From: Boswellia sacra | Taxonomy: Eukaryota; Streptophyta; Magnoliopsida; Sapindales; Burseraceae | Assembly (NCBI GenBank): GCA_013180625.2 | Contig: SNVD02011145.1 | Coordinates: 186,001 to 250,000 of the forward strand | Reading direction: 5' to 3' | Length of the DNA: 64,000 nucleotides | Part shown: positions 1 through 64,000 of the stretch, piece after piece | Numbering within the stretch: the first letter of the stretch is position 1 | Layout of the letters: the number at the start of each line of letters is the position of its first letter | The notes under the pieces: model-generated | The model's input: the letters and a program-made list of their open reading frames with translations, nothing else | Database searches by the model: none | Told to the model about the DNA's origin: nothing | Made by a program: the position numbers and the translations under genes

Positions 1-888
1 TTCTGAAAAGATCGAAGAAAAATACTCAACTGAAGGAATGAAGAATGAAAATGTTTAAAGATCGCAAAGTAGTTCATGATAGAAGTTTTCCCGATGGGCA
101 TGCATTAGAAGAAAACCTTAAGAAATAGGTGCACTTGAAGGTGTTTTAAGCCCTTAGAATAGGCACAAGCCCTAAGAAAAGGTGCATTGAAGAGTGTTGA
201 AAACACTAAGAAGTAGGTGCACTCAAGAGTGTTTTCAGCCCTTAGAATAGGCACAAGCCTTAGGAAGAGGCGCACTGAAGAGTATTGAAAATCCTAAGAA
301 GTAGGTACACTTTAGAGTGTTTGAAGCCCTTAGAATAGGTGCACTGAAGAGTGTTACCAAACCGTAAGAAGTAGGTGCACTCAAGAATGTTAGAAACCCT
401 CAGAAGTAGGTGCACCGAAGAGTGGTTTACTATAAGCATCATAAGGATCCTTCCTGACCCTTGAATGGGTATATCTGCCCTTAGATAGGCATATTAGCCC
501 TTGAATGGGCACATCTACCCTTAGATTGGCACACTCACCTTAGATAAGCATGTTTACGCTTAGAAAGGTACATCAACCCTTAGATGGGCGTATTAGCCCT
601 TGAACAGGCACATTCGCCCTTAGATGGGCATATTAGCCCTTTATCGGGCACATCTACCCTTAGATAGGCATATTAGCTCTTGAACGGGCACATCCACCCT
701 TAGATGGAAACGTTAACACTCGAGTGGGAGCACCTTTTTGTAGGAATAGAAGAAGAGAAACAAATGATGATGAAGTCTGATAGAATAAGAAAGAAGGCGA
801 AGATGCCAAAAGGAAAGAAAGAAAGACGAAGCAAGAGTACATTGTTAACTTTTGTGTCTCACAAACCTCTCCAAAGTAGTGGGTAAGC
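1..888 (+). repeat. Tandem-repeat 3' region of an upstream Tat element
   Basis: Degenerate short tandem repeats fill this stretch. Positions about 120-430 use a unit of roughly 35 bases built on 'taagaagtaggtgcact' and 'gagtgtt'. Positions about 440-720 use alternating 20-base units such as 'cccttagatgggcatatta' and 'gcccttgaacgggcacatc'. The same repeats, in the same order and ending in the same purine-rich stretch before the LTR, recur at 16390-17271. It is therefore the 3' untranslated, hypervariable end of a Tat element lying mostly upstream of the window. The short ORFs here are only the repeats read in frame; I see no gene. Confidence 0.75.
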
Positions 889-2799
889 TATAGACACTGA
901 ATTTTTAAGGATCAATGAAGGAATGAAGATGAATTTTAAGCAAAAATAATGACCAAAATGCCCTTAGAGGCCAAGAAAGGAAAGGTGAGACCGAGTTAGT
1001 GAAAGGTCTCAAAAACTGATATATGACTTTCAAAAATCACAGAAAATAATCCAGGAGGAATCTGATGGTAAGTCATATCTGTTGTGAAGCTATGGATGTC
1101 TAGTTTTCGTAGAAATTTACGGATCACAAATCAAAGTTGAACTCAAAAAGTTATAAGCAATCGAATACATAAAGGTCAGAAGGGACTGCATTGCAAAATT
1201 GTAAAATAGGAAGTGCCAAATAGTGAGTACACCGTTCATGTGGTACTGTTCATTCAAATCCCACATTGGTTTTTCATCACTTTTTCACTCCACGGAAAGC
1301 CTATATAGGCATACCTTGAGCACACTTCTCAAAGTATCAAAAATCCTCTCTTTCCCTCTAGGACACACTTGAAACAATTTCAAGGAGTCATTTCTAGTTT
1401 AATATTTTTTGGAAGTTTTATATTGCTCTAAACCTAGAAATGGTACGTCTTGAGAGCAGTTTTCTCTTCTTTTTCATATTTTCTTTTTTATTTTCTTGCT
1501 TAGAATTAAGCATATTAGGTATGTTTATGCTTAGAATAAGCATGTTTAGGATTTGTTTTGATGCTTAGAAGCATGTTTAGGATTTTATGAATTGTCTAAC
1601 ACTTATTTATTTTATAAGATGGATAAGCGTGTTAAGGTATGTCCGCTATCTCTCCTTTATTAGAATTATGATTAGGAGTTTAATTTCTTTACGAATGCTT
1701 AGAAATGTGTTTAATAGTACATGCTTAGAATCATGATTAAGAGCATATGATTAGAATCATGCTAAGAAAACTTATTTGCTTTGATATATGCTAGGAAATA
1801 GCTAAGAATTATCATTTTACTTTTGAATGTCTTGTTTAAGGTAGAATAGCTATGATTGATTTTAATTGTTTGAATTAGGCTAGAAATATTGTAATTAGGC
1901 TAGAATATGCCATGAGAATCATGTTTAGGCTAGAATATGCCATAAATACCATGTTTAGGCTAGAAATACCATGCTAGTAGATAGGAATTATGATAGGTAG
2001 AATGCAACGATAGAAGTTATCAAATTTAGGCTAGAATGCTATGATATTAGATTATGGCTTTGTTTGATTTATAATTTGTTTATTTATAAATGTAGGAATA
2101 TACCATGATTAGAAGTATAATTGAATGATTACATAATGCCATGAAAGAGGCTTGATAAGCATTGAATAGACTCACATGTGATAGTGAGGAATTCACTATT
2201 TATTGAGTCTTGAATTGAATATCTTGATATGCATGAATATGCTTCCTATTATTGAATGTTTCAATCATATAAATGAATGAATGTTATATTGGACGTGTTA
2301 AAGAATAATTTACTTTATTGTTGAATAACAACTATTGTAATCCTATTCTCATTCTCTTATGTTTGAAAGGAATTGTAACTCTATTCTCCTCCTTCTTTCT
2401 TTGTATGAATATACAATTGTTTTTTTGATTGAATAATCACCTCGCATGACTAAAGAAGATAAAATGAATAATGTATGCATAAAACGAACAATCTAAGTAG
2501 ACTAAGTAACAATACGAGCTATTCCTATTTGGTATTTCCCACGTGGAGGTTGGATTTATATCCGGGTGGGTCGAAAGACTCGTTGCTAACTTTTCGAACC
2601 CATCTTTGAAGGGATGAGGGTAGTTTACGTCCTGAAGCGAGGTATTGGATTGTCCCCATTCATTCCCAATTGAATAATTGGGTGGCGACTCCTTTCTCTA
2701 GACATCCATGGTTCGTTTGTGTCCCCTCAAGTCTTGAAAAAGGCTTTGACACGGTGTCGTGATCGCAAATGCTCTGGCTGAATGAAAACCCTGTTCATA
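889..2799 (+). mobile_element. Tat LTR shared between two tandem copies
   Basis: 1911-bp LTR starting TATAGACACTGAATTTTT and ending CTGTTCATA; a better preserved copy (14031-16044, minus) shows the original ends TGTAGACACT...TGTTCACA. It is preceded by the element's internal 3' end (tandem repeats, purine-rich tract 'aaagtagtgggtaag') and followed within a few bases by gag, so it serves as 3' LTR of the upstream copy and 5' LTR of the next. A TATATA lies at 1302-1307. Positions about 1850-2050 hold degenerate repeats of 'ttaggctagaaatgccatg'. Confidence 0.8.
1302..1307 (+). promoter_or_regulatory. TATA box of the shared LTR
   Basis: TATATA in 'gcctatataggc', about 415 bp into the LTR. This is the same relative place as the TATA of other LTR copies (50239, 59805 on +; 15536 on -). 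It presumably sets the transcription start at the U3/R border. Confidence 0.5.
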
Positions 2800-4800
2800 C
2801 ACTCTGGCAACAAATGGCCCTACTCATTGAAGCACTCCAAAATGGGTCTCACCGTATGAATCAGCTGCGACTCGAGGGTAATGGTGATAGTGATGGTGAG
2901 ATTAGCCAAGGTAGAAATAAAGGGAAAAGCCTAATCAACCACAAAGAACTTTGAGTCAGCCAAGTAGTTGGCCAAGGATATGGAGAATGAAAGAATATGG
3001 AAAAGGTCCAATTCCTCTTAAAGAAAAAAGGGCTGAAGGGGGTTGAAGACCTAGATGACATCTTGCTTATGAAAGACCAAGATTTGCCTCCAAAATTTCG
3101 CTTGCCAGACTTGCCCAAGTTCAATACAGAGGAGAAAATCAAGTCACATTTGAGGCAGTATGCAGCCATCATGGCCACTACTCCTTTAATGAATGAGCAC
3201 ATACTAAAATACTTTATGTTATCTTTAGAAGATGACGTCGTAGCATGGTATCAGGACCTTCCAAAGAGAGTTTGAAAAGATTGGGAGGAACTTTCTTAAT
3301 AATTTATAGAATTGTACCACTATAATACCCAATTGGGGGTAACGTTGAGGGAATTGAAGACGACAAGGAAAAGCCCAATGAGAGTTTTTCAGAGTACCTA
3401 ATTTATTGGAGGGCTAAAGCAGCCAGAATGACCACCATTATAGACTAATGGGTTTCCCAATCATAACATTTGGAGACCTGTGTGACTCAGGTATCCAAAT
3501 AGAAGAGTTGGAATCTAGACAGAAGAGAAGTAACCATACTACCCTCGAAGAAGTCAAGGGCAGTATCACCAACCTAGTAGGGCGACCACGAAGCATGTAG
3601 AGGTAAAGACAATGGCCCCAAAAAGAAGATTCAGTCGTTTAGGAAGGCCACTCTCCAAAGTCTTTGTAAGGTTAAGAGCTGAATGGATCTTGCAGCCGTT
3701 GCCACCAAGATAGCTTCCAAATCCACTATCAAAGAATTAAAGGTACTATGAGAAATATGAATTCCATCAAATGACCGATCACAGGACTAATGGCTGTACT
3801 TGCCTTCGCCATGGGATCCAAGATTTGATCTACAAGGGCCAGATTCTTGACCCATAGACATATGAGCCCGACATAAGGAGCAACCCATTATCCAATTACA
3901 ACTGGATGCCTCATCTATTAACCAACATGATTAGGTATGGGTTGACGGAAGAGCAAGTCATGAATTCCTTTAAAGAAAGTAGATCAAGCAACGTCGAGAG
4001 AGCCAAAAGAAGGAGAAGTCTAAGCCAGAACAATCCACTAGAAGGGTGGTCTTAACGAAGAAGCCCAAGGTTGAAGAGCCCGAAAAAGAGTCCAAGGAGA
4101 TTATTAAGAGAATATAAGACGAGCACATTCCTTTGGCAACCCAAATTCACACTGAGAAAGGTGGATGGACTAATATTGCAATAAAAGGAGTCGAGCGAAG
4201 CTTAGAGCCCGAACTTGTGAACCTTAGGGACTAATAAGAGGGGGAGCCACATGAGGAGGAACAAGAAGAAGTTGAAGTGACAACTACTAACGGGAAGTCC
4301 ACACCATTGAGTACCTTTGCCAATAAGTGGATGGCTAGAAAAACGTGCTAGAAAGGGCCCACCACCTAAGAGACTCAACATGAAGAAGGGTAGCAAAGTT
4401 CAGAAAGCGAAGCGAGTTGAGAGTCTTGTGAGGAGAGAAAGCTTGCTTAAAAGGTGTAAGGAAGTGATAGTTATAGGGATTTGGATGATATCCCTAAAGT
4501 CAAGACCCTTTTAAACTTTTGGGCTGACTTTAGTAGTGATGAAGAAGAAGAGGTGAGAGTTGAGGAAGAAACACATGAAGGAGAAACATTCAGGGGCGAG
4601 AAAGAGAATGTCCAAGGGGTGACAAGGAGTGATAGGTTTTACCATGAGAGAGAAAAAGAAAAACCAGTCATAAAGACAGTTGAGAAGGGCAAGGAAGTTA
4701 CCAATAAAGAAGCCAAAGAGGAAGAGAATCAAGTGATCAAACAAATGAAGAAGACTCAAGGGAATGCTAGCATTTGGGATTTGTTGATATCATCCTAAAA
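2800..4800 (+). pseudogene. Tat gag pseudogene, copy 1
   Basis: Remnant of the capsid protein that packages the element RNA. Open pieces at 2769-2954, 2997-3275, 4317-4514 and 4481-4798 are separated by stops and frameshifts. The piece at 2997-3275 contains the gag core, including 'DDVVAWYQDLPKRV', and aligns with 52781-52999 of copy 2. The 3' part (4500-4780) is very rich in Glu and Lys. I found no zinc knuckle. Compared with copy 2, about 850 bp between LTR and gag (equivalent to about 51722-52580) is missing, so the LTR end abuts coding sequence and the true start codon is lost. Confidence 0.7.
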
Positions 4801-5340
4801 ACATAGAGAAGCCATGGCGAAGGCCTTGATAGAGTACGAATATCAATGGCTACCACTACTACTGATATGTTGACCGCCTTGACTGGGGGAGCACCCCAGG
4901 GAGTACATGAGAAGGGAGTAATCATCTTCACTAATGAGGATTTCTCATTTGAAGGGAAGGATCATAACAAGCCATTGTTCATCACCACAGAAATTGGTGG
5001 GAAGACGTCTCCTTGTATCATGGTGGATGATGGGTCCGCCATTAATATTATGCCTATAAAGATACTGCACAAGTATAGAGTCAGTAAAGATGAACTTGAG
5101 CCTTGTGATATGGTGATCAGGGCTTATGACGATTCGAAGAGGAGTGCCATAGGAATCTTTAAAGCCTTAGTAAAGGCTAGGCTAATTGAAGTGATGATAG
5201 AATTCATAGTCCTCGACATTCTAGTTACATTTGTTGCCTTCTTAGGATGAGCATGGTTACATCTGCTGGGAGGAGTTCCTTCCACTTTACATCAGAAAAT
5301 TCGATTCAACATGGATGGAGAGATTGTAACCATTCATGCA
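4801..5340 (+). pseudogene. Tat retropepsin (protease) domain, copy 1
   Basis: Aspartic protease that would cleave the polyprotein. The ORF 4846-5250 holds the active-site segment 'MVDDGSAINIMP' (D-[DST]-G-[AS] type) followed by the flap and 'FIVLDI' strands expected of retropepsins. A stop at 5248-5250 cuts it in the place where copy 2 reads '...LLGRA'. Copy 2 has the same segment at 54793-55029 ('MVDDGSTINIVP'). The N-terminal lead 'MATTTTDMLTALTGG' matches copy 2 at 54617 onward. Confidence 0.75.
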
Positions 5341-5550
5341 GCCTCAACGATTACACCAGTTGCTTTGAGTGTGAAGGTTAGAGAAATACCTTATATAGAT
5401 GGCTTTTAAGTAGCTATGATTGACGAAGTCAACCCTATTATAGCTGAAATAATGAAGAAACAATGGTACTTGTTGGGTACTGTACTTAGAAGGAATGGAT
5501 ATGGTTTTCCATCCTTCCCAAATTTTAAAGTCTAGACTTTTAGAAGAGGG

Positions 5551-6778
5551 TTGGGCTATAAATCCGAAAAGGAAGAAGAAGACATTGAGCCTAAGAAAGA
5601 GGGATTTATCAAATTCGTCAAAGCCCAAGATACGAAGTATGTGGGAGCTACCGAACCATGGGTTTTCAAGAGAATGTTGAAGCCTGGATTTGAGATCTTC
5701 AAAGATATCCTTCAGGTAGAAGTCTCCAAGAGGAATGACTTGGCGGGAGAGATGGAGAAGATGACTATCAAAGAGGAGAAGCCTCAAGAACAAGCACTAC
5801 CAATGGACCCATCTATCGACCTTGCTGCTTTCATCGAAGAAGGAATTAAAAATGTATCTTATAAAGATGTGTTTGTATCCAACCTCTTTGAAGAAAAGGA
5901 CATGATTTATGCCTCGAAGTTTAATGCAATGAAAAATAATTTTGCTTACTTGTTTGATGTCTATCCTAATGGTGTTGTGGATCATAATTTGTATTTCACT
6001 AGCATATTTGAAATTCATGCCATTCAAACTCATGACATTAATCTTGGTACAATCGAAAAACCTAAGAATATATGTATCACACTTGATACAACTCCTGAAG
6101 AAAGAGTGATTTGAAAAATTATTAAAGAAACATGAAGAAGTCTTCGCCTAGTCTTATGACGACATGCTTGAAATTGATAGAAGCATTGCTAAGCATACAA
6201 TTCCAATTTATCCACGTATAAAGCTGGTTAAACAGAAATTAAGAAGGATGAGACCAAAGTGGGCTCAAAACATCAAAGAGGAAGTCTCTGAACAAATTGA
6301 AGAAAAGTTTCTAGAAGTTGTGGAGTATCCGAAATGGTTAGCCAACATCGTGCCAGTACCGAAGAAGGATGGAAGGATCCGAATGTGTGTGGATTACCGA
6401 GACTTGAACAAGGCCTCACCAAAGGATGATTTTCCTTTACCTAATATCGATGTATTGGTAGATAGCGCTGCCACCAATGTGATGTTCTCTTTTGTAGATG
6501 GGTTTTTTGGATACAACCAGATAATTATGGCCAACGAAGATAAGTTAAAGACGGCCTTCATTACATAATGGGGAACCTATTGTTACAAAGTGATGCCATT
6601 GGGATTGAAGAATGCAGGGTCTACTTACCAACGAATGGAAACGACGTTATTTCATGACATGATCTATAAGGAGATGGAAGTTTATGTGGATGACATGATG
6701 GTGAAATTTAAAACTCGAGAGTGTCACTTTGAGGCCTTAGACAGAGTCCTAAAAAGGGTGAAGAAATACAAGTTGTAG
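5551..6778 (+). pseudogene. Tat linker and reverse transcriptase, copy 1
   Basis: RT copies the element RNA into cDNA. The ORF 5551-6114 is the linker between protease and RT. RT proper runs over 6164-6568 and 6590-6778: 'LANIVPVPKKDGRIRMCVDYRDLN' is represented by the fingers segment PKKDGRIRMCVDYRDLN, then FGYNQI, PLGLKNA and the catalytic YVDD at about 6683-6694. An in-frame TAA near 6566 separates the two ORFs, so the polyprotein is broken inside the catalytic domain although the catalytic Asp pair is still readable. Confidence 0.85.
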
Positions 6779-7545
6779 CTAAATCCGAAGAAGTGTGTCT
6801 TCAGAGTCACTTCAGGGAAGCTGTTGGGATTTATAGTTGGCAAAAAGGGAATAGAAGTAGATCTAGACAAGGTTAAAGCCATTAAGGAGATGTCGTCACC
6901 TAAGACTGAAAAAGAAGTTCGAGGGCTTTTAGGGAAGATGCAGTACATTTGCCGATTCATCTATAAATTGGTAACTGTTTGTGCACCGATCTTTAGGCTT
7001 TTAAAGAAGGATCAACCGGTAGAGTGGAATGATCAGTGCCAAGAGGCATTTGAGAGGATTAAGAAGTACTTGGAAAATCCACTAGTTTTAAGGCTACCAA
7101 AACCTGGGAAGAATTTAATTCTTTACTTAGCTCTCGAGGAGAAGACCATCGATGTTATACTGGCATAAGAAGATGAGAAGGGTGTAGAGCAAGCAATCTA
7201 TTATCTTAGCAAGAAGTTACTACCATATGAGACAAAGTATAGCTAGGTGGAGAGAACCTATTTGGCCATGGTTTGGCACTCAAAAAAGTTAAGGCATTAT
7301 TTTTAGTCTTATAAAATTAAGGCTATCTTGAAGGAGGATTCAATGAAGTATCTTTATGAAGCATCCGCATTGGTGGGGAAGTTAGTCAGATGGCTAGTAC
7401 ATTTGTCAAAATTTGAAATTGAGTATGTCACTAAAAAGGTGGTAAAAGGAAGAGTAGTAGCAGAATTCTTAGCTACAAACCCAGTCGATGATGATGAGCC
7501 ACAGTAGTTAGAATTCCCAGATGAACATCTGGGAGTAATCTCGAT
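6779..7545 (+). pseudogene. Tat RNase H (gypsy-type), copy 1
   Basis: The connection and RNase H domain follow RT: 'LLGKMQYICRFI', 'PVEWNDQCQEAFERIK', then an RNase H start near 'LYLALEE' and, beyond a stop near 7168, 'YYLSKKLLPYE' and 'FEIEYVTKK'. The canonical first Asp of RNase H is not clear. At least three stops (about 7166, 7243, 7303) lie in the reading frame. This is the RNase H common to all Ty3/gypsy elements; in Tat elements its activity is often lost because a second RNase H follows. Confidence 0.7.
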
Positions 7546-7950
7546 AGTGGGATGAAGGATGACTTTTTACAGAGCTTTTAATCGTAATGGTGCCAGAATA
7601 GGAGTTATTATAGTATCATCGACTGAAGAAGTCATTCCATTCACCAAGAAGTTAGAGTCCAGAGTCATTAATAATATGACTGAGTATGAAGCCTGTGCCT
7701 TTGGTTTGGAAATTTTGATTGCCATGGGCATTGACAAAGTAGAGGTGTTGGGAGATTCAAAACTGGTTATCTCTCAAGCCAATAAAAGCCGAGATCCACG
7801 AGAAGGAAGGCTGAAACCTTACCTTGAACACATTAGAAGATTAATTAAGAAGTTCAAGTAGTGCACCTTCACTTATCTTCCTAGAAGTGAGAATTAGATG
7901 GCTGATGCACTGGCTTCATTGGCATCAATTTGAGTGAGCACACAGGAATT
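7546..7950 (+). pseudogene. Second, archaeal-type RNase H (aRNH), copy 1
   Basis: The ORF 7559-7861 shows the hallmark aRNH pattern: 'RNGARIGVIIVS', 'NNMTEYEACAFGLEILIAMG' with the catalytic Glu in EYEA, and 'VEVLGDSKLVISQ' with the catalytic Asp in GDS. Presence of this domain between the gypsy RNase H and integrase is the standard diagnostic for the Tat lineage. The ORF is intact for 100 codons, then broken by TAG at 7859. Copy 2 keeps only fragments of it (57261-57640). Confidence 0.8.
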
Positions 7951-8089
7951 ATTGATGAGACCAAGAGTGATATCATAAGCATAGGGTCCTTGTTATAGAA
8001 ACCTTATGTAACGAAAATTAAGCGGATGAGAAGCCATGGTTCTATAATTTGAAGAGATATTTACAAAAGAGGATTTTACCTGATGAAGC

Positions 8090-9292
8090 CAATGAGAAAG
8101 ATAGGGCTATATTACAAAAGTTGGCCCAACAATTTACTTGTCCTTAGAGGGTGATGTACAGAAGAATGCCAGAAGAGATGCAACTTAGATGTATAGATGA
8201 GAATGAAGCAAGGAGACTTATGGAAGAAATCCACAGTGGTATATATGGGCCACATCTAAATGGGCTAATACTCGCGAAGAAGATTATGAGGCAAGGCTTT
8301 TAATAGTTAACCATGGAGACAGAGTGTGTCCGATTTGTGAAAAAGTGTCACCAATGTTCGATTAATGAAAATTTGATCCATCGACCACCCTTGGAGCTAC
8401 AAGGGATGACTGCATTGTGGCCCTTTGCTGTATGGGGCATCGATATTATAGGCGAAATAAAACTGTTAGCCTCTAATAAGCATCGATATATGGTGGTGGC
8501 GGCGATTGATTACTTCACCAAATGGATAGAAGTTGAGTCTTGTACCAAGTTAGGGCAAAGCAGATAGGGAAGTTTATCAAGAAGAACATTAGATGTAGAT
8601 TTGGAATACCATACCATGTCGTGACTGACAATGGGATTCATTTTTAGGCCGAAACTAGGGTTTTATTCAAAAACTACAAATCGAGCATTATAAGTCATCT
8701 CGATACCGGCCACAAGCCAATAGAGCAGTAGAAGCAACCAATAAAAACATCAAAAAGATGTTGGCTAAAGTGGTACAGACATATAAAGATTGGGTAGAGA
8801 AGTTGTTATTCGCGCCATGAGGTTATAGAATAATACCCAGAAGTTCGACAGGCATGACGCCCTTTTTATTGGTATATGGTTTAGAAGCGGTCCTACCCAT
8901 CGAGATAGAAATGAAATTAGCAAGAGTTTTGATTGAAGCAAAAGTTCCTGAAGAGGAGTGGATTTGTAACAGACACGAATAATTGGCCTTGATCGATGAG
9001 AAAAAATGAAGGCTAGGTATTACATGCAACTATACCAGAAACGGGTTGCTCGAGCCTTTAACAAAAGAATAAAGGCTAGGAAGTTTAAAGAAGGAAAGTT
9101 GGTCCTTAAGCAAGCGGGATCAGTTGTGTTTGATCCAAGAGGGAAGTTCAAACCTAATTGGGAGTGTCCATTCGTTGTGACGAAGGTCATGTCCACGAAA
9201 CTGTCATTCTATCAGACATGGAAGAGAATGAGTTCACTGAGCCTATCAACATGAACCGACTGAAGAAGCATTATGTAAAAAAAAAAAAGTGA
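8090..9292 (+). pseudogene. Tat integrase, copy 1
   Basis: Integrase inserts the cDNA. The N-terminal zinc-binding HHCC region is split by stops: 'HSGIYGPHLNG' near 8231 and 'CVRFVKKCHQC' at about 8324-8356. The catalytic core begins 'FAVWGIDIIG' (first Asp about 8440) and 'AAIDYFTKWIE', then is frameshifted near 8560. The C-terminal part is open at 9006-9254 ('FKPNWECPFVV'). The polyprotein ends after 'LKKHYV' followed by a run of 12 A at about 9277-9288. No chromodomain follows, as expected for Tat. Confidence 0.8.
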
Positions 9293-9589
9293 GAGGAAAA
9301 ATAATTAATCAGAAAACCAGAAATGGCTAATTAATGACAAGAGTTATCTCATTTCGCACATATTGTTCACAGAACAAAAGATTGTACTTTTATTAATGAA
9401 ATGAAATTGTTTAGAACAAATATGCCTTTTGAAATGCCTTATTATTTTGCATAACAACAAGAGGAAAACATCAAACATCTAAGCCAATCGAGCAAGTAAT
9501 AATGTCATCTCTGCCGCTTTGATGGACCACAAATAGGCTCATTGTATCGCTCACAACACCACCTAGCTCGAATAACAGGATCAGAAATG
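9293..9589. other. Spacer between convergent gag-pol and antisense genes
   Basis: AT-rich sequence shared with copy 2 (58965-59283), including 'ttattaatgaaatgaaattgttt' and 'tgcataacaacaa'. It lies where the + strand gag-pol and - strand genes meet tail to tail, so it should contain the 3' ends of both transcripts. No gene seen. Confidence 0.5.
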
Positions 9590-10990
9590 GAAGCCTGAAA
9601 GGTCAACCAGTCTTTGTATCAGTCGTCTGTCTTAAAATCAGAAACATGGAATAGATTCCTGTCAATGGTGCGTTATGGCCAAGAATCTTTTACACGCTCT
9701 AGATAACGAGCAAATAGTCTCCCAGGACTGAAAGTAGTCGGTGAATCCATGATCCTTTGCTTTTGATCATATTGTCGATGCAGCCTGGCATAATCATAAA
9801 ATGAATTGTGGGTGAAACCGCTAGAGGCACGCACGCGATATATGTCTCTACTGTCGCGTGCTCTAGTCTCCATCATGGACAGTGCGAATCTAAGTATCAA
9901 GATTGACTCGAAGCTAGGCAATTGAAGAAGAACGTCTCTCAAGTCTCCTCCTTTTATGAAGCCAAGGACTGTAATAGGAAATGTCTCCCTCAGGCAGTGC
10001 TAGAACAGACAACCTTTCTTACAACCAGATCTGAGAAAAAAGAAACAAAGAAAAAGAAGCCTACTAAGTCGAAAAACTAGAATGGGAGGCTTAGACAAAA
10101 GTTAAGGCAAGCTAGCTAAGCTGAAAACCCGAAAAGGGCAATTTAGGCAAAAGTTGGGGCATGAGAAAAAGAAGAGCTCGCTGAGTTGAAAACCCAAAAA
10201 GGGCGGCTTAGATAAAAGTTAGGGCAAAGTCGCTAAGTCGAAAACCTAGGAAATTGTGGCTTAGGCAAAAATTAAAGCATAAATTAAAAAAATGAATGAA
10301 ATAAGATGAATCACATAAGAAGAACTTGAAAAAGCAGAAGACTACCACTAAACTGCTGACTTAGATCAACCTTGACTCGGTCCAGTTTGATCAATGTCTT
10401 GGCCATAATAAAGGAAACGCTTGTGAAGCCGGGTCTCATATGAGGAATGACGATCACAAGATGTGGATCTCCATGACCGTCCATTAAGACTAGTAGAAAC
10501 TGTGCAAGTAGGCAGAGATGAAAAAGGTGAAGCTAGCCAGACGAAGTCCTATCCATCATTCCGAGTAAAGGCATGATGGAAGATAATATCATTCTACTAC
10601 CCCTAGTACGAATGCCCATGGTGGAAGTCGGGAACTCGAAGAAGTGGGCAAGATCAGATGGTGATGGTATCTGGACAGTAGGAAGAATGAGGCTCTTAGA
10701 ATTGGATAAGTGATGACTGAGTATGGTAGAGAATTCTCATACAGAGGGCAAAACTCCTGCCCATTGAAGCAGAAGATCATGAGAATCTCAGAAGGTTGTA
10801 TAGTCCTTCAGAAAAGAGATGTCGAGCTTGACTTGAAGAAGGAATTTCAGATGATAGAAGAAGACAAACTCGAGTCATTTCTAATCCTCGTCCCTCAAAG
10901 ACCTTAAAAAGGGCTGGAAGATCTGGAGAGAAGCTTCAGACATGTTGAATGACATGAAGAGATATTAATGTTAAAAAAAAGGAAGTCTCG
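9590..10990 (-). pseudogene. Antisense gene B of Tat copy 1 (unidentified)
   Basis: Minus-strand unit conserved between both Tat copies (counterpart 61320-62760). Conserved blocks include 10780-10589 and 9942-9673; the latter contains 'SFYDYARLHRQYDQKQRIMDS' in part and 'GRLFARYLERVKDSW', with a close match at 61570-61322. The upstream block reads weakly like the 'CP..EEFA.ILG' motif of other Tat antisense proteins, which is related to the plant mobile domain. Many stops; probably several exons, one intron holding the repeats at 10070-10290. Function unknown; I infer only that it was once a gene because blocks are conserved in protein-like fashion. Confidence 0.45.
10070..10290. repeat. Four irregular repeats of a ctaagt-gaaaacc...ttaggcaaaa unit
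   Basis: Units begin near 10072, 10114, 10180 and 10232 and follow 'gctaagtcgaaaaccc(g/a)aaaagggcggcttaggcaaaagttagggca', with spacing from 42 to 66 bases. Five related units lie at 61776-62075 in copy 2, so the array predates both insertions. It falls between coding blocks of antisense gene B, presumably in an intron. Confidence 0.7.
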
Positions 10991-11028
10991 GGAAACAAGA
11001 GAAAAGGTGCAGAGAAGTAGCAAGAAGG

Positions 11029-11200
11029 AGTAGCACTTAAATGGTGCGTAAATCAAGACAGAAAATGGAAGATTCGTCAGAGAACCACCAGTCAGCCATT
11101 TGACTGTCAGCCAGTTGTTTCATAACAGTCAATCTACTATCAAACAATCGTCCAATAGTCTGATGGCTGGCCAATGGCTATTAGGGCTAAAATAGCCCAT
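11029..11200 (-). promoter_or_regulatory. Putative promoter of antisense gene B
   Basis: A GC-richer, quasi-palindromic stretch (11080-11200) with repeated 'cagccagt', 'atggctggccaatggctatt' and the 10-mer CTATCAAACA (11137-11146). The same kind of module lies upstream of the TATA box in LTR copies and upstream of antisense gene A. A decayed TATA (ccatttaag on -, about 11032) aligns with a good TATATAAA at 62817-62824 in copy 2. Promoter function is inferred. Confidence 0.4.
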
Positions 11201-11490
11201 TGGCCTTCATCTTATGTGATCCTTCGACTTCCGGAATGCGTGCGAATAAGTAATTTCGGGTGCACGACTTTCAGATTTTGTAGTTTTATTCAGAATTGAA
11301 TGAATGATGATGTGGAAACAAATTTGGATGTAAATTTAGTACATTACGCAAAATATAAGGAATCGGAAATAGAGAATTTTCACTAAAGTCTTTGAAATTG
11401 TTTACATTTGATTGTACATCATAAGAAGTTCATACGTGGAAGCAAAATGAACAAAGAAAAAGCCCAGCTAAAAGTTCGTGGTGGCAGTCC

Positions 11491-13592
11491 TCACTCATCA
11501 CCATCATTATGAATGTCAAAAGAGAAAGCGGTTAGCTGAGCTAAGAGATGCTTAACCTTACGCTGCAAACAAGTAATTTCTTAACAACCTATCTGACCAC
11601 GCAAAAGAATCATATAATTAGAAAAAAACTATTAAGATAGAAACCATGCACACAAAAAGTATAGAAGGATACTTTACTTGATACTGATGAGACATTTGCA
11701 AACATAGTCGTGAGAAGCAGACTACAAACGAAAAACCCGTTCCATGGACGATCGTGGCACCTCCATTGTATTGCATTTCTATTAGTGATAAATGACAGAA
11801 AAATTTGAAAAATGAATAGTCAGGAAACTTACAAAGTAGTGTCCTATGGAACAAAAGGAACGAGCATGTTCGGATCCTTAGTAATCACATGGTTGTGGAT
11901 CAACCCATTGTCATCCTACGTGTAGACGATGTCATTGGGTAAGCCTGAAGGTCACCAATCACATGACCGGCTGGAATAGTCAGGGCAGCTGAAGAAGCTG
12001 GAGGAGAAGGTGGTTGTTGAGCCGCCATAGAAAAAGAAGTCGATGTGCCAGTACTAGAAGAGGAGGCCCTCGATCTCTTCCCACAATGGGTGAAAGAACT
12101 ACCAAAGCGACTAGACACTGCCGGAGGATGAGGAGTGCAATTAGCAGATCGGCCAGGCCTAGTGTATAAGAAGGTGGCTCGAGCCCAATCGATGTAAGGA
12201 ATCATCATCAATGGGAACTCAATAGCACTCAAGTGAATACCGATCATGTAATCCGATACCATTGGCTCTATGGCCAAGTCAGTGGAATCTATCATTAGAA
12301 CTAGTGGTAAAAGAGGAATCAAACGACATGTCAGGCCCTCGAACCAATCCCACACATGATCACCCAGATACCACATCATGCTGCTCACATAGGGAAAGAG
12401 GATGCAGTATAAATTATAGGAGGAAGTGACTCTCATTGCTGCAGGCCGGTTCCCCTCGATTCCTTACCATTCTAAATGAATCTGCAAGGAATAAAGAAAT
12501 ATGGCAAGAGTATGGTATAAATGAAATACTAATTATAATGTTTTTTTACCTTCTCCCAGGTCAGTGTATGAATGTAATCAAAAAAGAAGTCAAGCTCGTG
12601 AGATCTCTCAAACTCTGCACGACGTGCAGCCTACCTCTTTATCCAAGGAAAGGAATAATCCTCACTAGCAAGAAGAGGAGATGGTAGAACTCGTAACTCG
12701 TACGCCCACATCTGTCATAAATAGTACAGAATTAGAAATGGAAGTCATAAGGGCATGATATGAGTGTGTAGAGGAGAAAGAAGTTGCCTCAATAAAAGTA
12801 AAGTAAATCCAAGGACCCTAACAATGCCTCGATAGGCTCGGTCCAAACCAAAATGTAGTTGGTCGAGAGTAGCACAACCCTAGTCAAAATCCCTCACTCG
12901 ATCGAGATCCTGGAGGGCAGAAAGTAAAGTCAAAGCAGTGCTGTTTGACATAATGGCAAAGAGCGTCGTAGGCCACAAATAGACCATAAAGCTACGAGCA
13001 TATTGGTCTATCTCTACAAAAGTTAAAATAGACGTCTGTTTCCAATAGTCATACAAGAGAGCATATCGAATGGCAGTATTGCTCTTAACTTTCACCTCGC
13101 ACCCCAAGAGCTCTTGGATCAACTTTTGCTGATCCCTCGAATCCATGATACAAACATTAATAGGAATTGGCTCGCTGTCGCATGGAAGGTCGGTCAAAGG
13201 AGCAAAATCCAGAGATATGATAGTAATCTCACTAATCGAAAGATGGAATGTGTGGGTCGTATCCATCCACCTCTCGCACAAAGCGGCTAATACCCGACAA
13301 TCGATGTATCGCTGAGCACGCGAGAGACAAGTGATGAACCCATAGAATCCGGTATCAGCAATCCTACTACTAACCGTATCATTCTCTATCTCAATGAACC
13401 AACTATGGGCTCTAGAAAATGCCCCACACATCCTGTTCTCATGATAGTCCTAAAGCGAGAAATTAAAGTCTCTACATGAATACAAGCCCAAACAAATTCG
13501 AAGAAAATGGGAAAGCAAAGAATGAAGAAACTACATACCATGTTGATTATATGGGAAGCCACATCGTAGACAACCGGCACCTCTGGTCTCAT
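11491..13592 (-). pseudogene. Antisense gene A: plant mobile domain (PMD) protein with introns
   Basis: Minus-strand gene whose main exon encodes a plant mobile domain (aminotransferase-like PMD): 'ERWMDTTHTFHLSISEITI', 'LTDLPCDSEPI' and 'YARSFMVYLWPTTLFAIMS'. Exons I can place: 13592-13539 (ATG start), an 89-bp GT-AG intron, 13449 to about 12800, 12711-12550 ('MWAYEL'), 12481 to about 11840, a short exon near 11785-11685, and a last exon ending TGA at 11491-11493. Joins are in frame at the first and third introns. Damage: TGG to TAG just after the ORF end at 12880, a stop in exon 3 and a frameshift near 11910. PMD genes antisense to pol are known in Tat elements; their role is not established. 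Confidence 0.7.
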
Positions 13593-13766
13593 GGAAGACC
13601 CCTCAACATTGATTTCTAGATTGGATTAGTCTCATTCAAGTCTATGTGGACTGGATGACCCGCCACTAGAAAGAAGAAGTTGAGACGAACACGTAGGAAA
13701 AATTCAGGAGCGAATTAGATGAGAAATGAAGAAGTTATTCGCGAAGCTAAAAGAGGATGAGCGAGC

Positions 13767-13860
13767 TTTATAGAAGCCCTCAACTGCCGGTCGGTAGTCA
13801 GACAGCTAGGTGGCTGTTGACCAACAATCGGGTGGCTATCAAACAATCGGCCAGCCATCT
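13767..13860 (-). promoter_or_regulatory. Putative promoter of the antisense PMD gene
   Basis: TATAAA on the minus strand (13772-13767, 'ttctataaagc') lies 175 bp before the PMD ATG. Just upstream sits a module 'ccggtcggtagtcag...ggtggctatcaaacaatcggccagcc' (13785-13855). CTATCAAACA (13836-13845) recurs at 11137 and, in LTR U3, at 17619. The leader between TATA and ATG is pyrimidine-rich. Promoter activity is inferred from layout. Confidence 0.45.
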
Positions 13861-13876
13861 CTCTAATGAAGGGCAA

Positions 13877-13972
13877 AAACAGGAAAGAGAGAAGAAAGAA
13901 GAGAGAGAGAAAAGGGCAAAGAAAAGAAAGAAGAGAGGAAAAAGAAGAGAAAAGAGAAGAGAAGGAAAACTC
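13877..13972 (+). repeat. GA-rich low-complexity tract
   Basis: Nearly pure purine on + ('gaaagagagaagaaagaagagagagag...'), hence CT-rich in the direction of the PMD gene, just upstream of its promoter module. It produces a spurious Lys/Arg/Glu ORF (13757-14035). Confidence 0.8.
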
Positions 13973-14030
13973 TACATCGGTCTTAAGACACTGAAAGAAT
14001 TTTCAAACAAAATCGGTGACAAGCACTTGG

Positions 14031-16044
14031 TGTGAACAGGGCTTTCATCCCGTTAGAACATTTACAACCACGATACTATGTCAAAGCCTCTTTTGAGACT
14101 TAAGGGAATACAAACGACCTATGGGCACGTCTGGAGAAAAGAGTCTCCACCCAATTATTCAATTGGTAATGAATTGGAGCAATTTGATTGCTCGCTTCGG
14201 GACCTTAACTACCCTCATCCCTTTAGAGATGGATTCAGAAAGTTATGTACGAGTCCTTCGACCTGCCCGGATGTAAATTCGGCCTCCACTTGGGAAATAC
14301 CAAATGAAAATATCTCGTATTATTGCTTAGTTTGATTAGCGTTGTTCGTTTTATGCACACATTTCTATTTTTTATCTTTGTTAGACATGTGAGGTGATTA
14401 TTCAATCAATGACAATTGTATATTCATATAAAGAAAGATGGAGGAGAATGGATTACATTTTCTTTCAGACATGGGGGAATGGGAGAAGATTACAACAATT
14501 GTTATTCAACAATAAAGCAAATTCTATATGTCATCCATACAATCCGTCATATATATCACAGGCATTCAAGTCGAGACTCGATAAATAATGAATTCATCAC
14601 CATCATTTGTGAGTCTATTCAATATCTATCAAGTCTCTACATATATATTCATGTTACTCAAGTATTCATTCTAAGTGATAGACTCTCACCATCAATATGA
14701 GTCCACCATCACTTCATGGCATCATACAATCACACTTCTAATCATGATATATTCATACATTCATAAACAATCAAACAAAGCCATAATCTAATATCACGGG
14801 ATTCTAGCTTAGATTTTGATAAATTCTATCATGGCAATTCTACCTATAGCTATTATAGCATAATTCATATGAAGTATCATGGCATTTCTAGCTTAAAACA
14901 TGATTCCCATGGCTTATCCAAGCCTAAACATGGCATTCATGGCATATTCTAGCCTAATTCGTGGCATTCATTGCATATTCTAGCCTAGTTCAAACATCCA
15001 ACATCAATCATGGCATTCGAGGGCAAAACGATAATTCTTACATATTCTATGCTATTTCCTAGCATTCATCAAAGTAAATAAGTTTTCCTATCATGATTCT
15101 AATCATGTGCTCTTAAGCATGATTCTAGACGTGTTCTCCGAATCATGATTCTAAACATTCACAAAAAATAAATAAATTCCTAATCACGATTCTAGAAAAA
15201 AAGAAGGATTGCGGACTTACCCCGACACGCTTATCCATCTTAAAAAACAAATTAGGTTAGAACAATTCATAATAACCCTAAACATGCTTCTAAACATAAA
15301 ATAAAACCCTAAACATGCTTTTCTCTAAGCAAGAAAAATAAAAAAGAGAATAGGAGGGAGGAGAGAATTCTGCTCTCAAGACGTACCCTTTCCGGGTTTA
15401 TAGCAATAGAACGCTTAAAAAAATATTTATATTGGAAAAGACTTCTCGAATTCTCAAGTATGTCTTAAAGAGGGAGAAAGATGATTGTATTCCACAATCG
15501 GTGTGCATTGCAAAGTGAGAGAATGGGGTTTATATAGCAGAGGGGTGAAGCTGAAAAAAATGCTTATAAACAAATTTCTAAAAATAAGCATCCAAGGGCC
15601 GCTCCAATTAGTCGGGCAGCCATCTGATGGACGGGAGGCTATTGGCCAATAGCTGGATGGTTGTCCTGGACAGCCGGGTAGCTGTCTAATGGCTAACTGG
15701 TCAATTTTCATTCGGCCCTTTCTTTTTTTGTCATCCTTCGATGCAACCCCTTTAGACCTTCGTCCTTTCAATCACGTATAACTTTTTCAGTTTAACTCCC
15801 ATTTATGATCTATAAATTCCTATGAAAACTAGACATCCGTAGCTTCACAACGATATATGACTCATTATTAGATTCCTCTCGGATTAATTTCTGTGATTTT
15901 TCAAATTCACATGTTAGTTTTTAAAGCTCTTCACTATCTCCTTCTCACCCTTCTCTTCTTGGCCTCCAAGGGCATTTTGGTCATTCTTTTTGCTCGACAT
16001 TCATCTTCATTTCATCATCGAGCCTCAAAAATTTAGTGTCTACA
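14031..16044 (-). mobile_element. Solo LTR of the Tat family, minus strand
   Basis: 2014 bp with perfect family ends on the minus strand: TGTAGACACTAAATTTTTGA...CCCTGTTCACA. No coding region of its own adjoins it, and element 1 sequence continues on both sides. Flanking pentamers are CTTGG (14026-14030) and CTCAG (16045-16049). They differ at two places, both explained by one CpG deamination each from an original CTCGG, so this is probably a decayed target duplication. TATATAAA on - at 15536-15529. It points into the PMD gene, so its promoter could read that gene. Confidence 0.75.
15529..15536 (-). promoter_or_regulatory. TATA box of the minus-strand solo LTR
   Basis: TATATAAA on the minus strand in 'ctgctatataaacccc', matching the LTR copy at 50239-50246. 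Transcripts would run leftward out of the LTR toward the antisense PMD gene. Confidence 0.55.
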
Positions 16045-17271
16045 CTCAGCTATAGCAATGGTTTAGCAACTCACAAGGAAAGAAGAGCAGCATCAATCCA
16101 TAGAATCTTTGATTGAAATCACATGGAAGAATTCCTCCAAATACTAGAAAGTGATTTGCTAAAGAACACATTGAAAAAAGTAAAATTTAAATTGATTTTA
16201 CATCATTGAGAAGTGCATGAATTCTGTAGGAATTTGCAAAGACAAGGAAAAGATCCCCAATGAGTCAAATGATGAACAACGAGAATACGATGATGAAGAA
16301 CTCAAAAGATTTCCTCAGTAAACCAGAAGAAGTCAAGAATAGAAACAAAAATACTCGAAAGAATGGCATGAAACCCAATGAGTAAAAAGACTAGAAGAAG
16401 CATGAAGAATACTTAGAAGAGGGGCATGAAACCTAACAAATGCAAAATCTAAAGAGATCAAAGAAGAATGAAGAATACTTAGTCAGAGGCTCAAAGAATG
16501 AGAAGGTCTAAACACCGTGAAACAGTGCATGATAGAAGCTTTCCTAGTGGGCATGTATTAGAACGAAGAAGTAGGTGCACTTAAGAATATTTTAAGCCCT
16601 TAGAATAGGCACAAGCCCTAAGAAGGGACGCACTGAAGAATGTTAAAAACCATAAGAAGTAGGTGAACTTGAGAGTATTTAAAGCCCTTAGAATAGGCAT
16701 AAGCCACAAGAAGAGGCGCACTGAAGAATGTTGAAAACCCTAAGAAGTAGGTGCACTTAAGAGTGTTTGAATCCCTTAGAATCAGCGCACTAGAGAGTGT
16801 TACCAAATCCTAATAAGTAGATACACTGAAGAGTGTTAAAAACCCTAAGAAATAGGTGCACTGAAAAGTGTTATATGATAGCATCACAAGGATGCTTTCT
16901 TGCCCTAAATGGGCACATTATCTCCTTACATAGGCACATTCACCCTTAGATGGGCATCTTAGCCCTTGAACGGGCACACTTGCCTTAGATAAACACATCC
17001 ACCCTCAAATGGGCATTTCGGCCCTTGAATGGGCACACTCGTCTTAGATAGACACGTTCGCATATCCGCTCTTAATAGGCACCTCAGCCCTTAGATGGGC
17101 ACATTAGTCCTTAAATGGACCAAACTTTTTGTATGAATAGAAGGAAGTGATGAGAAAGTCCAAAAGAGGGAGGACTAAGTCGAAGATGTTGAGATGGCAG
17201 AAAGAAAGACGAAATAAGAGTACTTTGTCAACTTTTGTGTCTTACAAACCTCTTCAAAGTAAGAGGTAAGC
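16045..17271 (+). repeat. Tandem-repeat 3' region of Tat copy 1
   Basis: Same repeat families as 1-888: about 35-base 'aagaagtaggtgcact...gagtgtt' units (16560-16870) and 20-base 'cccttagatgggcac' units (16900-17120). Ends with the purine-rich 'aaagtaagaggtaag' (17256-17270), a candidate polypurine tract touching the LTR. Copy numbers differ from 1-888. Hypervariable tandem repeats before the 3' LTR are known in Tat/Ogre elements. No gene. Confidence 0.75.
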
Positions 17272-19109
17272 TATAGACACTGAATTTTTTAGGCTTGATG
17301 ATGAAATGAAGATGAATGTCGAGCAAGAAAAATGACCAAGATGCCCTTAAGGGCCAAAAAGAGAAGGGTGAAAAAGAGTTGGTGAGGGTCTCAAAAACTG
17401 ACATCTGACTTTGAAAAATCACAAAAATTAAGCTATGAGGAATCTGATGATGAATCATATACTGTTGCAAAGCTACTGATGTCTAGTTTTATAGAAATTT
17501 ACGAATCGCAAATCAGAGTTGAATTTTAGAAGTTATACGTGATCGAAAGAACAAAGGTCTGAAGGGACTACATCGAAGGATGACAACAAAAGATGAGACC
17601 GACACATTGATCGATCGGCTATCAAACAGCTACCCTGCTATCCAAGATAGTCACCCAACCATCTAACAGATGTCCGACAATTAGCTGATGGCCGACTAGC
17701 TGTTAGATAGCCGCCCGACCATTTGGAGATGGTCGTCATGCTCTTTGTGGCTTATTTTCAAAACCCCTCCCTCTCACTTTGTAATTCACACCGATTGTCG
17801 AATAAAATCACCTCTTCTTCCTCTTGAAGACATGCTCAAGAATTCAAGAAGTCTTTTTCAGGATAAATATTTTCATGTGTTTTATTGCACTAAATCTATA
17901 TAGGGTACGTCTTGAGAGCAGAATTCTCTCCTCCTTCCCATTCTCTCTTTTATTTTTCTTACTTAGAAGAAACATGTTTAAGGTTTATTTTTATGCTTAC
18001 GAGCATGTTTAAAGTTATTATGAATTGTACTAACCCAATTTATTTTACAAGATGGATAAGCGTATCGAAGTAAGTGTACAATCCTCCCTTTTTTAGAATC
18101 ATGCTTAGGAATTCACTTTCTTTGCGAATGCGTAGAATCATATCTAAGAGTACATGCTTAGAATCCTGCTTAAGAGAACATAATTAGAATCATGCTAAAA
18201 AAATTTACTCGCTTTGATGAATGCTAGGAAATAGCATAGAATATGTAAAAATTGTCGTTTTGCCCTTGAATTACTTGTTTGATGATGATTGCTTGAATCA
18301 GACTAGAATATACCAAAAATACCACGTTTAGGTTAGAATATGCCATGAATGACATGTTAGGCTAGAAATGCTATGATAATTGATGTGAGTTATGCTAGGA
18401 TAAGCAATGGGTAGAATTGTCATCATAGAATTTATCAAAATCTATGCTAGAATGACATGATATTAGATTATGGCTTTATTTGATTTATAATTTATGTTTC
18501 TATTTATGAATGTTTTAAGAAGTATAATTGTGTGATGCCATGAAATAATGGTGGACTCACATTGATGGTGAGGGACCATTACTTAGAATAAATGTTCAAA
18601 CATATGAATGTATGGAATATTTCACTACTTTATTGTTGAATAACAATTGTTGTAATCCTCTCTGTTTCCCCTATGTATGAAAGGAAATGTAATATATTCT
18701 ACTCCCTCTTTCTTTGTATGAATATATAGTTGTTTTGATTGAATAATCACCTCATCTGTTTAATGAAGATAAAAAAAGAAATGCGTGCATAAAACGAGCA
18801 ATTTAAGTAGACTATGTAACAACATGATTTATTTCTATTTGGTATTTTCCAAGTAGAAGCCGATTTACATCCAGGCGGGTCAAAAGACTCGTACTTAACT
18901 TCTTGAACATATCTTTGAAGGGATGAAGATAGTTTAGTTACTGAACGATGGATCAAATTGCCCCCATTCATTCCCAATTGAATAATTGGTTGGCGACTCC
19001 TTTCTCCAAGCGTGTCCATGACTCGTTTGTGTTCCATTAAGTTTCAAAAGAGGCTTTGACATAATGTCGTGATCGCAAACACTTTGATAGGATAAAAGCC
19101 TCGTTCACA
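17272..19109 (+). mobile_element. 3' LTR of Tat copy 1
   Basis: 1838 bp, TATAGACACTGAATTTTTTAGG to TCGTTCACA. It is colinear with the LTRs at 889, 49684 and 59289 but has many substitutions and indels relative to them. U3 carries the quasi-palindromic module at 17590-17740, including GGCTATCAAACAGCTA. The expected TATA near 17760 is not recognisable, so this LTR promoter is probably dead. Confidence 0.8.
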
Positions 19110-20164
19110 GTCGCGGCATTGAAATTCAAAGGTTACGGCACAAGATGTGAAGCAAATTTGAAAGTCAAGTTAGAAAGGCTACTGGTTGCGATGCTAGTAG
19201 CTTGGAGTCACGACGCTACTATGAATCGAGAAAAATTCTAATTTCCTTATTTGATTAGAACTTGGATTCCTTCTTGTAAAACATACAAATATATGTTCAT
19301 ATAGTGCATCTAGGGTTAGGATTGAATCCATAGAAGACCCAAAGAGGTTAAGGAGACAACATCAACAAATTGGAGATCAATTCAACTTCAAGATTCATCA
19401 AGATTTTCGAGTTTTTAGTTCTTTTTCTTTCTTCCTTTTCTATCTATGTTTTCAATAAAGATTTTGGGTTTATTAAATTCATGATGAACTAGTTCTTTCA
19501 TTCTAAGGTTGTGATGTAGCCAAAATTTTGATACTCTAGTTAATTGATTCAATACACCAATGTTTAATTCAATTTTGCTGTGCAATTTAATTATATGCTC
19601 AATACTTGTGGAAGTCTGGCCAACTTTTGCTTGAATTTAGATGTGAATTGAGACTGAAAATTAAAATTCATATTAGATCCTAATTAATTTATCATAAATT
19701 GACATAAGATAGAGATATCAATGCAACTTATACAGTCCTGTTAGATTTCTTATATTCAGTAAGTGTTTATAGGTTGTTAGAATTGACAGAGATATAATTC
19801 TTTCTTATAAACATACATTGTTATTGCTTGAGAAAAAATAACAATTACATTAATGAAATTGGTTAGTAACATAAAAATAAACATTGATATTATTGGATTA
19901 AGGAGCTAGTGTGGATAAATTTAGGTAAAATCTAATACCTTAGAGCTTAGTTTCATTGAATTTTTATAACTTGAAATCATTGTTCTTGTTTACATGATTA
20001 ACTCTAAGTTTTAGTTGTTAGTTCATTTAGATTACATCAAAATGTCATTTAATTTTCATTGTTCAAAAAAAAAAATTTGGGTTAGAATAAGCTTAGTAAT
20101 TAATAATTGAATCTCTATAGGAACGATACTTAACTCATTATGCTATTACTTGTTACAATTCTAT
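19110..20164 (+). other. Unclassified repeat-like sequence, no gene
   Basis: AT-rich sequence starting right after the Tat LTR. It resembles untranslated parts of plant LTR elements, for instance 'ctataggaacgatacttaactcattatgctattacttgtta' in parts (about 20117-20156). No ORF, PBS or clear LTR border seen. Possibly a truncated retroelement. Confidence 0.3.
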
Positions 20165-20756
20165 GTACTTGCAGATTTCACAATAGCTGGCACAAGCCAT
20201 TCATGTTCTTAATGACCACAAGAACTGAGACTCCAACTTTTTACTAAAATTCACTTCTTTTTGCACATCAATCAGAGAAACCTGTTGTGGAGAAGTAAAA
20301 ATGATTGCACCATTTATTCTTGTGGTCTGGAGGAATTGGACAATAGAGATGACTTTATCTGAGGTCCCTGGTAGTGAATCAACCATCAAAAAATCAATCC
20401 CTCCTTAATACACATCCTTTACGAATTGCTTGGTGAGCCTTTTCTTGCAAGGTCCCCTCCATATGATAGCCTTAACAGGGTTTTGGGAGCATGAATTTTA
20501 TGGACATAACCGCAAGGTTAGATTCAACATAAACAAAAGACCAGCCAAGATTACTTTGATGAACATCTTAACCTTCTAGGCCAAGCACCTTGGGGATACT
20601 AGGGCCACAAATGTTAATGTTCAAGAGACGCACTTGGAAGTCCATAGATGCTAATGCAAATGAGAGCTGAGCAAAGAAGTGTTTTTTCCAACTCCACATT
20701 TCCTTGATAAAACTTGTATCTTATGCCTAATAGTAGCCAATAATTCAGTAATAGCG
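20165..20756 (-). pseudogene. NBP35: NBP35-like Fe-S scaffold P-loop NTPase pseudogene fragment
   Basis: NBP35 is the cytosolic P-loop NTPase scaffold for iron-sulfur cluster assembly. Reading leftward: a degenerate P-loop 'SRKCGVGKNT' (family GKGGVGKST), then 'NICGPSIPKVLGLEG', '[17 protein letters not shown]', 'PCKKRLTKQFVKDVY', 'DFLMVDSLPGTSDKVISIVQ', 'GAIIFTSPQQVSLIDVQKE' and 'VVIKNMNGL'. These follow the order of NBP35 without intervening introns, suggesting a retrocopy or one exon. The N-terminal four-Cys region and the C-terminal CxxC part are absent. Stops and frameshifts are present and the Walker A lysine context is altered, so it is non-functional. Confidence 0.75.
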
Positions 20757-21764
20757 ACTAAGTTTGCAAAAATGAATATATGAAACATTAGATGATGGAA
20801 GAGATATCAAAACAGAAAATATAGTCAAGGCATCACAAGAATCAAGAAATGTGCATGAATTTAATCTAATGAGATATTTCGGTCAATGACCAAAAATTAT
20901 CTCGTGTAAGTAAAATTATCATATGTTCCACATCAGTTAACTTCTCATACCTACAATTTCCATAAGATATCTACCAAAGGTGAAAGTATAGAATTCCTCC
21001 ATGAAACATGCAAATCAAATAGTGCAATTACACAACAGAGATTTAACAACAATTCTCTTTCAAAAGGTTTTGCAACAATTGAAGTATATTATTTAAGATA
21101 AACTACATTATGTATGTTTGACAAGGATCAATCTTACATCATCATTCCTTCAAGTTTTGGGGTTGTAAAGTATTTTTATGAACAATAAGAAATACCTAAT
21201 TATTGCTTTCAACAAATTAGTACGGTCTCAAATGGTAGCCCAATTAACCCGAAAATGTGAAAATTGAAACCTACAAGTGAATGTTGTTTGATATAGCTGA
21301 AATGTCTTTACCTTTTTCCCTATCTTAATGCTATATCTCCAACTAATTATAAATGCTAAAAGTATTTAAGAAAATCAAGTATCAGGAAAAAAAAAATTCT
21401 AGGAAATCTAAACGTGGTTAAACCAAAATAAGCAAAAAATCAGTATCACACTTTCTCTAGACGAATAGCCCACTAGGATGCAAGGAACTCACAGAAAAAA
21501 GTTTGTAGATTTTTCAACTTTCAAAGCCAAAACACCAACCCTTAATGCCCTAGTCATTAGAAGAAAAAAGTTATTGACAAAAACTCAACTATCCAATAGT
21601 ATACTTTGAGCATATACTGTAGAGATTGGTCATCATTTAACAAGTGAGGTAAAGGAAACAAATCTCTAAAAACAAATTGACTTTGAATTATCATAACTCT
21701 CTTTGTCAACCCTAACCCCCATGAATACTCTCCACGAGCCTATATATTCATGTTATTTACTTGG
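20757..21764. other. AT-rich intergenic sequence
   Basis: No ORF, repeat border or RNA gene recognised. Probably decayed flank of the NBP35-like copy. Confidence 0.4.
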
Positions 21765-21954
21765 TGTTGGGTGTGCGACCAAAGTCCTACATTGACCAGA
21801 CATGGGAAAGAATCATGAACATATAAGTATGGACAAATATATCCATTGGTATGAGGTCTTTTGGGCAGAATCCGAAAACAAATCCATGAGGACTTAGGCC
21901 CAAAGTGGATAATATCATATCAATGTAGGCTTTTGGAGGATCATAGTCCTAACA
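21765..21954 (+). mobile_element. Short LTR (copia/TRIM-like), probably solo or truncated
   Basis: 190 bp beginning TGTTGGGTGTGCGACCAAAGTCC and ending AGTCCTAACA, with internal 'ccattggtatgaggtcttttgggcag' and 'gcccaaagtggataatatcatatcaatgt'. This is the layout of a very common small plant LTR family. It is followed by 'cccgggttcaaagctttcca' (from 21955), which looks like a decayed initiator-Met primer binding site (TGGTATCAGAGC), so it may be a 5' LTR whose internal part is lost. No matching second LTR found. Confidence 0.65.
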
Positions 21955-22194
21955 CCCGGGTTCAAAGCTTTCCATTATAGTCCATAAGAGAAATGCAAAA
22001 ATATTATAATGATTCTGGATAGCCCATCCACTTTGGTTGTAATAGATGCAATCACCATCATCCAATTATATTCAACAATTTAGATGTTCCAACTTCAAAC
22101 AGGAAAATATTTAAGATTATTAAAAAAAACCTAATAATATGTAAATCATATACCTTTTCGAAATCAACTTTCTCAAAATGCACAAATATGTAAG

Positions 22195-24298
22195 GGTGCA
22201 CACGAATGAAGTTGGGTCGAGTTTCGCCAAACCCGTATCAACCCGATACATCATCGAGTTAGAGAAAATTAACCCATGATCGGGCATTTGAATTATTCAA
22301 TCCGACATGTAATATATACCTCGGGTTGGGTCGAGTTACTCGCGTTGGACTGATCCCAATTTCACAGTATTATTAAAATTATTTGTATTAGGCCCATATA
22401 TATTTTAAAGGTTATATTTTATACAAAATAAGGCTCACTGACATAAATTAGGTCATATCACATACAAATTAAGGGTAATTGACATAAATTTAAAATTTTT
22501 AAACCTTTTAATGTATTTTAGGTCCAAAATCTAGTTGACCATTTATCAAAACTTCAAATGCTAGTTTTTTAATATCTATATTAAAATTTCCAAATAAAAT
22601 AAAACACTGCACAAAAACAACCAAACCTAAAACATATCAAACCTAACCAATATCTCCCATTTAAGCTAAACAAATTCTAAAATTCAAAGACCACTACTCT
22701 GAAGCAGTAGCGGCTGCTATTAATCTCCTCAATCTCTTGCAACCTGCAAACTATAAAAAACTCAAAACCACCTGTGAAACTCCAATTTACTTCCATTTAT
22801 AAAATTGGAGATTACATTCAATTTGCAAGCATCACACAAAGATTAAAAAAAATAAATAGATTAACCTGATTACAAAATAGATTGACCTAATCGCAATTTA
22901 TATTCTAATTGACCATCAATGCTTAAAGAGAAAAATGAAAACTTCTAACAAACATGAAGAGAAAAATGATGTAATACAGTTCTCACAAAGAAACTAAACA
23001 TTCAATTTCCAAATCACAATTGAATGCCTGTGTATTCAGTACCTTCTGTATGCATAAAAATTCTTAGCTTGGGTTTTCCTCCAACAATAATGTTGGCTTG
23101 AATCAACTAGATGAACCACTTAAAGCCCTCCAGGCAACGCATTACAAGACGAAAATCCAAATTGGTGTAGTATTGCGAAAATCTATAATAACCTAAGCAA
23201 TCCAGAGCATCGGAATCCATACCACCAATTATATCTAACTAATTGAAACAATTGTTTCTATTTTGAAATGCGAATTTGGGAAAGAAACCTCGTTATAATT
23301 GATAGAAAAAGATGAAACATTATTTTTGGCCTTCAGAAATTGAATTACAAAAGACTGACAAAGAGAAGTAAAAAAGAAAAAAAAAATCGAACCTTTGGGT
23401 GTCGGTAGTTGTGATGACTTTGCTAGTGCCTTCTTGAAGGACTACACGAGCTTTGGTGCATTTCCTGTGACCAGTACTGATCAAAGTCTGCATTGGGCTG
23501 TTTTGTCCCACGTGAGGAGGCTCAGCCTTTTCTTTTTCACTCTACCATCGTCCTTACTTCTCTTATATTTCAGTAGTTTCCATTTTGAGCATAGATTGAA
23601 GAAAGGCCCTGTCTTCCAAGAAGTCTTTCTTTCGCACTCCCTTCTTTTTCTCCCAGGGCATATTTAATAGCTGATTCATGACAATGGTTGAGATGATAGC
23701 CCTAGCTTACGAGATGATTGAAGGTTGATGCACGAAGGGTTGCTGTCCTAACAGCTTATGGAATGATGTCTTATTGAAAGATCAAATCCAGTAGGAAGCT
23801 GCGACTTATCATACTTCTTGAGGTTCATTTTTTTTTTCCAGGTCAAGCGATGAAGCTCCTGTGGCGAATACAACGAGCTGCAGAGTTTTGAAAATTAGTG
23901 AAATGCATATGGATTTTTTGGATGTGTGAAATAAGGAAGAAGCAAGCACGGAAGAGGAGCAGGCAAGAATAGAGGAGGCGGAGGCTTGCAACAATTTTGA
24001 TTTTAGGAATCAGGTACTGAATTTGGATTAAGGTTCGTAAAGTTGTATTAAGATAAGTGTTCTGGTGTGGCAATGTCCATAATAAGACTTTGCTCTAGAC
24101 TAATTACATGGCGACACATCGCAATAAAATATTTTTAAAAAATAAATGGTCGGGTCAGTCTATACTGGGTTACAACGACAAAACCCGATTCTAACCCAAA
24201 AATGCAAAAACCTGGTGAACGTAGCCCGATTTCGGGTTTAATTCCTGAATAAATCTGTCAAAAACTTGAAAAACCCAACCAACTCGCTCAAGTCCATA
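22195..24298. mobile_element. hAT-like non-autonomous element (tentative)
   Basis: Ends are rich in 'gggtcgagttt / aacccg' strings typical of plant hAT terminal regions: left 'ggtgcacacgaatgaagttgggtcgagttt', right '...aaaaacccaaccaactcgctcaagtccata', roughly inverted. The 5-mer GTAAG occurs immediately outside both ends (22190-22194, 24299-24303). An 8-bp duplication, the norm for hAT, is not convincing, so borders are provisional. The interior includes a ribosomal-protein-like fragment (23390-24075) and no transposase. Confidence 0.35.
23390..24075 (-). pseudogene. Possible ribosomal protein uS9-like gene fragment
   Basis: On the minus strand, 23511-23396 reads 'STGHRKCTKARVVLQEGTSKVI', trimmed core 'GHRKCTKARVVLQEG', similar to the conserved start of organellar uS9 (GTGRRK..ARVVLQEG). 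Farther upstream 'NLKKYDKSQLPTGFDL' (about 23830-23780) and a Lys-rich 'PWEKKKGVRKKDFLEDRAF' precede it, with stops between. The 5' part could encode a targeting sequence. Evidence rests on short matches recalled from the family; a fragment captured by the surrounding hAT-like element is plausible. Confidence 0.3.
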
Positions 24299-24303
24299 GT
24301 AAG

Positions 24304-26660
24304 AGAGCTATGACTACATGGCTACCAAAATGTGACATGCTAGCATAATACTAATAGCTATCTTTACCTCAAAAATGAGCAAATGCAAAAGAAAATTCAG
24401 GGAAAAAGGTAAACCAAAAACATAAAAAATTAAAGTAAAGACAAACCAAACTCCTGTTGATCTCGATTAATAAACTTTAAAGATTACATGAAAGAAACAA
24501 GAACAAGAATATAACTTGAAAACATAAAAAGTAAATAGCATGGGCACTGCCAAAAAAAAAAAAAAAACTTGATAATTAATCAACCAACTTAATCTCGATA
24601 GTATGACTTATAATACAAACCAAAATGCACCTGAGAATTGAGAAGAAACCATCATCTTACGGTTAATGATTGCTTTCCCAAAGAACAATTAGGTCTTTAT
24701 CCAACTCATACATGATTGCCTTAAAGCTCATTACCATATTTTTAAAAACTTCAATTGAAACTATAGAAACTGCACATGCATCTGCAATAATTCTAGAGCA
24801 ATAACTTCTTAATAAGAAGAACATTGGATTATGTTCACTGTTTCCCAGGTGCCCCTACACCAAATAGTTCAAGACCCGGGATGAGCACCAACCATGACAA
24901 CTAAAATTTTCTAAAATGAGCAGCAGTTTCTCTGAGTTCAATAGAAAACCAAATAACTCGTCTTATATAAAAATTAACCTGTTCTAATAGTTTAGTTTCT
25001 TAGTAAGCTTCTAGCAAACAACGAATATGAATATTAATGACTTGATTTGACTCTAAAACAACTAAGAACCAAAGGAATCCATTTCCATTCTCAAAAAAAA
25101 CTTTGTTTGCAAAGGGGCAAAAGCATGTCATTCTCAATTCTCAGAATAATAACCATAACAAACGATGGTTTCTTTTCAATTTTCAATTTAGAAATCAACA
25201 ACCCAAATGACCAGTTACCTTGTTTACGCCTTTGCCAAGTTTTATTTTTATTTTTATTTTTTTTTAAGATTTTCAATTATGGTTTAAACAGGGCTTTTTG
25301 AATCAATAGTCACATGACCCGGATTATGAAACTTGTGCATCGGATCTTTCCGTGGCCCACAATACTTATTAACTCTGTATTTAGAGTGTTGTTCTTTAAG
25401 CCTTTTTATCTTTTTTTAAGCCTCTTTTTTAATTAAATTTATTAAATAATTTTAATTTACAACTGTATTTAATATAATTTCAATAATACCCTCTTTCAAC
25501 TCCATTTACAGTGGAGAAAGCATGTAGAAATAGTGAACAGTGCATAAGTGATAACTGTACTGAGGGATCAGGAAATCATTTGTTTACCATCTATGGCTTT
25601 ACCCAAGTGTACAACTATTGCAATGTTGAGATGGTGGATATAATTAAATGTCTATACTGACAACTTGCATCAATAACATTCATGCTCTTGATAGACCTTA
25701 TTTTAGCATAATAGTAATCAGTAAAATTAAAACCAAGCAAACACATTCAAATAAGAAATTTTCTGCAAGCTTAAGTTAATTTATATCTAAAATCTAGTCT
25801 AACCAAAATTTTACCGATTAAAAATCAATAATCAAATAAAAAGAAACTCTTATTTTGATGATTGAAGAGAACAAGTTGTAGTTATCTTCTTCAAATAAAA
25901 TAAAGTTGATGAATTTACATTTTATCCTTAAAGGCAATTGAATAGCTTGTTCCTTGCTTTTAATCGATCAGTTCTACGTAGAACCTCACTAATTTTTCTA
26001 CTTCTCCCTTTTCATCCCTAATATCTCTTCATCCACCGCTTTTTTTTTTCCTTGGAAAGACTAAACCCAATTTTCTGACAAAAAGGTATTTTGGAAAATT
26101 CTAAAATAGGTTTTTGTAAAATAAAATTTATTTTGAAAGAGGGGTTTAGAGAGAGATTTGTGGGGTCTTAAATTACAGTACTCCTCTACTTATTTCCTTT
26201 TGATTTTTTGGGTAAATTTAAAAACTTTTTTAAGAATCTTTCAACAAAAATTAGAATATTTGAAATTCGTAAATATATATAATATTGATTGAAAAATATA
26301 ATTTTTGAAAAAAATATTAAACTAACTATTTCTCTATGAAATTGATATCGTTTTATGAGTGGTTACCATTCATCAAATTATTTTTTTAATTTGATTAAAT
26401 TATTTTGAATTTTCAAATATTGAATGTTTTCAACCTTCCTAGTTTTATACAAATGAGTTATAATATATTACGATTCTTTGCCATATATATAAAAACTGTT
26501 AATAATTTCCTTCTCAATTACATATAGGTTAGCATTTTTTCAAAGAATAATGAGTGTCTTTTCAAATTATATGCCAAATTATATGTATTTATTTAATGAT
26601 TGTTAAGTGGATGGATTGATCGTGTAATGAATAATGTTGTTAATTCCAAAAGAGTAATAA
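24304..26660. other. AT-rich intergenic sequence
   Basis: No gene seen. Contains homopolymer runs and low-complexity T/A tracts. Short ORFs here (25047-25301 and its antisense) have no domain features. Confidence 0.4.
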
Positions 26661-26835
26661 TATTCTTACAAACTATCTATACAAACTTACTCTTATAAAC
26701 TAATATGTCATGATTTGGTTAGATAAGTGAATTTTAAATTGTAATTATATTAATTAATGTGGATAATGGAGCAATCATTGAATGATACCACGTAAGTTTA
26801 TACAAGTAAGTTTATATGAATAGTTTGTAAGAATA
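26661..26835. mobile_element. MITE with about 45-bp terminal inverted repeats
   Basis: The left end 'tattcttacaaactatctat' (26661 on) matches the reverse complement of the right end at 26791-26835 at most positions over about 45 bases. Total 175 bp, no coding capacity. The target duplication is unclear, so superfamily is not assigned. Confidence 0.7.
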
Positions 26836-27682
26836 ACATCATTCATTTCAAAATTATGTTATGTGATTTAGAATGCATGATTTTGCGAATGTAAACTAAA
26901 TCTATAAAAATATAGGAAGGGCGATAATAATGACAAATTACCTATTACATCTAACCGAAAAACTGAACCCTAATGTTAGTTTTAGAAATCATCAAATGCC
27001 ACTGTTGTCATATTAAATTAGCCAGTGCTGTTTTTCAGATATGGTTTTTTTTTTTTTTTTTTTTTTGGTTAGGGTGTTTGGGTATGGAAGTGGAGTGTTT
27101 GGTTTGTTTAAATTGCAGGGAGGCAACAAGAGGAAGAAAATGATTGGTTATTTTAGTGTTCGTTTTGGATATTGTATTAGGTTTATCTTTTGTTTAATTA
27201 ATTGTCGGTATTACAAAGATTTGCGTTTGGATTTGGTCTCTGAAGAGGGCCTTTAACAGACCCCTACTGTCTTGTAGCGGAGAATTATAAACATTATAAA
27301 TCCATACAAATAAACAGATTATTCATATAGTTATATATCCTCCATGAAATCGAACTGGATTAATTTCTTTACGTCAATGGTGTTTATATCCCTACGCATA
27401 AATAGATTATTTAATTTCCTACAATACCTCAATTGAGAATATGCATTTTCATATCGTCTTCAGATACAAAACAATGTACTAAGATTACTGTATATAAAGA
27501 TTATTGTCTATAGATGTTTATAGATGTTTATCTAACAAGACCTTTGAGTGATGGAAAAAGGATGTTTGAAATCATAAACAGGTTTTTCTCATTATTTTTC
27601 ATGATCATGGAAAATTCATTTAGATGTACAAAGATCATAAAATTTATTTGAGATATTTACGATATTATATATATATTTATAA
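26836..27682. other. AT-rich intergenic sequence with T22 tract
   Basis: Holds a long poly(T) at about 27043-27066, which starts a spurious 71-aa ORF. No supported gene. Confidence 0.4.
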
Positions 27683-27833
27683 TTTATTCCACACAAATCT
27701 GAGTGTAGATGCATATATTTTGAAAATCATTATTAGATAGTGGTAGTTAAGTAAAATATATTTTATTCCAAACAAATTTGAGTGTAGATGCATATATTTT
27801 GAAAATCATTATTAGATAGTGGTAGTTAAGTAA
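27683..27833 (+). repeat. Tandem duplication, 79-bp period
   Basis: Copy 1 (27683-27761) and copy 2 (27762-27833, slightly short) both read 'tttattcc.a.acaaat.tgagtgtagatgc...tagtggtagttaagtaa' with only a few differences. Recent local duplication. Confidence 0.85.
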
Positions 27834-28450
27834 TATTTATATATATGTATATATGATAATTAAGATAATATTGGAACCTGATTTTTAGGTTAAATTTATA
27901 ATAATTTACAAACCATTCGTCTATTACTGTACAAAGTGGAGAATTGCTTAACTCTGGTCAAAATACAATTACTTAACCATTTACTAAATTTATATGTGAT
28001 TAAGAATACACATACGAGGAATTAAAAATCAACATATCATTTTATTTGTTGAAGTTTTTCTATATTAGATATATAAATAATAATTATACAAGCTTTCCTA
28101 AGAAGTGATGTCTAGGGTGGGTCTCTTTTAGTCTAGCTCTCAAACATTGGAGAAGTAAGGCTCATTCAACCGTATAATATGGATCAAATGGCTCTATTTT
28201 TGTTAATAATAATTATATAATTTAGATCAAAGCGCGCTTGAAGAGATATTTTGGTCAACAACAATTATAAGCGTAGAATAAGAACGAGATGGTAAATGGC
28301 TTAGATGAAGTCAAACCCAATTTAAATAAAATATTATTATTTTAACTCATTTTCATAATTATTTTCTTATAATTTTATTAGCAATTTTTTCTCAAGCATG
28401 ATAATTTGTTTCCTATTTTTAATTGTAGGGATATGAAAGCTCTATGGAAG

Positions 28451-29244
28451 TGTTAGGTTTTGCAGCGTATGGAAGTTACGAATACTATAATTGAAAACAA
28501 TACTGTCAATCAGAACAGGTATTTTACGTGATTCGGTTATAACCAACCTACATCCACGGGTAACAAGAGTTGCAATCTACTACATTGTATGTATTTACAC
28601 TTGACTTATGATTTTTTTACAGTGGTAGACACCCGCTCACTCACTAACCTAATCTATATAAACTTGATCAACCTCGATCACAATCGTAGTCCTTCACACA
28701 CTCTTCTAATGCTGCTCTTTTTCTATCACAATTATCTTAACTACACACAGTTAAAATAACATAATTCTCATAACTGATACAGACACATATGATTACTTAA
28801 CTCCCTTAAGCTCAAACAATCTATAACAATTAACCAAAGCCTAAAGATTTACACAAGACATAAAAACAAATAAAAGAGGCACTCAAACTTGCTCTTGCTT
28901 GCTCTCTCTCAATTTTTCTTGAATGCGTTGAATGTCTTACTCCAAAAGCTATGAAGATAGCTTTATATAGTATTTGATATCAATTGTAATCCTTGTCAAG
29001 ATCTTGTAAAATCTCAATAAAACTTATAAGAAAAGTTTGGATAGCAATCAAACATTATAGGAAGTAATAATGTACTCTCATAAGCAATCTAGAATACTTA
29101 AATAATATCCTAATCTAATAAAAGATAATTAATACAAATATAAAACTTCATATTCAACTAGGATACCAAATTCAAACTTATTCCTATTTAACTAGGATAC
29201 CATATCAAAACTTATCCTATTTTAATTAAAATTCTCCTAATACA
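28451..29244 (-). mobile_element. Probable retroelement LTR-derived repeat
   Basis: Contains 'ttttacgtgattcggttataaccaacctacatccacggg' (in pieces around 28522-28560), a string typical of plant copia-type LTRs. Possible ends TGTTAGGTTTT (28451) and CCTAATACA (29244). A related block lies at 32265-32320. No target duplication, no coding. Class is uncertain. Confidence 0.35.
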
Positions 29245-29249
29245 AAACG

Positions 29250-29329
<80 letters not shown>

Positions 29330-29330
29330 A
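29250..29330 (+). repeat. Compound microsatellite (AT)n(GT)n(AT)n
   Basis: About 24 bp of AT repeats, about 42 bp of GT repeats, then about 14 bp of AT repeats. Likely length-polymorphic. Confidence 0.95.
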
Positions 29331-32054
29331 TAAATGAGATTAGAAAAATATTCACATTTAATTTTTTTATCACATGATGACAAAATACTCATGTGCAATC
29401 CACATGCCATGTGTGCCCCGTCTAGAACAGCAGGAAGGAACTTTTTTTATGAGAAGGAATCATACATCTTAGAAGAATGTTTTCAAAAATTCTTCATAAT
29501 CACTTTGTTTTTTTCTTCTCTTTGTATTTTGTCAAATGAATTAAACTTGGGAGATTTTCAACAAATTATAGTTATATAAAATTTTTTTAATGCATGTTTA
29601 TGGAAATATTTTTTTGTTGACATAGAAATGTGAATTGTTGTTATGTGATGTTTATACATAGATTAACTACTGTGATGTGTTGTCATGCGATGTTTAAGGA
29701 ATTTTAATTTTAACTTTATTTTTGGAATAGATTAATTACATTTTATATGTCATCCATTGTTTATCAAATTTAAATTCTATTTTTTTAGACAAAAAAATGA
29801 ATAAAATTAGAATAAAAGCATTAAACAAAAATATTACCTATCTATCTATGATAAAACATTATTTTTGCCACTACATTATAATTATCATTAAAATCGTATC
29901 ATTATTTTTGCCACTATATATTATAATTATCGTTAAGATCCAAATTAAATTTTATCAACTTAGTGATGAACCCTTGATAATATGCCATTAACTCCTCTTA
30001 ATATCCTCATTGTTAGCTCAAAGCTTGTCGTTTAGGTTTAAATTAAATTTTACCAACCCAAGTTATTACCGCTTGATTTTGTCATTAATTCCCTGTTATT
30101 TCCTCAGCAATTAGTTAAAAAGCTTGTGTGGTATATAGTGTTACAGTATGGCTGATTAGATCATTAAAATAGGTATAGATAACCCATAATAAAATTATTT
30201 AATTTCCTCTAACACCTTATAATTTTTTTACTAGGTAATGTATGCTGCTTACACTTTGCTTGTTCAAATTTCACCTTATATGTATTGAAAAATCATGCTT
30301 ATCTAACAATAATTTTAGTATGATCGTTTGCAATCATCCATGCATAAGCTTTTTTAGTTTTTTTTTAATAATTTTATTCAACTTTGAAATAATATGAACA
30401 CAACATAAGTGAGAGGGGTCTATCATGTCATCCATATTTTATCAGTACCCATCCAATTAATTCTTGATTGATATGTATTTTTTTTGAAAGCCACTAATAT
30501 AATGATGGTTAAGTAGAAGGAAACAACATCATTTTGATTAATTTATTTTAATTAAAACCTTTAACTTTGTTGAGGAATTATTCGAAGTTGAAATTTTTTC
30601 CTTTCTCTTAAAAATTTTATATTAGAGTATGATTATGATTTATGAAATTGAAATGAAATAACTTAGATATAGGTTTGTCAAATGGGTCATATAATTACAG
30701 TAATATAATTTTTAATAATATAATTAAATATACAACAAAATAGAAATGTATATTATAAATAAAATACAAAATGAGCACTACAATATCACGATAAATGCGA
30801 TGAATATAAATATATTTTATATCCATATTAACAACAATTCATATTACTATTTTAATTATATGACTATTTTAAATTATAAAACCTTGTGGGCCGGATCTTT
30901 AGGGAGACTGTTCAACTTTTCAGGCACCTTTTTACTTTTGGTGTCTAGATTTCTTTTTTCCTTTCTTTTATTTTTAATTTTAATATTAAAATTTACAAAA
31001 AAAATTAATGTTCCAACTAATGTTTATATTATTACTAAATTTCATTTTAATTATCATATAGGTAAAAATTTATAAAAATATTAACAAAATTTATAAAAGG
31101 ATAAAAAGATGTTTATAATGACAGATTGGTAAGAGAGGATTTATTTTCACAAATGCTATAACCTAAAGTTATTTCATGAAGAAATAGTACGTATACTAAT
31201 GTTAAAACTTGTGCCAAAAAAAAATTTCAATCCAAAATAGTTGGTTTTATAAATACTATAATAACACATAATCATCGACTAAAGTTATATTATCATTATT
31301 TATCATTTTTTTATTTTATAAAAATGTGATGCTAATCATACTTAAAATTACTTATATATACAAACCGAAATTAGATGACCATAAGATAACATCATTATGA
31401 TATACTAGTACATTATTGACTTTAATTATGTCACAATACATCACATTTATGAAATTGGTTTGAAATAGTTGAATTAATTGACCAACTATCATATTACACT
31501 TCAACACATTTACGACATATCAATTTGGTCACTTTTATATAATTATTTAAGTTTCTTATAAGAGTAGTTGTACGTATGCAATAAAATCTATATAACTTAA
31601 TGTAACACAAATTTATTAGATAGATAAAAATGAAAAAATAATTAAATAATTGAATTTAAGAAAATTTTCAGACGTAGCCTCCATTTGGGGGGCCTATTAA
31701 TTTTAGCCTTGCTCTATAAAATTTTCATCCAAATAGCCATCAACCACTAAAATTAAGTTAATTCCCTTTTTATAATTTCAAACCCATAACCTCCTTCTTT
31801 CCTCCCTCCTACATGCAAACCCATAGCCGTTTTTAACAAGATTTTCAATTACAAGCATCCGTTTTCCCTGTTACAAATCTGAATTGTGAAGCGAGTTCAC
31901 TATTACAAACATCCAGAAGGGGAGTTCACTGTTTTTAGAATGAGAGAAGAGAGAGACGAAATGATGTGCACCTGATTGCTAACCCATCTACAATCCGAGT
32001 AAGTTACTAGAATACCTTCAATTGATCCTATAAAATATGTGGTTGTTTGTGTTG
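29331..32054. other. AT-rich intergenic sequence
   Basis: No supported gene. ORFs at 29334, 29797 and 30746 are AT-biased (Ile/Asn/Lys/Phe-rich) without domains. The left terminus of the downstream MULE may lie near 31670-31760 ('cctccatttggggggcctattaattttagcc'), but its partner is outside the window. Confidence 0.4.
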
Positions 32055-33180
32055 ACCCAGGTATGGCAACCCAAGAGAGGGGTGAATTGGGTTTTCGGAT
32101 TTATAAAACTTTTCTTAAAAGATCAAAATCAGTTCACTCTTTTCTTTGAGAATAAAGGTGATGAAGATAAAATTATAAGTTATCTAAGATGCAATCAAGA
32201 GAATAACAATAATTAACAAGCACAAGGGCAAATAAATTTAAAGAGGATAAGGATAGAGAGAGTGCAGTCTCAATTTACGTGGTTTGAAAAACCTTACCTA
32301 CGTCCACGGGCTCCTAGCTTCTCTATAAACTAGGCTTTCCACTAAGTTGTAGAAGTCCTTACAACTTGCTTGATGAACAACCTCACCAAGACTTCTTCCT
32401 TCAACCTTTGATAACACCACACTAAGAGTTCTCTCAATCGTTTAACTCTTGATAATACCATACCAAGAGTTCTCTCAAGGAAACTATTATCCTTTACACG
32501 AATGATCTTAATCTCACCATAATGTAAGAACAAAGAAAATTGTTTACAATAAAAGTACAACTCTCCTCAAATAGTAGATAAAGAATATAAAAGCTCTCTA
32601 AACTTGATATTTCTCTTATTTGTTGCTTGATGGATTCTTATTGAATGCATAGGAGAATGGCTCCTTTTATAGGCAAATGAGATGAACTTAATCAATGAAG
32701 ACACCAACTCCAAATTTTCTGCCTACCATAAAAATCGTAATCTTGTCGGCCATTTTTGTCAATATTCTGTTTGAAATTTGAAAATCATTCGGTGCTCATG
32801 TTAGTTAATTTTTCTTCCTTATGTCAGTCCACCGACTTGCATGATGATTATGTCAACCTTCCATTTGAAATTTGAATTTCTTCAAAAAATATGACATGTG
32901 CTCCATTAAATCATCTTTCCAACGTCTCAAGAATCAAGTGATTTGGATAGCTCTAGCTCAAGATATGTCTAAAATAGCATTCGGTGTTCATGTGAACTGA
33001 TTTTGTTTGCCCTTTAGCTTGCATGATGATTTGGACAACTGTTGACTTGAAATTTGAATTTCTTATTCTTAAACTTTGGTTACTTTAACATATAATCTTC
33101 TCCTTAGCTTCAACACTTTATTTTAATAAGCCTCTTCTTGATTTTACAATTATTTCATTGATCTTATTCTTACACATAAA
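32055..33180. mobile_element. Unclassified retroelement-like repeat
   Basis: Includes 'gagaggggtgaattgggttttc' and 'tttacgtggtttgaaaaaccttacctacgtccacgggctcc', strings common to high-copy plant repeats and similar to 28451-29244. No ORF of note; borders undetermined. Confidence 0.35.
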
Positions 33181-33289
33181 TAAACATATTAGTAATACTT
33201 CAATGAATCAATGTATATTGTTATCATTAAAATTATCATGTAGCCTTAGGGCTAATAGTTTGTATTTTATTCTGATTTTATGCTAAATT

Positions 33290-33960
33290 TATGTCTATAG
33301 AGATAGAGATAGAGAGAGAGAATAATGCATGTGGATTGTTTGATTGCTGGTTGATGTTTTAGTAATGTTCTAAGGCTATTATGATTATTCTATTCAATTT
33401 GCAACTTGAATAGCATGCTAAATTCGATTGTAGGTCGATTTGATTTTTTTTTTTTTTGATTTTGGTGTTGGATTGTAGTATGAGTCTATTCTAGAGGTTG
33501 AAGACGATGATTCGATGGTATTAAGCTGATGAATGTTGTTGCATTGTGTGTCGAATTATGATGTTGAACTGTAGAATAGCAAGATTATGTTTTCAAACCA
33601 ATGTCAAAGAATAGCCATCATTAACTATCGAATTTTCATGCTCTATTGTATAGTTGATGTTTCAGTGATTCAACAATTAGATTGGGAGCTATCGAATTGT
33701 TGAGCTACTTAGTCAAATCGTCAAATCACTGTCAATCTTTTGAATTACATGTGATGTAGGTGTAGTGCAATCTGTTATGTGTCGAACTATTATCGAACTC
33801 CTTGCTAGTGTTATCGAACTGTCGAATTATGCTGTCAAACTTATATTCACCCTCATTAAACTCTCATTTGCCTTGTCAAATTATCAAAATATGCAATTCA
33901 ACAGCTCGATTTGTCATTAGTTGAATTGTCAAATTTTAGGATAGAAACACTTTTTTGACA
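33290..33960 (+). repeat. Leader of the MULE Ulp1 gene with degenerate TCGAA repeats
   Basis: Starts with a short (GATAGA/GA)n microsatellite (33297-33322). From about 33480 to 33960 the motif 'gtcgaactgtcgaatta' and variants recur many times at irregular spacing. Ends in a pyrimidine tract and 'tttcatttcag' acceptor (34009) directly before the ATG at 34018, so it is probably the 5' intron and leader of that gene. Confidence 0.5.
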
Positions 33961-34017
33961 ATTTTATGCATGGTTTTAAGGTTCTAACCAATTTTACTTT
34001 TCATTTCAGGTTTAGAC

Positions 34018-36456
34018 ATGGAGCCTACAAATTCGAGGATCACTTTTAAGCTTAAAACACCAGAATCTTACCATTATGAGACGACGATTATGACTATGGT
34101 GGGGTTAGATTGTATTAAAGTGTTCTATAAGCTAATGGACAAGTAGAAGAAGATGTTCATGAAAAAGATAGGTTTTGGAGACCTGATGGACATCCGTGAG
34201 TTGACTTTCCCTAGTGAATTGATTTGCAACGTTTTGTTGCATGAGGTGGAGACATATGACTTAGAGGATGAGGAGTTGGGGTATCTCATGTTCCATAAGC
34301 TTTCACAATGCACTCTGAGTTTATATTGATAGTTGAGTTGTTGATCATGCAGAGAAGACTATTAGATTCTCACCCTATGAGTTCTCCTTGATCACCGAAT
34401 TGAAGTTTGGTCCATTGCCTAACATTGAGGCGAATCCTAAACACCCTTTGTATAAAAATATTTTGGAGAAAAAGCATCTAAAGTTCAATGAGTTCAAGAC
34501 CAGGATTGAGAATTTAGATTTCAAAATGGTGAGGTATTCAGATGCAGTGAAATTGACTACATATTGGGTTCTGGAGTGTCCCCTATTAGGCCGACTGAAA
34601 TCAAGTTCTGATAGTTTGGATTATCTTGAACTAGTGGACGATTTGGAAAAGTTTAAGGAATATCCTTGGGATACAGAGGCACGGAAGGAAACGCCTAATG
34701 TTAGGACTAGTGTGTTAGACCATGCATCAAAATACCAACAAAGAAAAACGACAAAGGATGCACATGACAAGGAGAAATATAACCCTTATGGATGCTTCTA
34801 CGCTTTCTAAGTACTTAAACTTATCTTTCTTTTTTTGTTTTTGGTTTTTAATTAATTACATTACATTAACTATATGACCAACTGTTGATATAGGTCTGGT
34901 TGTAAGTGGCCATTCCTTTTGTTGGGGACTATTACACAACGAAGGGAATGAATTTTGCAAAAAAGATCCCACGCATACTCAGGTGGACAAACAGCAACAA
35001 GCTCATCACCCAAGCTTAGGTTCTAAGGGACATGTTTGATAAAATGTAACCAGTTAGGACCGTGGAATTGAACTGTATTATGTAAATAGGTTTATTACAC
35101 ATGTTTTATATACTAACAGTTTTCTTCTACATGCATGGAGGATTGCCCTTAAGCAAGTATTCAACTAGAGTTGGAGAAGTTGAACAACAATCGTTATATT
35201 ATGAACCGAAAGTGGATACGCAGACCCAGAGGCCCACTTGTTGATAGGGCCAAAGCGAATGAAGTTTCGTTGCCTGTTGCATCAAAGGCACTGAAGAAGT
35301 TGAAAGGGACGTAACCAGTGCATACCGAGGTGTCTCCTCCCTATGTGTCTCAGGTGGCACTGGAGTCTGAGGCGATGCATACAGAGGGCAAGGTTAATAT
35401 AATATAGTGATTAGACATACAATGCATCAATTAACATCATTTGTTTGTTTTTTGAATTAAAAATAGCCTTGTCTTTCGTATAGGTGACTTCTGGTTCTAT
35501 TATCTTAATGAATTTGTTCGAGGCCATTCGAGATGCCATTTAGGCCGAGTTTGCAATCCAACATGTAAAATTGGCTACTACTTTAGCAAATATGAGAAAG
35601 CAATTAGAGAGGTGCATGCTAGACATGCTAAGGCGATCCAAGTGGTGTGAAAGGAGGTCAGGGAGCTGCGTAAGGAGATTCGGGAGCCAATAGAGGAGCA
35701 GCATGCAACAGATGCTGAGGATCTTGAGGAACCTAGAAAATGTAATACTTTTTGGCACTAAGTTCATGAAATTTTGACTATATGAATTGTAACATATTGT
35801 ATTTTGCTACAGAAGGAAGCCATCCATTCAGCACCAACTCCACAAACTTACACCCAGTCTTATCCTAAATACGCATAGTACAGCCCTGTGCACGATGACA
35901 TGGTGCACTCGACTCAGCATAATATGGTTGACATCCACAGTGACTCACATCTGCATCTTTGGAGCACGGTCGGTTATGTACCAGTTGGAGAAGGTTTACA
36001 CCAGTAGAGCACGCATAAAAGTACATCATCTACTTAGTTTGTTCACAGACCCCAACTAGTGGGCGAAGAGGCAGAAGGTTATTCATTCATTTTAGGATAT
36101 CCTAGTTGTTGCCTCACCCTCCTTGTACGATTGGTGGTCTCTCATCAATTTATAGTTTAAGTGGTGTTACGATGCATGGTGTGCTACCGAACATGTTCAA
36201 ATCCAGCTTGGAACTTATTAGTTTGGAAACGGAGTAGCCTTTTTTGGCGACATCACTTGTCTCAGTTCTTAGCTAGGCGATAATATGAGTTTATATTATA
36301 TCTTCATGCTCAACATACCCATGATTTAAATTCCTACATTACTAACAAAATTGATTTGTTCTTTTGTAGCATATCAACTCTTTCATGTATTTTCTATGGT
36401 GCAGAAAAAGGTACAGTCCTGAGGAGATACTATAGCAAACGCCTTGTGTGGATGAC
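34018..36456 (+). pseudogene. DUF1985 / Ulp1-like protease gene of a MULE, 5' part
   Basis: First half of a transposon gene of the DUF1985-Ulp1 (C48 SUMO-protease-like) type. From the ATG at 34018: 'MEPTNSRITFKLKTPESY', then a TAG at 34145. The ORF 34388-34810 has the DUF1985 core ('SLITELKFGPLP' with upstream frame, 'YWVLECPLLG', 'DYLELVDDLEKFKEYPW'). A likely intron follows (donor at 34811, acceptor at 34891), then 'IPRILRWTNSN'. A coiled-coil-like stretch lies at 35550-35750. 36400-36456 begins the protease domain and is interrupted by the Athila-like insertion. Stops mostly replace Gln or Trp codons. Non-functional. Confidence 0.7.
36452..36456. repeat. Target site duplication ATGAC, left
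   Basis: ATGAC immediately before the LTR at 36457, identical to 46410-46414. Removing the element and one copy restores the reading context of the interrupted Ulp1 gene. Confidence 0.95.
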
Positions 36457-37868
36457 TGATGCGTTCGAAACTAGCAAGTATACTAATCACACAAGTAATA
36501 AAGTGATGAGTAAGATATCGTTCCCACGAGGATTGATTCTAATTAAATTTGTTATTCGAAAGCGAAAACAAAATAAATGGGGGTTTTTGTTGATTGATTA
36601 ACTAGATGAAATATTAATGCAAATAAAGAATAACACAATGCAAACTTAATTGAAGTGAGAATTAATCAATGACATAAATTTGGCTAAGGGATCATTCTCT
36701 ACCACAAGATATGGATTTGCGAATAAATCATAAAATTGTCATCCAATTACACCATTGAAATTATCAACTGTAGATAACAACAAGCTCTGTTATCCCAATC
36801 TTTCCTTACTTTGTTGTTAAATAAAACAAGCTCTTTATTTAATCTCTATCCATTAAACAACCTAGAACAAGCTCTCTAAATTTAATTCAATGGATGCATT
36901 ACGATAAGAAAGATAGGTTGATCTAAGCAATAAACACACAAGCTCGGATTATTTAACTTAGGTTATATTCTCCAATTGCAATCTCTGATCACAATTTTGC
37001 TACTAATGATTAGAAATTCAAGACAATTACGGATCAAGATTTCTAGTCTAGCAATAGACGATATCCAAATTATATTCAGTTGGTCATCCAAATACAATTA
37101 GCAAGCAATCATAAGGATTAAATATGGGAGAATACAAGCAACTTCAATTAGAGAATTGGATAACAATATCTTGCACAATCAACTCACAAAAACCATATCA
37201 AGGGCTTTAAAATCACCCTCAACCAATTCAGATTTAGTTACACATATTCAGACACAATACAAATACAATACAATATGGAGACATTCCAGAAAATGAAAGG
37301 GAAAGGGAAAACTTAGCAAATTTGATGAAAATCTCTTAAGATTGTAGTTCTTCCTCTTTCCAAGCCTTCTTTCTCCTTCAAGAACTCCAGGAGATGAGAG
37401 AAATCCAGAGCTGAAGCCTCCCACACGTTCTCCCCTCTTTTTGTTATTCAAATAAAACCATAAAATGTGTTTATATACTCTGATACAGTAACCTACTACA
37501 GTGTTCCGTATTATACATGCTACAGTGATTTGTGGAATTACATTTCTACACTTCTCACACGGTTTTGATTATGACTTTTGGTACACTGAATGGATTTATG
37601 AACCGTAAATTTCTCTAGAAAATAGACTTCGAGAGCTTTCCAACGATATATAACATGTTATCCGGTTCATTGTATATCAATACAATTAAATCTGAGAAGA
37701 TTGTTGACTAGCAGAGGTGAAAATGAAGGGTTTTACTTCACTTTGGTGCAAGTTTCTCCAAAACTCCTACAAACATCAAAACCACACAAAAACATAAAAA
37801 TACCAAGGATTATAGCAAAGAAACATAGATGAATTGATATGAAATGATACATAAATTGACACGTATCA
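36457..37868 (-). mobile_element. 3' LTR of the Athila-like element
   Basis: TGATGCGTTCGAAACTAGC...GACACGTATCA on +, TG...CA ends. Pairs with 44997-46409. Contains an LTR-internal ORF shadow at 37248-37451. Confidence 0.95.
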
Positions 37869-37880
37869 AATTCCCCCACA
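37869..37880 (-). promoter_or_regulatory. Polypurine tract
   Basis: On the minus strand GTGTGGGGGAATT abuts the 3' LTR, preceded by 'ctcgaggactagcaaagtttaa', the usual setting of second-strand priming in this group of elements. Confidence 0.8.
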
Positions 37881-39824
37881 CTTAAACTTTGCTAGTCCTC
37901 GAGCAACTACGATGATATGAAACAAAACTAAATCGAAACAGATTCAAAGAAAAAATTAAAACACACATGTTTTAACTTGCAAATAGGTCTCAAAGATTGT
38001 ACTTAATTATAACTCAAGGAAAACCTCAAAATAATGCACTTGATCAAGAATCTCATTACAAAGATTAGTTTCGCTCTACTTCAATTCCTCAAGTGTGTGT
38101 GTGTACAGCCATTCTCACCTAATCATTTGTTACCCGGATGAGTTTATGCATAAAAATGAATCATATTTAATATTGAAGATGTGTATATAAATAAACTCCA
38201 TAGGCCTGCTTTTCAAGTCACTCTCCACTAATGTAGACATGCACAACACCAAGGATCAAGTAAGACTTTATTAAGCTTGTAACGTTTGGCTTGGGTGAAG
38301 GTATGATAAAGGATAATAATTTGGCTCAAATCACCCACAAACACATAAATCATTCAAGATTACGTAGAGCTCAACCCTATAACACAACTTTATATCAATT
38401 CACCAGGTTACTGCCCCAAACTTATTTAGAACACTTAATCTTTTTTTTTTCTTTTTCTTTTTTTTTAGAAAACAAAAGAAACTACACCCCCACACTTTGT
38501 TGTTTCATTCTTTCTAAGAACACCCAAGGGTATAGATATCTTTTTCTTCTTCTTTTTTTTTTTAACTGCAATTCCCCTCCCCCACACTTAAACAACACAT
38601 TGTCCTCAATGTTTAAGTACGTGGAAGATAAGTACAGATTGTTTTTTTTCTCTCTTTTTTTTTATTTTTACAAACATAATAAAACTCACTTGCATTGCTC
38701 ATGGCACAATCCAACCTCCTCTAACTTCCCAAAACCAGAACATAATTCAAAATGTCATCGTGAATTATCTACATGCTCATAGGTAAGGGACAAACTGTTT
38801 GAAAAAAAAAATTCATTTGAGGTTAGGAAATCTTTTTAGTGAGTTAACAAAAAAAAAATCTTACAAAGGCTCAAAGGGGTAACTAGGGATCAATTTTAAT
38901 AAAGGTTGGCTATTAAGGCTCAAACGGTCTAAAGATGGCCTAAATCATTTCCCTAATGTTGCACAGTCTAGGATTTCGCCTCGAGTGACCATCAAACAAG
39001 TTCTAGAATTCATTGAAATCTGAAGAAACACTTAAATTACATAAACTTTCTCTAAGTAAACAAATAACTCAGTGATAATAGCTCAGTGCTCAATGTTGTG
39101 CAAGGGATCAAAGGCAAAACGAAAACCAATAAATATTTCAAGCACACAGACCATGCATTATTTATCATTTTCCAAGAGTTATTCTCAATTCAATCGTTAT
39201 CTTATCATCGACCCATAAAATGCAAGAAAAGAGGTACGTGGCGTTGTTACACCTGAGTCAAGATTGTATATTTCAACAATCCTTAGGACCAGTAGCCCGC
39301 AGACTTAAGGTTTCCAGCCTATATACCTTTATTATGAAAGAACGAAACAAGAAGCAAGACACTTCAAATAACATGAAATAAACAAACTACAGATTTATTT
39401 AGAGAGAATACGTTTCAAGAGTTAAGGAAACCCCATATTCTGCCATTCTCAGGTTTTTTCACAATTTTTTTTTTCGAATCGAAACTGATAAAGACAAAAA
39501 CGCACAACAACTCTAAATTACACAAAACTAAACTTACTTATAAAATAACAAAGTCCAACAAATCAGCAAACAAAAACAATTCAGTTAGAATGGGTCTAAA
39601 AAGTTTAGAAGTTAGCCTCCTTATTCAGCCATTATGGATTAAAGAAATCCAGAATCAAGAGAACTTGAACTTTTTAAGCCACCACTCTAAAAGGCAAGAT
39701 TAGAAAATATTACCTAGAACGAAAGAAATAACCTGAAAAAGCTCAAAAGAAATAACATGAAAATCCTCAAATAAACACAATAAAAAGAAAGCAAACAAAA
39801 GTGAAGCAAACCAGTAGATAAAGA
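37881..39824 (-). other. 3' untranslated region between LOG and the 3' LTR
   Basis: Nearly 2 kb without a supported gene. Two long T-rich tracts with 'cccccacacttaaac' (about 38430-38680) resemble the polypurine-tract region read on the other strand. The + ORF 38291-38782 is low-complexity. It may still contain decayed env-region sequence, which I cannot recognise. Confidence 0.45.
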
Positions 39825-40475
39825 TTACAGACTTAGTTTTAAATCTAGTTTACGCCTTTTATTGCCTTCCGCAAACCAATCTATTTGAGCTATTGTTGGA
39901 TCAGGCGAATAGACGAATGCTTGTAATTTGTCAATTAACTCCCCTGCAGTTGAAGCTGTAACCAGGATTTGCCTCGCCGACTGTGAGATGAAGTTTTTTT
40001 CTACTGCTTGATCAAGAAAAGACAACAAACCATCAAAAAAATAATTGACATTTAACAAACCAATGGGTTTCCGATGGATGTTTAGCTGTGCCCAAGAGGT
40101 GATTTGAAATATCTCCTCTAATGTACCATAACCACCGGGCAAAGCTATAAATGCATCAGATTCAATGACCATATGTGCAATACGCTCATGCATGCTAGAG
40201 ACCTGTAACTCTTCCCCCATTGTGTTGCCTATGATATCTCGCACAGCTAATGGTTTAGGGATAATGCCGAGAACTTTACTTCCTCCCAAGGATGCAGCTA
40301 TCAACACACACCCCATTAACCCAAGACTACCCCCTCCAAAAATCAAATGAATACCCCTCGCAGCTAATGTCCTACCAAGATCAAGATTTGCTATTGTAAA
40401 CTCTCCATCTTTACCAAATTGTGATCCACAAAATACGCATATATTTTGGAATCGCCGAATTGGTGTTTTCTCCAT
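39825..40475 (-). CDS. LOG: LOG family cytokinin riboside 5'-monophosphate phosphoribohydrolase, captured by a retrotransposon
   Basis: Intact 216-aa ORF, the usual full length of plant LOG enzymes, which release active cytokinin bases from their nucleoside monophosphates in the cytosol. Rossmann-like start 'ICVFCGS' (12-18), 'FGGGSLGLMG' (46-55), 'GIIPKPL' (70-76), 'MHER' (95-98) with the catalytic Arg, and the signature PGGYGTLEE (113-121) with the catalytic Glu. 'KPIGLLNV' follows. The Lys normally after MHER is Ile (MHERI). The C-terminus ends in basic 'KRRKLDLKLSL', atypical. No introns, whereas plant LOG genes have several, so it arose through an mRNA. Start context is gaaATGG. It lies between pol remnant and 3' LTR of the Athila-like element, same strand. 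Confidence 0.9.
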   Translation of the reverse strand: MEKTPIRRFQNICVFCGSQFGKDGEFTIANLDLGRTLAARGIHLIFGGGSLGLMGCVLIAASLGGSKVLGIIPKPLAVRDIIGNTMGEELQVSSMHERIAHMVIESDAFIALPGGYGTLEEIFQITSWAQLNIHRKPIGLLNVNYFFDGLLSFLDQAVEKNFISQSARQILVTASTAGELIDKLQAFVYSPDPTIAQIDWFAEGNKRRKLDLKLSL

Positions 40476-40578
40476 TTCTACAAGTGCTCTAACCTTGTGT
40501 AAGACAATGATGCACGTTACGTAATATGCTTTTCAAGTGTAAGACAGGTTAATATAATGACATTTGAAAATATGGAGA

Positions 40579-40592
40579 ATGGATATATACAC
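40579..40592 (-). promoter_or_regulatory. TATA-like box upstream of LOG
   Basis: Minus strand 'gtgtgtatatatccat', about 110 bp before the LOG ATG and about 100 bp downstream (in the LOG direction) of the G-box array. Candidate core promoter; no expression evidence. Confidence 0.4.
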
Positions 40593-40664
40593 ACGTAAAA
40601 CTCTCAAATTTGACACATGGGGACATAATTTCAGTGGGGGTTACTCGATGCAGATTTATCGTCC

Positions 40665-40934
40665 CAAGATTTGAAAAAATTAGATATGCTTTCGGCGAGG
40701 TTTGACAAAACCTATATACTTGTCTCCCACGTGAAACATGAAAAATGGAGATATACTTTCGGCGGGGTTTGACAAAACCACCACACTTGTCTCCCACGTG
40801 AAGCATGAAAAGTAAATATATACTTTCGGCAGGGTTTGACAAAACCGTCACAATTGTCTCCCACGTGAAGCATGAAAAGTAGAGATATACTTTCGGTGGA
40901 GGTTAACAAAACCTCCACACTTGTCTCCCACGTG
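40665..40934 (-). promoter_or_regulatory. Four 67-bp tandem repeats, each with a CACGTG G-box
   Basis: CACGTG occurs at 40728, 40795, 40862 and 40929, exactly 67 bases apart, each within 'cttgtctcccacgtg'. Each unit also has 'actttcggcggggtttgacaaaacc', containing the inverted repeat GGTTT-gaca-AAACC. Units differ at only a few positions. G-boxes bind plant bZIP and bHLH factors (established); an enhancer role for LOG is inferred from position 250-460 bp upstream of its ATG. Confidence 0.85.
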
Positions 40935-41163
40935 TACTTATGCCCTAGGGTAGTCATATGGTTTGTCAAAAAGAAAACTTGAAATTAAAACAAACAAAAT
41001 CAACAAACAACAACAACACAAAAACAACTTTGATATTCAGATCAAACGAAACAAGAAAGAAATAAAATTCGACAACAACAACACACATTCAAATATACAA
41101 GTAGTTGTGATTGTGGCTCACATTTTCCTCTGGTTTTACGTCCAGTAACGGCTGAAACGCCTT

Positions 41164-41631
41164 CTATGAGTCGGGGATTTGCTTCCCATCCAGTTTTCTT
41201 ATAAACTGGCAAACAGGGTCGTTTTTAGTCAGATTCTCTAGACTATAACACTGCAATTCATCAAGAAATTGTGTCCATAGATTAAGCAATTCACGCTGAA
41301 CAAGTCCACAATAATGTGACTCAAGAGTTAATAAAACATTATCCAGCGACTCATTACTCAGACCATTCTTAATAAATGACAGTTTATATTCTCTATTTCT
41401 GGACACAAAACCTAATGAACGACAAGTCTGGTTACAATTCCATCTAGCACATTTATAACATACTTGTAACCTCTTCGCTCTTTGCCTCTTGGCGTAGTAG
41501 CTTTTTCCTAGACCAGGCATGTATTTTGCGAGATTAATGTCAGGCTCACCTGAAAATCTCACCTTGGCTTCAATAAGCCATCTGATATCCGCAGGCACAT
41601 TTAGGAGCATCAATGCCCAAAGTCTAGTCAT
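41164..41631 (-). CDS. Unrecognised 155-aa Cys-containing ORF inside the Athila-like element
   Basis: Intact ORF on the element's strand, about 700 bp upstream of LOG. I do not recognise the family. It starts 'MTRLWALMLLNVPADIRWLIEAK', shown here only as MTRLWALMLLNVP, then a basic stretch 'YYAKRQRAKRLQVCYKCARW' and a Cys cluster C-x2-C-x4-C-x3-C (VCYKC...NCNQTC), which could bind zinc. The C-terminal half is Leu-rich and probably helical. Composition is ordinary-protein-like and non-repetitive, unlike chance ORFs here. It might be a second captured host fragment or an env-region ORF. Upstream (about 41865-41755) 'RELKSLLKGLKRAYLGEE' may be another exon or a pol remnant. Confidence 0.5.
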   Translation of the reverse strand: MTRLWALMLLNVPADIRWLIEAKVRFSGEPDINLAKYMPGLGKSYYAKRQRAKRLQVCYKCARWNCNQTCRSLGFVSRNREYKLSFIKNGLSNESLDNVLLTLESHYCGLVQRELLNLWTQFLDELQCYSLENLTKNDPVCQFIRKLDGKQIPDS

Positions 41632-42163
41632 CCGTACTTTATAAATTTAAACACAGCATTTTGAGGAAGTGAAGGGAAATATTTACAAAGGTTCGATAGA
41701 AAGATATCAGCATCCATTGAAGAGAAGAAAAGGAGAGATATTACCGATAATGCGATTGAGTTTGTTCTTCTCCCAGATATGCACGTTTCAAACCTTTGAG
41801 CAATGACTTCAGCTCCCGTTTGGATGTTTCCTCAATCTGTTGCACAAATAAATTCGAAGTACGGAATAATCAAATTAAACAAAACAAAGGAAAAGAAAAG
41901 AGCAGAAACGAAACTAAAGACACATAAAAGAGATAACAACACAATAGCAAACAAAGTCAAAAACAAGTAAAAGAAATATAAAAACAAATAAGACAGATGG
42001 CAAAGAGAGATAAAACCTGATCAATTTGATGGCCTACGAAAGGAATCTCCTCGAGACACAAAAATCGACATTATTACCTTATTTTATTTTTCTTTTATTT
42101 TTTTTTTTATTTATTTTGCAAAAACATTGGGTTGCCTCCCAATAAGCACTTGGTTTAACGTCC
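41632..42163 (-). other. Post-pol segment
   Basis: Begins (minus strand) with 'cgacgttgggctgagg' followed by 'cgttaaaccaagtgcttattgggaggcaaccc' (42170-42120, quoted in pieces), a string that normally follows the end of pol in this group of elements. Here it directly follows the truncated pre-RT linker, marking the deletion junction. Rest is A/T-rich without a gene. Confidence 0.5.
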
Positions 42164-43281
42164 TCAGCCCGACGTTGGTTCCATCATGGGAGGGTCCAAT
42201 CTCTGCTGTGCTTCTCTAGTGGGCTTGAATCCTTTTTCCAACAAGAATTGTTGCATGCATATGGCTGGGCCTTGGATGTTAGCAATCGTCCACCCAATAG
42301 CTATTTTATGATCTCTAAGTACTCGGACGAGTTTCTTTTCTTGTAGTGGTGCAAGACCCATTTCTATTGTAATTGGTAAGAGATCATTCTCATCCAGGAA
42401 TCCATGCTTCAAATGATCTGGAAGAGGCTTAAGCTCCAAGGTAGTGGCTTTCATCACAGAAGGGAGAAGTTTCACATTAGATAAAGGAAATTGAATGCAC
42501 GAAATATCATACCTATTTGTGGTTATGGCTATGGTCTCGTCTAAGCTTGCCACAGCTTCCTCCATTTCTTTGGACACTTTTATCAACCTTCTTGATTCCT
42601 TGGAGTTTTTTGTCCCTATGTGCTCACTAAAAGCCACTTCAAATCCATCCTTGTGAGTTAACTCAAAATGTTGTTGTGGCAAAGAATAAATAACATCAAC
42701 TGCAAAAACAGAATGCAAGTCACTAGGGTACCTCATTGCCTCAAAAATATTGAAACGGATCACCTCGCCATCAAATTCCATGGTGAGAGTGCCATCATGA
42801 ACATCAATCTTAGTTCGAGCAGTTTCAAGAATGGTCTCCCCAAAAGAATCGGTGTTGGATTAGGAGATGTCTCATCCTCCATTTCAAGAACATAGAAGTC
42901 TGCTGGGAAAACCAATTGATTCACCTGCACAAGCACATCTTCCACAACTCCCTTGGGATATGCATTAGAACGATCAGCAAGTTGAATGGTAATACCAGTT
43001 TCCGCAAGAGGTCCAAGATTTAAAGAAGCATAAATAGAATATGGCATGACATTAATAGATGCTCCTAAATCTAACATAGCCCTTTCAAACTTGGTTCTAC
43101 CAATGGTGCATGGAATGGTAAACGTACCTGGATCTTTGCATTTCGGAGGAATTTTTCTTTGTAGTACAGCTGAAACATTTTCCCCCACACTTACTTTCTC
43201 ATTTCCCTTCAACTTTCTCTTGTTGGTGCATAACTCCTTGAGAAATTTTGCATAACGAGGCACTTGCTTAATAGCATCCAA
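42164..43281 (-). pseudogene. Protease and pre-RT linker of the Athila-like element, frameshifted and truncated
   Basis: ORF 43281-42760 carries the retropepsin: 'MLDLGASINVMPYSIY' with the active-site Asp-Leu-Gly-Ala, and 'ILLGRPFL'. A one-base deletion near 42823 moves the frame to ORF 42781-42164, which contains the linker ending 'KPTREAQQRLDPPM', the segment just before RT in relatives. The protein then stops at 42164, so RT, RNase H and integrase are missing. Position and order directly follow gag. Confidence 0.85.
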
Positions 43282-43323
43282 AAGTGGTATATTTACCTAA
43301 ATCTTGCGAAAAGTTTCCAAGAT

Positions 43324-44889
43324 TTACTGTTCTTGTTCCTCCTTCTTTGATTTTGCAAATCTGCTAGGAAATGGTGGAGGAGTAACATAAGAAGGAATTT
43401 GAGTTTTAAGATCTACCTTAGAAGATGATGTTTTGTTCATGGTGGAAGTGGTGTCATCCCCTTCATTAGTTTGTGACTTTTTTTGTGGGACTTGTAATTG
43501 CTTTCCACTTCTCAAAGTTATTGCACTAGCATTCTCTCTTGGATTGATCATTGTCTGAGAATGTAATTTTTCTAAGCTTTGACTCTCGAATTTGCTTATG
43601 TTAGTAGCCAATTGTCCCATTTGATTTTTTAGGTTTTGGATACTTGCCCTAGTTTCCTGCTGAAATTGCATTGTGTTAGTAGCAACTGCTTTAACAATGT
43701 CCTGGAGAGCCATACCTGAGTTTTGCGGAGCTAGTTGTGGTGCTGGCTGTGATTGCATTTGAAATGGTTGCTGCACTCTTGGTTGATTGAAACCTGCTGG
43801 CCGATTTGGTATGGCATTTGGGGCGATTGGTTGATGATTACTGTAACTTTGGCTTGGTTGTCCTAGAAATCCACCCATGGCATTGGCTTGTTCCGTATCT
43901 CCTTCTTGCAAAGTTGGACACATGTCGGTAGGATGGTCCGTGGTAGAACACACTCCACATACATAAGATTGCTGCATATGTCCTACAGCCATTTTTTTTA
44001 CAAGAGAGGTAAGTTCAGAAAGTTGTTGTTCAATGTTCGGAGTACTTACCTCATTTACTCTCCTTGGCAGTTGTGACTCAAATTGGCTGCTGAATTGTTG
44101 GGAGCTCGCTGCCATATTGCTAATCAAATGCCTTGCAACTTTCGATGTTTTATTAACTAGTGCTCCACCACTAGCAGCATCAATGATACTCCTTTCCATT
44201 GGTAGGAGACCCTCATAGAAATATTGAATTAGGAGTCCATCACTAATTTGATGGTTTGGACAGCTAACACATAACCTTTTAAATCTCTCCCAATATTCAT
44301 AAAGTGATTCTCCATTGTGTTGTCGAATGCCACTAATATCTTTTCTAATGTTTATAGCTTTCGAAATGGGAAAGTATTTCTCTAAAAAGAGTTTACTTAT
44401 CTCATTCCACGTGGTGATGGTACCCGATGGTAGATAGTATAGCCAATCTTTCGCCGAATCTGCTAATGAGAATGGAAAAGCTCTCAATTTTATTTGCTCC
44501 TCAGACACGCCAGTTGGCTTCATACTTGAGCATACCACATGAAATTCTCTAAGGTATTTGATAGGATCCTCTCCTGCAAAACCATGAAATGTAGGCAAGA
44601 GACGAATTAGTCCAGATTTAAGCTCAAATTCTACCTCAAGGTTGAGATTTATGCACAGCGGTTGTTGATTAATAATTGGAGCTGCTAACTCCTTAAGAGT
44701 CTGATTGTTTTGCATCGTCATTACTTCCGATTCAGATTTGATTGAACTGCAAGAAGATGGAAGGGAAGTATGTCGTGCAAGGTCAAATTCTGGAGGTGGA
44801 GTTAAAATTGACCGATTTAGTCTTAAATTCGAGGATTCAAGAAACTCCTTGATTCGCTTAAGTCGTTGATCCGCTTCTCCCTCGGACAT
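43324..44889 (-). CDS. gag: Gag of the Athila-like element, intact
   Basis: 521-aa capsid/nucleocapsid ORF. The retrotransposon gag domain spans about residues 95-210: 'LLPTFHGFAGEDPIKYLREF', 'FPFSLADSAKDWLYYLP', 'KLFLEKYFP', 'ESLYEYWERFKRLC'. A CCHC zinc knuckle CGVCSTTDHPTDMC lies at about 311-324, followed by a Gln/Pro-rich stretch and a conserved 'ENASAITLRSGKQL' near the C-terminus. The start at 44889 is 84 bp inside the PBS. No stops, so with helper pol the element RNA could still be packaged. Athila assignment rests on PBS and gag style. Confidence 0.85.
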   Translation of the reverse strand: MSEGEADQRLKRIKEFLESSNLRLNRSILTPPPEFDLARHTSLPSSCSSIKSESEVMTMQNNQTLKELAAPIINQQPLCINLNLEVEFELKSGLIRLLPTFHGFAGEDPIKYLREFHVVCSSMKPTGVSEEQIKLRAFPFSLADSAKDWLYYLPSGTITTWNEISKLFLEKYFPISKAINIRKDISGIRQHNGESLYEYWERFKRLCVSCPNHQISDGLLIQYFYEGLLPMERSIIDAASGGALVNKTSKVARHLISNMAASSQQFSSQFESQLPRRVNEVSTPNIEQQLSELTSLVKKMAVGHMQQSYVCGVCSTTDHPTDMCPTLQEGDTEQANAMGGFLGQPSQSYSNHQPIAPNAIPNRPAGFNQPRVQQPFQMQSQPAPQLAPQNSGMALQDIVKAVATNTMQFQQETRASIQNLKNQMGQLATNISKFESQSLEKLHSQTMINPRENASAITLRSGKQLQVPQKKSQTNEGDDTTSTMNKTSSSKVDLKTQIPSYVTPPPFPSRFAKSKKEEQEQ

Positions 44890-44972
44890 AAAAGCCTAAA
44901 CAAAAACAATCAGAAAATAAAAATCAAAAAATCAGTAGTAAAAACAGAATAACAACTTGATTAGAAAATCAA

Positions 44973-44990
44973 TCCCCGGCAACGGCGCCA
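44973..44990 (-). promoter_or_regulatory. Primer binding site, tRNA-Asp type
   Basis: Minus strand TGGCGCCGTTGCCGGGGA, six bases inside the 5' LTR. Complementary to the 3' end of plant tRNA-Asp, as in Athila elements. Confidence 0.9.
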
Positions 44991-44996
44991 AAAACT

Positions 44997-46409
44997 TGAT
45001 GCGTTCGAAACTAGCAAGTATACTAGTCGCACAAGTAATAAAGTGATGAGTAAGATATCGTTCCCACGAGGATTGATTCTAATTAAGTTTGTTATTCGAA
45101 AGCGAAAACAGAATAAATGGGGGTTTTTGTTGATTGATTAACTAGATGAAATATTAATGCAAATAAAGAATAACACAATGCAAACTTAATTGAAGTGAGA
45201 ATTAATCAATGACAGAAATTTGGCTAAAGGATCATTCTCTACCACAAGATATGGATTTATGAATAAATCATAAAATTGTCATCCAATTACACCATTGAAA
45301 TTATCAACCGTAGATAACAACAAGCTCTGTTATCCCAATCTTTCCTTATTTTGTTGTTAAATAAAACAGGCTCTTTATTTAATCTCTATCCATTAAACAA
45401 CCTAGAACAAGCTCTCTAAATTTAATTCAATGGATGCATTACGAAAAGAAAGACAGGTTGATCTAAGCAATAAACACACAAGCTCGGATTATTTAACTTA
45501 GGTTATATTCTCCAATGGCAATCTCTGATCACAATTTTGCTACTAATGATTAGAAATTCAAGACAATTACGGATCAAGATTTCTAGTCTAGCAATAGACG
45601 ATATCCAAATTATATTCAGTTGGCCACCCAAAAACAATCAGCAAGCAATCATAAGCATTTAATACGGGAGAATACAAGCAACTTCAATTAGAGAATTGGA
45701 TAATAATATCTTGCACAATCAACTCACAAAAACCATATCAAGGGCTTTGAAATCACCCTCAACCAATTCAGATTTAGTTACACATATTCAGACACAATAC
45801 AAATACAATACAATATAGAGACATTCCAGAAAACGAAAGGGAAAGGGAAAACTTAGTAAATTTGATGAAAATCTCTTAAGATTGTAGTTCTTCCTCTTTC
45901 CAAGCCTTCTTTCTCCTTTAAGAACTCCAGGAGATGAGAGAAATCCAGAGCTAAAGCCTCCCACACGTTCTCCCCTCTTTTTGTTATTCAAATAAAACCC
46001 TAAAATGTGTTTATATACTCTAATATAGTAACCTGCTACAGCGTTCCGTATTATACATGCTACAGTGATTTGTGGAATTACATTTTTACACTTCTCACAG
46101 TGTTTTGATTATGACTTTCGGTACACTGAATGGATTTATGAACTCTAAATTTCTCTATAAAATAGACTTCGAGAGCTTTCCAACGATATATAACATGTTA
46201 TCCGGTTTATTGTATATCAATACAATTAAATCCGAGAAGATGGTTGACTAGCAGAGGTGAAAATGAAGGGTTTTACTTCACTTTGGTGCAAGTTCCTCCA
46301 AAACTCCTACAAACATTAAAACCACACAAAAACATAAAAATACCAAGGATTATAGCAAAGAAACATAGATGAATTGATATGAAAATGATACATAAATAGA
46401 CACCTATCA
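44997..46409 (-). mobile_element. 5' LTR of the Athila-like element
   Basis: 1413 bp, TGATGCGTTCGAAACTAGC...GACACCTATCA on +. About 97% identical to 36457-37868 by hand alignment, with one single-base indel near the end. It is the 5' LTR because gag reads away from it on the minus strand. Confidence 0.95.
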
Positions 46410-46414
46410 ATGAC
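46410..46414. repeat. Target site duplication ATGAC, right
   Basis: Identical to 36452-36456. Confidence 0.95.
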
Positions 46415-47100
46415 AGCTTTTATAAGTATTTCAATATTAGTTTATATTAGAATCCATACTATGTAGTGTAGTTGACATAACATTAATCATGGTCAAAAGT
46501 ATATGGATAATCTTTGTTGGTTAGCACCCACGAGAGGTGGAAAGACAACCTAGACAACATCGCATGCGAGACGCTTTTATTCTAGTTCATAGATGGGATC
46601 AATATGGGCCAAGGCAAAATGTAGGCCAATGCCAACGTTGTAAGTCATAGTACTATCTGTGTTAATCTTATGCTTTTCACGTAATTGTTTACATCATCAC
46701 TAGCTCAGATCTGATTCCTTCTTATTGGTTTATGCCCCTGTCAATGTACAAGGTCAACCTTAGGTCTAGGGTCATATTGTATTTAAGGACAGGGAGGTCA
46801 TTCTCTATAGCTCTCAAATACCTCCAAACCCATAAGACCAGGGCAAGTTGATAGACTTTTGCATGCCTTGGTCGGTCATGATATCACACCTCATACAAAA
46901 GGCCCAGTTCTTCCCCAATCGCACTGATGTCTCGTACAATACTAGCCCATTTGCCATCTTCCAAGCTAGATAGGCTATCCTTCAGTAGCCTATAGGAAGT
47001 GGAAAATGTGGAGTGATGAAGATCTAGCATTTGGGAGGAATGGATCAGACGTTAGATTTCTAGAGTTATTCGTTGGAAGGGTGGACACAGATGAGGGTTT
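46415..47100 (+). pseudogene. Ulp1-like C48 protease domain, 3' part
   Basis: Continuation of the gene split by the Athila-like element. Fragments in shifting frames read 'VYAPVNVQGQPWV' (near 46730), where Ulp1 proteases have N-x-x-x-H-W with catalytic His, then 'PIGSGKCGVM' (near 46985), the catalytic Cys loop. The His position appears mutated and frameshifts separate the blocks. Together with DUF1985 this is the Kaonashi-type ULP gene carried by some plant MULEs. Confidence 0.6.
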
Positions 47101-47559
47101 TTGTTTAGTATGTTATGGTGTACATTTGTAGTTGATATTTTGATTAGTTTATCAATTGTTTAGTTTTTTAGTTTTTTACACTGGGTTATTAACTTGTTAG
47201 ATCATTCTAATATGTACAATTTTTATTTGATAACTTCTAGATCATGTCAGTCTTGATTATAAGCTGTCAATGATGCATTTTTGTTCAGTTATCGTAGTGG
47301 CATAATTCACATAGTTTATTATCTATGTATATGGGCTTAGTAATAAATTAACATGTACATAGCAACAACTCCATGACAATGAAAAGTATGTGTTACAAGA
47401 ACCCCATGACTACAAAATGTTTTATTTCAATAACTCCATGACAACAAAAAGTTTAATTACAAGTCTAAACTATGTAGCCTAACAAAATAGAGTTATATGA
47501 ACTATGCATACTATGCAACTAACTAGCAAATCATTCGGTATTGGATGGTCCTACTTCAT
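47101..47559. other. Intergenic spacer between the convergent MULE genes
   Basis: AT-rich, no ORF; the 3' ends of the Ulp1-like (+) and MURA-like (-) genes meet here. Confidence 0.45.
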
Positions 47560-49683
47560 CTACAACTAATGGTGGGTAAAGGGGTAAAGGATTCTTATAT
47601 GTCTGCCTATTGTGACCTCTACCCTTATACGTTGTCTAACTTTCTCATCGACAGAAGGTATAACCTGTAATCATTGGCGTCCAGCCTATGGTCGTGTAAT
47701 TGATGGGAGAACAACCTGTGCCTTGACCTCGTCTAGTATAACCCAATTCTTGCTCATCCCTACCATAATCACTAGTAAGCCATATGCAATCATCAAATGT
47801 TCATTCGGGTACATAGGACTGCAAGAAGGCATAACCAACTTGAGGTTGGCATAATAGCAGGCGGCAATGGCATGGAACATGGAATCTGATCCAGGGCATA
47901 CACCCTAAGGTAACATGTCTGTGCATTCGGGCCTACAACGTCGACTCTAATACTAGAATAAACCTAAAATAAATGCCTATTGATAGTAGTAACCTGAAGT
48001 CCATTTGATTTATCTTTTTGAGTTTTAAACAAGTCTTCCATCCACTTGGTCAGTGTTATGGTAGAGTTTATACCTACAGGCCTTCTCTCATAGACCCACT
48101 CCCACAATACCTATTGAGAATCAAAATTACAATGTTAGTTCATATCCTTACTACATGGGTTATTGGGTGTAATAGTGTAACATAACACATCTGATAGCAA
48201 AATTCACAGATCAAAGTATGCTTAAGTTTTTTGCTTTTTTCATTTTGTTGTTCATAGACTCAAAAATATTTGTGGTCAAGATGTTTAACCTATGATCGAA
48301 AATGTGATACTATGCCTATTTACGAACATCTACTCACTCGAAATAGTCAATGGCCCTTGCATTGATGCCCTTTACTTGTTCAAAAAATTGGTCGAACTTA
48401 ATTTGCAAGTAAGCTTTGGTTGCATTGATAAAAACAAAGGCTAGGTACTTTTCCTTAAACTTTTCACCTTCAAGTTACCTCCTAGATGATGCATACAAAT
48501 CCCAAACAGAGTATTTGGGAAGATGGTAGATACTGCCTTCTTAATACTTTTGTGGCGATATAAAACGATAACAAGATTTGGAATGTGTCCAATAATACCA
48601 TAAAGCCTCAACATGAACCAACACCATGACTCATCATTCTCTTTATGACCGAATATAATGACAAGTAGGAATATTTGGTTGTTGCCATCCAGAGATTAGC
48701 CATGAACATTATGCCTCATAATTTCCCCTTAAAAAAGTGTCATCAATAGCAACAACTGTTCTAATCGAAATAATAAATTTAGAAATCGATGCCCCCAATG
48801 TGATGAAGAAATATTTGAAGTGATTATCGTTATTAAACTCAAGTACAGTTATTGTACCCAGATTTGTTGACTTAATCATGTAAGCATACGAGGGTGAAAG
48901 ATTAAATAACTCCTTAGCAGTTTTATGAAGCTAGTTTAGAACGGCTCTTTCGCCCTCCATGCCTTTTGATAATTGATTGTAATGTGCAAGTCTTATTGAA
49001 ATCCTCAATTATCTCAATAAGTCAACATATGCTTGAGGCATTAACAAACTCCTCTTTAATGCGAGCCCCAATTAGTTCTACACTTTCTTGCTTGTGTTTT
49101 GGATGTAATCCCATACCTTCACATGTATGCATGTTGTTAAAAACCCTTACTTGGAAGAATTCGGTGTATTTAACCTTTGTTGCTCTTAAATGCCATTTGT
49201 AAGTTTCATCATGACAATCCACTTCAAACTGAGTCTTAGTCGATCTGGTTATTTTGAACTCAAAGTTATGTTGCAATGCCAAGTTCGCCACCTTATATCG
49301 GAGTTTTGTCTTGTCTGAAAATCTATGACCAACTACTTCACCACTGTCAATTTCATGCATGCTACCAAGAACGGGTGTTGTGGAATGTGGTATTGGAGGC
49401 ATTAACCTAAACACATCCTTAACGCTTTTAAGTATCAAATCGTTCACTCTATGGTTATGTTGAATTTGTACATCTTGTTCCAAATGCAAATCTACTTCAT
49501 CTTTGTCATCACTATTACTTTCACCTTCCCAACCATCATGTGTGCCTTATTTGCACTATCATCATTATCATTATCTTCCTAGTAACTATCTTTTACCATT
49601 GACACCTCCTCAAATGCTTCACTTTTGATATTGTTAAGGTGGTGATCATCATCATTTGTAACTTCGATAACGTGATAGACAAC
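47560..49683 (-). pseudogene. MULE (MURA-like) transposase pseudogene, 5' end lost
   Basis: Order on the minus strand: acidic Asp-rich N-terminal remnant (49683-49500); DNA-binding MuDR domain in ORF 49489-49022 ('GHRFSDKTKLRYKVANLAL', 'VFNNMHTCEGMG'); catalytic region in broken frames with 'DDTFLRGNY' near 48745 (first Asp of DDE), 'KENDESWCWFMLRLYG' and 'NTLFGICMHHL' near 48490; 'TNIFESMNNKMKKAKNL' near 48260; and a SWIM zinc-finger remnant 'FHAIAACYYANL' at 47880. Several stops and frameshifts. Tat copy 2 is inserted in its 5' part at 49683/49684, so the start codon lies beyond the window. Confidence 0.75.
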
Positions 49684-51721
49684 TATAGACACTAGATTTT
49701 TTAGGCTCGATGATGAAGCACGAATGTGTGATGAGCAATGAAAATGACTGAAGTGGCCTCGAAAGCAAAAAGAAGACAGTCGAGAAGAAATGGACCATAA
49801 GCTTTGAAAATCGACATATAATTTTGAAAAATCAGAAATTAATCCAGAAGGAATCTGATGATGAATCATATATTGTTGCAAACTTACAGATGTCTAGTTT
49901 TCATAAAATTTTACAAATCACAAATCAGAGTTGAACTCGAAGAATTATGTGAAATCGAATAAACAAAGGTCAGAGGAGACTATATTATAAAAAGAGGAAA
50001 CAATGAGGATTAGTAGGCCACCATTGACCAACGATGGTGGAACAACAAACTGATAGTTATCTTACAGTCGATCGATTGTCTTACCACCAGTCGACGATCT
50101 TCCTATAGTCGATTGATTGTATTATCACTAGTCAGCGATCCTCCCACAGCCGGTCGCTGTTCTCCCTTTATTTTTGGAAATTTGCATTAAGAACCTCCAT
50201 TTTTATTTCTGCCTTCCTTTTTCAACTTCCACTTTAACTATATAAACTCCCTTCTCCTCACTTTCACTCCTATCTAGAAATCTCTTCTCTCCCTCTAGGA
50301 CATACTTGTGATATTTTCAAGGATTCTTTTTCTAGTTTAATATTTTCTTGGACAATTTTATATTGCTCTAAACTTAAAAATGGTACATCCGAAGATCAAT
50401 TCTCTTTTCTCCTCTTATCTTCTTTTTTTTTTTTTGCTTTAAATTAAGCATGGTTAGGCTTGTTTTTGCCTAGAATAAGCATGATTAGGTCTTATTTTGA
50501 TGCTTAGAAGCACGTTTAGGATTATTATGAATTGTTTTAATCCTCGTTTGTTTTGAAAGATGAAAAAGCATGTTAAAGTAAGTTTGCTATCGGTCCTTTA
50601 TCTAGAAACATGATTAGGAGTTTATTTCTTTGCGAATGCCTGAGAATCATACTTATGAGCACAAGATTAGAATCATGATTAGGAAAATTTAAAAATGCTT
50701 TGAAGTATGATTACTTTAATTGATTGAATTAGACTTGACTATCGTGAATTAGGCTAGAAAATGCCATGATTGATCATGATTGATGTAATTAGGCTAGAAA
50801 TGCCATATCTAGGCTAGAATTGTCATATTTAGAATTGTTATAATCAAGTGCTAGAACTTCTATGAGTAGGCTAGAATTGTCATTATTAAGTAGAATTACC
50901 ATAATATAATTATCAAATTAGGTAGAAGTGTCATGATTTCAGTTTATGGCTTTAATTGATTTGTTTTGTATGAATATACCATTTTTAGAAATATGATTGA
51001 ATGATGCCAGTGAAGTGATGGTGGACTCACATTGACGGTAAGGGACCATTACTTAGAATAAATAATTGAATGAATATGTATGAATGATGCCATGAAAAGG
51101 CTTGATAAGCATTTAATAGTTTCACATATGGTGGTGAGGAATTCATTATTATTGAGTCTCGAATTGATTACTTGTATTGAATGTATGACTTATATGAATG
51201 AATATTATATTTGAAATGCTAGAGGTAGTTTACTTTATTTGTTGAATAACAAGATTGATGTAATCCTATCTTTTATCCCCCATGTTTGCAAGGAAGTGTA
51301 ATCATTTCTCCTCACTTCCTTTTATGTATGAATATACAATTGCTATTGATTGAAAATCACCTTACATGTCTTAAAGAATATAAAATTGAATAATGTGTAC
51401 ACGAAATGAACGTTAAGCGGACTGTATGACAAAGTATAACTACTCTTATGTGGTATACTCTAGTGTAGGTCGGTTTTACATCCAGGTGAGCCAAAAGCTT
51501 ATACCTAACTTTCTGAAACCATCTCTGAAGGGATGAGGGTGGTTTAGGTCCTGAAGTGAGGGATCGAATCGCCATCATCCATTTTTTCAATAGAAAATTG
51601 GATGGTGACTCCATTCTTCAAATATGCCCATGGTTTGTTTGTGTTTCCTTAAGTCTCAAAAGAGGGTTTGACACAATGTCATAGTTGCAAATATTATGGC
51701 AGGATAAAAGCACCGTTCATA
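49684..51721 (+). mobile_element. 5' LTR of Tat copy 2
   Basis: 2038 bp, TATAGACACTAGATTTTTTAGG to CACCGTTCATA. U3 module of 'agtcgatcgattgt' and 'ccagtcgacgatc' elements at 50010-50165, then TATATAAA at 50239-50246. Followed by 'gTGGCAACTatacgagg', a possible PBS start. Confidence 0.8.
50239..50246 (+). promoter_or_regulatory. TATA box of Tat copy 2 LTR
   Basis: TATATAAA in 'taactatataaactccc', about 75 bp after the U3 module, followed by a CT-rich presumptive start region. Confidence 0.6.
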
Positions 51722-52525
51722 GTGGCAACTATACGAGGGAGATGGGAAGTTGATTCTAATTGGGATACCAAATTCTAATAGCTTGCTTTGTTATTTTAGG
51801 TCCTTGCATCACTACATATTGCACACAATGAGCATGAATTGCCTAAACTAATTGTGTGGCATTGGCATAAGAAGTTTTTGACTTCATTTGACCCTTAGAT
51901 GACTCATGTTGGTGTCAACACTTTTAAGCATGTACCATTGAGTTGGTGTAAAAAAGACCGATCCAAAGGGGCATCACTTGCTCGAAGAAGCTCAAACCAT
52001 TAGACCCTTGAAACTAAAGCTTGTGTAGATGACTCTAGAAATCTCCAATAGGATGAATATCCAAAACCTATGTTGAAATGCATGTTTCTAGATGTAAATT
52101 CCACATGATTAAAATAAAATTGACTCAACCTCATGGAATCATGAAGGAATGTCACACGTCCAATCACCCATAAAAACAAAATAGGGGCATGTGTGATGAG
52201 TTAAGGTCATCATCACATTTATAGCCATGTTATGATAATCATGAAAAATCCAACATCAACTTGTATGTTAGAATTAGGTGAGAGAATCTCGCATCCTTCA
52301 TCCCATGGTGATGAACTTAGGAATAAGGCCAAAAGTCCTAGGAAAGATACTTGTACTCGTGTGTGTGGTAGAGATAAATTTAGAAGGCTGAAAGTCTATC
52401 TATGCCCTTGTATAAGCATGCATTGTATCATGCATGCTTGGCATTAAGACATTTGTTTTACAGCCATCATAGCTTGGGTTAAACGAGGCGGTCGTTTAAC
52501 AAGATAAGAGGAACTAGTTGTCGAA
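51722..52525 (+). other. Leader between 5' LTR and gag, Tat copy 2
   Basis: About 0.8 kb, absent from copy 1. No ORF of note. 'tttgttttacag' at about 52451-52462 could be a splice acceptor before gag; Ogre-type Tat elements are known to have long leaders. Confidence 0.45.
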
Positions 52526-54550
52526 ATGGCTGCACCAAATAACAATGTTGAGATTACTCAAATGCTTGTCGACATCATCGCATCTCTAACAACAGATAGT
52601 CCAACTTATAAAAGCCATGCAAAATGGACCCAACCAAGCAAACCAACGGCCTCCAGATGGACATGATGGTCATGAGGATGAGACTAGCCAAGATGAAGAT
52701 AGGGGAAAGGCCCAATTGTCCAAGATGAACCCAAGTCAGTTAAACAACTAGCCAAAGACATAGAGAATGTCCAATCTCTCTTGAAGAAAAAGGGACTAAA
52801 AAGGGTTAAAGACCTAGATGACATCTTGCTTGTTGGAAACAATAACTTGCCGCCAAAGTTTTGTATGCCTGATTTGCCCAAGTTCGATAGAGAGGGCAAC
52901 CCAAAGATTCACTTGAGACAAGTATGCTACCGTCATGGCCACCATTCCTTTGTCAAAGGAGCACATTTTAAAGTATTTCGTCTTATATTTAGAAGATGAT
53001 GCGGTAGTATGATATCATGACCTTCCCAAAAGAGTATGACAAGATTGAGAAGAGCTACCTAAGCAGTTTATGGAGAAATATCACCATAATACCCAACTAA
53101 ATATAACCTTGATGAGACTTTTTTTGAATACTTGGTTCGTTGGAGGGCTAAACCTGCCAAGATGATCGCGAGGCCCAAGAGAAAGACCATATCCTTATGA
53201 TGATCAATAGAGCCCATGCTTTCATCAATAATAAAATTTTAGGCTTTCCCATTAAGAATTTTAAAGACTTGCATGATTTAGGCATTCAAATAGAAGATTT
53301 GGAGGCCAAGCAGAAGAGAAATAAAAAAACTACCCAAGAAGAAGTCAAGGGCAGTACCATCAGGCTAGTAGGTTTGGAACAAAGAATGTTGAGGTGAAAA
53401 CAGTCACTCAACAAAGAAAATTCAATCGATTAGGAAGATCACTGTCAAAGATCTTTGCTAGGTTAAAAGCCAAAGAGATTTTGCAACTGTTGCTGCCAAG
53501 AGAGCTTACCAGAAGAGATTTTGCAATTGTTAAAAGCTGAAGGAATTGGAGGCATCACGAGAACTGAGTTCCATCAAATGTCTGGCTACAAGACTGACAA
53601 TTGCACCCATCTTCGTAATGAGATTCAAGACTTGATCGATAAGGGCCAGATTCCCTATTCAGAGTGGAAGATCCCAACACAAGAAGTAATCCACTACTCG
53701 ATAATAGTCGAATACCTCCTCCATCAACTAACATAGTTGGGTCAACCTTGACCAAAGAGCAAGTCATGAATTCTTTTGAATAGAATGGAGAAGTCTAAGC
53801 TTAAGCAACAAAAGAGATCCACTTGAAAGGTTGTCACCAACAAGAAGCCCAAGAAAGAGAAGCTTGAAGAAGAAAAACCCAAAAAGAGTATTGAGAGGGT
53901 AAAAGAAGATCTTGTTTGTTTGGTGGCCTAGATTTTCACCAAGAATGGTGAATGGTCTAACGTTACAGTAAACGAAGTCAAGTAGAGCTTAGAACTCGAG
54001 TTTGTGTGCCTCAATAATGATGAGGAGAAAAATGAAGAGATGAAAAGATGAAAAACGATGAAGAAGCATCTGTCAACAAGAAGTCCACATCTATTAGTGC
54101 TTTTGCCAAGAATAGATGGCTAGAAGAGAACCACCACTGAAAATAGTCAAGGAAAAGAAGGGTAGTGAAGATAAGAAAGGGAAATGAGCCGAGAGCATTG
54201 TAACAAGAGAGAGTTTACCTAGACGGTGCAAGAAAGTTAGAGTCATAAGAATATGTGATCATATTCCTAAAGTCAAGGCCCTTCCAAATTTTTAGGCTAA
54301 CTTTAGTAGTGATAAAGAAAAAGAGGTGAGAGTTGAGGGAGAAACACTCAAAAAAGAGAGTGGGAGAGAGTGAGAATGTACAACGAGTAACAAGGAGTGG
54401 TAGATTTTACCATGAGAAGGAGAAGGAAAAGTAGTTAAGAAAGAGAAGACTATTGATAAAGACAAAGAGGTTTTCAAGGAAGAAACCAAAGAAAAAGAAG
54501 ATCAAGTGGTCAAGCATTTGAAGAAAGCCCAAAGAAATGCTAGCATTTGA
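52526..54550 (+). pseudogene. Tat gag pseudogene, copy 2
   Basis: ATG at 52526 ('MAAPNNNVEITQMLVDIIAS'). Gag core fragments at 52781-52999, 53197-53397 and 53521-53736 match copy 1. The last contains 'GITRTEFHQMSGYKTDNCTH', where a CCHC-like knuckle would be. Glu/Lys-rich 3' part at 54000-54540. Many stops. Confidence 0.7.
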
Positions 54551-55360
54551 GACTTGTTGATCTCATCTCAAAAGCATAGAGAAGCCATAGCAAAGGCATT
54601 GGCAGATGTGAAAATATCAATGGCTGCTACTCCCAATGAAATGTTGATTGCCACAATTGGGCGAGAATCCAAGAGGGTAAGTGAGAAAGGTGTGATCACC
54701 TTCACCAATGATGACTTGCCTTTCGAAGAAAGAAATCACAACAAACCATTTTTATCACTACAGAGATTAGAGAGAAGATCTCTCTTTGTATCATGGTGGA
54801 TGATGGGTCTACCATTAACATTGTGCCAATCAAGATATTGCACAAGTTTGGAATTCAAGAAGATGATTTTGAGCCTTGCGAGATAGTGATCACGACTTAC
54901 AATGATTTAAAGATGAGTGCCAATGGGATCTTTAAGGCGTTAGTGAAGACTAGGCCAATCAAAGTAGTGACTGAGTTCACGGTCCTTGACATTCCTGTCA
55001 CTTTTACTACTTTGTTAGGCCGAGCATAGTTCTATCCTCTTGGTCGAATTTATTCCACCTTGCATAAGAAAATATGATTCAATATGGATAGGGAGATTGT
55101 TACTCTCCAAGCTACCTCAACCATTATACCGCTGTCTTGAGTATGAAAGTTGAAGAGATACCTTACATCGATGGCTTTCATGTAATCATGATTGAAGAAG
55201 TTAGTCCCATAGATACTGGAATCATGAAGAAGCAAGGGTACTTGCCAGAAACTAGGCTTGGAAAAAACAGAAGTGGATTACCATCCATTCCAGATTTTAA
55301 GGGCCAAACCACTGGAAGAGGTTTGGGCTATGTGTCCAATTAAGATGGAGACTTTGAGCC
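54551..55360 (+). pseudogene. Tat protease region, copy 2
   Basis: ORFs 54554-54886 and 54793-55029 overlap through one frameshift; the second has 'MVDDGSTINIVP' (active site) and 'FTVLDIPVTF'. Downstream ORF 55137-55343 is the start of the linker. Confidence 0.7.
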
Positions 55361-56553
55361 AAAGAAAAGGGAAATCATCAAGTTTGTGAAAGCCCAAGAT
55401 ATGAAGCATGTGAGAGCTGTTGAGCCATGGGTTTATAAGGGAATGTTGAAGCCCAATTTTGAGATTTTGAAAGACATACTCCAAGCAGGAATCTCCAAGG
55501 GGTATGACTTGGCTGAAAAGGTTGAGAAGGTGAAGATCAAGGAAGAAAAGCTTTAAGATCTAGTGCCACCAATAGACCCAACCATCAAGCTTGTTGCTTT
55601 TATTGAATAGGGAATTAAAGACATTTGCTATAAGGCTGTATTTGTTCCTGACCTCTTTGAAGAAGAGGAAATTGTTTATGCTTCAAATTCAATACAATAA
55701 AGAATCATTTTACTTATATGTGTGATGTCTTTCCTGATGGAATTATGCATGATAATTTACATTTCACTACATACACACCATTCAAGCTCATGAAAATAAT
55801 CTTGGTACAATTAAAAAACCAAAGAATATATGCATTGCACTTAACACAACTCTTGAAGAGAAAGAGAGAGAGAGATTTGTAAATTTGTTAAAGAAATATA
55901 GAGAAGTCTTTGCTTGGTCCTATGATGACATGCCTGGAATTGATAGAAGTACCGCCAAGCACATGATTCTGACGTATCCATATATGAAACGGGTCAAACA
56001 AAAGTTGAGAATATTAAAACCAGAATGGGATTAAAAGATCAAGGAAGAAGTGTCCAAGTAGATTGATGCCAAGTTCCTAGATATGGTGAACTACCCAGAA
56101 TGGTTAGCCAACATCGTGCCTATGCCAAAGAAAGATGGAAGGTTTTGGATGTGTGTTGATTATCGAGACTTAAATAAGGCATCATCAAATGACGATTTTC
56201 CTTTGCCTCACATAGATATGGTGGTGGACAACGCCACCGCTAGTGTGATGTTTTCCTTTATGGATGGGTTTTTTGGTTATAACTAAATCATGATGGCCAA
56301 CAAAGATAAGATGAAAACGGCCTTAATTATGGAGTAAGGGACCTACTGTTACAAGGTGATGCCCTTGGGGTTAAAGAATACAGGGATAACTTACCAACGA
56401 ATGGCGACGATGCTATTTCATGATATGATACATAAGAAGATAAAAGTGTATGTTGATGACATAATGGTAAAATCTGAGACTCAAGATGGTCATTTTGAAG
56501 CCTTAAACAGATTCCTAAAAAGGGTGAAGAAGTATAAACTACAGCTCAATTGA
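55361..56553 (+). pseudogene. Tat linker and reverse transcriptase, copy 2
   Basis: RT blocks 56083-56286 ('PKKDGRFWMCVDYRDLN', 'GFFGYN') and 56356-56553 ('MMPLGLKNTG', catalytic YVDD at about 56450). Stops at 56284-56286 and 56335 break the domain. Confidence 0.8.
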
Positions 56554-57290
56554 AAGAAGTGTGTTTTTGGAGTCACCTCAGGGAAGCTATTAGGGTTCGT
56601 AGTTGGCAAGAAAGGGATAGAGGTATATCCCAACAAAGTCAAGGTGATTACCAAAATGCCATCACCCAAGACTGAGAAAGAAGTTCAAGGGTTTATTTGG
56701 AAGATCTAATACATCAGTTGATTCATTGCCAAGCTAATGACAGTTTGTGCAACCATTTTTAGACTTTTAAAGAAGGATCAGCTGGTGTAGTGGAATGACC
56801 AAAGTCAAAAGGCATTCGAGAAGATTAAGAAGTATTTGTATAATCCACATATCTTGAGAAAAGCCTGGCAAGAATTTAATTCTCTATTTGGCTCTTGAAG
56901 AGGATGCCATTAGTGCTATACTGGCATAAAAAGATAAGAACGGTGTGGAACACGCCATCTTTTATCTTAACAAGAAGTTGTTGCCTTATGAAATTAAGTA
57001 TAGTTACATAGAGAAGAAGTGTTTAGCCATGGCGTGGCTTTCAAAAAAGTTAAAGCATTACTTTCAGTCTTACAAGATTAAGGCTATATTGAAAGAAGAT
57101 CTAGTGAAGTATATCTACGAAGCACCGTCATTGGTAAGAAGTTAGCAAGATGGCTAGTTTAGTTATCCGAATTCGACATTGAATATGTCACCAAGAGGGT
57201 GGTGAAAGGGAGAGTCGTTACTTGGCGATGAATCTGGTTGATGATTATAAACCATAGGAGTTGGATTTCCCAGATGAACATCTAGGAGTA
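56554..57290 (+). pseudogene. Tat RNase H (gypsy-type), copy 2
   Basis: Broken blocks ending with 'FYLNKKLLPYEIKYSYIEKK' (56945-57145), trimmed here to its core; equivalent of 6779-7545 in copy 1. Confidence 0.65.
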
Positions 57291-57645
57291 ATCTCGGTAT
57301 TAGGATGGAGAATGTTCTTTGATAGTGCTATCAATAGAAATGGTGCGGGAAGAAGAATTATTCTAGTTTTACTGACTGAAGAAGTTATTCCTTTTGATAA
57401 GAAGTTGGAGTTCAGGGTCACAATAATATGGCTGAGTATGAAGCCTATGCCTTCGAGCTTGAAATTTGACTGCAATAAACATTGGGATTTGAGAGAAGGA
57501 AGGCTGAAGCCATATCTAGATCACATTGATGTTGATTGGTAGGTTTAAGCAGTGTACCTTCACCCATCTCCCTAGAAACGAGAATCAAATGGCGGATATC
57601 CTTAGCTTCTTTGGCATCAGTTTGGGTAAGCACTTAAGAGTTATT
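57291..57645 (+). pseudogene. Archaeal-type RNase H, copy 2 (internally deleted)
   Basis: 'NRNGAGRRIILVLLTEEVIPF' type start at 57330, trimmed, then a jump: the GDS-containing strand seen in copy 1 (7740-7765) is missing and 'LREGRLKPYLDHI' follows. The deletion removes catalytic residues. Confidence 0.6.
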
Positions 57646-58962
57646 GGTAAAACTAATAGTGATTTCACAGGCATGGGGTCATTGCTAAATGGAACCCCTA
57701 ATAATAGAAGTCGAAGTGGATGAGAAGCTATGGTTCTATGATCTGAAGAGATACTTAGAAGACAAAATTTTGCTAGATGAAGCATGTAAGAAAGATAGAG
57801 TTATGTTATGAAAGTTGGCTAAACAATTTACTTGTCATCAAGGAGTGATGTACAAGAGAATAGCAGAAGGAATGCAAGTGAGGTTTGTTTATGAGAAAGA
57901 AACGAAGAGACTCATGGAAAAAATCCATAGTAGTGTATGTGGGTCACATGTGAAGGGGCTGATATTGGCAAGGAAGATTATGCAATGGGCTTTTATTGGT
58001 TAACCATGGAGACGGATTATATCTAATTTATGAAGAGATGTCACCGGTGCCAAATCAATGAAAACTTGATTCACCAACCACTCTTAAAGCTACAAGGAAT
58101 AACAGCACCATGGCCTTTTGCCACATAAGGCATTGATATAACAGGCGAGATAAGACCGTCAACCTCTAATGGGCCTAGACATGGGGGGTGGTGGTGATCG
58201 AACACTTACCAAATGGATAAAATCTAAGTCCTACAGTAAACTAGGAGCAAAGCAGATGGCGAAGTTCATCGAAAAGAATATTATATGCATATTTGGGGTG
58301 CCACATCATGTCGTGACTAGGCCGAGACTAAGGTCTTGTTTCAGAAAAATGAGATTAAGCACCATGAGTCATCTCCATATTGACTACAAGCGAATAGAGT
58401 AGTAGAAGTGGCCAATAAGAACATCAAGAAGATGTTGGCCAAGATGGTGTAATCATATAAAGATTAGGTTAAGAGGTTGTTATTTATGTTGTGGGATTAT
58501 AGAATCACGCCTAGAAGCTCTACGGGCATAACGCCATTCTCATTGATGTATGGTTTAGAGGTGATCTTACTAATCGAGATAAAAATGAAATCAGTTAGGG
58601 TTCTAATTGAAGTAGAAGTTCCTTAAGAGGAGTGGATTCCAAACAGATGTGAACAATTAGCCTTGATTGATGAGAAAAGAATGAAGGCTAGATGTCACAT
58701 GCAGTTGTATTAGAAGCAGGTCACTCGTGCTTTTAATAAGAGAATAATGGCAAGAAGGTTCAAAGAGGGAGAATTAGTCTTTAAACAGGTCAAGCCAATA
58801 GTGCTTGATCTAAGAGCGAAGTTCAAGCCCAACTGGGAGGGTCTATATATTATGATGAAGGTCGTGTCTAGCGGAGCTATCATCTCATTAGACATGAAAT
58901 GGAATAAGTTTATTGAGCCCATTAACATAGACAGTCTGTAGAGATACTATATATATAAGTAG
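57646..58962 (+). pseudogene. Tat integrase, copy 2
   Basis: ORF 57815-58003 holds the start of the zinc-binding domain ('HSSVCGSHVKG'); 'CHRCQ' lies near 58040. The catalytic core is scattered (58120-58560). C-terminal ORF 58747-58941 has 'KFKPNWEGLYIM' and 'IEPINIDSL'. Stop at about 58960. Confidence 0.75.
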
Positions 58963-59283
58963 GATAAAAAGAAAAGAGTGTGAGAGAAAAAATAATTAAT
59001 CAAAAAATAAAAAATGGCTGATTAATGACATGGGTTGTCTCATTGTGCACATATTGTTTGAAGAACAATTGTACCTTTATTAATGAAATGAAATTGTTTG
59101 AGAACAAATATTTCTTTAAAAAATGTCTCATTATTTTGCATAATAACAAAAGAAAAGTATCTAACATATAAGCTAATAGTGGAACTGTTAAAGTCACCCT
59201 ATCTCTTCATCAGACTATGTTTGCCGTATCACTTACGGCACTCTCTAGCTCAAACAGTAGGATCAGGAATGGAAACCTAAAGG
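58963..59283. other. Spacer between convergent genes, Tat copy 2
   Basis: Colinear with 9293-9600 of copy 1; interrupted at 59288 by the solo LTR. Confidence 0.5.
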
Positions 59284-59288
59284 GTCAC
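59284..59288. repeat. Target site duplication GTCAC, left
   Basis: GTCAC directly before the LTR; identical to 61305-61309. Confidence 0.9.
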
Positions 59289-59804
59289 TATAGATACTTG
59301 ATTTTTTAGGCTTAATGATGAAATGAAGATGAATGTCGAGTAATAAAAATGATTGAAATGCCTTGTAAGCGAAAGGAAGAAAGGTGAGAAGAAACCGACC
59401 AAAAACTTTGAAAACTGACACATGATTTTGAAAAATCATAGAATTTAATCTAGAAGGAATATGATGATGAATTATATATTGTTGTGAATCTACGAATGTC
59501 TAGTTTTCACCATATTTTATAGATCATGAATCGGAGTTGAACTCGAAGAGTTACGCATAATCGAACGGCTGAAGGTCAAAAGAGACTGCATTGAAAAAAA
59601 TACAAAATTGAAGGGTTTGGTGAGCCACAACCGGACGGCTATCCTACCATCGACTGTCGGTCCATCAATAGTCAGTCAGCTATCCCACTACCTGTCAATG
59701 GTCCTCACACAACTAGTTGGCAATTCCACTTGTATTTTTGACAAATTACATTAAAAAACCTTTCTTTTTTATTTCTTTGCTTCCTTTCACTTGCACTCTT
59801 CAAC

Positions 59805-59810
59805 TATATA
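59805..59810 (+). promoter_or_regulatory. TATA box of the solo LTR
   Basis: TATATA in 'caactatatacaacccc', immediately followed by the C-rich tract. Confidence 0.5.
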
Positions 59811-59813
59811 CAA

Positions 59814-59870
59814 CCCCGCCCCCCCGCCCGCCCGCGCCCCACCCCCACCCCCCCCCCAAAAAAAAAAAAA
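59814..59870. repeat. C-rich then A-rich tract, G-quadruplex/i-motif potential
   Basis: Seven C runs of 3 to 10 (59814-59857) followed by 13 A. The minus strand has matching G runs with 1-3-base loops. Other LTR copies have only 'aaactcccttctcctcac' here, so it is an expansion private to this copy, just after the TATA box. Confidence 0.85.
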
Positions 59871-61304
59871 CTCCTCACTTTTGAGTACACATCAAAATAA
59901 TCTCTTCTCTCTCTTGAAGAAACACTTGAAAATTTAAGGAGTTTTTTCCAGTTTAATATTGTTAAGGTGTTCTATTGCTATAAACACGGAAAACGTATGT
60001 CTTGAGAGCAGTCCTCTCTTCTCCCTCTATTTTTCTTCTTTTATTTCTTACTTTAGAATAAGTATGTTATGGTTTATTTATGTTTAGAATGAGTATACTT
60101 AGGTTTTAATTTGATGCTTAGAAGCATACTTAGGATTTTTAAAATTGTTTAATCATTTATTTGTTTTAGAATATGGAAATGCGTGTTAAGGTAAGTCATC
60201 TTTGCTCCTTTATTAGAAGTGTGTTTAAGAGTTTATTTTCTTTGCGAATGTTTAAAATCATGCTTAGGAGCATATATCCAGAATCATGATTAAGAGCACA
60301 TGATTAAAATCACGCTAGGGAGATTTATAATTGATTTTTGAAGTATGCTAGGAAATAATATTGAATAGGTAATAATTACCATATTTACCCTTAAAAGCTT
60401 GAATTGGGCTATAATAGCCATGTTTGATCTTGATTGATATGATTAGGCTAGAAATGCCATGTTTAGGCTAGAAATGCCATGATCCACTATAAGTTATTAT
60501 GAATTATGCTATAATAGCAAAATGTTGAATTACCATAATAGAAATATCAAATCTAGGTGGAAGTGTCATGATTTTTGGTTATGGTTTTGTATTACAATTT
60601 TAATTGATTGATATGAATAAATGTATGAATATACCATGTTTAGAAGTATAACTTAATGATGCCATGAAAGAGGTTTGATAGACATTGAATAGACTCACAT
60701 ATGGTTGTGAGGAATTCATTATCTATCGAGTCTCGAATTGAATGTTTATGTTGAATTTATGCATGACTATACAATAAATGTTAAGAATTGGATATTTTGA
60801 AGAGTTTTACTTTATTTATTTGTTGAATAACAAGTCGATGAAATCCTATCCCCTATACCTCATGTTTGAAAGGAAATGTAGTTATATTCTCCTCCCTCTT
60901 TCTTTGTATGAATATACAACTGTTGTTGATTGAAATATCACCTTACATGTATTAATGAAGATAAAAAAAAAAATATGTATATAAAACGAACAACATTAAG
61001 TGGACTATATAACAACATGAGCTATTTTTATTTAGTATACCCTAGTCAAGACCGGATTTTGATTTAGGTGAGGTGAATAACTCGTACCTAACTTCCTGAA
61101 CCCATCTCTAAAGGGATGAAGCTAGTTTAGGTCCTGAAGCGAGAAATTGAATAATCCACATTCATTCCCAATTGAATAATTAGGTAATGACTCCATTTCT
61201 CCAAATGTGCCCATGGCTCGTTTGTGTTCCTTTAAGTCTCTAAAGTGGCTTTGAAATAGTGTCGTGCTCACAAACGCTCTGGCGGGATGAAAGCCCCATT
61301 CATA

Positions 61305-61309
61305 GTCAC
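61305..61309. repeat. Target site duplication GTCAC, right
   Basis: Identical to 59284-59288. Confidence 0.9.
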
Positions 61310-62760
61310 CCAACCCTTATATCAGTCATTTGTCTCAAAGTCAGAAACATAGAATAGATTCCTCTCAATGGTTCGATGCAACCAAGAATCTCTCACACGC
61401 TCTAAATAATGAGCAAACAGTCTCCCAAGTCCGAATGTAGTCAGCGAGTCCACGATCCTTTGCTTGAACCCATACTTTCGATGCAGTCTAGCAAGATCAT
61501 AGAAAGAACTATAGGTGAAACCCACCAAAGGCATCCACGCGATGTGAGTCTCAATGGTCACACGCTTCAACCTCCACCATGGACAGTACTAATAGATCTG
61601 AGTATCTGGAATGACTCGTAGCCAGTCAACCCAAGAAGCATGATTTTGAAGTCTTCGCCTCGTATGAAGTCGAGGGCTATAATTAAAAATATCCCCTCCG
61701 ACCATGTCAGAATAGATAGCTTCTCTTGTAATCAGATTTGAAAAAAAGAAAACACAAAAAATAAAAAAAGCTTGATAAGTCGAAAACCTAAAAAGGTAGC
61801 CTAATAAAAAATTAAGGCAAATTCACTAAGTTGAAAACCTAAAAGGGCAACTTAGGCAAAAGTTAGGGTAGAAAAATGAGAAAAATGAAGAAAAAAACCC
61901 GTTAAGTTCAAAACCTGAAAGGGCGGCTAAGGCAAAAATTAGGGCGAGCTCGCTAAGTCAAAAACCCATAAGGGCGGCTTAGGCAAAAGTTAGGGCATGA
62001 TAAGAAAAGAAAAAAAGAAAAATAAATAAAAATCCGCTAAGTTAAAAACCCAAAACTGCGATATAGGCAAAAATTAGAGTGAAAAGAAATATAGCTGATG
62101 GAGTAGAAGACTGCCATTGAACCTCTAACTCAGAAAGATCGTAATGCGATCCATTATGATCAATGTCTAAGTAAAAATCAAGGGAACTACAGTAAAACTG
62201 AGTCATATTTAAGGAATGATGGTCAGAAGATATGGATGGTCATCGAGGCCGTATGGTGAAACCAGCAAAAACTATGCAAGTAAGCAGAACTGAAGTAAGC
62301 AAAGCCAATGAGGTCATGTCAATCATTTCAAGTAGATGCATGATAGAAGATAATATCATTCTACCACCTTTAGTATGAATACCTATGGTAGAATGTGAAA
62401 AGTCGAAGAAATCAGCAAGGTAAGACATCGACGTGGTTTCAATAGTGGGAAGAATGATGCTCTTAGAACTAGACGAATGATAACCAAGTATGGTAGCGAA
62501 TTCCTCACACAAGAAACAAAGCCCTTACCCACTGAAATGGAACACATGATCGCAAAAATCCTAAAAGGTCATGTAGTCCTTGAGAAAAGGACTATCAAGC
62601 TTCACATGTTGAAGGAACTTCAAATCGCAAAAACCTCTGGATTTGATTCGTTTCCAGTCCGCGTCCTTTAGAAGCTTTAAAAGAGGTTGGAAGATCTTGA
62701 GAGAGGCCTTAGAAATGTTGAAAAGTGCAAAAAGACACTAAGAGGTATGAGAGAAAACTT
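61310..62760 (-). pseudogene. Antisense gene B of Tat copy 2 (unidentified)
   Basis: Counterpart of 9590-10990. ORF 62512-62240 begins 'MCEEFATILGYHSSSSKS', resembling the 'P..EEFA.ILG' motif of Tat antisense proteins. ORF 61570-61322 has 'SFYDLARLHRKYGFKQRIVDS' in part and 'GRLFAHYLERVRDSW', and extends past the copy 1 ORF with 'ERNLFYVSDFE'. Repeats at 61776-62075 separate the blocks and are probably intronic. Better preserved than copy 1 but still broken. Function unknown. Confidence 0.45.
61776..62075. repeat. Five irregular repeats, same family as 10070-10290
   Basis: Units near 61776, 61827, 61904, 61951 and 62035, based on 'cgctaagt..aaaaccc.taagggcggcttaggcaaaagttaggg'. One more copy than in element 1. 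Confidence 0.7.
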
Positions 62761-62816
62761 GAAAAACATGAACAGATGTATTAAAAGATGTGAAGAGAAG
62801 TTAAAGGGAAGTAGTG

Positions 62817-62945
62817 TTTATATAATGCAAGAAACAAAGTAGAAAAGGCAACTGGTAAGGGAACCACCAATAGACAGTGCCCCACCACTAGCTACCGATG
62901 GTAGGATAGTTGGCTGGTAGTCCAACCACCGGCCAGTGATAACTA
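62817..62945 (-). promoter_or_regulatory. Putative promoter of antisense gene B, Tat copy 2
   Basis: TATATAAA on the minus strand (62824-62817, 'gcattatataaacactac') with a quasi-palindromic module just upstream (62855-62945: 'ctaccgatggtagg', 'gttggctggtagtccaaccaccggccag'). Same layout as the LTR promoters. Pyrimidine-rich leader follows. Confidence 0.5.
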
Positions 62946-63284
62946 GGGCATCAAGTCCTCCCTTACCTTTTTCGTGCAGTTTCGACTTTTGATTCCCGTA
63001 TCGATGGGCGATTTCGAGTCCATGACTTCGCAATTTTGCAATTTGTTCAAAATTGAACAAATGATGATGTGGAAATAAATTTGAACAAATTTGGGTGTAA
63101 ATTGATCAAAATATGCATAGTTTAAGAAGCAGTGTACAAAATTGAAAATACAAGAATTTTCACTAATCTTTGAAGTTTGTTCATACAACTAGTTACTCTA
63201 ATTTAAGCATAGAAGTTCATATATGGAAGCTACATAACAGGAAAAAGAAATCAGCACGAAAGAAAAAGCTGATGGTGACAGTCC

Positions 63285-63860
63285 TCACTCATCACCATCA
63301 TCATCATCATCAACAGAGAAAGTAGTAACCTAAGCTTAAAGGCAGTGGATTTCTTGCTCCAAACGAGCATTCTCTTGACGACTCGTCTAATCTAAGCAAC
63401 GAGCATATAGTTTGAAAAACTATGAAGATATAGATCATGCATACGTAAAGCATAGAATATTGTTTTACCTGATACTGGTGAGACATCTGCAACACATATC
63501 CATGTGAAGCAGCTTGCATCCGAAAACCACGCTCCATGGAAGATCGTGGTACCTTCATTGCATTACATTTTTTATGACTAACATAAATTTAAAAAATAAT
63601 AGGAAACTCAAAGAAGAAGACTTACCAAAGTGGTATTATGAGGAATGAAAAGAACAGGCATAGTCAGATCCTCAGTGATCACATCGCTACTAATATGTCC
63701 GCTAGCATCCCACATGCAAACTATATTACTGGGATAGGTCTAAAGATTACTAATCACATGACCAATTGAAACAATTAGAGGAATCAAAGGTGGACGAGGC
63801 TACTCAATAGCAATGGCAAACCAGGTAGAGGTATCTGTACCAGAAGAGGAAATTCTTAAC
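63285..63860 (-). pseudogene. 3' end of antisense PMD gene A, Tat copy 2
   Basis: Matches the last exons of 11491-13592: stop TGA at 63285-63287 after a His/Asp-rich end, and the exon 63558-63460 ('KVPRSSMERGFRMQAASHG', 'VLQMSHQYQ') that aligns with 11785-11685. The upstream exon with 'ITEDPTMPVLFIP' (about 63685-63640) also matches. Similarity to copy 1 stops near 63850. Confidence 0.55.
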
Positions 63861-64000
63861 CCACTTCTTGTCCTTATTTAGCTTTCAAGTGGGAAAGGGC
63901 TTCCATAGAGTCATTTATGTTAACCTCTACTTTGTGGTACTATCTCAGTCTAAAGCTTTGGGAGCCTACATTTATTGGAGTTCACATTCACTACCATCGC
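63861..64000. other. Unrelated sequence after a similarity break
   Basis: Tat copy 1 continues at the equivalent point (about 12055) with PMD gene sequence; this segment does not resemble it. Likely another insertion or rearrangement junction; too short to classify. Confidence 0.4.

Follow-up and report, generated by a model that had tools for sequence, protein, structure and literature searches.

A LOG-type gene with a virus-type partner in a probable Athila-like retrotransposon of Boswellia sacra

A 64,000-nucleotide stretch of the Boswellia sacra genome, hereafter the window, holds an open LOG-like gene among the parts of an LTR retrotransposon. A first, sequence-only reading took this gene for a cytokinin-activating gene captured by the element. 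Two questions arise from the locus: whether the gene belongs to the element, and whether its product still acts as a cytokinin-activating enzyme.

One insertion unit with a degraded pol region

The element covers 9,953 bp (36457–46409) on the minus strand, which is the strand of all genes and motifs described below unless stated otherwise. LTR alignment delimits a 5′ LTR (44997–46409) and a 3′ LTR (36457–37868), both with TG...CA ends. Sequence comparison places identical, unstranded ATGAC target-site duplications at their outer ends (36452–36456 and 46410–46414), as had been claimed. The LTR pair differs at 47 of 1412 aligned sites (96.6% identity; 33 transitions and 14 transversions), and the K2P distance of 0.034 agrees with the earlier estimate of about 3%. 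A primer-binding-site-like stretch, TTGGCGCCGTTGCCGGGGA, adjoins the 5′ LTR (44973–44991), and a purine-rich tract, TTAAGTGTGGGGGAATT, adjoins the 3′ LTR (37869–37885); both were read by eye, and the former is presumably of the tRNA-Asp type. Matching LTRs, target-site duplication, primer-binding site and purine-rich tract together mark one insertion unit. The LOG ORF lies inside the duplications, the LTRs and the purine-rich tract, which rules out a mere neighbor of the element and bears out the earlier view of gag, LOG and LTRs as a single unit.

A 521-aa ORF encodes gag (43324–44889; PF03732, 71.7 bits). The aspartic protease ORF (42760–43281) has a marginal PF13650 match (25.5 bits against a cut-off of 24.3), and its reading continues in the next pol ORF, which overlaps it in another frame; the protease is thus frame-broken, a frameshift already recognized in the first reading. 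The pol remnant, an ORF of 205 aa (42164–42781), has no Pfam domain, and its end at 42164 presumably resembles the start of a reverse transcriptase. No reverse transcriptase, RNase H or integrase Pfam domain, by which autonomy was judged, was found in the scanned ORFs of the element. A copy without most of pol would be mobile only in trans, which tells against the expectation that each insertion would spread a cytokinin source. In this copy, gag and LOG are open, and pol and the start of a second cassette gene are broken.

We take the primer-binding-site type and a post-pol motif to fit Athila membership, an assignment that rests on such motifs because the reverse transcriptase and integrase are missing. 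The element is probably a non-autonomous, pol-deleted, Athila-like retrotransposon with a sense two-gene cassette, encoding a nucleic-acid-binding protein (NABP) and then LOG, between pol and the 3′ LTR. An antisense 163-aa ORF (38291–38782) has no Pfam match, and no Rfam family was found at gathering score within 36400–46500. In related elements, the slot behind pol is where env-like genes are kept.

A LOG fold with a changed pocket and tail

The LOG-like ORF (39825–40475) encodes 216 aa, lies between the pol remnant and the purine-rich tract beside the 3′ LTR, and matches PF03641 at 128.1 bits against a gathering cut-off of 27, a score that rules out a chance open frame or a misread domain. 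It contains the PGGxGTxxE motif of the LOG family and aligns without gaps to Arabidopsis LOG3 across 194 residues, indicating that it is intronless; the description of a full-length, intronless gene at this position thus holds. The predicted structure (pLDDT 88.5) has LOG3 (2a33) as its top structural match, and identity to five aligned cellular LOG rows is 45–49%. Matching plasmid records (173) all show less than 60% identity. In a viral fold library, the best match is to a LOG family protein from a Synechococcus phage, and a viral contig scan with LOG confirmed no relative.

Catalytic Arg98 and Glu121 (Arg99 and Glu122 in CgLOG numbering) are kept, the arginine having been noticed earlier within MHER. 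In the excerpted text of the CgLOG study, the authors propose a prenyl pocket of Met96, His97, Lys100, Glu125 and Trp129, and alanine changes at crucial AMP-binding or catalytic residues, S19A excepted, nearly abolish AMP activity (PMC4979012). Three of the five pocket residues (Met, His and Trp128) are kept in the window protein, and the lysine and glutamate are replaced by Ile99 and Gln124, replacements that weaken the earlier label of a hormone-activating enzyme.

The same pattern recurs when the 120 best matches of the window LOG are compared with 120 cellular matches. The catalytic Arg and Glu are kept in 111/120 and 115/120 best matches, whereas the pocket Lys is kept in 13 (lost in 107) and the pocket Glu in 12 (lost in 108); all four residues are present in every one of the 120 cellular proteins. 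The window protein ends in KRRKLDLKLSL, which contains LxLxL, the definition of the EAR motif. Such a tail was found in 95 of the 120 best matches (scored in the last 14 residues) versus none of the 120 cellular proteins (last 20 residues), leaving 25 best matches without it. The motif is short, and the model has low confidence there (pLDDT about 57). Among the 13 matches that keep the Lys, 12 also keep the Glu, and 11 of those 12 are tail-less. On the tree, the Lys change takes two steps, the Glu change one and the tail three; given these step counts, the covariation of Lys and Glu was rejected as independent evidence. Loss of the pocket Lys and Glu, together with the LxLxL tail in this clade, makes a cytokinin source doubtful. 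Judged from these residues, that role is unproven and perhaps wrong, and LOG could instead have a changed substrate preference or take part in co-repression in the nucleus.

A tree of 74 rows, from which the tail and three pocket columns were left out and in which 49 of the 120 best matches were placed, contains a clade with the window LOG (support 97/95) and a cellular LOG clade (99/95) sampled from LOG1/3/4/8 types. The sampled cellular LOGs thus stand apart from the window LOG, whose clade includes proteins from several eudicot hosts, and the presumed capture is therefore not private to this element. The 120 best matches are sequence relatives, mostly from short contigs; 15 are Reevesia proteins on contigs of 10 different sizes, and match clusters reach a size of 205 member sequences.

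The first reading contrasted the open LOG frame with the LTR divergence and the frameshifted protease. The frame is indeed open, but in simulations at the LTR divergence it remained so in 42% of 20,000 runs; intactness is thus weak evidence of post-insertion selection and was rejected as proof of it in the window copy. Changes on the window LOG's own branch fall at 4 of 73 conserved versus 35 of 109 variable columns (p 7e-6), and the protein departs from its relatives' consensus at 2 of 72 conserved columns. These counts suggest a lineage constrained before insertion, and speak for the family rather than for the post-insertion copy. The window branch is 0.41 long, versus 0.09 and 0.10 for two sisters.

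A carlavirus-type gene beside LOG

Upstream of LOG, in the sense orientation of the element, lies the NABP gene, which had previously gone unmentioned. Its open 155-aa part (41164–41631) matches PF05515 (Viral_NABP) at 34.2 bits and PF01623 (Carla_C4) at 21.8 bits, above the curated cut-offs of 23 and 20.9, and at E 0.001 these families are matched by 23 and 20 of 26 aligned NABP members, respectively. The homologous N-terminal part starts at 41717, out of frame, with a frame break near 41630, and NABP in the window copy could at best start internally. The commonest length among listed relatives is 182 aa. With carlavirus-type proteins, window NABP shares these domains and a basic stretch followed by four cysteines, all of which it keeps; it differs from them in its C-x2-C-x4-C-x3-C spacing and its location in an LTR element behind a pol remnant. 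Such carlavirus-type proteins have been reported to counter silencing. Neither NABP nor its alignment led to a confirmed relative in viral contig scans, solved structures gave none up to E 1, and the predicted structure is poor (pLDDT 51.7).

Three equal-size contig matches above 2 kb, versus 0.11 expected, and one Orobanche gene model (P0119) that holds both domains together suggest that NABP travels with LOG. A 67-bp tandem repeat (40675–40934; 3.9 copies) with four exact CACGTGGGAGACAA G-box cores lies 5′ of LOG and, as a sequence feature, is a possible internal promoter.

Readings of the cassette and known counterparts

It is possible, if doubtful, that LOG in this element still works as a cytokinin-activating enzyme; once expressed, it would increase active cytokinin around insertion sites and perhaps favor dividing or meristem cells, through which copies would be passed on. 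The fold, the PGGxGTxEE motif, both catalytic residues, pocket Met and His, and Trp128 are all kept, and selection before insertion acted against change at conserved columns; the pocket Lys is replaced in 107 of the 120 best matches and the pocket Glu in 108, window included, which argues against this function, as do the CgLOG alanine changes (PMC4979012). That LOG is a functionless passenger of a dead element, its frame still open through chance, seems improbable. The 42% chance of an open frame, the broken pol and NABP and the long window branch would fit such a passenger, but the lineage is constrained at conserved relative to variable columns, and the few departures from consensus, which bear on the family, point the same way. 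That the LxLxL tail belongs to a host LOG subfamily, one copy of which later landed in the element, is highly improbable: host-gene names in the clade and a cellular sample covering LOG1/3/4/8 types are compatible with it, but the repeat-like dispersal of the Reevesia proteins, the large match clusters, the linkage with NABP and the YgdH domains in Gypsy consensuses of a 2022 survey (PMC9289625, excerpted text) are not what it would predict.

The explanation we favor, more likely than not, is the pol-deleted element with its sense NABP and LOG cassette described above. The cassette would be expressed through a spliced mRNA or one started at an internal promoter. LOG would fold as the usual enzyme and still handle a nucleoside 5′-monophosphate, but recognition around adenine N6 would be altered, and it may be no ordinary cytokinin activator. 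Its basic, EAR-like tail may send the protein into the nucleus and toward co-repressors of the TOPLESS type, and NABP, like its viral counterparts, may be a nucleic-acid binder that works against silencing. A bolder reading, unlikely on present evidence, is a retrotransposon lineage in several eudicot families with a two-gene host-manipulation cassette behind pol. This cassette would pair a virus-type NABP with a LOG rebuilt as a nuclear TOPLESS recruiter with a changed N6 pocket (for example, for another N6-substituted AMP), and the sensing of hormones or nucleotides would thereby be tied to silencing or cell division to the element's advantage. Conservation of the enzyme fold and catalytic residues, while pocket and tail changed, points to the element's own use of LOG. 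Together with a partner resembling plant RNA virus proteins, this makes it testable whether plant retrotransposons target host hormones or repression in the manner of viruses.

Steinbauerova 2011 reportedly described two Athila-like elements with LOGL4-like ORFs. LOG-carrying LTR elements are already known, and the window element is a further member. In the excerpted text of a published survey, YgdH, a LOG-family domain, occurs in Gypsy-type consensuses of Citrus sinensis, C. clementina and Populus trichocarpa, a result called in line with Steinbauerova et al. 2011 (PMC9289625); the earlier belief that no LTR element with a hormone-activating enzyme was known is thus superseded. Like these elements, the window element has an additional ORF with a LOG-type domain; its NABP partner, pocket changes and tail are unmentioned in that text (PMC9289625). 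Our search of the open-access literature found no report of these three features for an element-borne LOG. Within that literature, no paper was found on an Athila retrotransposon with lysine decarboxylase or on a viral nucleic-acid-binding protein in an LTR retrotransposon; a carlavirus-type gene in a retrotransposon brought up only a plant viral protease review and a small-RNA review; EAR/TOPLESS with LTR retrotransposon gave no title on an element-borne protein; none of the papers listed for LOGL and related names has the word LOGL; and YgdH with Citrus retrotransposon had PMC9289625 as its sole match. The word "decarboxylase" is absent from the excerpts of PMC7264820, PMC6317226 and PMC11963269.

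Cellular LOG1/3/4/8-type cytokinin riboside 5′-monophosphate phosphoribohydrolases share fold, PGGxGTxEE and catalytic Arg and Glu with the window LOG, which differs in its Ile and Gln for the pocket Lys and Glu, its basic LxLxL C-terminus and its location in an element. Maize Bs1, an LTR element with a captured cellular-type gene, and AlkB-bearing orchid elements resemble the window element in having a cellular-type gene aboard; the window element has a different enzyme and two extra genes. The orchid elements are of the Gypsy type and carry an AlkB m6A demethylase, according to the same excerpt (PMC9289625). Some members of the clade that includes the window LOG are filed as host genes, such as LOGL10 in Populus, and proteins filed in this way as host cytokinin enzymes can mislead gene-family counts.

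Anatomy and age of the LOG-bearing element

The element carrying the LOG gene occupies 36457-46409 on the minus strand and forms a complete insertion unit with identical ATGAC copies at both flanks. The sequence-only reading had treated it as one unit, which is borne out by these flanks, the paired LTRs with TG...CA ends, a stretch resembling a primer-binding site that follows the 5' LTR, and a purine-rich tract immediately before the 3' LTR. The LTR alignment contains 47 differences over 1412 sites (K2P 0.034), in line with the ~3% divergence estimated earlier, and substitution rates of 1.3e-8 and 7e-9 place the insertion at 1.3 to 2.4 million years ago. The element encodes gag (PF03732), a protease ORF (PF13650) and a pol remnant that terminates at 42164; the protease frame is disturbed, as first described, with the next pol ORF overlapping it in a different frame. 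Between the pol remnant and the carlavirus-type nucleic-acid-binding protein (NABP) gene, the stretch 41830-42175 (minus strand) resembles a conserved post-pol motif of Athila/Tat elements. A possible splice acceptor lies near 41837 (minus strand) in the same interval.

The initial claim that no LTR element was known to carry a hormone-activating enzyme does not hold. PMC9289625 describes a YgdH domain in Gypsy consensuses from two Citrus species, and from Populus trichocarpa with the five-consensus filter off, a result it presents as agreeing with Steinbauerova et al. 2011; LONELY GUY is also mentioned there. Because YgdH/LOG-bearing Gypsy elements are already published, the kind is known and the element described here is a further example. 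The 2011 abstract reportedly describes two Athila-like elements with similarity to LOGL4. Within the portions of the literature examined on such elements, no mention was found of an NABP partner, the pocket changes or the C-terminal tail.

A LOG clade with an altered pocket and tail

The LOG ORF (39825-40475, minus strand; PF03641, 128.1 bits) forms an uninterrupted frame of 216 codons whose product gives a gap-free 194-residue alignment with AtLOG3, confirming the reported lack of stops and frameshifts. About 11 substitutions are expected in this frame since insertion, and it stayed open in 42% of 20,000 simulated histories (67% without counting indels), so the open frame on its own is little evidence. 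Counted relative to two sisters, P0124 and P0126, changes on the window LOG branch fall in 4 of 73 conserved versus 35 of 109 variable columns (Fisher p 7e-6). By this comparison, selection acting before insertion is better shown.

A maximum-likelihood tree of 74 rows (the window, 49 of the 120 listed LOG matches, 22 of the 120 listed cellular matches and two bacterial sequences) was built without the tail and three pocket columns. The window LOG and its 49 relatives form one clade (97/95), separate from the cellular proteins (99/95); sampling of the latter was confined to LOG1/3/4/8 types. Hosts named for the listed LOG matches include Xanthoceras, Melia, Reevesia, Diplodiscus, Populus and Rehmannia, spanning rosids and an asterid.

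Pocket and catalytic sites were taken from the CgLOG study (PMC4979012). Among the 120 listed window-LOG matches, the catalytic Arg (111) and Glu (115) and the pocket Trp (117) are mostly retained, the pocket His is kept in 53, the pocket Lys in 13 (replaced by Ile in 42, Leu in 35 and Met in 28) and the pocket Glu in 12 (replaced by His in 51 and Gln in 50). All these residues are retained in 120/120 listed cellular LOGs. The window protein has Ile99 at the Lys site and Gln124 at the Glu site.

An LxLxL motif lies within the last 14 residues of 95/120 listed window-LOG matches, preceded by basic residues in 90; it was not found in 25, some of them short or cut gene models, nor in the last 20 residues of any of the 120 listed cellular LOGs. 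The structure model of the window LOG is a confident LOG fold except for the low-confidence tail. Mapping these characters on the tree requires two changes for the Lys state, one for the Glu state, three for the tail and eight for the His. The old Lys/Glu pair persists in Xanthoceras-type members, in P0146 and its kin, and in P0177, where the tail accompanies the old pocket; P0184 combines Lys with Gln. At the clade base, P0146, P0150, P0180, P0188, P0211 and their kin share the Lys/Glu pair with cellular LOGs, and their basic tails lack LxLxL. These relatives may reflect the order of changes or secondary loss.

The NABP partner and the NABP-LOG interval

The NABP ORF (41164-41631) scores 34.2 bits against Viral_NABP (cut-off 23) and 21.8 against Carla_C4 (cut-off 20.9), and its N-terminal part and remainder lie in different frames. 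Among the best 120 of 217 homologues, which include Rhamnella, Populus, Xanthoceras and Orobanche proteins, the window's C-x2-C-x4-C-x3-C spacing occurs in 102, a looser cysteine spacing fits 106 and neither is found in 14; the modal size is 182 aa (51/120).

Linkage of the two genes is seen in P0119, a single Orobanche gracilis gene model containing NABP and part of LOG. Comparing contigs of 2 kb to 100 kb by size (31 and 25 sizes in the listed matches), three are common to the NABP and LOG lists (2128, 2425 and 8723); with 120 small offsets as the chance expectation, the mean was 0.11 and the highest count 1. Equal size is indirect evidence that the same contig carries NABP and LOG. Below 2 kb, three sizes are shared and three expected, so these are uninformative. 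One Xanthoceras chromosome length is also shared, but the locus tags (ACOSQ2_032187 and ACOSQ2_032800) are far apart and give no adjacency. P0036, a Rhamnella NABP homologue, presumably starts with an Athila-type integrase end followed by NABP; a Pfam search of it found no integrase domain.

A 67-bp tandem repeat (40675-40934, 3.9 copies) lies between NABP and LOG, upstream of the latter, and holds four exact CACGTGGGAGACAA (G-box cores). The window has six CACGTGGGAGACAA matches at ≤2 mismatches versus 0.21 expected; as copies of one repeat, the four are not independent. Our guess is that the repeat is a putative internal promoter.

Other mobile-element features

Elsewhere in the window, an ORF at 12880-13431 (minus strand) matches the plant mobile domain PF10536 at 51 bits, a domain known to accompany other Gypsy and MULE elements of plants (PMC9289625). 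ORFs at 4846-6568 (plus strand) resemble pieces of a further LTR element; at 6164-6568 (plus strand) the reverse transcriptase family PF00078 scores 25.8 bits, under the cut-off of 29.6. An ORF at 34388-34810 (plus strand) matches DUF1985 at 26.7 bits, under the cut-off of 35.1, and another at 49022-49489 (minus strand) carries PF03108, the domain of MuDR-type transposases, at 33.3 bits.
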